Below the pieces are notes generated by a model. That model saw only the letters and a program-made list of their open reading frames with translations. It had not been told where the DNA came from and searched no databases. 41,713 nucleotides of DNA from a virus: the IMG/VR virus record IMGVR_UViG_3300033153_002310, positions 1-41,713 of that record; one strand, written 5' to 3'. This document shows, piece after piece, positions 1 through 41,713 of the stretch (position 1 is the first letter of the stretch; each line of letters opens with the position of its first letter). Made by a program: the position numbers and the translations under genes.

Positions 1-473
1 TACTAGCCTGGATGCTATCGTTGCAGATGAGGACATATCATCTTTTGCTGCTGGCAGTACCTGCACGATAGATGGGCAACCTGATGTGCCTAGGCCACTA
101 GTAGTAACTCTGACTGATGCTGACGACTCCATAACTGGAATGACCATAGATATCGTAGGTACTGATGAGAATGATATTGCCCTAGCTGAAACCTTCTCCT
201 ACGTCAAAGGTGATAGCAAGACCATCATAGGGAAGAAGTACTTCAAGAATGTCTACTCAGTCACTGCTGCACAGATAGCTGGAGTAGGCGCTTCGGACAT
301 TCTGGATATAGGCTATGGTGCTTATACTGATGTCTGGGTCAGTCTGGCTAACAAGCCTATCAAGTGGGGCAGTGAGAAGGACGTAACTGACGAGGACGCC
401 AATGCTCTCACCCGCAATACTGACTTCTACATAGACTATTACAACGGGAGGATTAAGGCTATCAGTGGTGGCG
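1..473 (+). repeat. Terminal direct repeat, left copy (circular assembly overlap)
   Basis: Bases 1-473 match 41241-41713 at 457 of 473 positions with no gaps. All 16 differences lie between 97 and 359. Twelve are synonymous and four change a residue (D/N, V/I, I/T, I/V). The frame continues across the junction. This fits a circular contig whose two ends come from closely related strain variants, rather than a biological terminal repeat. Confidence 0.9.
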
Positions 474-1618
474 TAGCATCTGATACTGTTACCATCAGCT
501 ATACTAAGAGCCAGCTTGAAGTTGACCTATCATCCTTACCTGACCTTATCCGAGTAGAAAGAGCTGAGTACCCAGTTGGCTCATTACCTCAATCTTTCGT
601 GCCGTTTGACATATGGGGCAATATCCTGGGCGTGACAGGAGGGGCTGAAGCGGACACACAGGGGCTTATGGCAGAGGACAAACATATACGGTTATATTAC
701 GCAGCAGAACATCAGCCGCCTACTGAATACTCACCTGGCTCAGTACCAGACTTCTTAGAGAATACTGTTATCCTTGCCGCCAGTGCTTACGCCCTATTCA
801 CATATGCTCTCAAGCAGGAGCTAGCGGCAGAGACTCAGTTCACTACTGCTGGTACTAGACTAACCAGTGCTGATACTGCTCACACTGCACTAGGTACTGC
901 ACTGACTAATATCAAGAAGTATCTAGACAATAACTCCGATGCTGATGCAGCTGGGATACTGGCAGACATTACCACTGATGCAGCTGCTCTCCGAGATGCC
1001 ATAAAGGATGCTCTAGATGCAGCTAACGCCTATCTGGATAGTGTGGATACTGACATCTCCAATGCCGATACTGTAAGGGACAGCTATATAAATACTACTG
1101 ACTATGTTGATGGCGGCACTGAGCCTGATATTAAGGCCTATCTGGAGTCAGGTGATGCTCTGCTAAACACAGTAGCAGTTGGGGCTGAGGGTACAGATGT
1201 AATGGAAGCCTACCGCAGATATGCTGAGACTGTCAAGTCAGCACTGGTAGGAGCCTTTGAAACTGACCGAGCTATGTACTTACAGAACGCTACTAATAGA
1301 ACCAATGCTGCTCTGGGTTATGTGCAGGAGGCTGCACAGCGTACTAGCAATCTCAGAAGCTACATAGAGCAGTCAGCAGGATACAATGCTATAGCCTCAC
1401 TCTTTGCTAGAGAAGCAGAAGCCAGACTAGCTGAAATTAGTGCGTATCTCAGAGCAGCTAGCACCTATATTGAGGCTGCTGGAGGCTACATGGTTATGGC
1501 AGACAGGTTCCGCACTGAGGCTATTGAGAGAAGGAATGAGGCTTGGAGTATCTGGAAGGACCGCCGTCAATATATAGGAGACTTCACAATGTCATCTGTG
1601 AGGCAGATGCCTCAATAG
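1..1618 (+). CDS. Head-tail adaptor-like protein with coiled-coil C-terminus (3' part)
   Basis: The reading frame is open from base 2, so this is the 3' part of a gene whose start lies at 41044. Joined across the junction it would encode about 604 residues. The first half is beta-rich, with an acidic VGTDENDI segment and a FDIWGNI motif. It is followed by YYAAEHQPP and a predicted helical pair, features I associate with phage adaptor/connector proteins. The last roughly 300 residues are alanine-rich heptad-like sequence and should form a long coiled coil. A GTG at 86 has no ribosome site and is not a start. It is the last gene of the late transcript. Adaptor function is inferred from the N-terminal helices, encoded at 41044 onward, and from gene order. 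A fibre role for the coiled coil is possible. Confidence 0.6.
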   Translation, partial: TSLDAIVADEDISSFAAGSTCTIDGQPDVPRPLVVTLTDADDSITGMTIDIVGTDENDIALAETFSYVKGDSKTIIGKKYFKNVYSVTAAQIAGVGASDILDIGYGAYTDVWVSLANKPIKWGSEKDVTDEDANALTRNTDFYIDYYNGRIKAISGGVASDTVTISYTKSQLEVDLSSLPDLIRVERAEYPVGSLPQSFVPFDIWGNILGVTGGAEADTQGLMAEDKHIRLYYAAEHQPPTEYSPGSVPDFLENTVILAASAYALFTYALKQELAAETQFTTAGTRLTSADTAHTALGTALTNIKKYLDNNSDADAAGILADITTDAAALRDAIKDALDAANAYLDSVDTDISNADTVRDSYINTTDYVDGGTEPDIKAYLESGDALLNTVAVGAEGTDVMEAYRRYAETVKSALVGAFETDRAMYLQNATNRTNAALGYVQEAAQRTSNLRSYIEQSAGYNAIASLFAREAEARLAEISAYLRAASTYIEAAGGYMVMADRFRTEAIERRNEAWSIWKDRRQYIGDFTMSSVRQMPQ

Positions 1619-1622
1619 GTAT

Positions 1623-1697
1623 AGGAGCTAGTCAGCCCTGCTGGCTAGACTCCTCTGAATGGCGGAGGCAGGGAACAGTTGCCGACCTTGCCTCCGC
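1623..1697 (+). terminator. Tandem hairpins after the late operon
   Basis: Just after the adaptor stop codon come two stem-loops. The first (1623-1654) pairs AGGAG/AGTC/AGCC segments with GGCT/GACT/CCT. The second has a perfect 9-bp stem, GCGGAGGCA (1662-1670) with TGCCTCCGC (1689-1697). There is no clear U-tract. They lie between convergent operons, so transcript-end or RNA-stability structures are the likely role. Confidence 0.5.
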
Positions 1698-1723
1698 AGC
1701 GTTATTGTAAGAGAGAAGCAATA

Positions 1724-1766
1724 GATACTACCGAGGAGGAGTATGGCGATGAGTGCTGTTAGTATC
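1724..1766 (-). terminator. Possible terminator hairpin of the early arm
   Basis: GATACTA (1724-1730) and TAGTATC (1760-1766) form a 7-bp inverted repeat. It begins 2 bases past the stop of the last minus-strand gene. On the minus strand it is followed by a short TATTGCTTCT stretch. It is weak as an intrinsic terminator, but it sits where one is expected. Confidence 0.35.
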
Positions 1767-1767
1767 C

Positions 1768-2277
1768 TCATTGTTTATCCTCTGGGGTGACTAACTTAAT
1801 TCTTCTTATCCCATAAGCGAGGCAACCAAACCTTATATCATCATCGCTTTCACCATGCTTAAAGGGATACTGCTCTCCGTATAAACCAGTAACCATAAAA
1901 CCATCAGGAATTATGTCATACCACTCACCAGGTATCAGGTATACATCTTCATCTACCTCAAGTAGTTCAGTTGGGGATTCTTGTCTACCAACATCAATAC
2001 TTAAAACTTCATCGGGGGCATTGATAATAGGTATCTCAACTATATTGCTCAATGGCTTGTCTCGATTCTTGGCTATGAGGTTATTCATACTATCCCACTT
2101 TCGGAAGCCTAACCCCTTTAAGATATTCCAAGGCGCATTGTTGACTATGGCTTCAAAATCGGTCTTATTTTTAGGCTTCCAAGTAAACTCTAATGGTTCA
2201 GTTCTCTCAAACTGTGGAGTAATAATCGTAATCTCATCGCCAATGTTTTCTTTTAACCATTTAACTAATTCTTCCAT
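1768..2277 (-). CDS. Unknown 169-residue protein, last early gene
   Basis: A soluble, acidic protein of 169 residues with no membrane segment. Its N-terminal half carries WNILKGLGFRKW and its C-terminal half carries LIPGEWYDIIPDGF, then a DDDIRFGCLAYG motif. These look like conserved blocks of a phage family that I cannot name. An AAGGAGG ribosome site lies about 9 bases before the ATG. It is 30 bases downstream of the DNA polymerase gene and closes the minus-strand operon. Its function is not assigned. Confidence 0.75.
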   Translation of the reverse strand: MEELVKWLKENIGDEITIITPQFERTEPLEFTWKPKNKTDFEAIVNNAPWNILKGLGFRKWDSMNNLIAKNRDKPLSNIVEIPIINAPDEVLSIDVGRQESPTELLEVDEDVYLIPGEWYDIIPDGFMVTGLYGEQYPFKHGESDDDIRFGCLAYGIRRIKLVTPEDKQ

Positions 2278-2307
2278 TTGCTTATTCCTCCTTTGTACAC
2301 CTCGCTC

Positions 2308-3984
2308 CTATTCCCATCTCCAGGTCTGCTTTACTTCAAAAGGTATGCGGAAGCCTGGTATATTCTCCAGCTCCTCTACTGGAAACTGCACATCTCCATC
2401 TATAGTGATACTGTCATGTACTGTGATAGCCATGACAGGAGGACCTAAGCCTCTCCTAGCACACAGCAGTATTGCTCTTTTAATAACCTCTCCATCAGAG
2501 CCGAGAATAGGATAGTTAACAGCCTTCCTCTTCATAGCATCTTCATCCTCTTCAGGTATCCTTATCCTTCTACCAAATAGAGTAGGCTCCGCCCAACCAG
2601 TCCTCAGCCCTTCCCTCTGCACAGCAGTAACCCAGTCTGCCACACCCTTATATGTCCTGAACCAGTCATCCAAAAGTCTTCCACATCTTCCTATGTCTTT
2701 AATCTTTGCCTGTTCACTAATGGTCTTGGCAGTAGCGCCATAAGCAACTGCGAAGTTCAGTGTCTTAGCTAGCTTCCTTGGCACTCTCATCTTATCAGCA
2801 GTGTGCTGATGAATGTCAGCCTTCTTTGGGTCAGGGTCTCTGAGCACTCTGAGCATGTCCCTGTCCTGAGTTTTTTCTGCTAGTAAGTATAGGTGCTCAC
2901 GACTATAATCACCTGTTGTGAACATACCACTATCAGGCAGAAGCATGAACCTTGCTCCAGGGTCTCCGCTTTGCCTATCTGCTGATGGTATATTCTGAAT
3001 GTTCCTGTTGCGGCTATTAAGTCTGCCTACTACAGTGTCTGTATAGTATTCTGTGTAGAACCTCTCCTCTCCAGCTAGAGGCTTAAGATATGTGCTAAGG
3101 AACTTAGACTTCTTTCTATACCCTAGCACTGCTGCTGCCATAGGGTCATCAAGGAACTCTAGATTAGACACGGCAGTAGATAGCTGAGGCTTCTTCTTGT
3201 TCTTAGTAAAAGGTAGAAAGTTACCTCTCTTAGCTAGCACATATCCTACTTGTTGAGGACTTCCAGGATTATCAACCCCATAGGATACTACCTGCCTACG
3301 ATAGAACTCTACCTCATCCTCATACTGTGCCTCTAAGGTAGCTCTAGCTTGCTGGTCTATCAGTATGCCTCTAAGACTAAGGTCAATCAGTACAGGAATA
3401 ACAGCCATCTCTACCTGAAAGTAGCCAGGATACTTCTCCATAATCTCTGGCAGATACTTCAGATATAGAGCATAGGCTACCCTGGCATCCTTCTGGCACT
3501 TAGTAGCTACTTCCTCTGGAGGCACATCTATCATAGTACCCCCAACCTTGTATCTTCTTATGATTGATGATGCATCTTCAACATCATATCTGCTAAGGTC
3601 ATCACTGGCCAGTATACCTAGGGTTGTTTCTAATCTGCCCAGTAGTCTAGCCGCTACATTAGTATCCCACAGATTGCTTCTGTCTATCTCTGGTAGCATA
3701 GGAACCATAGGCAGCACACCCAGGTCAAACATAGCATTGTGAGCTATCTTGCAAACTCTCGGATTACTTAATAGAGGTGCTAGTAGAGCAAGCTCTCGAG
3801 GTGGCTCTGGATGGACTTGGAAGTATATAGCCTCATAAGGCGAGAATGCTATAGCAAAGCCTAGAGGCATTCTTTCCTTGAGACTAACAGTCTCTGCGTC
3901 TATGGAGATTGCAGATGGAGGATTGTCAAGAAAGAATTGGAATCTCTCTTTAGCATTGCCTTCTCCGTAATAATAAACAGGCAT
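2308..3984 (-). CDS. polA: Family-A DNA polymerase with 3'-5' exonuclease domain
   Basis: The replicative polymerase, 558 residues, shorter than host Pol I because the 5' nuclease domain is absent. The exonuclease domain shows DAE (29-31), HNAMFD (82-87) and D166 in the third motif, where the usual Tyr is Lys162. The polymerase domain has GRLNSRNRNIQNIP, motif A DYSREHLYLLA (D359), motif B RKLAKTLNFAVAYG (R403, K407, F411, Y415) and motif C VHDS (H523, D524). Three positions differ from E. coli Pol I: Glu710 is His364, Gln849 is Leu494 and Glu883 is Ser525. Both catalytic aspartates remain, so activity is expected. The start is fixed by GGGAGG just before the ATG, which overlaps the stop of the HNH gene (TAATG). 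Confidence 0.95.
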   Translation of the reverse strand: MPVYYYGEGNAKERFQFFLDNPPSAISIDAETVSLKERMPLGFAIAFSPYEAIYFQVHPEPPRELALLAPLLSNPRVCKIAHNAMFDLGVLPMVPMLPEIDRSNLWDTNVAARLLGRLETTLGILASDDLSRYDVEDASSIIRRYKVGGTMIDVPPEEVATKCQKDARVAYALYLKYLPEIMEKYPGYFQVEMAVIPVLIDLSLRGILIDQQARATLEAQYEDEVEFYRRQVVSYGVDNPGSPQQVGYVLAKRGNFLPFTKNKKKPQLSTAVSNLEFLDDPMAAAVLGYRKKSKFLSTYLKPLAGEERFYTEYYTDTVVGRLNSRNRNIQNIPSADRQSGDPGARFMLLPDSGMFTTGDYSREHLYLLAEKTQDRDMLRVLRDPDPKKADIHQHTADKMRVPRKLAKTLNFAVAYGATAKTISEQAKIKDIGRCGRLLDDWFRTYKGVADWVTAVQREGLRTGWAEPTLFGRRIRIPEEDEDAMKRKAVNYPILGSDGEVIKRAILLCARRGLGPPVMAITVHDSITIDGDVQFPVEELENIPGFRIPFEVKQTWRWE

Positions 3985-4376
3985 TATCCTCCCTTGTGCA
4001 CTCGGCTATGATGTAGTTGGCAGAGCCATCGTACTTCTAATGGCTTAGAATAATCATCATGATGAGCTTGAGTGTCCAGGCTGCCACATACCTCACATGG
4101 CTGCCTCTTTAACTTTGTATAACTTACCTTATTATGAGCTGAGGTCTTTTCAAAGTTAATGAACTTATATAGTCTAGACCTCCTTCTAAGTGCAGTAGCG
4201 TTCATTGTATAGTAGTTCTTCCTATACTTATGGTATCGTTCTTTATTGTTGCTGCGCCAGTCCCTTTGCTTATTGTTATGGCAGGACTTACAGTAGTATG
4301 GTCTTCTATTACCACTAGGAGACATCTCATCAGGCCAGAAAGCCCCTTTGCACCTAGCGCAAATATAGAGCTCCAC
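3984..4376 (-). CDS. HNH homing-type endonuclease with N-terminal zinc finger
   Basis: 130 residues. An N-terminal four-cysteine cluster (CARC...CKSC, about residues 7-35) and a basic linker are followed by a C-terminal HNH core, with CEVCG, AHHDDY and LCQLHHSRVH. The core keeps the metal-binding histidines. It is probably a free-standing homing endonuclease inserted between the polymerase and methyltransferase genes. The gene just upstream starts and stops in overlap with both neighbours. A paralogue of the same architecture lies at 6838-7269. A packaging-associated HNH role is less likely, because it is far from the terminase. Confidence 0.88.
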   Translation of the reverse strand: MELYICARCKGAFWPDEMSPSGNRRPYYCKSCHNNKQRDWRSNNKERYHKYRKNYYTMNATALRRRSRLYKFINFEKTSAHNKVSYTKLKRQPCEVCGSLDTQAHHDDYSKPLEVRWLCQLHHSRVHKGG

Positions 4377-5173
4377 TATGACCTCCTTAAGACTATAATT
4401 GATTCATCCTCCACCACCTCTATCCCCTTAGCTTTCCTAGCAGCAGTATATGGCATACCTGGTGCTGCCCATCTGAAGTGCTCAGCTGGGTCATAGGTGA
4501 AGCCAACTCTGATACTAGCATCTATAGCCTTCTGTGTTAATAGTACTCTATTACCTTCTCTAATATGGTCTTTGACAATCAGGGTCATACTGCCTGGAGA
4601 TGTCAGAGTCTCATAGCACTTCTTATATACTCTCTCCATCTCCTCTGCCCAGATAAACTCTGACATAGTACCAAGGTTTAGCGGAGACTTACTATACTCA
4701 GCGAAGTCATACCCTGTATCTACATTCCAGCTATCAGTGCCTTTGGTCTTCATAATAGTTGCGTACTGTGGTGAGAACACTATATGATTAGCAAGGTTAG
4801 GCACTGGCAAGAATGTCTGGCAAGGCATATTGATGGTACTAGCCATACCGCTAATACCTGGTGCTATCTCCTCCATCATAGCTACTGATGCTAGCTGCAT
4901 CTTATAGAACTTCTCGCTAATCTCTACGCAGATTACCTTACGGTCTATAAGTGCGCCGACTAAGATAGTACCAGTACCAGCCATAATGTCTAGTAGAGTA
5001 TCCCCAGGCTCTGATACATACTCTATGATAGCCTGGACAAGGTAGACATTTGCCTTGGCTGGATGCTGATTTACTTCCTCAGGGAATATCTTCTTACGAT
5101 AATCAGAGTCAGGAGGGAAAAGTAACCAGCCCTTATCATTCCTGCTATACTCTGGTGCGAAGCTTTCTCTCAT
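4376..5173 (-). CDS. Orphan DNA methyltransferase, beta-class-like
   Basis: 265 residues. HPAK (37-40, motif X-like) comes first, then the SAM-binding motif I DIMAGTGT (62-69), and then the catalytic motif IV as FSPQYA (S134-Y137). This order, with X and I before IV, suits beta-class amino methyltransferases (N4-cytosine or N6-adenine). The usual (S/D)PP(Y/W) reads SPQY here, so the second Pro is Gln. No restriction endonuclease partner lies nearby. It probably modifies phage DNA to evade host restriction. Loss of activity through the motif IV change is an alternative. The stop overlaps the start of the HNH gene. Confidence 0.85.
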   Translation of the reverse strand: MRESFAPEYSRNDKGWLLFPPDSDYRKKIFPEEVNQHPAKANVYLVQAIIEYVSEPGDTLLDIMAGTGTILVGALIDRKVICVEISEKFYKMQLASVAMMEEIAPGISGMASTINMPCQTFLPVPNLANHIVFSPQYATIMKTKGTDSWNVDTGYDFAEYSKSPLNLGTMSEFIWAEEMERVYKKCYETLTSPGSMTLIVKDHIREGNRVLLTQKAIDASIRVGFTYDPAEHFRWAAPGMPYTAARKAKGIEVVEDESIIVLRRS

Positions 5174-5432
5174 GGTCTCTCCTCCAGTTCTTGGATTTTA
5201 CCCATCTACGCTTGCACTTTGGACAATGGAATAATACCCTATCTGCCCCGCCTATATGCCATACTAGTGGTTCCTTACACTTGAAGCAGTAAGGTATCAT
5301 AGCTAAGTATATATTGTTCCATCTTTGCCTGTTAATTTCAGCATCATATACTACATTATAAGGAACTTCAATAGTCTTGGGAGGGTTTCCGACTAGCCCT
5401 TGAATAGTATCTATGCCTCTTACTTTTGTCAT
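5145..5432 (-). CDS. Small zinc-ribbon protein
   Basis: 95 residues with a CFKCKE...FHCPKCKRRW zinc ribbon in the second half and a basic C-terminus (RRDHERKLRTR) suited to nucleic acid binding. It overlaps the start of the methyltransferase gene by 29 bases and is itself overlapped by the ERCC4-like gene, so translation is probably coupled. Its role is unknown. Possible roles are a DNA-binding accessory or a modulator of host machinery. Confidence 0.75.
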   Translation of the reverse strand: MTKVRGIDTIQGLVGNPPKTIEVPYNVVYDAEINRQRWNNIYLAMIPYCFKCKEPLVWHIGGADRVLFHCPKCKRRWVKSKNWRRDHERKLRTRV

Positions 5433-6199
5433 ATCTCTCTCCCCAAAGCTGATAGTAGCCTTTCTGCCATCTTCCTTCCAATGCCCTCTACCTCAGTAAT
5501 ATCAGATACACTGCTGGTAGCTAGGTCTAATATATTACAGAACTTCTCAGTTATAGCCTTAGCCTTCACTTCACCAATCTGTAAACGGTAGGCATTAGAT
5601 AGAAACATCAATGCCTTGAGGAATGGCTCTGGCTCCTTGACCTGTATCCTTGGTTTAATGACTCTCTGCAAAGTAGTATGCTCTTCTGGTGGCTTCTGCT
5701 CATTGCGGTAGATAGTCATAAGGAGTCTAGCGGTCTCTACCCAGTTGATAGTCCAGTATGTGGTGATGCCAGCCTTAGCTAGCCTGTGTAGCCAGACATA
5801 GAGCATAGACACTGTAGCATTGTAGCTATGCTCAGAGATATAGTTATTATCTACCTTATAAGCAAATGTGCCTCCAGCTGTGCCTCTAGTAGATACATCA
5901 GTGGAGGCACGAGAATGCTTTCCTTTGACTGCCAGTCTGATAGGGCTGATGATACCTTCTATAATCTGGTAATTCTCATCTGCCTGTTCGTAGTAGTCTC
6001 TCAGTTGGTCCTCAGCCTCATCTATATTCCCTAGCAACTCACCAGCCTGCTTGCGACTGAACTGTAGCCGCTTGCCTTCATAGTTGCCGAAAAAGTAATC
6101 GCTTATATGCATACTATTCAATGGAGATACTACTACTGGCACAGCCTGTTGGATAAGCTTGATGAGTTCAGCGGGCTCAGAGTTATCAGCTAAAATCAT
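5429..6199 (-). CDS. ERCC4-fold protein with C-terminal helix-hairpin-helix, degenerate active site
   Basis: 256 residues. The start ADNSEP matches the VDxRE opening of XPF/ERCC4 nucleases (D5, E8). Then comes FFGNYEGKRLQFSRK, where the family has GDY/F...ERK. Asp becomes Asn39 and Glu becomes Ser48, with Arg49 and Lys50 kept, followed by the LLGNI and YQIIEG blocks of the fold. Residues about 232-253 hold a helix-hairpin-helix (ITEVEGIGRKMAERLLSAL). The fold assignment is good, but two catalytic acids are gone. A structure-specific DNA binder for recombination or repair is therefore more likely than an active nuclease. It sits in the replication-recombination operon, with its start 3 bases after the stop of the upstream gene. 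Confidence 0.7.
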   Translation of the reverse strand: MILADNSEPAELIKLIQQAVPVVVSPLNSMHISDYFFGNYEGKRLQFSRKQAGELLGNIDEAEDQLRDYYEQADENYQIIEGIISPIRLAVKGKHSRASTDVSTRGTAGGTFAYKVDNNYISEHSYNATVSMLYVWLHRLAKAGITTYWTINWVETARLLMTIYRNEQKPPEEHTTLQRVIKPRIQVKEPEPFLKALMFLSNAYRLQIGEVKAKAITEKFCNILDLATSSVSDITEVEGIGRKMAERLLSALGREI

Positions 6200-6841
6200 C
6201 TACTTTTCCTTTGGCTTCTCTATAACTGCCTCTACTTCCTTGCTCTCATCCACATCAGGCTCTGGTCTCAGGTCCTTGGCTACTCGTATCTGGTCTCCTC
6301 TATCTCTAGGCGCCATGTTATCTAGCGGAGTACCAGGAGGTAGAATAGGACCTGATGGAGGACCTTTGACTTCCCGAGGAGCAGGCTCTGGCTTTGGCTC
6401 TTCAGTAGCTACCTCAGCAAAGGCTGCTCTGGCAGGAGATACTTCTTCAGGTGCAGGAGTTACATCCTTTAGAGTATCATCTACTCCTAGCTCAGTTGCT
6501 AAACTTCCAGATGTAAGAGCTTCATCCAACTTTGCCTTTGCCTCCTTCCTTGCCTCATCTGCCTTATCCTTAGCTACTATCTCTTCCTCAGTAGCCTCAG
6601 CCACATTAGCACCATCTACCGCAATCTCTATAGCCTCGGGACTTATCTCAGGCACCCAACGGATAGGAATAGTAACACCAGGCTTCCTCGGGTGCGGTAC
6701 TGAGGAGAACATTGGGAATACTATCTCTACTGGGTCTACGTTCTTAGACTGGAAGAGATAGTTGCGGATGTAGGCGGGCAAGATGTAGTTGATGTCCCTT
6801 TTCTCAATTTGCATCTGTTTCTGGTCTGTGTTTATAATCAT
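6200..6841 (-). CDS. Acidic, largely disordered protein of unknown function
   Basis: 213 residues. The first 70 residues could fold (IEKRDINYILPAYIRNYL, then FPMFSSVPHPRKPG). The rest is acidic, with an EATEEEIVAKDKADEARKEA helix and a long proline-rich stretch (EEPKPEPAPREVKGPP) ending in a charged tail. It has no cysteine motif and no membrane segment. Low complexity and its place between the HNH and ERCC4-like genes suggest a binding or scaffolding partner of the replication proteins, but that is inference only. Confidence 0.72.
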   Translation of the reverse strand: MIINTDQKQMQIEKRDINYILPAYIRNYLFQSKNVDPVEIVFPMFSSVPHPRKPGVTIPIRWVPEISPEAIEIAVDGANVAEATEEEIVAKDKADEARKEAKAKLDEALTSGSLATELGVDDTLKDVTPAPEEVSPARAAFAEVATEEPKPEPAPREVKGPPSGPILPPGTPLDNMAPRDRGDQIRVAKDLRPEPDVDESKEVEAVIEKPKEK

Positions 6842-7269
6842 TCTTCCTCCTGTAATAGATTGTAATGTAGCTTCCTATGGCACTCTGCGCATAACCATAC
6901 TACTTCTAACGGCTTATCGTAGTTCTCGTGATGACCTTGAGAGTTGGAACTGCCGCAGATTACGCAAGGCTGTCTGCTTATCTTGCCTGCTCTTATTGCA
7001 TAGTTTAGGCTATCATTAGCTGCGGCTTTCTCTGGATTATTAGCTCTGTTCCTTATAGCTCTTTCTTTTGCAGGTTCAGGATTACTTGCATAGTAACTCC
7101 TTTCATAATCTCGTTGTTTAGTTCTATTCCTAGAGCGCCTTTCTCGCTCATTCTGATTATGGCAAAGCTTGCAGTACTCATAGTATCCTCCTGAGCACAT
7201 TTCATCTTTCCAGAATATTTGTCTGCACCTAGAGCACTTATATAGTCCTAGCTCTACGTCAATAATCAT
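6838..7269 (-). CDS. HNH homing-type endonuclease, second copy
   Basis: 143 residues, with the same plan as the protein at 3984-4376. It has an N-terminal CSRC...CKLC cluster, an Arg-rich linker, then CVICG, QGHHENY and LCAECHRKLH. Shared phrases (KPLEV, WLC) show the two are paralogues or relatives that entered separately. The codon overlap with the RNase H-like gene upstream (4 bases) and with the next gene shows tight integration. It is probably a free-standing homing endonuclease. Confidence 0.87.
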   Translation of the reverse strand: MIIDVELGLYKCSRCRQIFWKDEMCSGGYYEYCKLCHNQNERERRSRNRTKQRDYERSYYASNPEPAKERAIRNRANNPEKAAANDSLNYAIRAGKISRQPCVICGSSNSQGHHENYDKPLEVVWLCAECHRKLHYNLLQEEE

Positions 7270-7703
7270 TTGAGCATCATTCCAGCGAGGTTTTCCTTCC
7301 TAGAAATCCACATATATTTGACTTCCACATTCTCTGTCATTTGCCATATCCTCATAGCAAGCTTCCTAAGGCTAGGACTAGCAATATGGTTCTGCCTTGA
7401 CAACTGCTTAACAATGACCTCATTATCACACAGCACTAGCACTGGCGGAGGTAGCGGTCTTGGAGTCTCCTGAGATGGAGTAGCTACTTTGAAGAAGTCG
7501 CCACTATCCTTAGTCATATCATACTGCCTAGCATCCAGCTCCTTCTGCCACTTGAGAAAGTACTCATTGAGGCCATAGATGATAGCCATATATTCCGCCT
7601 CCATAGATGTATGTCCTGCTGGTAGAGGCTGGTAGCCACTACCTCCGCCATCAAGATGATAGGCTATACCTGAAGGATTAGCATCAGTATATAATTTAGG
7701 CAT
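7266..7703 (-). CDS. RNase H-like protein
   Basis: 145 residues with an RNase HI fold pattern: TDANPSG (D7), SMEAEYMAI (E37), VLCDNEVIV (D93) and a C-terminal WISRKENLAGMM. The family's last catalytic acid (NxxAD) is Gly141 here. RNase H enzymes can work with three of the four acids, but activity is uncertain. The expected role is removal of RNA primers or hybrids next to the DNA polymerase. An insert (about residues 60-85, Pro/Thr-rich) separates the second and third motifs. It overlaps its downstream neighbour by 4 bases. Confidence 0.75.
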   Translation of the reverse strand: MPKLYTDANPSGIAYHLDGGGSGYQPLPAGHTSMEAEYMAIIYGLNEYFLKWQKELDARQYDMTKDSGDFFKVATPSQETPRPLPPPVLVLCDNEVIVKQLSRQNHIASPSLRKLAMRIWQMTENVEVKYMWISRKENLAGMMLK

Positions 7704-8029
7704 TAGTTCTGCCTCCCTCCAGTACTTGCATCCACTCTAATGAATTCCTCCGCCCATTCCGCTCTCTTATTTACTACTTTGTTTAGCTTCTCATTTATTC
7801 TTTGCTTCAGATACTTTATTCTATCTATATTGGAGTTGATAGCAGATGTGGTGTTTTCTATGTCGGTGTCTGCGAACGAGTAGACTAATAGTCTGTACTC
7901 TTTCTGGCAGAATCTACAGTACTTTGTTCTGGTTGAGAGTTCACCTCCCCAACCAGATATTTCAGGATGTGCTAGTCTGCCACAGTGAGGACAGTGAACC
8001 GCTGGCATGAAGTTATAGTCTCTATCCAC
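7703..8029 (-). CDS. Zinc-ribbon protein, GTG start
   Basis: 108 residues. It has CPHCGR near the N-terminus and CRFCQKEY about 22 residues later, forming a zinc ribbon. A charged helical C-terminus follows (NIDRIKYLKQRINEKLN). The start is GTG, chosen because an AGGAGG site lies 6 bases upstream. It overlaps the stop of the Sak4-like gene by 8 bases and so is probably translated by coupling. Its role beside the recombination genes is unknown. Confidence 0.75.
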   Translation of the reverse strand: MDRDYNFMPAVHCPHCGRLAHPEISGWGGELSTRTKYCRFCQKEYRLLVYSFADTDIENTTSAINSNIDRIKYLKQRINEKLNKVVNKRAEWAEEFIRVDASTGGRQN

Positions 8030-15218: not shown

Positions 15219-15398
15219 TTAGTTCTCCATCCTATAAGGATTGCCTATACCTAGTATCCACCAGGCTAGTAGGCAGTGTCCTTCATAGTACTCCCAGTCC
15301 TTATACATCACACCAGCAGTTACGATGTAGCCTACTAATGCCCAGAGGTCTGGATGTAGGACTGTTTGCTCTTCGATTGTAGTGGTTACTATCTTCAC
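15219..15398 (-). CDS. Small protein, 59 residues, GTG start
   Basis: A frame from the GTG at 15398 to a TAA at 15219, with GGAGG upstream. The middle holds a weakly hydrophobic helix (DLWALVGYIVTAGVMY) and a second aromatic one (CLLAWWILGIG), so it may be membrane-associated. It fills the gap between two supported genes, with tight spacing on both sides. Confidence 0.6.
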   Translation of the reverse strand: MKIVTTTIEEQTVLHPDLWALVGYIVTAGVMYKDWEYYEGHCLLAWWILGIGNPYRMEN

Positions 15399-15410
15399 TT
15401 CTTACCTCCA

Positions 15411-15611
15411 CTACTTCTCCAGCTCATTAGCAATCTCTGCTAGAGTTGTATTCCACTCTTGCCAAGCATACTCGTAGCCTGAGAGCCAGTCTGAATTATT
15501 GGAGTTAGCATTAGGATTAGTAGAGCGTTGTGTCCAACTTAGTTTCTTAGACTTCATTCGCTCAAGGGCTAGCTTTAGCAGTAGCTTGGTCTCATTGCCT
15601 ATTCTTGCCAT
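15411..15611 (-). CDS. Small helical protein, 66 residues
   Basis: A basic N-terminal helix (ETKLLLKLALERMKSKK), an Asn/Ser-rich loop (NPNANSNNSDW) and a C-terminal helix (WNTTLAEIANELEK). It is the first gene after the consensus promoter at 15643-15671. An AAAGGAGGATGCA leader precedes the ATG. The function is unknown. Confidence 0.62.
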   Translation of the reverse strand: MARIGNETKLLLKLALERMKSKKLSWTQRSTNPNANSNNSDWLSGYEYAWQEWNTTLAEIANELEK

Positions 15612-15642
15612 TGCATCCTCCTTTCTCAGTCATCATACATCT

Positions 15643-15695
15643 ATTATATCATATAGTATCCGTTATGTCAACCTTTCTGTTGCATCGTGCAACAG
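15643..15695 (-). promoter_or_regulatory. Consensus promoter with TTGCA-tcg-TGCAA operator
   Basis: On the minus strand TTGACA (15671-15666), a 17-base spacer and TATAAT (15648-15643) with a TGA extended -10, which is a perfect consensus. Immediately upstream, at 15677-15695, is a palindrome with 8-bp arms, CTGTTGCA-tcg-TGCAACAG. Its centre is 38 bases from the -10. The palindrome lies within the 3' end of the next upstream gene. Confidence 0.85.
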
Positions 15696-15862
15696 TTAAG
15701 ATGGTTTACCCCCTGCGCCTTTGCATATTCTACCTCAGTTAGTATCTGCCCATCAGTAGCTTCGCAATAAGGACATTGTATAACCTCACCTTTGCTATAG
15801 TACTGCCCTTCCTTACAATAGCTACACTTAAACTTCAGTGTTATATAGTTATAAACTTCCAT
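15668..15862 (-). CDS. Zinc-ribbon protein, 64 residues
   Basis: FKCSYCKEGQ and IQCPYCEATDG form a zinc ribbon. The end of the gene carries the operator of the next promoter, so its last codons (HLNCCTMQQKG) double as regulatory DNA. A GGGGAG site precedes the ATG. The gene has its own promoter. Confidence 0.65.
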   Translation of the reverse strand: MEVYNYITLKFKCSYCKEGQYYSKGEVIQCPYCEATDGQILTEVEYAKAQGVNHLNCCTMQQKG

Positions 15863-15897
15863 GTATGTCTCCCCTATATCATATTATCTATAGTATA

Positions 15898-15950
15898 AGT
15901 ATACCATACAGTAATGCCAGTTGTCAATAGCCTGTTGCATCGTGCAATAG
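15898..15950 (-). promoter_or_regulatory. Promoter with matching TTGCA-tcg-TGCAA operator
   Basis: On the minus strand TTGACA (15927-15922), an 18-base spacer and TATACT (15903-15898) with a TGG extended -10. The palindrome at 15932-15950 keeps the TTGCA-tcg-TGCAA core. Its centre (15941) is again 38 bases upstream of the -10 edge, exactly as at 15643-15695. Confidence 0.82.
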
Positions 15951-16039
15951 CCAACTACCCTCCTGCCTGCTAGCTGTGCGTGACTGTGCTCAGTATCACT
16001 AGCTGACTATACTCAACTGGACTGTTCTGGACATAAGAA

Positions 16040-16076
16040 AAGGTAGTACCATTTGGCAACTAAACAGTACTACCTT
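16040..16076 (-). terminator. Hairpin terminator after the 182-residue gene
   Basis: AAGGTAGTAC (16040-16049) and GTACTACCTT (16067-16076) form a perfect 10-bp stem. On the minus strand it is followed by TTCTTAT. It lies just downstream of the stop at 16090 and upstream of the next promoter. Confidence 0.7.
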
Positions 16077-16089
16077 ACTTACTTGTGCC

Positions 16090-16638
16090 TTAGCTTATGA
16101 CTCCACCTTTCTTTAGAAGCCACTGCCTTATTGCATATCTTTTGTTCTTGTCTGCGTCTGCATCCCAGGCTTGCTGAACTGTCATGCCTGTGTCCTTGTA
16201 TGCCTCGCCCTTGAACTTCTCAAACAAGTCTGAGCCTGGAGTAGTTGCGACATCAAACTTCTTGCCTCCGCCTCCGTCGCCTGTGCTGGCTCTGGCCTTA
16301 GGCTGAGACTTCATAAGACGGCAGGCTATGAGTTTTTCTCCGAAGTCGTAAGTATACCAGATACCGTCTGCCTGGTCTAGTTCGCCAGCATCTACCAGTG
16401 GCTTGACTGCCTTCTCAATGGCGGCTTTGACCTTGTCGGTCAGTCCTGCCAGTGCTTTCTGTTTGGCTTCTACCTCAGCTTGCTCCTTGGCCTTTTGGAC
16501 TTTGGCAATCTCGCTGGCAATCTTGGCAACTGCCTTAAAATCACCGGTTTTCATTGCCTTGTCCATCTGTGCCATGAGTTCAGCTTCAGTAGGAACCTTG
16601 ACATCAGCAGCTGGCGCTTGTGGCTGTGCTTGTGTCAT
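16090..16638 (-). CDS. Unknown 182-residue protein with helical N-domain and C-terminal domain
   Basis: Residues about 15-85 form a long charged Ala/Lys/Glu helix region likely to coil (ELMAQMDKAMK through VQKAKEQAEVEAKQK). A short beta block follows (GIWYTYDFGEKLIACRLM), then a GDGGGGKK linker. The C-terminal domain has FEKFKGEAYKDTGMT and AIRQWLLKKG. An oligomerising domain, a flexible linker and a basic end recall nucleoid-type DNA binders, but I see no diagnostic motif. GGAGG lies 7 bases before the ATG, and the gene ends at a hairpin terminator. It probably forms its own short transcription unit with the gene upstream. Confidence 0.68.
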   Translation of the reverse strand: MTQAQPQAPAADVKVPTEAELMAQMDKAMKTGDFKAVAKIASEIAKVQKAKEQAEVEAKQKALAGLTDKVKAAIEKAVKPLVDAGELDQADGIWYTYDFGEKLIACRLMKSQPKARASTGDGGGGKKFDVATTPGSDLFEKFKGEAYKDTGMTVQQAWDADADKNKRYAIRQWLLKKGGVIS

Positions 16639-16706
16639 CTTGACACCTCCATATAGAATAGCGTTTGTATTGTTGTGGACTGCTGGCAGGCACTAAGCCT
16701 GCGCTT

Positions 16707-16877
16707 TCATGGGTTGCCTGTGTCACCTACAACTTTGCTAGCCACGTCCTCGCCGAGACTATATGCAATTAGCAAGGCAAGTAATCTTCTTTCGGGTTCG
16801 CAGTTAATTGCTAGCTTGTCTCCTACTGCTAGGATATCGTGGCATAGGGCATAGATGACCTTATCAATGTCGCTCAT
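16707..16877 (-). CDS. Small helical protein, 56 residues
   Basis: I place the start at the ATG at 16877, because GGGAGGTGATAAG directly precedes it. The frame is open to 16913, but that start has no ribosome site. The product is a compact helical protein (DIDKVIYALCHDILAVGDKL, then RRLLALLIAYSLGED). It is first after the promoter at 16968-16997. Confidence 0.58.
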   Translation of the reverse strand: MSDIDKVIYALCHDILAVGDKLAINCEPERRLLALLIAYSLGEDVASKVVGDTGNP

Positions 16878-16967
16878 CTTATCACCTCCCAGCAGTCCAC
16901 AACCACTATTCATTTGTTAATGTGCTGGCTGGACTGTTACCACTGTCCTGTCCAGCTGGTATGATAT

Positions 16968-17023
16968 ATTCTACCACGTAGTCATGATAAATGTCAACCT
17001 TACTGGCTAGTACTTTAGTACTA
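16968..17023 (-). promoter_or_regulatory. Sigma-70 promoter with upstream TAGTACT palindrome
   Basis: On the minus strand TTGACA (16997-16992), an 18-base spacer and TAGAAT (16973-16968) with a TGG extended -10. Ten bases upstream of the -35 lies TAGTACT-tt-AGTACTA (17008-17023), a 7-bp dyad unlike the other operator set. Confidence 0.72.
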
Positions 17024-17103
17024 TATCAAGGCTGGTACTATAGTCCTAGGCCCTAGCGCATCATAACTATTGATACAAATGTGCTACTTCCTGGCTTTAA
17101 TAC

Positions 17104-17131
17104 CAGCCTGATAGCCTATGCCCCCAGGCTG
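17104..17131 (-). terminator. Possible terminator after the 80-residue gene
   Basis: CAGCCTG (17104-17110) and CAGGCTG (17125-17131) give a 7-bp stem 12-39 bases past the stop at 17143. The stretch 17024-17142 otherwise holds short dyads and no gene that I can support. No U-tract is visible. Confidence 0.35.
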
Positions 17132-17142
17132 CCGAACAACTT

Positions 17143-17385
17143 TTACTGGGGGGTACGGTCTGGCAAGTTTGCCACGCTGCCTTGTTCTCTACTCAAAGAA
17201 GGAGAATTCTCATCTGGGAAACTTTTACTTAACTGCTCTTCCTCCACTACCTCCTTTACTGTAACCATATCTTTAGCTTTGCCTCCAATGCGCTCTTTAG
17301 AGAACAGGCATAGTTCCAGGTTAAAGATATTCATCCAATCTCTTCCCAGTTCGTCACTCCACGTAATCTTGAAGGTTTTATCCAT
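17143..17385 (-). CDS. Unknown 80-residue protein
   Basis: I start it at the ATG at 17385, because GGGGAGG precedes it. An in-frame ATG at 17400 lies before that site. The N-terminus is beta-like (MDKTFKITWSDELG) and the C-terminal third is charged and Ser/Pro-rich, probably disordered. It overlaps its upstream neighbour by 8 bases. I do not recognise the family. Confidence 0.55.
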   Translation of the reverse strand: MDKTFKITWSDELGRDWMNIFNLELCLFSKERIGGKAKDMVTVKEVVEEEQLSKSFPDENSPSLSREQGSVANLPDRTPQ

Positions 17386-17731
17386 ATTGCTCCTCCCCAT
17401 ATTCTCTTTCCTTCATCACTGCTTTGACTATCTCCACAAAGGTCTCATCATCAGCTACCTCCTTTCTGATATACCATAGGTCCTCCAGTTTAGTCATTAG
17501 TGCCTTGGCAGCAGGATAATAGCTTAGCATCTTGTTATAAGCCACTTCTTCCCCAAAGGCATATATCATACTTGAGAACTTCTCAGCAGCGCTGAAACTC
17601 CCAGGCAGCCATCTATGCCTGTGGCAGTATAAGCATCGGAATATGTTGCCAGCATCTACAGTGCCAGCATCCACAAAGTAGTGTGCTCTGGTAGGAGAGT
17701 CCTCACATCTGCTGTTGAACCAGGTTACCAT
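17378..17731 (-). CDS. Small protein with CxxC-type metal site, 117 residues
   Basis: An N-terminal segment with CEDSPTRAHYF and IFRCLYCHRHRWLPG places one cysteine and one histidine ahead of a CxxCxxH cluster, likely a zinc site. The rest is helical (AEKFSSMIYAFGEEVAYNKML and an acidic end). GAGGTG precedes the ATG, which immediately follows the methyltransferase stop codon. The function is unknown. Confidence 0.65.
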   Translation of the reverse strand: MVTWFNSRCEDSPTRAHYFVDAGTVDAGNIFRCLYCHRHRWLPGSFSAAEKFSSMIYAFGEEVAYNKMLSYYPAAKALMTKLEDLWYIRKEVADDETFVEIVKAVMKEREYGEEQYG

Positions 17732-18313
17732 TTATGACACCTCATTACCCCAAACATCCCAACCTTCAACTTGCCTCCTCCCAAACAGCTCTACCTTAGG
17801 ACCTTCCAACAGGAGGTCTATCCTCTCTCTTACTTCCTCAGGTTTTACTGAGTGTGCTCCTACTGGGGCAAAGACAGTCTGTTTGATATCTCTGCGTAGT
17901 CTGGTTGGACGTCCTTGATTGGCTAGTAGCACTAACTCCGAGTTACCGTTAACATAATGTCCTAGACCTGAGTATATTCCACCATCTATAATTATATCTC
18001 CATCCATGAAAACTATATTACAGTTGCGGTTTAACTTTACCCAAACAAACGCACAGGTCTTATAGGTAAAGCCCCATGCTCTGATGACCTCAAATGCTTC
18101 AGGCAGTAAAGGCATTGTAGCCCAGAGTAGCAGTGTGCAGTCTGGATGGGCTATGCTCTGCACTGGTAATGCCTTAATGTCCTCTAAGCCCATAACTGGA
18201 TATGCAGAGGTTGCGGCTCCTAATGCTGCTGAGTCTCCCATCTTGTCCGTATAACTCCAAGGGCAGTCTGCGTAGATGGTCTTATAGTAATGTCTGTTTG
18301 CCCAGATATTCAT
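17732..18313 (-). CDS. MT-A70 family N6-adenine DNA methyltransferase
   Basis: 193 residues from the ATG at 18313, set by AGGAGG 7 bases upstream. The longer frame to 18349 has no ribosome site. Near the N-terminus YADCPWSY (D16-W19) is the MT-A70 catalytic motif, with Cys in place of the first Pro of DPPW. A strand LLLWATMPLLPEAFEVI, then NSELVLLANQGRP and a C-terminal VELFGRRQVEGWDVWGNE complete the family pattern. It is an orphan enzyme in the early arm, so host-restriction evasion or marking of phage DNA is likely. It overlaps the small membrane protein gene upstream. Confidence 0.88.
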   Translation of the reverse strand: MNIWANRHYYKTIYADCPWSYTDKMGDSAALGAATSAYPVMGLEDIKALPVQSIAHPDCTLLLWATMPLLPEAFEVIRAWGFTYKTCAFVWVKLNRNCNIVFMDGDIIIDGGIYSGLGHYVNGNSELVLLANQGRPTRLRRDIKQTVFAPVGAHSVKPEEVRERIDLLLEGPKVELFGRRQVEGWDVWGNEVS

Positions 18314-18498
18314 GCTAGTCCTCCTATAATTATCAAACATACTCCGCATAGTATTCTTACTAGACGTACCCAGTGGTCTCTTAGGAAAGTCTGTCTATTA
18401 CTACCTTCATAGCTAGGAGCGTTAATGTATAGTATCCAACTATATATCCCATCTGATACTATCCACATTCCTACTAAGCCTACTGCGTAGTTTACCAT
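18310..18498 (-). CDS. Small membrane protein, 62 residues
   Basis: Two hydrophobic helices (NYAVGLVGMWIVSDGIYSWI and LVRILCGVCLIIIGGLA) are separated by a polar, basic loop (SNRQTFLRDHWVR). The gene overlaps the upstream zinc-finger gene by 7 bases and ends inside the ribosome-site region of the methyltransferase gene. A two-helix plan is seen in holins. An early-operon position argues for another membrane role, such as superinfection exclusion. Both are guesses. Confidence 0.62.
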   Translation of the reverse strand: MVNYAVGLVGMWIVSDGIYSWILYINAPSYEGSNRQTFLRDHWVRLVRILCGVCLIIIGGLA

Positions 18499-18944
18499 GA
18501 CTTAGGCACTCCACCGAGATTCTCTATCTCCACCTTAATCTCATCAAGCATCATCCCTATCTTGATAACCTCATCAATGTCCCTCTGGGCAGTTGGCACT
18601 GTGAGGATATGTTTTAGCCTCTGCACCTGCCTAGCACGCTTCCGCAGAAGATATAGTCTCCGCTCACGGTGCTCCTTAGGCAGTACTATCCTCTTACGTC
18701 CTCTAGTCTCAGCATATGGTGTAGTAGATAGCTTATCCAACTCCTGTGCTAGCCAGCAACACTGACCATCAGATAGCCTCTTAGCGTGCCAGCGGAAGTT
18801 CATCACCCATCGCCTAATGTTGCCTCCTGACTCTGACCGCTTCTGCCATATCCTACCTCGCACTACTGGCTCACCAATAGTGATGTCCTGATTGCAGTAG
18901 GAGCAGCGGGCAGTCTTACGGCAGATAGCTAATCTAATATCCAT
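18492..18944 (-). CDS. Zinc-finger protein, first gene of the early operon, apparently leaderless
   Basis: 150 residues. CSYCNQDITIGEPVVRG, then FRWHAKRLSDGQCCW, gives a CxxC...H...C treble-clef-like site resembling PARP-type or LIM-like fingers. A strongly basic helix follows (KEHRERRLYLLRKRARQVQRLKH). The -10 of its promoter ends only 6 bases before the ATG, so the mRNA should begin at or next to the start codon with no ribosome site. It is the first product expected after infection and may act on host DNA or transcription. Confidence 0.7.
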   Translation of the reverse strand: MDIRLAICRKTARCSYCNQDITIGEPVVRGRIWQKRSESGGNIRRWVMNFRWHAKRLSDGQCCWLAQELDKLSTTPYAETRGRKRIVLPKEHRERRLYLLRKRARQVQRLKHILTVPTAQRDIDEVIKIGMMLDEIKVEIENLGGVPKSW

Positions 18945-18950
18945 TATCCT

Positions 18951-18980
18951 ATTCTACCATATAGGCTATCCCATTGTCAA
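18951..18980 (-). promoter_or_regulatory. Early promoter, leaderless
   Basis: On the minus strand TTGACA (18980-18975), an 18-base spacer and TAGAAT (18956-18951) with a TGG extended -10. It faces away from the late promoter at 18998-19057 within a 130-base divergent control region. Confidence 0.78.
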
Positions 18981-18997
18981 CCTCACTACCACACTTC

Positions 18998-19057
18998 GGA
19001 TAAAAAATAAATTGTGCATGGGTTATCCTTGACAACCATGATTGGGCATGGTATACT
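18998..19057 (+). promoter_or_regulatory. Late promoter 1 with GGATAA/TTATCC element
   Basis: TTGACA (19029-19034), a 17-base spacer and TATACT (19052-19057) with a TGG extended -10. GGATAAAAAATAAAT starts at 18998, and its inverse TTATCC (19023-19028) abuts the -35. The AGGAGG site begins about 7 bases after the -10, so the leader is almost absent. The same arrangement recurs at 33103-33164. Confidence 0.85.
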
Positions 19058-19074
19058 ATACTTAGGAGGCTTAC

Positions 19075-19629
19075 ATGACAGATGATGAGTTTGTTCCAGA
19101 AAGAGGCACCGCACTAGAACCAGTCCCCAAAGAAGTAGCAATAGCCAATACTCTTATTCCATACTCTAGAGATGACGCAAGGTGCAGGTATTTAGGCTAT
19201 CGTGCCTGCGGGTTTTCTATCAGAGAAGCACTCCAGATGATAGCCCACTCTAAGCAGTGGCTAACCTGGTGCAGAACAGACCCTCAGTTCGTAGAGCTAG
19301 AAAACAACATCCCTAATTATAGGAAGGAGCTATCTAAGGAATATGTAGAGATAGAGTTCTTTCGCAACTTCCGTTATGCACTGGAGAAGGACTACAGAGT
19401 TCTCAAGCAATCTCTAACTGATGAGCCTATGGGTAAGCAAGACCACGACTACCTGCTGAAGTTGCGTTCTCAATATACTCCCCAGCAGTTGCAAATACTG
19501 GAGGCAATAGTCTCAGGCGAAGGTAGTGGCTTCAACTTTGCTCGCTTCGTGGCAGAGAACCAAGAGCTTATCCAATTTAGCAGAACAGATACATTAACAA
19601 TGAAGAAGGCTTCTGGTGATGAGTCATAA
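19075..19629 (+). CDS. Probable small terminase subunit
   Basis: 184 residues. A helix-turn-helix-like block (RYLGYRACGFSIREALQMIAHSKQWLTWCRTDPQF) lies in the first third. A charged helical region follows (YVEIEFFRNFRYALEKDYRVLKQ), and the end is flexible. DNA-binding plus oligomerising helices at the head of the late operon, ahead of the large terminase at 23008, is the expected layout for a small terminase. It is weakly supported by sequence alone, and a late transcription regulator is the alternative. A strong promoter and an AGGAGG site precede the ATG. Confidence 0.55.
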   Translation: MTDDEFVPERGTALEPVPKEVAIANTLIPYSRDDARCRYLGYRACGFSIREALQMIAHSKQWLTWCRTDPQFVELENNIPNYRKELSKEYVEIEFFRNFRYALEKDYRVLKQSLTDEPMGKQDHDYLLKLRSQYTPQQLQILEAIVSGEGSGFNFARFVAENQELIQFSRTDTLTMKKASGDES

Positions 19630-19873
19630 ACTAATGGTAGTTACTTGGGTAGACTGCGCCTACAACAGTGGTGGCGTGTTTAGCCTTCAGGAGCTTATGG
19701 AATATTCTTGTGTAGATATAAAGACAGTTGGCTGGGGTTATGATTTGGAAGATAGAGTAGTAATAGCTGCTGAGCACTACTTCAAAGCAGATGGTACTGC
19801 TGAGAGTTATCGCCACCTGTTTGCTATTCCTAAGGAGTGTATAAAGAACATTGAGGTCTTAGATGGCGAATAG
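19619..19873 (+). CDS. Unknown 84-residue protein
   Basis: I prefer the ATG at 19619 over the adjacent GTG. It overlaps the preceding gene by 11 bases. Beta-rich N-terminus (KLMVVTWVDCAYN), LEDRVVIAAEHYF in the middle and a polar end. No motif is recognised. It sits among small late genes, so a virion or assembly accessory is possible. Confidence 0.6.
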   Translation: MSHKLMVVTWVDCAYNSGGVFSLQELMEYSCVDIKTVGWGYDLEDRVVIAAEHYFKADGTAESYRHLFAIPKECIKNIEVLDGE

Positions 19874-20036
19874 ACTCCCTACCGCCAAGAAGATAAATGC
19901 GGCTAAGAGGAATATCCGTAGAGCACAGATGGCTAGGCTCAGAACTAAAGAGCCACGCTCACCTGGTAGAGTCATGAGGAAGAGGCTATACATATTAGGT
20001 AGAGTACAAAGGATAGCAAGAACCAGGAGGAGGTAA
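19863..20036 (+). CDS. Very basic small protein, 57 residues
   Basis: A frame from the ATG at 19863 to a TAA at 20036, overlapping the previous gene by 11 bases. It has about 20 Arg/Lys residues (KRNIRRAQMARLRTKEPR and a terminal RIARTRRR). It is too basic to be anything but a nucleic acid or acidic-partner binder. It is one of four such proteins in the late arm and may be packaged with DNA. Confidence 0.65.
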   Translation: MANRLPTAKKINAAKRNIRRAQMARLRTKEPRSPGRVMRKRLYILGRVQRIARTRRR

Positions 20037-20038
20037 CT

Positions 20039-20278
20039 ATGATTGAGATTCTCCAAATAGCAGGCAGTCTTGGAGTCGGCGCATTTCTTGGTACTCTGAT
20101 ATTCCTTATGTATCGTAAGGATAGACTCAACACTGAGACAATGTGGGCGGAGTCAAAGAAGTTCACAGAGGATAGACTAACAGAGCTTATTGAGAGTGAC
20201 CAAGAGTCTAGAGAGAAGAATACCAGAGCACTTACAGAGTTAAATACCCTACTTAAGTCTATAAACGGGAGGAAGTAG
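20039..20278 (+). CDS. Single-pass membrane protein with coiled coil, holin-like
   Basis: 79 residues. An N-terminal membrane helix (IAGSLGVGAFLGTLIFLMY) is followed by a charged coiled coil (RLTELIESDQESREKNTRALTELNTLLKS). The shape and the NTRALTELN phrase recall BhlA-type holin-like proteins. It is the best lysis candidate here, though no endolysin gene is adjacent. AGGAGGTAACT precedes the ATG. Confidence 0.6.
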   Translation: MIEILQIAGSLGVGAFLGTLIFLMYRKDRLNTETMWAESKKFTEDRLTELIESDQESREKNTRALTELNTLLKSINGRK

Positions 20279-20279
20279 G

Positions 20280-20468
20280 ATGGCAGTAAAAAAGGCCCGC
20301 AAATGGATAAGTAAGGCGATTTCCCGCCCAGGTGCCTTAACCCGCAAAGCAAAGGCTGCTGGCATGAGTGTTCAGGCTTTTGCTAGGAAGCACAAGGGCA
20401 GTCCTGGGAGGCTAGGCAAACAGAGTCGCCTCGCACTAACGTTAAAAAAGATTGCTAGAAGGAGGTAA
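20280..20468 (+). CDS. Basic protein of the DUF5872-like type
   Basis: 62 residues. KWISKAISRPGALTRKAKAAGM and SVQAFARKHKGSPGRL match the WI-AI-PGALxxKA pattern of a small phage family of unknown function. The C-terminus is LTLKKIARRR. GGGAGG precedes the ATG. It is possibly a DNA-condensing or head protein. Confidence 0.65.
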   Translation: MAVKKARKWISKAISRPGALTRKAKAAGMSVQAFARKHKGSPGRLGKQSRLALTLKKIARRR

Positions 20469-20473
20469 CGGCT

Positions 20474-20692
20474 ATGCCGAACGGATTTGCCAAGTTCCTA
20501 AAGAAACTTCAGCAAGCTACTACGAGGAGAACAGGGCAGAGGACTATTAGAACCACTAAGAAGTCCATAGCTAGAGGACCTGCAAGGGCCACTGGCAGAG
20601 CCTTAGCCCTAACTGGTCGCCCATCTAGACCTGGAGGCTTAGGCATCAGGAACTACGCAGTACAGCCAAGGAAATCAAGAAAGGCTAAATAA
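20474..20692 (+). CDS. Very basic small protein, 72 residues
   Basis: Ser/Thr- and Arg-rich throughout (TTRRTGQRTIRTTKKSIARG) with Gly/Pro segments and a lysine-rich tail. AAGGAGG precedes the ATG, and the stop overlaps the next start (TAATG). I do not recognise the family. Charge suggests DNA binding or packaging. Confidence 0.62.
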   Translation: MPNGFAKFLKKLQQATTRRTGQRTIRTTKKSIARGPARATGRALALTGRPSRPGGLGIRNYAVQPRKSRKAK

Positions 20693-22524
20693 TGGCTATA
20701 ACCTCTGTATCCAAAGATGGTGGCTATCTAGTCATCGTAGAGAATGGCATAACTAAGCGTCGCAGTATAGTCTATGAAGATGCAGTATGCTCACTGCCTC
20801 CAGATGGCTATACTGAGGTTGGAGTTATCTATGTAGATGAGGCTAACAATAAGCTAGTCATCCAGTATAATGGCTCAACTACAGAGATAGAGCTAGATGC
20901 TACCGCTGATTTAACTGGAGCGGAGATAGTAGCTCTATTAGAGGCTCTAGGTTCTGGTAGTAGACTAGAAGTAACCTATCTGGATGATGGTAGTACTTAT
21001 ATAAGGTTCACTGTTGCTGAGCGCACAAAGTTAGGTAACATAGAGACTGGAGCTACTGCTGACCAGACTGGGGCTGAGATTGTAGCCTTGTTAGAAGCTC
21101 TCACTGCTGGCAACAGGCTCTCTCATACTAAGCTAGATGACCTTACAACTGGAGACCCGCATACTCAATATACAAAGCATTCTCTGGCTACGGCAGTTAG
21201 TGATTTCTTGGTTGCTTCTGGCGCAGGAGTATTCATTAAAAAGACATTAGCTGAGGTTAAAACTATCCTGGGATTAGGAACAGCCGCTTATACTGCTGCC
21301 ACTGATTATATTACTCATGCGCTAGCAACTGCTGCCAACGACTTTTTAGTAGCCTCTGGTTCTGGTACTTACATTAAGAAAACACTGGCAGAAACTCTAA
21401 CAATATTGGGGAAGGCTGCTGCATCGGGGCTTGCTTCCCTTAACGCTTCTTCAAAGGTAGTTCAGCAGCCAGCAAGCATCACTGACCATCTAGATGGCTC
21501 ACCTGTTGAAGATGATGCTACTAAAGCCCCAACGTCAGAGTGGGCTTTTGACCATAAGGCCGATACTGGAGCGCACCACTCCCGCTTGCATGACCATTCA
21601 CTTGCTGCCGATAGCGACTTACTTAATCCGATGGCAATGTATAGAGTTGATAACGGCTGCCTGAGGGTGCTCAATCCTAAAGGCGGGGCAGCTACTTGGG
21701 GCTCAGCACAAACAGGAGCAATTCAGATAAAGCTGCCAACTTACTCCAGAGATATGCTGTTTATTACAGGTGATGTTTATCCTTACCTGGAAGATAAGGG
21801 CTTCAAGTTCATAGCAGGCGGCTATGCTTATTCTCCAGGTACTTGGATAAAGACCTTTGCCAGGATAATCGGAAAAGACCCTCACGCTATAAAGGTTCGG
21901 TTTGCCAGGAACGCAGATAGCACCGAGCAGTATATCCTCCTTGGGGAAACAACTACCTCATGGCCCGGCTACACTCAAGTAGCCATAACCAGTGTATCAG
22001 TCGGCTACGGGCAAGCCATCGCTGACTACAAGGAAGGTTGGGAAATCTCAATAGTTGACGACCTGACTGGCTATGCTATAGCCAGAACGATAGACGATGC
22101 TACAATAGCGCCAGAAATTGATGCTAAGATAACCACTCATGAAACTGGGGGCAAACATCGCTGGACTGCTGATAAGCTCCTCAAAGGTGCTGGTGCTGGT
22201 GCTGACCCGACTGAGATAGATGTGCCTAGCGGTGTGACAATAGCTACTGGTTCTTATACGGGCAATGACACACAGAATAGGCAGATTACAACTGGCATGA
22301 AGTGTAGCCTAGTTATCGTAATGGGCATCTCGCAGGCGTTAGCATGGTTTTTAATTCCTGCCACTGGTTGTGTGGCACACGGCCCCACTTCCCATTGGGA
22401 TGAAACCCACTTAGCACTTCACGCAACAGACGGGTTTGTGGTTGACGACAGGAGTAGCGCAGCCGCTGACACTGACTCAAACTCATCCCCTCACACCTAT
22501 AACTATTGGGCAATATCGGAGTAA
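20692..22524 (+). CDS. Tail fibre / receptor-binding protein
   Basis: 610 residues. The N-terminus is a beta-rich attachment domain. Two internal repeats follow: ATADLTGAEIVALLEAL and ATADQTGAEIVALLEAL (20899-20949, 21052-21102), and a longer SLATAVSDFLVASG...KKTLAE unit (21177-21275, 21312-21407). GDPHTQY is typical of fibre shafts. The last roughly 90 residues (SYTGNDTQNRQITTGMK, then GFVVDDRSS and YNYWAIS) match a common trimeric fibre tip. From about 21460 base use seems richer in C/G than in the repeats, so the tip may have been acquired. It is encoded upstream of the terminase, not beside the tail genes. Confidence 0.8.
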   Translation: MAITSVSKDGGYLVIVENGITKRRSIVYEDAVCSLPPDGYTEVGVIYVDEANNKLVIQYNGSTTEIELDATADLTGAEIVALLEALGSGSRLEVTYLDDGSTYIRFTVAERTKLGNIETGATADQTGAEIVALLEALTAGNRLSHTKLDDLTTGDPHTQYTKHSLATAVSDFLVASGAGVFIKKTLAEVKTILGLGTAAYTAATDYITHALATAANDFLVASGSGTYIKKTLAETLTILGKAAASGLASLNASSKVVQQPASITDHLDGSPVEDDATKAPTSEWAFDHKADTGAHHSRLHDHSLAADSDLLNPMAMYRVDNGCLRVLNPKGGAATWGSAQTGAIQIKLPTYSRDMLFITGDVYPYLEDKGFKFIAGGYAYSPGTWIKTFARIIGKDPHAIKVRFARNADSTEQYILLGETTTSWPGYTQVAITSVSVGYGQAIADYKEGWEISIVDDLTGYAIARTIDDATIAPEIDAKITTHETGGKHRWTADKLLKGAGAGADPTEIDVPSGVTIATGSYTGNDTQNRQITTGMKCSLVIVMGISQALAWFLIPATGCVAHGPTSHWDETHLALHATDGFVVDDRSSAAADTDSNSSPHTYNYWAISE

Positions 22525-22530
22525 AGGGAA

Positions 22531-22752
22531 ATGCATTACTATAAGAAAGTAGAAAACGGAAAGATAATAAGTGTAGAGGCTAAAAGCGCAGATATTGTCA
22601 GTCCTCACTTTGTAAAGGCAACAAAGGTTGAGTATGATAACTTCATAGCCTCACTTCCATCTCCTTCACCGCTTGAACCACCTAGAGATTTAGCCACTGA
22701 TATAAATGACCTGAAAGCCAGAATTGAGAAGCTGGAGAAGAAGGAGGCGTAG
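22531..22752 (+). CDS. Small fibre-associated protein
   Basis: 73 residues beginning HYYKKVENGKIISVEAKS, a pattern seen in small proteins that follow fibre genes. A proline-rich linker and a C-terminal coiled coil (DINDLKARIEKLEKKEA) follow. It starts 7 bases after the fibre stop. A fibre chaperone or attachment role is inferred from position. Confidence 0.6.
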   Translation: MHYYKKVENGKIISVEAKSADIVSPHFVKATKVEYDNFIASLPSPSPLEPPRDLATDINDLKARIEKLEKKEA

Positions 22753-22753
22753 A

Positions 22754-23008
22754 ATGGGTTGGAGTGAACTTACAGCAGCACCAGAATTAGATAGAATCTT
22801 CAAGAAGCTAAAACTCAAGTACACTATGCGAAGGGTACTACAACCTGGTACTAATCCAGTAGTACAGATAATGCACGAGAAGAGGCTGAGTATATCAGTT
22901 ATCAATGAGATTCTAGCTCTATTCCCTGAGGCTATCTATATTGAGTTTCTACCAGATACAGTCTTCCAGGATGAGGGAGATACATACGACTTTGGAGATG
23001 ATAAGTAA
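22754..23008 (+). CDS. Unknown 84-residue protein
   Basis: I start it at the ATG at 22754. The longer frame upstream is a poly-Arg reading of the previous gene's end, and AAGGAGG stands just before 22754. The product is mixed alpha/beta (ELDRIFKKLKLKYTMRRVL and RLSISVINEILALFPEAIYIEF) with an acidic tail. Its stop overlaps the terminase start. The role is unknown. Confidence 0.6.
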   Translation: MGWSELTAAPELDRIFKKLKLKYTMRRVLQPGTNPVVQIMHEKRLSISVINEILALFPEAIYIEFLPDTVFQDEGDTYDFGDDK

Positions 23009-24684
23009 TGCCAGTAGTAGCTACTATTGAAGATGCGATGCGAGTGCTGTTCTCTGACAGACGTCTTGCCTTATCTACACTACTGGAGATAGTAAACAAG
23101 GATAGGCAGGCAGTCCCTCTTGCGCCTAATCCTATCCAGGATGATGTCATAGCTATGTCAGGAAACAGAGACATCTATGTCAAGCCTGGTCAGGTAGGCT
23201 TCACATCTATCATACTTGGAGACTTCTACCTGGATAATATCACTGTCAATGGCACTGTATCAGTTGTTATCAGTTACGATGAGTTCTCCGCTCAGAGGCA
23301 AATCCTTAAAGCTAAACGCTATCATCAGAGCCTACAGAGGAAGATTCCTACTATTCCTAAACTTGACCATAAGTCAGCAACAGAGCTCTCGTGGGAGGAC
23401 AAGGCTACTAACTTCTACTCTGTCATGTATATCTTCAGTGCCAGGAGCTATATGCTAGGTCGTGGTGAGGCTATACATAATCTGCTACTGGATGAGTATG
23501 CATTCTGGCCTATTGGTACTCATGAGCTGGTGTTTGCATCTGCAGTGCAGAGAGTGCCTCTGAGGGCAGGAACTAAAATCCGTATTGGTAGCACAGCAAA
23601 TGGCGAGGACAATCCTTTTTGTGAGATGTATAGAGCATCTAAGGAAGGAACATCGGTAGCCAGGTCAGTCTACAAGCCTCACTTCTATCCCTGGTTTATC
23701 CACCCTGAGTATGTGATGTATCCTGATGACCCATTCTGCCTACATGGAGATGACCAGGAGCCTCTACCTAATCTGCAACCAGATGAAGTTAATCTGATTA
23801 TGCTTCTGATAAATACTTATAATCTTGATGAGTTTGAGGCTATGAGCAGGATTAGATGGAGGCGGTATAAGATAGCTGAGATGGCTAGCCTGAGACGGAC
23901 AGGAGAGACTCAGTTCATCTTCCCCCAAGAATATCCAGAAGATGATGAGAGCTGCTTCCTGACAGCTGGTGACCAGGCATATAACATAGACATTATATCT
24001 CAGAAGATACGGGAGTGCTATCCTGCTCCTATCCAGCAGAACATAGTAAATCCTAAAACTGGCATAGCTGCTACCTTAGATATATGGTATCCTCCTGAGG
24101 AAGGCAAAGGCTATCTCTGCTCTATTGACCCTGGCAAAGGCAAGACATCTGAGTCAGTAGCTCACATCTGGACTTTCAAGGAGGGCTATGAGGAGAAGGA
24201 TGGTAAGGTGGTGCCTCCAGAGATGAAGCACTGCGCAACTTTGGCAGGCTGGTATGATGAGTGGGAGATGGCTGAGTACTGCAAGGAGGCAGCCAGGTTC
24301 TATAAGAATACTGTAATAGCACCAGAGGATAATCTGGATATAGTAAGTCATCTTAGAGACTGGCCTAGCCTCTACTACCGTGAAGACCCTCGGGATGGCA
24401 AGATTATTAGAGCAGTAGGCTGGCAGACTAACGTCAGCACTAAGCCTTATATGATAACAGAGCTAAGCAGGAATATGGAGTACATCACTTGCCATGATAT
24501 AAGATTCTGGTCACAGTGTAAGAACATCAGAAGGGATAGTTCAGTGCGGACAGGCATAACAGTGATAGGAGCAGATGACCACCATGATTCAGGCGCAATA
24601 GCAGTTGTCTGTAGAAACGCTATGCCAGTTGACAGAGGTTATGTAGGAAGTTGCGGATGGCCTGAAGGTTGGGGGCAATTCTAA
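23008..24684 (+). CDS. terL: Terminase large subunit
   Basis: 558 residues. The ATPase domain has a variant Walker A (KPGQVGFT, 59-66) and Walker B LLLDEYAFWP (D162, E163). A coupling segment GSTANGEDNPF lies near 195-205. The nuclease domain has D374 in SIDPGKGK, E440 in APEDN and D523/D527 in DDHHDS, the usual three-acid RNase H-fold site. It drives DNA packaging through the portal encoded downstream. Assembly of the genome as a circle fits headful or cos packaging. The start overlaps the stop of the preceding gene. Confidence 0.93.
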   Translation: MPVVATIEDAMRVLFSDRRLALSTLLEIVNKDRQAVPLAPNPIQDDVIAMSGNRDIYVKPGQVGFTSIILGDFYLDNITVNGTVSVVISYDEFSAQRQILKAKRYHQSLQRKIPTIPKLDHKSATELSWEDKATNFYSVMYIFSARSYMLGRGEAIHNLLLDEYAFWPIGTHELVFASAVQRVPLRAGTKIRIGSTANGEDNPFCEMYRASKEGTSVARSVYKPHFYPWFIHPEYVMYPDDPFCLHGDDQEPLPNLQPDEVNLIMLLINTYNLDEFEAMSRIRWRRYKIAEMASLRRTGETQFIFPQEYPEDDESCFLTAGDQAYNIDIISQKIRECYPAPIQQNIVNPKTGIAATLDIWYPPEEGKGYLCSIDPGKGKTSESVAHIWTFKEGYEEKDGKVVPPEMKHCATLAGWYDEWEMAEYCKEAARFYKNTVIAPEDNLDIVSHLRDWPSLYYREDPRDGKIIRAVGWQTNVSTKPYMITELSRNMEYITCHDIRFWSQCKNIRRDSSVRTGITVIGADDHHDSGAIAVVCRNAMPVDRGYVGSCGWPEGWGQF

Positions 24685-24941
24685 TGGCACATATGACAGC
24701 AGCAGAATTAGATAGACTAGCGCAGGATACTGGTTGCGACCTGCATGACGATTGCTTAACTTGTCCACTTAAGCGATGCAAGTATGACCAGTTTCGTTTT
24801 AATGAGAAAAGACAGGCAAGAGATGATAGAATATTAAGATACTATATGGATGGTAAGAGTGTCAGTGAGTTGGCAGACCTCTTTGGGCTATCTGTTAGAA
24901 CTATCCAGAGAGTCCTTGCACGTGGAGGAAGTTATGCCTAG
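24684..24941 (+). CDS. Cysteine-cluster helix-turn-helix protein
   Basis: 85 residues from an ATG overlapping the terminase stop (TAATG). A CDLHDDCLTCPLKRC cluster of four cysteines precedes a homeodomain-like helix-turn-helix (DDRILRYYMDGKSVSELADLFGLSVRTIQRVLARG). A metal or iron-sulphur site plus a DNA-binding domain suggests a regulator. Its place between terminase and portal could also mean a packaging cofactor. The portal gene starts within its last 8 bases. Confidence 0.7.
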   Translation: MAHMTAAELDRLAQDTGCDLHDDCLTCPLKRCKYDQFRFNEKRQARDDRILRYYMDGKSVSELADLFGLSVRTIQRVLARGGSYA

Positions 24942-26703
24942 AATAAAAGATTCAGCAACAGATGTAATTACTAGATGTGATGACCTGAAGAGGTACTGGC
25001 AGCCAAGGGACTCCAAGATGCGCCAGTATTATCGTATGATAGAGATGGTGGATGAACTCAAAACAGAGAAAATGGAGAGTTTCGTCGGCAATGACCCAAG
25101 GTCACTATATAACCTTGTCCTGCATCTCCTAGACGTGAAGATTCCTCATAGAGTAGAAAAGACTGATATTACCCAGATAGAAGAATCAGTAGCCAATGCG
25201 GAAGTTAACCGATTCTTTGAGACAGCCTGGAAGGATGTAGCAGGCAGCTTCAGACGCAGAGGGCCTAGACAAAGCCTTAATAGGGCTAGGCTAGGCTATA
25301 TGCTCGCCACTGGCTGGTATGCAGAGTTCTCCATAGTATCTGACGATGGTAGCCGATGCTACCTTGATGTCTGGTCTCCAACAGAAGTCTTTCCTATGTG
25401 GGATGGAGACTGGGGACTGGATGAAGTAGCTCATATCTTTGAAGTAAATCCACGAAGAGCCATAAGCATATCTAGACAGAACCGCTGGGAGATAAAGGAA
25501 GGTATAGCTAGGCAGTGGGCTAGAGGAAACGCCAAAGGTATCAGGGTCTATGACTACTGGTGGGTGGAAGTATCTGATGACTTTCCTTTCGCCCGCACTG
25601 TCTGGAACGCCATAGTCATAGACGGACAGCTGGTCAAGTTTGAGCAAACCAGATTCAAGAAGATACCTATCTATGTAGCGCCAGTAGGAGGTCTACCAGA
25701 TGTGGGTAGTCTATCTGAAGGAGCAGTTGCAGAGACCTACTCATCAACTCTGAAGCTCCATACTCAAGATGCAGCTACTGGTGATAGGTGGAAGCAGGAG
25801 ATAGGCCAGAGCATCATAGCAACTAATGAGCATATCTACCGCACCTGGAATAAGTGGTGGAGCTTTAGCCTACAGCTGCTGAGAGATACTGCCCAGCCAA
25901 GGATATTTGAGAGAAGCGCCAGTGGCAAGGCTATTGTCCGCCCTGAAGATGTCTTCCGCAGAGGAGCAATCTTCCGTGGAGGTCCTATGGACAATGTGGA
26001 GTTCATAGGCACTCCACCTATACCTCTAGAGTTAAGAAGCACCCAATTAGACTTAGAAGCCATGATGCAAAGAGGCGGTGTCAACTGGGGTATGTATGGC
26101 AGTCTGCAAGGACAGATATCCGCCTATGTTATGAGCCAGATAGCAGCCTCTGCCAATCAGGTTATGAAGCCTTTTCACCAGGCCTTCATTGACCTCAATA
26201 CTGATATAGATAACGACTGGCTAGAGGACATCAGAGAAAGAGGAGTAAAGCCTTATGGCTGGGAGTACCCAGCTGACCTATCACCAGATACTAGAGCCAC
26301 AGCAGAATATGAAATAGAGATTCCTGGGGACTTAGTACAGAGAGCAACCACAGCCAGAATGTTAGACCCAGAGTTCCAGCTTAGCTACTCCTATGTAGTG
26401 CAGAAGCTCTTCCCTGACATTAAAGACCCCCTGAGGGAAAGAGCTAGAATAAGAGCTGACCAGGCTGAACTCCACATGAGTAATGCAGTAATAGCTCTCA
26501 TACAGTACCACCGAGAACAGGCAGCTTACCTGGAGAAGATAGGTGACGTAGAGACAGCAAGACTATACAGCCTAGCTGCCGATGCTGCCTTAGCACAACT
26601 ATCAGCTATGGGTCAGCCTGCCAGGGAACCTCAGCAACCAGCAGCTCAAGTGCCTGGATTAGGTAGACCTGAAGCAGTACCGCAATTAGGACCTGGAGTA
26701 TAA
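24934..26703 (+). CDS. Portal protein
   Basis: 589 residues from the ATG at 24934, which follows GGAGG. The frame is open upstream to 24850 only as a shadow of the previous gene. N-terminal helices (RYWQPRDSKMRQYYRMIEM), a beta-rich wing (LDVWSPTEVFPMWDG), KIPIYVAPVGG, and a long helical C-terminal part (AYLEKIGDVETARLYSLAADAALAQL) fit a portal/connector. Gene order terminase-portal-scaffold-capsid supports it. A Pro/Gln-rich tail ends the protein. Confidence 0.82.
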   Translation: MPRIKDSATDVITRCDDLKRYWQPRDSKMRQYYRMIEMVDELKTEKMESFVGNDPRSLYNLVLHLLDVKIPHRVEKTDITQIEESVANAEVNRFFETAWKDVAGSFRRRGPRQSLNRARLGYMLATGWYAEFSIVSDDGSRCYLDVWSPTEVFPMWDGDWGLDEVAHIFEVNPRRAISISRQNRWEIKEGIARQWARGNAKGIRVYDYWWVEVSDDFPFARTVWNAIVIDGQLVKFEQTRFKKIPIYVAPVGGLPDVGSLSEGAVAETYSSTLKLHTQDAATGDRWKQEIGQSIIATNEHIYRTWNKWWSFSLQLLRDTAQPRIFERSASGKAIVRPEDVFRRGAIFRGGPMDNVEFIGTPPIPLELRSTQLDLEAMMQRGGVNWGMYGSLQGQISAYVMSQIAASANQVMKPFHQAFIDLNTDIDNDWLEDIRERGVKPYGWEYPADLSPDTRATAEYEIEIPGDLVQRATTARMLDPEFQLSYSYVVQKLFPDIKDPLRERARIRADQAELHMSNAVIALIQYHREQAAYLEKIGDVETARLYSLAADAALAQLSAMGQPAREPQQPAAQVPGLGRPEAVPQLGPGV

Positions 26704-26707
26704 TATT

Positions 26708-29700
26708 ATGACTATGCCAGAAGAAGAAAAGAAACCACCAGTAATTCCTCCACCTCCAGTAGAGCCGCAAGAGTACTTCCCTGGCTTTAAGCTGGAATCT
26801 ACACAGTTAGAAAAAAGTCGCTACCAGGCTCAGAAGCGTGTAACAGAGGCTAGCAGGGAGCTTGAGAAGGTTAAGCAACTTGGTATCAAACATCCTCTCA
26901 GCGGCATCTGGGGGTTTGCTCCTCCACCTGGATTATTCTCTCCCGCTGCTGGTGGCCTGATGTCAGAAGAGGACTATCAGCGTGTGCTTCAGCAGTCTAA
27001 CGCAGAGCTGGAAACTGCTAAGAGGGATTATACCAAAGTTGCCTGGAGATACCAGGTGCTTCAGAGCCTACCTATAATACTAAAGGATAGGAAAAGTAGC
27101 ATCAGGAGCATAGATGCTGTCGTAGCTGCCTTCTCTAATGAGTACTTTGATGACTCTGACCAGCAGTGGTTACATGGCATCTGGAGTAAGGCAGAAGGGC
27201 TAATACCTCCAGAGCTACCTCCTGAATTTGTAGGCACTCCTGAGGAAGCCAGGACACAGCTGCTAGAATCTATCCTCCAGCAGCCAAAGCTAGAGCTAAG
27301 GGGAGTCCATCATCTAACTGTAAATGAACTACTCAGGTCTTTCCAGCCTAGAGCACCAGAGCTTCCTAAAGGCATGGATACGGAAGATGTAAGGAGTATC
27401 CTTAAAGATTTACAGTTTGACGAAGAGACTCAAAAGCAGATAGAGGACATCCATGAGTTAGCTGAACAGCTAGTAAATGATTGGAAGTGTCAGGTAGCCT
27501 ATATGGACTTACTCCGTTCTGGTGTAGAGCAAGCTGAGGCACCAGAACTAACTCCAGTAGAGTTCCTTAAGATGACCTTCACTCAGCCAGCATTATCAGC
27601 TCTGGAGTTTCTAGAGAAATACTTCAATATGCTTCCTAGACCTCTAGCTGCTCTGGCTATTATGGCTTTTCCCAGGATAAGAAAGGACTCTGATGCAGCT
27701 GAGTTAGAGGCCCTGTATAATCAGTATAAGGAGCTGGGGGAGAACAGCTGGCAGGCTGCATCTCTGGCTTATCAGGACTGGGATACTAACATCTGGCTCA
27801 AGATGTTTATAGAAACTATGTTTGACCCAACATCTTATATAGGCTTGGGCATCCTAACTAAGATAACTAAACCTCTACCTTACATAGGCAAATTCGCTGC
27901 TGGTCTTGAACGAGGCTGGCTAGAGCTCTGGGACTTACCCTTCAGAGGAGCCAGGAACATTATTAAGAGGATTCCTAAGACTCCTGGTCATTATGCTGTG
28001 TCAATTGCAAGGCAAGCATTCTTAGACTCCAGAGCCTTCCTCCGCAGAGTAACAGGCAGAAATGTGGATAGTCTCAGTGCATCCGAGATAGTAGACTCCT
28101 TCAAGCTAGCTATCAATCAGGCTGCTGAGATGCCCCACGAGACTGGCAATATGGCAGTCAGGACAGGGCGCTATCTCATAGACCACGACTTCCTCACTGA
28201 CATCCAGGTCAAGGATATGCTTACTACTGCTGGTGTCAAGAAGCCAGATGTAACTAAGCAACTCCTTATGGACTTCAACTACAACTGGGACAGATTCTTC
28301 TACAAAGCTCAAACAGCTAAGGAGGCAGCAGCAGATATACTAGCCCATGCTGGATTAGAGCCTACTGAGGAGGTGCTAGGTAAACTGGCAACTCAGCTAG
28401 AGAAGCATCGCACAAAGATAATTGACGGTGCTACCGACATCCTCAGAGGCGATACTGCTAAGGAGATACTAGATTCAGTATTTAGGAATATTGAGGACTT
28501 GCAGCTGAGGAAGATAGCTAGCCCTGTCTATGACTTTGTCCGTAAGTCTGGCAGAGCTACCAGCTGGATAACTCGTAGCACTGATAAGATAATCCGCAAT
28601 AGCCTGGTAACCTGGTTTGATAGGCAGATTACTGCTCCTATGGCTAACCAGTATCTGCTATTTACTAACTATGGGCCTTTCAATGTAGCTGAGAATGTTA
28701 TGAGGAGCTTCCTTGGTGCTGGGGAAGTATTCTATCCAGCGGCAACCAGTCCTATAGATGAGGTCATTAGGATAGGAGAAGGCTTGACTAGTCTGCCTTA
28801 CGACTTCATACAGCACCAGGGTAGATTAGGTAGGCTAGAGATAGCCGTCACTGACCCTAAGACTGGCAAGACACTAGTCTTCAGCAAAGGCAGGATACCT
28901 ACTGTAACTAGACCAATGCCAGAGGCAGTTACTAAAGCACTTCCAAAAGTTGAGATAGAGCTACCAGCTGGAGTAACTATAAAACCTCGTGAGGGTATGG
29001 TGTCTTTGAGAATTGGTAATAAGGACTATCCTATCCGCTCCTGGCAGGACTGGAATGATATGTTTGGAGACATAGGCACTCAGCAAAGAGCATGGTACTT
29101 CCTAACTAAATACAAGCAGTTACTATGGAAGGAAGCTCCTGATGAGATGGCTCATATTGCTAAGGTCTTTGATGACGCAGATAGCCTACTGGCAGGGATA
29201 GAATCCTTTAGCAAGAAGGAGAAAGCTGACCTCAGGAGAGTCCTTGAGCAGGATGCTACTGTAGGACCTGACATGGTAAGAAAGCATGATGTGCCAGTGC
29301 TTGAAGTAGAGCGCAGGAAGGGACTATATGAGCTAAATAAGATACTGGACAAGTGCACTGACATATACTCTATCCATAAGCGGACTCTTAGGGAGGAGTG
29401 GCTTAGTGGTAAGATGGTAAAAGAAGGCATAGATAATAGGGTAGGTGCTGTGGCTGATAGTATCCGAGAGTTCAACATAGCCAGCCTAACTCATGAGGCT
29501 GATATGCTTGATAGACTAGTAGCAGACCTGGCTGAGTTTGTTCCAGAGAATTCAGATGAACTGCTTCGTACTATGGGCTTCATATCTGATTTGACTGAGG
29601 CTACTGGTGAGAGGATATCTGATGTCAGGCAGATTACTCGTGCCAGAGCACAGAAGCTAACTCCAGAGGAGACAGAGGACTTCTACAAAGGTAGCAATGA

Positions 29701-32700
29701 AGTGCTGGGAGAGTTTATAGGTAAGAGTAGTGAGAGTGTAGATGAGATACTTAGAAGTATCAGAAAAGCAGTAGAGGATAGGAAATTACTTAAGCCAGAA
29801 CAGATGACTACTCTAGACAATCTTGCTGAGGCTATCCGCGCTCGCCATGCCAATACACTAGCTACTCGTGAACTTGACCGCAGAATAATCAATGAGATGA
29901 TGGAGCAGACTCCAAAAGCTAAGCGGGATAAGGCCTTCTGGGAACATCTAGAAGCTAGGCGCTCTGCTGAAGCCTGGGAACCTTACTGGTCTAGAGAGGC
30001 TGAGCTCTTTGAGGCTGTAGAGGACATCAAGAATCAGCTCATGGTAGACTTAGGAGTAACACCAGATACTGTCAATGTAGTACCAGAGGTAGTAGACAAG
30101 CTGACTCCTGCTCATGTAGCCTATATGCTAGGAGTAACTGGTGATGACCTCAATAAGGCTCTGACCAAAGTTGGGGCTATGGTTACTATCCGCCCAAAGC
30201 GACAGTTCACTACTTGGGTATACTCTAAAGCCAAAAAGACTGCCAGCAGAGTAGGCAAGACTCCAGATGACATAGGATTCAGCAAAGAAGCTATTGGAGA
30301 TGTCTATGACCAGATGTTCCAGAATCTAGGCTTTGACCCTAAGATGATAGCAGATGAGCCTCTGACACCTACTATGAGCCAGCTTGAAGAGGTCAGGCAG
30401 GAGCTGCATAAGATAGAGGGAATTAGCAAGATTCCTGAGAATGACTATGTGAAGTATAAAGGATATGTGAATAAGTTGGCAGATGACCTAGAGCAGACTC
30501 CTATGTATAGAGACTTTGCCGAACCTCCAGACTTTGAAGGTACTCAGCAGGTCCTTAAACTGGGGCATAGTATTAGTGACCTAAGGAAGATTGCATCCGG
30601 CAAAGGAACTATTAAAGTCTATCACGGAGCACCCACTGAATTTGCTGAGGCTTTAGTGCGGGAAGGACCTAAGATTCCATACAGAGTTCAGGATGTGGTT
30701 GATGAGGTTGCTAAGATTTATGGTCTAGACCGTAGAGAGCTATCTGCTCTGGCATATCGCAAACATGAGATTATAAAAGATTTGAGTGCAGACACAGCTC
30801 CTGTGGCTAGCAGATGGGCGCAGCACTTTCCTCAGGGAGAAGTGTTATCTGAAATAAATGATACTGCCAGATTATTGCTTAGGGCTAGACAGACTAGAAC
30901 TGCTGGCGAGAAGATGTCTGATGCGTATGGGAGGGTGCTGACTGAGGGTAAATTAGCCTGTCGTGAGGCTGGTGTACCTGCAACTCACACTAATATGGCT
31001 AAGATTCTTAACCTACCAGACAAGTATGAATTAGCTACCAAGAAGGGGGCAATAGTAGAACTGGAGATAGACGCATCAACATTATCTGAGAGTAGAAGAT
31101 TAACCGCACAGCATTACCTAGATGATATAGCTGCCAAAGAACTGCCTGAGGCTGAGGCTTTGAAACATTGGAATCATACCTATAAGGACTTCCATTTGAA
31201 GCCTGGGCAGATAAGGTCTGCGAGGATAGCTGTTAGGGATATTCCTTTAGGTCCTCAGACTGGTGGTAAGGAAAGGTGGTGGGCTAAAAAGGAATCTGCC
31301 ATGATGAAGACTCGTACTCAGTATGAAATGGACTTCACTGACTACTCTAACGCCAACATGGTAGATGCTGCTATGAGAATGATATTCCCCTTCTGGCAGT
31401 ATGAGTGGCAGAGATACTTCTGGCTTCCTCGTCAATTCCTCAAGACTCCTGGCATAGGCACTGGAGTAGGCAGGTATATGGATACCTCAGACCAAGGCTA
31501 CATCCCTATCCCTGGCACTGACATCCAGTTTAATCCACTCCGAGGCACTGTCTTCATGGGAGGCTTCAGACGCCTATACCTCCGAGACTTCCCTGAATAC
31601 TATGATGCCTTCCCAGGTATGGAGGTTATAGACTACATCAGCAGACTGGGCTTCTATCCAGGCATACACGTTATGCTGCCTATAATACTCTTCGGTGCTG
31701 CACAGAACAAGCCTGAGTTTGGTGAAGTAGCCCCTGCCTGGGTTAAGACTCCCCTCAATGCTGCTAGAGCAATAGCACCAGAGCAAGCAGGCAAAATCAT
31801 AGATAGAATCTTTCCAGACAGGTTCAGAGACTACCTAACTATGCTAACTCTCGGCAAGTGGGGCGAGGATGCTGATGAGATATGGAGGAAGAAGTCTCAG
31901 GGTATAAAGCTAACTGAAGAGGAAGAGAAGCTCTGGCTTAGAGCAGAGGCAGAAGCCACTGGTCTCAAAGGTATCCTCTTTGAGCAGACTGGTCTGTTCC
32001 GCCTAAGGCCTCAAGAGTATACTCAGATACAACAAGACTACAGGGAGCTCATAGCCGAACTAACAGGAGTACCTACAGATGTCCAGGAGACTATCCAGCG
32101 GCGCTATCCTGTAACTGGTAAGAGATTCTCTGACTACTACAAGCTAGACTCTCTCCAGCAGAAGATTATCTATGAGCAGGAAGCCTATAAACGCTGGCAG
32201 GGAGTTACTACTCCTCTCTATCCTTCTACCTGGCAGCAGGAGGATGTAAGGGTCAGAGACTACTATGAGAAGGTAGAGCAACTCTATAACGATGCTCGCC
32301 ATACTGGTATCTTTGATGAGCAAGGCAATCTAGTCCAGCCCGCTATAACTGAGCTAACTCGCCAGTGGGTATCTGGTGAGATAGGTCCTGACCAGTGGGT
32401 ATCTGGTAGGGGAGAAGTCCTTGACCATGCCTCAGCAGCATCCTTAGAAATGGGCAAGAGAGACTATCCTGATGTGCCTAAGACTCTAGACCAGAGGGAA
32501 GCAAGATACAAGGAGCGAGGTATCCCTGCCCCTACTCAGAGCCCAGACCAAGAGCTACTCTATCTCTACTATGAACTGAAACCAAAATACAGCTGGGACT
32601 GGGATAGAGACCGCTATGCCTATGACTTTGACTCTTACTTTGCCAAGATAGATGCTCTACTAGAATCTATGCAAGGTGAGTTCCGCCAGCGCTTTGAAGA

Positions 32701-33082
32701 TAGAATCCAGTATGATTGGACTCCAATGGAGAAGCTCTACTGGCAAATTAGCCGAGAGTATCTAAGACCCTATAGGCTAATAAGGAATATAGTACTAGAG
32801 CAGTATACTCCAGAACAGCAAGAGCTCATTAGGAGATATGAGGTAGCCAGAGGAGCTGAGCGTACTGAGATTAAAGATACTCCTGGACCTGAGGGCAGAA
32901 AGCTCATTAGCCACTTCACCAGCACCCTTAGAGAAGCTAGACAGAGATACAGGATGCTTGACCCTACCACTGATGCCTGGGCTTACTTCTTCGGCAGTAC
33001 GGACTCCTTGTTAAGTACTCAAGCAAAAGAAACCTATAAGCAGTTGGAGAAGCAATACCTTACTCCGATGATGATAAGATGA
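26708..33082 (+). CDS. Giant virion protein with ADP-ribosyltransferase-like domain
   Basis: 2124 residues, the largest gene, between portal and scaffold. It is mostly helical with a Pro-rich N-terminus. Residues about 1300-1510 look like an ADP-ribosyltransferase fold: IKVYHG (1302-1307), EALVREGPKI, LSADTAPVASRWAQHF, the strand KGAIVELEID (1446-1455) and FHLKPGQIRSARI (from 1495). The region after about 1530 has IFPFWQYEWQRYFW and amphipathic hydrophobic segments (GFYPGIHVMLPIILFG). It may be an internal ejected protein of the polyvalent type. It is not placed like a tape measure and shows no RNA polymerase motif. Confidence is high for the gene and moderate for the domain. Confidence 0.85.
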   Translation: MTMPEEEKKPPVIPPPPVEPQEYFPGFKLESTQLEKSRYQAQKRVTEASRELEKVKQLGIKHPLSGIWGFAPPPGLFSPAAGGLMSEEDYQRVLQQSNAELETAKRDYTKVAWRYQVLQSLPIILKDRKSSIRSIDAVVAAFSNEYFDDSDQQWLHGIWSKAEGLIPPELPPEFVGTPEEARTQLLESILQQPKLELRGVHHLTVNELLRSFQPRAPELPKGMDTEDVRSILKDLQFDEETQKQIEDIHELAEQLVNDWKCQVAYMDLLRSGVEQAEAPELTPVEFLKMTFTQPALSALEFLEKYFNMLPRPLAALAIMAFPRIRKDSDAAELEALYNQYKELGENSWQAASLAYQDWDTNIWLKMFIETMFDPTSYIGLGILTKITKPLPYIGKFAAGLERGWLELWDLPFRGARNIIKRIPKTPGHYAVSIARQAFLDSRAFLRRVTGRNVDSLSASEIVDSFKLAINQAAEMPHETGNMAVRTGRYLIDHDFLTDIQVKDMLTTAGVKKPDVTKQLLMDFNYNWDRFFYKAQTAKEAAADILAHAGLEPTEEVLGKLATQLEKHRTKIIDGATDILRGDTAKEILDSVFRNIEDLQLRKIASPVYDFVRKSGRATSWITRSTDKIIRNSLVTWFDRQITAPMANQYLLFTNYGPFNVAENVMRSFLGAGEVFYPAATSPIDEVIRIGEGLTSLPYDFIQHQGRLGRLEIAVTDPKTGKTLVFSKGRIPTVTRPMPEAVTKALPKVEIELPAGVTIKPREGMVSLRIGNKDYPIRSWQDWNDMFGDIGTQQRAWYFLTKYKQLLWKEAPDEMAHIAKVFDDADSLLAGIESFSKKEKADLRRVLEQDATVGPDMVRKHDVPVLEVERRKGLYELNKILDKCTDIYSIHKRTLREEWLSGKMVKEGIDNRVGAVADSIREFNIASLTHEADMLDRLVADLAEFVPENSDELLRTMGFISDLTEATGERISDVRQITRARAQKLTPEETEDFYKGSNEVLGEFIGKSSESVDEILRSIRKAVEDRKLLKPEQMTTLDNLAEAIRARHANTLATRELDRRIINEMMEQTPKAKRDKAFWEHLEARRSAEAWEPYWSREAELFEAVEDIKNQLMVDLGVTPDTVNVVPEVVDKLTPAHVAYMLGVTGDDLNKALTKVGAMVTIRPKRQFTTWVYSKAKKTASRVGKTPDDIGFSKEAIGDVYDQMFQNLGFDPKMIADEPLTPTMSQLEEVRQELHKIEGISKIPENDYVKYKGYVNKLADDLEQTPMYRDFAEPPDFEGTQQVLKLGHSISDLRKIASGKGTIKVYHGAPTEFAEALVREGPKIPYRVQDVVDEVAKIYGLDRRELSALAYRKHEIIKDLSADTAPVASRWAQHFPQGEVLSEINDTARLLLRARQTRTAGEKMSDAYGRVLTEGKLACREAGVPATHTNMAKILNLPDKYELATKKGAIVELEIDASTLSESRRLTAQHYLDDIAAKELPEAEALKHWNHTYKDFHLKPGQIRSARIAVRDIPLGPQTGGKERWWAKKESAMMKTRTQYEMDFTDYSNANMVDAAMRMIFPFWQYEWQRYFWLPRQFLKTPGIGTGVGRYMDTSDQGYIPIPGTDIQFNPLRGTVFMGGFRRLYLRDFPEYYDAFPGMEVIDYISRLGFYPGIHVMLPIILFGAAQNKPEFGEVAPAWVKTPLNAARAIAPEQAGKIIDRIFPDRFRDYLTMLTLGKWGEDADEIWRKKSQGIKLTEEEEKLWLRAEAEATGLKGILFEQTGLFRLRPQEYTQIQQDYRELIAELTGVPTDVQETIQRRYPVTGKRFSDYYKLDSLQQKIIYEQEAYKRWQGVTTPLYPSTWQQEDVRVRDYYEKVEQLYNDARHTGIFDEQGNLVQPAITELTRQWVSGEIGPDQWVSGRGEVLDHASAASLEMGKRDYPDVPKTLDQREARYKERGIPAPTQSPDQELLYLYYELKPKYSWDWDRDRYAYDFDSYFAKIDALLESMQGEFRQRFEDRIQYDWTPMEKLYWQISREYLRPYRLIRNIVLEQYTPEQQELIRRYEVARGAERTEIKDTPGPEGRKLISHFTSTLREARQRYRMLDPTTDAWAYFFGSTDSLLSTQAKETYKQLEKQYLTPMMIR

Positions 33083-33093
33083 GGAGGCTACCT

Positions 33094-33108
33094 ATGAAGA
33101 AGGGATAA
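33094..33108 (+). other. Minigene ATG AAG AAG GGA TAA after the giant gene
   Basis: A GAGGAGG site at 33081-33087 overlaps the giant gene's stop and is followed 6 bases later by a four-codon frame. Its stop lies inside the GGATAA arm of the next promoter element. It may be a gene remnant cut by the promoter insertion, or a translated minigene. Confidence 0.3.
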
Positions 33109-33164
33109 AAAATAAATGTTGTACTTACATTATCCTTGACAACCCCCATCATATATGGTATACT
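33103..33164 (+). promoter_or_regulatory. Late promoter 2 (head genes) with GGATAA/TTATCC element
   Basis: TTGACA (33136-33141), a 17-base spacer and TATACT (33159-33164) with a TGG extended -10. GGATAAAAAATAAAT (33103-33117) and TTATCC (33130-33135, abutting the -35) repeat the design of late promoter 1, with 2 more bases between the arms. It drives scaffold and capsid genes. Confidence 0.85.
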
Positions 33165-33185
33165 TATACTCAGAGGAGGCAATAA

Positions 33186-33857
33186 ATGGAACCTAAGAAC
33201 CAACCTGAAGGTGCCGTTAGCGGCGATGCAGACCAGACTACACCTACAACTCCTGAGCCTACACCTGCTCCTGAATCTTTAACCTCTACTGCCAAGGTAG
33301 AGATTGTAGACGGTAAGGTAGTGGTGGATGGTAAGAAGTTTGTAGCTGAATCTGACTTGATAGCCGCAAAGCGGAGTTTGGGGCAGAAGCTTGAAGAGCA
33401 GCAGACAATCCACAATGAAGCCATAGACAAGGCTAAGGTGGAACTCTCTGAAGCTCAGCAGGCTGCGGCTGCTGCAAACGCTAAAGTCCAACAGCTAGAA
33501 CAGGCCAGTACAACTGGTGCAGTATCTGATGAGGATGCTGCGAGGAGTAAGCAAGAAATAGAAGCTGCTAAAAGCAGTGCAGAGCAGGCGGCAGCCAAGG
33601 CTCTCGAACTGAGACGGCAGAACATCATCCTCAAATCTGGAGGAGCAGTAACTGCCGAACAGTTAGAAGGTAAAACAGAAGAACAGCTTGACTCCTTTGA
33701 AGAGGCTCTAAAAGCCTTAGCACAGTCTCGGGGTATTGGCAACTATGCCACTGGTGGTACTGGAGGCGGTGCTGCTCCTGAAACACCTATGGACAGGGCA
33801 GCCAGGATACTCCAAAGTACTCCAGTACGTGGCACTCGCACTGCCGAGACAAAGTAG
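33186..33857 (+). CDS. Capsid scaffolding protein
   Basis: 223 residues. The N-terminus is Pro/Thr-rich, then VEIVDGKVVVDGKKFV is a small beta unit. A long Ala/Gln/Glu coiled coil follows (IDKAKVELSEAQQAAAAANAKVQQLEQ and AAKSSAEQAAAKALELRRQN). A short C-terminal helix (MDRAARILQS) could bind the capsid protein. It lies directly before the major capsid gene, the standard scaffold position, and is first on the strong promoter at 33103-33164. No protease motif is seen. Confidence 0.8.
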   Translation: MEPKNQPEGAVSGDADQTTPTTPEPTPAPESLTSTAKVEIVDGKVVVDGKKFVAESDLIAAKRSLGQKLEEQQTIHNEAIDKAKVELSEAQQAAAAANAKVQQLEQASTTGAVSDEDAARSKQEIEAAKSSAEQAAAKALELRRQNIILKSGGAVTAEQLEGKTEEQLDSFEEALKALAQSRGIGNYATGGTGGGAAPETPMDRAARILQSTPVRGTRTAETK

Positions 33858-33881
33858 TAAATAAAGAAGGAGGAAAGAAAG

Positions 33882-34946
33882 ATGGCAGACTCGGGCGGGC
33901 ATTGGTCTACTTTAGCCGAAGCCCAAAAGCTAACACAGTCTTTGAAGATTCCTGGTGTCTTTGAGGAAGACATCAAACGTAATAACCCTTTAGAAAGAAT
34001 GCCAGTCGCCCAGGCAGCCCGAAGTGGGCTCAAGATAGAGTGGTTAAGAGAACTCACCACTACCGAAAGCGCAGTCGCTGAAGTAGACATCGGTGAGCAA
34101 CTCTCCTGGTCTGAAGACGTGACCTACGAAGAGAAGGAGATGGAACTCAAGCGCACCTATATCCAGCGCAAACTTGACCACTTTGTTGAAGGCATCTACG
34201 GCACCTACAATAACTACGAAGCCAGAGTGCTGCTAGAGTCCGAAAAGGGCCTGAAGAGACGACTCGGTGCAAGAATCATCTATGCCGATACTACCTACAC
34301 CAGCTCCAAGCAGTTTGACGGTCTCCATGCCTTAGCTGCAGAACACGGTACACCCTATACTGCTGGCTCTGCCTACGATGCTAAGAATGTCGATGCTGGG
34401 GATACTGCGCTGAGCCTCGCTCTCCTGCGAGACCATGTAGATGCTATGAAGCTCGGCATAGACGAAATGCTAGTACCCTACGAAATCCTCCGCAGGTTTG
34501 ACGCAGCCTATCAGGAGAAGGGCTTTGCCGGCACTGCTGGAGACCATAGTCTAATGATGATAACTATGGGCTACAACGAGATTGGCAAGAGAGTCCTCTT
34601 CTGGGAAGGTATCCCTATGATTCGCACTGACTACCTGGTAGCGGAGGATGATGATACTGGTACTGGCTCTAGCTCAGACGCACGAGGTCTCTATGCATCT
34701 GGTGATAAGGTCTACTCCATCTTCACCCTCAAGTACGGTAACGTGATGAACATGGAGCCTGGCATCACCTTTGCCTATGGAGGCACTGAAGGTCTGGGTG
34801 ACTTCTACAAACTTGTTCGATTCCCTGAACTCGAGGACTACGATGCAGGCGGCATCAGGCTAGTCAACTATGGGGCTATCCTGCTGGGGTCGAGCCTGTG
34901 CCTCGGGAGAATCTTTGACATCCAGGATGCTGCGATAACTGTCTAA
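33882..34946 (+). CDS. Major capsid protein
   Basis: 354 residues. The sequence has an extended N-terminal arm, a spine-like helix region (ALLRDHVDAMKLGIDEMLVPYEILRRFDA) and IGKRVLFWEGIPMIRTDYLV, patterns seen in HK97-fold capsid proteins. Codon choice shifts here towards C-ending codons (CTC, CGC, TAC, GAA), unlike its neighbours. That is consistent with selection for high expression. AAGGAGG sites precede the ATG. It is flanked by scaffold and a decoration-like gene. Confidence 0.88.
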   Translation: MADSGGHWSTLAEAQKLTQSLKIPGVFEEDIKRNNPLERMPVAQAARSGLKIEWLRELTTTESAVAEVDIGEQLSWSEDVTYEEKEMELKRTYIQRKLDHFVEGIYGTYNNYEARVLLESEKGLKRRLGARIIYADTTYTSSKQFDGLHALAAEHGTPYTAGSAYDAKNVDAGDTALSLALLRDHVDAMKLGIDEMLVPYEILRRFDAAYQEKGFAGTAGDHSLMMITMGYNEIGKRVLFWEGIPMIRTDYLVAEDDDTGTGSSSDARGLYASGDKVYSIFTLKYGNVMNMEPGITFAYGGTEGLGDFYKLVRFPELEDYDAGGIRLVNYGAILLGSSLCLGRIFDIQDAAITV

Positions 34947-34993
34947 ATCCTGTATGCAGGAAAGTAAAACTTTAAGTAAAAGAGAGGTAACAA

Positions 34994-35833
34994 ATGGCTG
35001 TAAAATACTATAACCAGAATATACGCTTCTACAATGGGCGGTCTATAGTCCTCCCGCCTTTTGTAGAGAACCAGGTAGGACTTGGAAACCTTAGTCATCC
35101 TAACATAGCTGTGCCTGATTCTTCCCAGTCTTACCCACTTGGCACAAAGTTCATCGACGGCGATAAGGTGTTTAAGTACTGCGCTTTCAAAGCTACTGTT
35201 AATCCTGACCTTGGTGCTAAGAATGGCCAACCTCAAGCAGTTGCCTATGCAACGGTAGCGGATGATACTGCGCAGTATGCCACCTCCCTAGTAGTTGATG
35301 TCGGGAGCAGTGACGGTATATCGGGGGATGGAGAGGTAGCAGAGAATGCACTAGCTGGAGGAGAAATCCTCATATTCGATGCCAGTGCTTCTACGGGCAG
35401 TATCAAACGGACTATCGTGTCTAATACTGCTGTGGATTCTGGCGGTGGTGAGTGCACTATCACTGTCATTGACCCTATTCCCGTGGCTCTCGTTGGGGAT
35501 ACTGACCATGCTGAGATTATGGCAAGCCCATACAGTTATGTGAATACTGAAAACGAGAAGCCTGTAGTAGGTGTGCCTCTACTCGCATACACTAGTGGGC
35601 AGTATGGCTGGGTGCAAACTTGGGGACCTTCCTGGGTTGCTCCTCAGGCAGAGGTCGGTGTTGGCAGTAATAACCGCATCTGTGTGTTCAGGCATGATGG
35701 CAGTATTGATGAACTGGACTACTCTGACAGCTACAATAGTCAGGGGCAGATTGCTGGTTATGTTATGTCTATCCCGCAGGCGGGCGCAGGTGCGCAGGCT
35801 GCTCCGTTCATATTCCTGACAATCAGCAACTAA
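34994..35833 (+). CDS. Probable head decoration / structural protein
   Basis: 279 residues, beta-rich. LGTKFIDGDKVFKYCAFKA near the N-terminus and VVGVPLLAYTSGQYGWVQTWG in the second half recur in small phage head proteins encoded after the capsid gene. No coiled coil or membrane segment. GAGAGG precedes the ATG. A role on the capsid surface is inferred from order and beta content. Confidence 0.7.
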   Translation: MAVKYYNQNIRFYNGRSIVLPPFVENQVGLGNLSHPNIAVPDSSQSYPLGTKFIDGDKVFKYCAFKATVNPDLGAKNGQPQAVAYATVADDTAQYATSLVVDVGSSDGISGDGEVAENALAGGEILIFDASASTGSIKRTIVSNTAVDSGGGECTITVIDPIPVALVGDTDHAEIMASPYSYVNTENEKPVVGVPLLAYTSGQYGWVQTWGPSWVAPQAEVGVGSNNRICVFRHDGSIDELDYSDSYNSQGQIAGYVMSIPQAGAGAQAAPFIFLTISN

Positions 35834-35841
35834 GCAACCGT

Positions 35842-35877
35842 AGCAAGGAGGGTAATATAAGCAAGGAGGGTAATATA
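35842..35877 (+). repeat. Tandem duplication of an 18-base ribosome-site segment
   Basis: AGCAAGGAGGGTAATATA occurs twice in a row (35842-35859, 35860-35877), giving two GGAGGG sites. The second copy ends with the A of the start codon of the next gene. It looks like a slip duplication kept between capsid and tail genes. Confidence 0.9.
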
Positions 35878-36011
35878 TGTCTGATAGAAGGTATAAGTGC
35901 CCAAACAAGAGCTGCCCAGTGAACTTCCAAATTCATACTGGCATTACGAAGAAATGCCCCAAGTGCGGAACTGAGCTTGTTCCTGTTGAGTCGAAGCCCG
36001 AATCTGGGTAG
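35877..36011 (+). CDS. Small zinc-ribbon protein in the late arm, 44 residues
   Basis: KCPNKSCPVNF and KKCPKCGTE provide four cysteines in ribbon spacing. ATG at 35877, TAG at 36009-36011. The duplicated ribosome site supports translation. It is the only tiny zinc ribbon outside the early arm and may be a virion component. Confidence 0.72.
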   Translation: MSDRRYKCPNKSCPVNFQIHTGITKKCPKCGTELVPVESKPESG

Positions 36012-36025
36012 CAAATCAATCATTG

Positions 36026-36057
36026 AGGAGGGAGAGGAGCAAACTCTTCTCCCTCCT
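36026..36057 (+). terminator. Strong 14-bp hairpin after the head genes
   Basis: AGGAGGGAGAGGAG and CTCTTCTCCCTCCT pair along 14 positions with a single G-U, closing a CAAA loop. TTAA follows without a long U-tract. It separates head genes from tail genes and could attenuate readthrough or protect the capsid mRNA. It also contains GGAGG, but no start codon lies close. Confidence 0.72.
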
Positions 36058-36081
36058 TAAATAAGTAAATGGGGGTATATC

Positions 36082-36261
36082 ATGCCTTTGGCAGTCGAGA
36101 ACCTAACTAAAGACTCTAGCATAGAACAAATCCGAGCAGCCATATCTGCCACTATCAAGAAGCTAATGGAGGAGGAGGGCAAGACCCAGAAGGAAGCCGC
36201 TGGGCAGGCTTACAGTATGGCTCGTGAGGCAACAGGCAAATCTTTGGACTATGGGAGGTAG
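36082..36261 (+). CDS. Small protein, 59 residues
   Basis: A frame from the ATG at 36082 to a TAG at 36261, with a purine-rich GGGGG upstream. A helical protein (SIEQIRAAISATIKKLMEEEGKTQKEAAGQAYSMAREATGKSL), similar in style to small phage proteins that carry a KxxxEAxxxAYxxAREATG motif. The role is unknown. Confidence 0.6.
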   Translation: MPLAVENLTKDSSIEQIRAAISATIKKLMEEEGKTQKEAAGQAYSMAREATGKSLDYGR

Positions 36262-36264
36262 GAA

Positions 36265-36612
36265 ATGTTAGACACAGGACCTTGGATTACGGTAACTATA
36301 GCCAAGAGTGGAACTACATCTAGTGAGGCTGACCTGCTAAGCCAGTATAGAGATGTTCAGGTTTATAGCCCAGCACTAGACTCAGCTAGCATCACAGTAA
36401 AGCCTAGCAGGAACTCTGGTGATACAGCAGTTCAGGCCTATACCTTTGATGCTGATGCTACTGGGGACTTTGCTAATACTACTACCGCTAGAACTACAGC
36501 AGGTATGAATGTGTTTAGAGACATATGCGCTAGGTTTGTTACCATCGTTCTTGGTGCGTCACAAACATCTGCTGCTAGAACTTTCTACATCCGAGGTATC
36601 AATCCAATTTAG
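36265..36612 (+). CDS. Small beta-rich tail or head-completion protein
   Basis: 115 residues, beta-rich, with ITVTIAKSGTTSS at the start and a C-terminal strand (FVTIVLGASQTSAARTFYIRG). GGGAGG precedes the ATG. The position between the capsid and hub genes suggests a completion or tail protein. There is no diagnostic motif. Confidence 0.6.
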   Translation: MLDTGPWITVTIAKSGTTSSEADLLSQYRDVQVYSPALDSASITVKPSRNSGDTAVQAYTFDADATGDFANTTTARTTAGMNVFRDICARFVTIVLGASQTSAARTFYIRGINPI

Positions 36613-36621
36613 GAGTAGCTA

Positions 36622-37671
36622 ATGGCAAGGAAAATTCATGATGACCTACTAGCTGCTCAGAACTCAGCTACTAATACTCCTTACATCTATCTGCTCTTCA
36701 CCAGTGCAGATGGGAATACTACCTATGACTATTCCTCTGACCAGGCTGGTAGACGCATACTTCTTATAGACCATAACGAAGAAGCCTACGGTGGAAGACT
36801 ACCTGAAAGAGAAGCCATCATTCTTCTCAGGAATGATGATAAGACTATACCTGACCTCAAGGGCTACTGGACTGAAATAGGCTATGGCTATATCTGTGCT
36901 GGAGATACTGCTAGGTACTCCCAGACTGCTCGCCTTTGGGTCAAGCACCAGCAGGAGATATCTGCACAGGGTAGAAGGGTAGTCCTGCTAGAACTAGAAG
37001 GTATGTGGGCTAAGGCTTATGAGATGCCTATGAGACGCACTGGCGGAAAGCCTCCCTACTACATAGCAGAGTTTGAGGGTGATACTATCTACGACATTAT
37101 GAAGGCAGTTATTGAGACAGACCTTGAGTGGACACTGGAAGCACTGGTAGAGGATGATGGCATTATAAGCCGTGTTGAGCCTTCATTTGTAGTAAACATA
37201 CAACCTTATGAGTCTCATGCTGGGGTGCTCTACAGGCTTATCAGTATGACTAAGAGCTATCTTAAAGCCAAGGCAGGTTTAACTGTTGAAGTCAAGTATC
37301 CTCAAACTTCCGACAGTGATGACCTATCCTACTACTCTGACCATGCGCCATACTTCTACGAATATATGGAAAGGCGCAATGTACTAATACCTAACCATGT
37401 CTATGTCTTTGCTAACCAAGGCTCAGATGGTCTCTGGGCAGATATAATAGTTGGTGAAGCTAGCGACGCTGCCGAGATTGCTGCCTATGATGATATAGCC
37501 AGACTGGTAGAGGCTCCTTATATAGATAACCAAACTGATGCGGATAACCTGGCAGAATCAATATTAGCCAGAGCCAAGATGGAAGCTCTCGCTGGCAGAA
37601 TGTATGCTCCTCACGATTGCCAGGTAGAGCTATATGACAAAATAGCAGTAATTGACACGAGGGGTATATAA
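36622..37671 (+). CDS. Tail hub-like protein (N-terminal part of a split hub?)
   Basis: 349 residues. It begins RKIHDDLLAAQNSATNTPYIYLLF. The centre has LWADIIVGEASD and a QTDADNLAESILARAKMEAL helix. It stops at QVELYDKIAVIDTRGI. In phage hub proteins that last phrase is normally followed by a VxGIxHxYxPGxY strand pair. Here that pair appears in the next gene, after a beta-propeller. The stop overlaps the next ATG (TAATG), so the two products are probably made together and may assemble. The hub assignment is inferred from strand pattern. Confidence 0.62.
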   Translation: MARKIHDDLLAAQNSATNTPYIYLLFTSADGNTTYDYSSDQAGRRILLIDHNEEAYGGRLPEREAIILLRNDDKTIPDLKGYWTEIGYGYICAGDTARYSQTARLWVKHQQEISAQGRRVVLLELEGMWAKAYEMPMRRTGGKPPYYIAEFEGDTIYDIMKAVIETDLEWTLEALVEDDGIISRVEPSFVVNIQPYESHAGVLYRLISMTKSYLKAKAGLTVEVKYPQTSDSDDLSYYSDHAPYFYEYMERRNVLIPNHVYVFANQGSDGLWADIIVGEASDAAEIAAYDDIARLVEAPYIDNQTDADNLAESILARAKMEALAGRMYAPHDCQVELYDKIAVIDTRGI

Positions 37672-39242
37672 TGGCTTCTGGCGCTATTTCATTACTGGAT
37701 ACTCAAGCTATCAACACAACTGCCTATACTCCTCACGCTGTCCATATAGGAGGTAATGTCTTTGCGGTAGTGTCTCAGGATGGTACTGATGCTAGAATCC
37801 AAACCATCTCAATAGACACAGCTGGGAACATTACTCTAGTGGATACATGGAATACTGGTCTTGCCAGCAACACCCAGTTCCTTATTCATATATCTGGAGC
37901 TACCTTTGCACTAGCATATTCTAGTAGTCCTAGCATGGCTGGGATAGTAAAGACATTCTCTATATCGGCTGCTGGAACTATAACGAAGTCCTGGATTGCC
38001 ACTCATACCTTTGCGGCTGGCGGCGCTGCTTGGGTCTGGATTAGATGTGAACCTGTATCTTGTGGAGGTAACGTCTGGGCTATAGGTTGTCAGGATAGTC
38101 CTGGCATAGAAATCTACACCATAAGTATATCAGATGATGGCCTTACCATATCTACAGCCGACAAGCAGGACTATGCCATTTCCCAGAACAAGGTGATGTC
38201 TATGGCTAATGTTAGAGGGAATATCTACGCCTTGGTGACTGAGCAGCTAATCAACCCCACTACCCTCTATACATTTGAGATAGATGCTGGAGCTATAACT
38301 GCTAAGGATAGCGCAGTTATCGGTGCTGCTGATGCTGGTACTCCAGGCCTATTTAAAATTACTAATGGTATAATAGGTATCTGTCATAATACTAATGTCC
38401 TCGAGACCAGACCAATCGCTGCAGATGGAACTATCGGCGCTCAGATTGATGTAGCTGTTGAGGCTGAAAGGTGGTATAACTATCCACTTGGCGGTAACAT
38501 CTGGGTATATCAGATAGGGAATAATGTCTACACTAGAAGCTTCACAGATGCTGGTGCTATCGGCGCTGTTATTGATACGCAGACTTTAGGGCTTACCAGT
38601 ATCGGTACTCACTGCCACCTGCATGGTGTTGGTAATATGTGGACGTCATTTACTTCTGCATCTCCAACTCTTGACCTGTATGCACTGAGTCTGTATATTG
38701 TAGCAAGTTCTTTGCCTTCTGACTCTATGGCTAGAGTAACTGGTATCCGCCATATCTATAGACCTGGAATGTTTAGGATGGTACTAAGCCTTGGTGATGT
38801 TAGTAATACTATAGAGATTGCTGAGGCAAAGGTCAGAAAGGAACTAGAGATACCTGAGCAGCAAACTCCAAAGCCTGAGCCTTATCCATTTGCACCAGAG
38901 AGACCTATACCTCCTACTTATCCTAGGCATGGAATCGTTCCTCCACCAGAGCCTTTAGCTCCAGAGCCTCTTCCTAGATATCCAGAACCGCCTATCCCTT
39001 CTATCCCTTCAGCAAAGGTAACTGTTGAAGAGCAACTTCCTGGTATAACAGGCCCTCCGATAGAGATTCCTTTAGGAGAGACACCAAGCTTCTGGAGTAG
39101 AATAACTCCTTGGAAGGAAGAGGCAGGAGAGACCTTTGGCGGAGAGTTTATGAAGAGGGTTAGAGCAGGCGCTCAGAAGAGACCTGGAGTACTAGGAATA
39201 GTAGGAGACATATTTGGGAGGTTCTTCGGTGGGGAGAGATAA
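37671..39242 (+). CDS. Beta-propeller protein with hub-like tail segment
   Basis: 523 residues. Residues about 20-340 are repeated units of the form G-(N)(V/I)(F/W/Y)-(A)..., strand, I-S/T-x-D/A-x-G-x-I (for example GNVFAVVSQDG, GNVWAIGCQDS, GNIYALVTEQ, GNIWVYQIGN, GNMWTSFTSA), a 6-7 bladed propeller. Residues 356-374 (VTGIRHIYRPGMFRMVLSL) resemble the end of a tail hub. A Pro-rich stretch follows (about 400-450), then an amphipathic basic C-terminus with RFFGGER. A host-surface or carbohydrate contact for the propeller is plausible. See the hub gene upstream for the split. Confidence 0.65.
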   Translation: MASGAISLLDTQAINTTAYTPHAVHIGGNVFAVVSQDGTDARIQTISIDTAGNITLVDTWNTGLASNTQFLIHISGATFALAYSSSPSMAGIVKTFSISAAGTITKSWIATHTFAAGGAAWVWIRCEPVSCGGNVWAIGCQDSPGIEIYTISISDDGLTISTADKQDYAISQNKVMSMANVRGNIYALVTEQLINPTTLYTFEIDAGAITAKDSAVIGAADAGTPGLFKITNGIIGICHNTNVLETRPIAADGTIGAQIDVAVEAERWYNYPLGGNIWVYQIGNNVYTRSFTDAGAIGAVIDTQTLGLTSIGTHCHLHGVGNMWTSFTSASPTLDLYALSLYIVASSLPSDSMARVTGIRHIYRPGMFRMVLSLGDVSNTIEIAEAKVRKELEIPEQQTPKPEPYPFAPERPIPPTYPRHGIVPPPEPLAPEPLPRYPEPPIPSIPSAKVTVEEQLPGITGPPIEIPLGETPSFWSRITPWKEEAGETFGGEFMKRVRAGAQKRPGVLGIVGDIFGRFFGGER

Positions 39243-39252
39243 TGCAAATACT

Positions 39253-39339
39253 ATGTGGAGGCAAAGAGTGGGGCATACTTTAATAGGCGCAGATGGGCTT
39301 ACTGCCCTAGCGCCTTATAACCTTCTGGAGGTAGTATAG
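39253..39339 (+). CDS. Doubtful 28-residue ORF
   Basis: ATG at 39253, and the stop overlaps the next GTG start (TAGTG). The product is WRQRVGHTLIGADGLTALAP and a few more residues. No good ribosome site precedes it. It fills the 96-base gap between two genes and may only serve to couple translation. Confidence 0.25.
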   Translation: MWRQRVGHTLIGADGLTALAPYNLLEVV

Positions 39340-39749
39340 TGGGTCGTGAGAAAACAGGTCGCCCAATAGATACTCCCATTGGCTCAGGCCTTAACGTCAC
39401 TGGGCAGGACTTTGAACGTAGAGCACCTATCATACCGCCTGGGACTATATCCTACATCTACAGTGGAGAGTTCAGAACTACTACCAAGACTGCCAGCTTC
39501 ACTCTCAGTACTGAAATGGTAGTACTGGTAGACGCCACTGCCTGTAGCATAACTCTGACCTTGCCCGCTGCCAGTAGCAACCGCCACAAGGTCTACTACA
39601 TAAAGAAGATAGACCCCACTAATCATAGTGTAATCATAAGAGGCAATAACACTACAGAGAATATAGACGATGAAGAGGAGTTTGAGATAACGATACCCTA
39701 CACTTGCATTACAGTAATCTGTGATGCTTCTGACTGGTGGATAATCTAA
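39339..39749 (+). CDS. Small beta-rich virion protein, GTG start
   Basis: 136 residues. The C-terminal roughly 90 residues (TASFTLSTEMVVLVDATACSITLTLPAAS, then YYIKKIDPTNHSVIIRG and ITVICDASDWWI) form a beta pattern common in phage fibre-tip and baseplate proteins. GTG start, supported by GGAGG upstream. It is followed by a clear AAAGGAGG site for the next gene. Confidence 0.68.
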   Translation: MGREKTGRPIDTPIGSGLNVTGQDFERRAPIIPPGTISYIYSGEFRTTTKTASFTLSTEMVVLVDATACSITLTLPAASSNRHKVYYIKKIDPTNHSVIIRGNNTTENIDDEEEFEITIPYTCITVICDASDWWII

Positions 39750-39760
39750 AGGAGGTAATT

Positions 39761-39868
39761 ATGGCTAAGGGAGTTCCTAAGAGGGACGGTAGTGGCAAAG
39801 GCGTAAGGGCTAACAGAGGCAGAGGCGGCTGTGCTACTACTAAGAGAACCGGTAGAGGAAGGAGGTAG
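39761..39868 (+). CDS. Tiny basic protein, 35 residues
   Basis: AKGVPKRDGSGKGVRANRGR with a GGC and a GRGRR end. AAAGGAGG precedes the ATG. The G(V/I)P-RDGSG-G-NRGRGGC phrase resembles tiny basic proteins in many phages, of unknown function. It is one of four very basic proteins in the late arm. Confidence 0.7.
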   Translation: MAKGVPKRDGSGKGVRANRGRGGCATTKRTGRGRR

Positions 39869-39871
39869 CTT

Positions 39872-40012
39872 ATGACATATATACCTATGCAGGAAGCTCA
39901 AAGAGAGGACATCTCTATACAACAAGAGCAACTGGCTGCACTTAGAGTAATAGCAGCACAGTTGGCAGAAGTAACAGGTAACGAAATAAAGGAGGATGAG
40001 GTAAATGGCTAG
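39872..40012 (+). CDS. Small acidic helical protein, 46 residues
   Basis: ATG at 39872, with AGGAGG in the end of the previous gene; stop TAG at 40012. One helix (EDISIQQEQLAALRVIAAQLAEVTG) and an acidic tail. It overlaps the next gene by 8 bases. The function is unknown. Confidence 0.62.
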   Translation: MTYIPMQEAQREDISIQQEQLAALRVIAAQLAEVTGNEIKEDEVNG

Positions 40013-40565
40013 ATTAGAAGGACAAGATGGAACTCCAGCAAAGGTAAATTCAGAAGGACAGCTACATGCTTGGGCTAACTGCTTCAGTGAAGACCACTAT
40101 GCAGCGGTGCAAGGTAATGCCTATGTTATGGACTTGGATGGTATAGCTACTAATGGTGCTGAGCATATCGCAGTTATCAAGAACACTGACGACCGTGACC
40201 TGATAATTACATCAGTCACTATCTGGGTAGCAACCTTCAAGGACACTACCTATGTTGAGGCGCTGCTGAATGAGACCTTCACCTATGCTGCTGGTGGTAC
40301 TGCTGTTACCCCAGTCAATATGAAGTCAGGACTGGTAGGTGGCGCTGAGGGCGAATTCTATACTATAGCTGCTGCTGGAACTGACATCACTACCTTTGGT
40401 GGAACTGCCGTCTTTGGAGGCAGATTCATCTTCACCACTACGCCTCTTAAGTGGCATAAGGACAGCGGCTGGATAGTACCTAAGAATCAGGTCTGGTCAC
40501 TATACAATCAAGGTAATGATAATACCTTCTACGGCTATATATCATTCTACTATCATAACGGATAG
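40005..40565 (+). CDS. Beta-rich structural protein
   Basis: 186 residues. The opening ARLEGQDGTPAKVNSEGQLHAWA is seen in phage structural proteins that begin with a short exchangeable strand. The rest is beta-rich (HIAVIKNTDDRDLIITSVTIWVAT and GRFIFTTTPLKW). It ends in NTFYGYISFYYHNG. A head fibre or head-tail surface protein is likely. Confidence 0.65.
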   Translation: MARLEGQDGTPAKVNSEGQLHAWANCFSEDHYAAVQGNAYVMDLDGIATNGAEHIAVIKNTDDRDLIITSVTIWVATFKDTTYVEALLNETFTYAAGGTAVTPVNMKSGLVGGAEGEFYTIAAAGTDITTFGGTAVFGGRFIFTTTPLKWHKDSGWIVPKNQVWSLYNQGNDNTFYGYISFYYHNG

Positions 40566-40574
40566 GAGTAACTT

Positions 40575-41033
40575 ATGCCAGGCGGAATAGACACGAGACT
40601 AGTAGGACCTGATAGCAAACCTCTGCATAGTGATGATGGCACGCTAGCGGTAACTACAGAGCAGAAGGCACATAGCCACTTTGTATCTGTTGCCCTAGCA
40701 ACTATAGCAGCCTCACCCTATAGGCTAGTTACTCCAATCAGCACAGGTACTATTGAGATAACTGACCTGCTGCTAACAGCAGAGGAGAAAGCTAACGGGT
40801 CTATTGTTGTTCAGTTCAATGACGGTACTGATACTGCCATAGTAGCTACTGGCTATGTAGCTACTAGAACTCTCAACTTGTTCATGCCTTTCATCGGCAG
40901 GGTGCAAGGATGGAGGTCTGCGTACTTAGAAGCATCATTGGCTGGAGACAACTTTGCTGCTACTGTAACAGTAGTCTACATCAAGCATCCCGAGACAGGT
41001 CCTGACTACGCTAAGTGGAACTCATTGAGATAG
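40575..41033 (+). CDS. Beta-rich structural protein, related in plan to its neighbour
   Basis: 152 residues. PGGIDTRLVGPDSKPLHSDDGTLAV at the N-terminus parallels the opening of the upstream gene. The body is beta-rich (GTIEITDLLLTAEEKANGSIVVQF and FAATVTVVYIKH). The ATG has GGAG upstream, and the stop precedes the adaptor's GAGGTAAATT site. It is a probable virion surface or completion protein. Confidence 0.65.
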   Translation: MPGGIDTRLVGPDSKPLHSDDGTLAVTTEQKAHSHFVSVALATIAASPYRLVTPISTGTIEITDLLLTAEEKANGSIVVQFNDGTDTAIVATGYVATRTLNLFMPFIGRVQGWRSAYLEASLAGDNFAATVTVVYIKHPETGPDYAKWNSLR

Positions 41034-41043
41034 GAGGTAAATT

Positions 41044-41713
41044 ATGGGTAAAACTGCACTACAGATGAGGGCTGCGTTAAAGACTGACCTCAGGACTACT
41101 GATGAAATAACTGATGCAGAGCTCAACCGTGCCATTGAGAGAGCAATATCTGACCTTAGCAGAATGTTGCCCAGAGAGAAGACTTACGAGGAGAGCCTAC
41201 AGTTCTCTGTATCAGCTGAGTCAGTTACTATGCCTGCTGATACTAGCCTGGATGCTATCGTTGCAGATGAGGACATATCATCTTTTGCTGCTGGCAGTAC
41301 CTGCACGATAGATGGGCAACCTGATGTGCCTAGGCCGCTAGTAGTAACTCTGACTGATGCCGACAACTCTATAACTGGAATGACCATAGATATCGTAGGT
41401 ACTGATGAGAATGATATTGCCCTAGCTGAAACCTTCTCCTACATCAAAGGTGATAGCAAGACCATCACAGGGAAGAAGTATTTCAAGAATGTCTACTCAG
41501 TCACTGCTGCACAGATAGCTGGAGTAGGTGCTTCAGACATTCTGGACATAGGCTACGGAGCTTATACTGATGTCTGGGTTAGCCTAGCTAACAAGCCTGT
41601 CAAGTGGGGCAGTGAGAAGGACGTAACTGACGAGGACGCCAATGCTCTCACCCGCAATACTGACTTCTACATAGACTATTACAACGGGAGGATTAAGGCT
41701 ATCAGTGGTGGCG
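41044..41713 (+). CDS. Head-tail adaptor-like protein (5' part, runs off the window)
   Basis: The start of the gene whose 3' part is at 1-1618. The ATG follows GGAGGTAAATT. The first 45 residues (LQMRAALKTDLRTTDEITDAELNRAIERAISDLSRMLPR) are the paired helices typical of phage adaptor/gp6-like proteins that sit under the portal. The beta-rich part follows and continues past the window end. The overlap with the left end differs by four residues, so two strain variants are represented. Confidence 0.68.
   Translation, partial: MGKTALQMRAALKTDLRTTDEITDAELNRAIERAISDLSRMLPREKTYEESLQFSVSAESVTMPADTSLDAIVADEDISSFAAGSTCTIDGQPDVPRPLVVTLTDADNSITGMTIDIVGTDENDIALAETFSYIKGDSKTITGKKYFKNVYSVTAAQIAGVGASDILDIGYGAYTDVWVSLANKPVKWGSEKDVTDEDANALTRNTDFYIDYYNGRIKAISGG
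41241..41713 (+). repeat. Terminal direct repeat, right copy
   Basis: The counterpart of bases 1-473, with 16 substitutions and no gaps. The first 96 and last 114 bases of the overlap are identical. Collapsing the two copies gives a circle of about 41,240 bases. Confidence 0.9.

What the first reader, a model, noticed from the sequence alone, without database searches (positions are those of the whole stretch)
30550..31260. ADP-ribosyltransferase-like domain inside a 2124-residue virion protein
Residues about 1300-1510 of the giant protein have the order of strands and motifs of an ART fold: VYHG, a helix with EGPKI, a loop with ASRWAQ, a strand KGAIVELEID and a closing xPxxI strand. ARTs delivered with phage DNA can modify host RNA polymerase or ribosomes, as the T4 Alt type does. 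Here the domain would travel inside a protein encoded between portal and scaffold, in a phage with no visible tape measure. A giant ejected effector is therefore a real possibility.
Basis: partly seen in the sequence, partly recalled or inferred. Interest (0 to 1): 0.8.

Follow-up and report, generated by a model that had tools for sequence, protein, structure and literature searches.

The report
Swappable enzyme slot in phage protein
A 2124-residue protein, encoded among a phage's head genes, carries at residues 1268-1521 an exchangeable domain that looks like an ADP-ribosyltransferase, and related phages carry nothing, another transferase or a different enzyme at the same place, as if it were a slot for cargo injected into the host.

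Summary
In detail: ORF 26708-33082 is 2124 aa, and all quoted motifs lie at 1304-1502. The stretch is an exchangeable cassette (residues ~1268-1521) in an otherwise conserved giant protein, for which I recovered about 100 loci from IMG/VR. A relative with ~90% identical flanks has an unrelated 115-aa segment there, and others have nothing. Elsewhere the site holds Pfam-detectable ART-PolyVal, GNAT or Pol-beta nucleotidyltransferase domains. Site content turns over on the core tree as if shuffled.

The window's cassette has homologs in two distant giants (51-52% identical, against 26-38% for the cores) and in an unrelated giant (30%). YHG (H1306), S1360, R1369, Y1492 and D1494 are invariant. 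Its first motif aligns in register with KptA, an ART-superfamily family (0 of 300 shuffles as good).

The ART fold is not proven. No Pfam or PDB sequence hit was found; a four-sequence AlphaFold model (pLDDT 78, pTM 0.60) has no ART match in Foldseek; the tested triad is H..(S)..D, not H-Y-E.

Best reading: a polyvalent-protein-like injected carrier with an ART-like cargo, probably a new ART-like family. This is a new variant of a known kind. Virion location and injection are inferred from position.

The parts
26708..33082 (+). Giant protein gene, 2124 aa: conserved core that carries the variable site(s)
   Evidence: homologs in about 100 IMG/VR loci
30509..31270 (+). Site B cassette (residues 1268-1521): replaced in L001, absent in L010 and many others
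30563..31246 (+). ART-like domain (residues 1286-1513), conserved in L060, L088 and L128
   Evidence: A5; model
30617..30676 (+). Motif 1, VYHGAPTEFAEALVREG region (from residue 1304), with invariant H1306; in-register match to KptA strand 1 and helix
30782..30826 (+). Motif 2, LSADTAPVASRWAQH region (residues 1359-1373), with invariant S1360, T1363, V1366, S1368, R1369, W1370; low confidence in the model
31043..31072 (+). Motif 3 strand KGAIVELEID (residues 1446-1455), with invariant G1447, E1451, E1453, D1455
31181..31213 (+). Motif 4, YKDFHLKPGQI (residues 1492-1502), with invariant Y1492, D1494, P1499; D1494 is the candidate acidic residue
29774..29791 (+). Site A junction (residues about 1023-1028), empty here; holds a GNAT-like (by eye) segment in L010/L016 and an HEFMH segment in L019
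24850..26703 (+). Portal-position gene, 617 aa; identity inferred from synteny only
   Evidence: upstream in 55 of 55 loci; no profile hit
23008..24684 (+). Large terminase
   Evidence: profile A8 matches T4 gp17, E 8e-9
33186..33857 (+). Scaffold-position gene, 223 aa; only a weak match (0.0038) to a head maturation protease family
33882..34946 (+). Major capsid protein
   Evidence: PHROG 212 E 7.5e-14; downstream of the giant in 68 of 68 loci

Best explanation
The region is an exchangeable effector cassette inside a giant protein made with the virion genes of a ~41-kb tailed phage. Shown: the core is conserved; the cassette is gained, lost and replaced repeatedly at one fixed site; several cassettes at that site are recognisable enzymes (ART, GNAT, Pol-beta NTase). 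Inferred: the giant protein is packaged and ejected with the DNA, as proposed for polyvalent proteins. In this phage the cargo is an ART-like domain, with H1306 in strand 1 and D1494 as candidate acid, which would use NAD+ to ADP-ribosylate a host macromolecule or inactivate a host defence factor as the DNA enters. The target is unknown.
For: Cassette: L001 is ~88-91% identical in the core but unrelated at 1268-1521; L010 joins directly, residue 1267 to 1524, in 10 bp. Census: site B is bimodal, 7-42 aa or 82-403 aa, leaving out rows with an intein downstream; on a 53-row core tree the seven states need 30 changes against a shuffled mean of 27.8. Enzymes in the slot by Pfam: ART-PolyVal L064 7e-7, L043 8e-6, L101 3e-4 (all below the curated cut-off), L016 0.026; GNAT L026 2e-7 and L062 3e-5, and NTP_transf_2 L023 6e-7 (above cut-off). 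Window cassette: homologs L060/L088 at 51-52% while cores are 26-38%, and L128 in another giant. Motif 1 against KptA: hhalign 30.3 versus at most 23.1 in 300 column shuffles, in register with KptA's HGT motif; PARP is a weak hit (E 0.2) of L128 at the same motif. Position: portal-position gene upstream in 55/55 loci, MCP downstream in 68/68. PMC5512222 names the same enzyme set (peptidases, ARTs, GNATs, Pol-beta NTases) in virion-associated polyvalent proteins.
Against: No Pfam, NCBIfam, PHROG, PADLOC or PDB sequence hit for the window cassette. Foldseek finds no ART (best E 0.35). Motifs 2-4 alone do not exceed shuffles against KptA. No tyrosine at position 2 and no E/Q acid, so catalysis may differ or be absent. 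No evidence of packaging or ejection beyond gene position. The giant core matches no described family.
Confidence: 0.6

Rival explanations
1. The cassette is an effector or accessory domain of another, undescribed fold; the YHG and xPxxI resemblance to ARTs is local convergence.
For: No ART match by Foldseek and no family hit; the model is mainly helical with three modelled strands; only motif 1 beats shuffles. Weak Foldseek matches to lytic transglycosylases (MltE, phage lysins; E 0.35-4, TM about 0.2) are not significant.
Against: Motif 1 against KptA beats 300 shuffles; several other cassettes in the same slot with YHG or YRG motifs are recognised as ART-PolyVal; even true ART families (Arr-DUF3990, for example) fail to find each other with alignments this thin, so non-detection is weak evidence.
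Confidence: 0.27
2. The giant protein is a purely structural inner-capsid or portal-vertex protein; its cassettes are surface elaborations kept for assembly or capsid volume, and nothing is delivered.
For: Many members have no cassette at site B, so it is dispensable for making virions; the core is long and conserved as structural proteins are.
Against: Dispensability and replacement by unrelated enzyme domains (GNAT, NTase, ART above or near Pfam cut-offs) fit accessory effectors better than structure.
Confidence: 0.13
3. The cassette is a KptA/Tpt1-like RNA 2'-phosphotransferase or other RNA-end enzyme that repairs RNA damaged by host defence.
For: KptA is the only ART-superfamily family tested whose profile matches significantly.
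Against: KptA's N-terminal part with its conserved GHS motif (seen in the sequences) is absent from the cassette, and the match covers only about 40 columns.
Confidence: 0.06

Closest known systems
Polyvalent proteins of phages and conjugative elements (Iyer et al. 2017, PMC5512222)
   Same: Large multidomain protein encoded with virion genes; the same set of enzymatic domains (ART, GNAT, Pol-beta NTase, metallopeptidase) occurs in the family; proposed injection.
   Different: Here a long conserved core has fixed insertion sites whose content is exchanged; the core and the window's ART-like cassette match no Pfam or PHROG family.
ART-PolyVal (PF18760; Tox-ART-HYD2 clade)
   Same: Histidine in strand 1 and a candidate aspartate near the end; the family itself occurs in the same slot in L043, L064 and L101.
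   Different: The window cassette does not hit PF18760, has S instead of Y at position 2, lacks the GYDAV motif, and has long helical inserts.
KptA/Tpt1 (PF01885)
   Same: LYHGT-helix-G motif aligns in register.
   Different: Lacks KptA's N-terminal domain and GHS motif; motifs 2-4 are not alignable above shuffles.
T4 Alt / VIP2 ART
   Same: Idea of an ART carried in the head and injected with DNA.
   Different: Alt has an R-S-E active site (PMC5512222); no sequence relationship was found.
MuF polymorphic toxins (PMC5576092)
   Same: Head-gene protein with interchangeable toxin domains, some of them ARTs.
   Different: MuF toxin domains are C-terminal extensions, mostly with a small downstream (immunity) ORF; here the slot is internal, no MuF domain is detected, and the next gene (33186) is the scaffold-position gene 103 bp on.

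Membership tests
ART superfamily | ART core fold (split beta-sheet with NAD pocket) | tested here: inconclusive
   Model from four sequences: pLDDT 78.2, pTM 0.60, motif-2 region below 50; no ART match in PDB or BFVD
ART superfamily | Strand-1 motif with catalytic H (HYE/HYD type) or R (RSE type) | tested here: met
   YHG with H1306 invariant in four homologs; in-register hhalign to KptA, 0 of 300 shuffles
ART superfamily | Second and third catalytic positions (Y then E/Q/D, or S then E) | tested here: inconclusive
   S1360 and D1494 invariant; no Y at position 2 and no E/Q at position 3, so H-Y-E/Q is not met; motifs 2-4 alone not above shuffles
ART-PolyVal (PF18760) | Match to the Pfam model | tested here: not met
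   No hit at E up to 10 for the window cassette or its homologs; other cassettes in the slot do match
Polyvalent proteins (phage type) | Encoded among virion genes | tested here: met
   Terminase, portal-position gene, giant, scaffold-position gene, MCP; 55/55 and 68/68 loci
Polyvalent proteins (phage type) | Two or more effector-type domains in one polypeptide | tested here: inconclusive
   One cassette in the window; L064 carries two ART-like segments, and L019 and L016 carry segments at both sites by eye; only one ART in L064 is recognised by Pfam
Polyvalent proteins (phage type) | Packaged and injected with DNA | not testable with these tools
   Needs virion proteomics and infection assays
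MuF polymorphic toxins | N-terminal MuF domain with C-terminal toxin | tested here: not met
   No Phage_Mu_F hit in P0001; the cassette is internal
T4 Alt/VIP2 | R-S-E active site | tested here: not met
   Histidine, not arginine, at the strand-1 position; no E-x-E closing motif in motif 4
KptA/Tpt1 | Full-length match with N-terminal domain and GHS motif | tested here: not met
   Only about 40 columns align; no Pfam PF01885 hit

The most novel reading that the evidence does not exclude
A widespread group of uncultured ~40-kb phages uses one giant injected carrier protein with a standard internal slot into which different enzymes, most often ARTs of several families including a new H..S..D type, are swapped between distant lineages: a natural plug-in system for delivering first-minute effectors against the host or its defences.
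Probability: 0.45. Interest if true: 0.8.

Novelty: new variant of a known kind. Interest (0 to 1): 0.62.

Why it matters
Head-carried effectors are known in few phages. A single conserved carrier with a mapped slot, natural empty versions and sister phages differing mainly in cargo would let one ask what each cargo does and which host factor or defence drives its exchange. The slot is also a directed way to find new enzyme families, since what sits there is likely an effector. The carrier core is itself a large undescribed family.

Tried and rejected
Single-sequence AlphaFold of residues 1250-1530 gave pLDDT 39.9 and was discarded. Direct searches with the cassette alone found nothing in IMG/VR, phages or PDB; tblastn of its homologs against phages and plasmids found nothing convincing, and neither did 398 genomes of one phylum. 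A genome-collection scan with the core found no prophage relatives, so the host stays unknown; a YHG[AT]P..FAE pattern scan of genomes gave only chance matches. Tail assembly chaperone (PHROG 35384, E 0.05) rejected as chance. Lytic transglycosylase by weak Foldseek hits rejected (E at least 0.35, TM about 0.2). Profile comparison with the slot's ART-PolyVal set and with Arr, DUF3990 and DarT was not above background, but true ART pairs failed too; one of the three DarT sequences was taken in a wrong frame, so that comparison is void. Contig breaks of near-identical L002/L003 at residues 1229 and 1562, about 40 residues outside the cassette on both sides, suggest strain variation there but prove nothing.

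Full report
WHAT WAS CLAIMED AND WHAT IS THERE. ORF 26708-33082 on the + strand encodes 2124 residues. The stated interval 30550-31260 is a good approximation. Alone, the stretch matches nothing: no Pfam, PHROG, NCBIfam, PADLOC or PDB sequence hit.

THE STRETCH IS A CASSETTE. A relative from IMG/VR (L001, P0002, 1983 aa) is 88% identical to the window's protein over residues 1-1020 and 91% over 1524-2124, but residues ~1268-1521 are replaced by an unrelated ~115-residue segment. In L010 (core 49-69% identical) the two flanks join directly, residue 1267 to 1524, with 10 bp between the matched pieces. Further relatives were found with alignment and DNA-pattern scans of the core, giving about 100 loci, some of them the same contig, with the downstream core. 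Anchor profiles on either side of the site show a bimodal spacer: 7-42 residues (empty) or 82-403 residues (occupied) when rows with an intein in the downstream anchor are left out. On a maximum-likelihood tree of 53 non-redundant cores, the seven site states need 30 changes against a shuffled mean of 27.8, so content is essentially unlinked to core ancestry. Sister pairs such as window/L001, L028/L043, L073/L101 and L062/L109 differ in cargo. I assigned ART, GNAT and NTase labels on that tree partly by eye; the label 'empty' alone needs 18 changes and does not depend on them.

WHAT SITS IN THE SLOT ELSEWHERE. Pfam recognises ART-PolyVal in L064 (7e-7), L043 (8e-6), L101 (3e-4) and weakly L016 (0.026), all below the curated cut-off; GNAT in L026 (2e-7) and L062 (3e-5), both above cut-off; and a Pol-beta nucleotidyltransferase in L023 (6e-7, above cut-off). 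By eye only, L014, L019, L040, L042, L049, L051, L057, L094, L098 and L109 also carry YHG-, YRG- or RxFRG-type ART-like segments. A second variable site near residue 1023, empty in the window, holds a GNAT-like segment in L010/L016 and an HEFMH segment in L019 (by eye). This is the set of protein- or nucleotide-modifying domains described for polyvalent proteins (ARTs, GNATs, Pol-beta NTases, peptidases; PMC5512222).

THE WINDOW'S OWN CASSETTE. Two distant giants, L060 and L088, carry its homolog in the same slot. Cassette identity is 51-52%, while core identity to the window is 26-38%, so the cassette has probably moved between lineages. A third homolog (30%) sits in a different giant protein, L128. 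Invariant residues in all four include Y1305, H1306, G1307, E1314, S1360, T1363, R1369, W1370, E1451, E1453, D1455, Y1492, D1494 and P1499. The profile of the four aligns with KptA, an ART-superfamily family, at score 30.3; the best of 300 column shuffles is 23.1; and the alignment puts YHGAP..FAE.L..EG on KptA's LYHGT....I...GL. In the best alignments to Arr and DUF3990 the same motif also pairs, but not above shuffles. Motifs 2-4 tested alone are not above shuffles. AlphaFold with the four sequences reached pLDDT 78.2 and pTM 0.60, with the motif-2 region unresolved. Foldseek found no ART in PDB or BFVD, best E 0.35. I therefore hold 'ART-like' at about 0.65-0.7 and do not file the domain as a proven ART or as ART-PolyVal.

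SURROUNDINGS. The gene order is terminase (T4 gp17 profile, 8e-9), portal-position gene, giant, scaffold-position gene, major capsid protein (PHROG 212). The portal-position gene is upstream on the same strand in 55 of 55 loci and the capsid gene downstream in 68 of 68. The portal itself was not recognised by any profile. No tape measure was identified in the window, and a DNA polymerase of PHROG 17 is present; a short-tailed phage is plausible but not shown. No ORF lies between the giant's stop and the scaffold-position gene that could encode an immunity protein, unlike MuF polymorphic toxins (PMC5576092).

HOW IT MOST LIKELY WORKS. Inferred: the giant protein is packaged, leaves the head with the DNA and carries its cargo into the cell. 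The ART-like cargo, with H1306 and D1494 as candidate catalytic residues, would transfer ADP-ribose to a host macromolecule in the first minutes, or disarm a defence. Rapid exchange of cargo at one site fits an arms race with hosts. Shown: core conservation, exchange at a fixed site, enzymatic nature of several cargos. Strongly suggested: horizontal movement of this cargo. Not shown: packaging, ejection, NAD+ chemistry, target.

NOVELTY. The theme (virion-borne multidomain effectors rich in ARTs) is known. What is new is an undescribed giant carrier family with mapped exchange sites and an ART-like domain family outside current models.

Noticed in passing
L047, L058, L074, L080, L100, L113, L116, L117 (giant-protein ORFs): Inteins (Pfam Intein_splicing 4e-5 in L058 and 1e-4 in L116, the two tested; the rest by eye) are inserted at the most conserved core motif, just after PFW or PYW (after FWNYE in L113; in L047 further downstream). 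Recurrent intein targeting of a virion-cluster protein is unusual.
   Followed up: partly
window:1-473 and 41241-41713: Imperfect direct repeat of 473 bp (96.6% identical, 16 mismatches) at the two ends of the record, so the genome may be near-complete with terminal redundancy; the mismatches hint at strain mixture.
   Followed up: partly
L019, giant residues about 1050-1270 (site A): Segment with an HEFMH motif, metallopeptidase-like by eye, not recognised by Pfam; L010 and L016/L017 carry a GNAT-like segment at the same site.
   Followed up: partly
L128:2727-3398 (-) and L129: The same ART-like domain lies in a second, unrelated 1567-residue giant phage protein; that protein was not characterised.
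   Followed up: partly
L001:13700-14077 (+): The 126-residue cassette that replaces the window's (YHLRSPYRK ... QLGLALGYEDVGLP) has no family hit; the fold is unknown.
   Followed up: no
window:3984-4376 and 6838-7269 (-): Two related small proteins with CxxC motifs and an HNH-like end, perhaps homing endonucleases (by eye).
   Followed up: no
L002:13231: The giant gene is broken by a frameshift near residue 1077 in a 93% identical relative; real or a sequencing error.
   Followed up: no
window:30509-31270: Third-position GC of the cassette is 36.6% against 45.9% for the rest of the gene, consistent with a foreign origin.
   Followed up: partly
MT774390.1 51464-51685 (crAss-like phage): The L043 ART cassette weakly matches (E 0.08) a giant putative RNA-polymerase subunit protein of a crAss-like phage, perhaps another carrier with an ART.
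   Followed up: no
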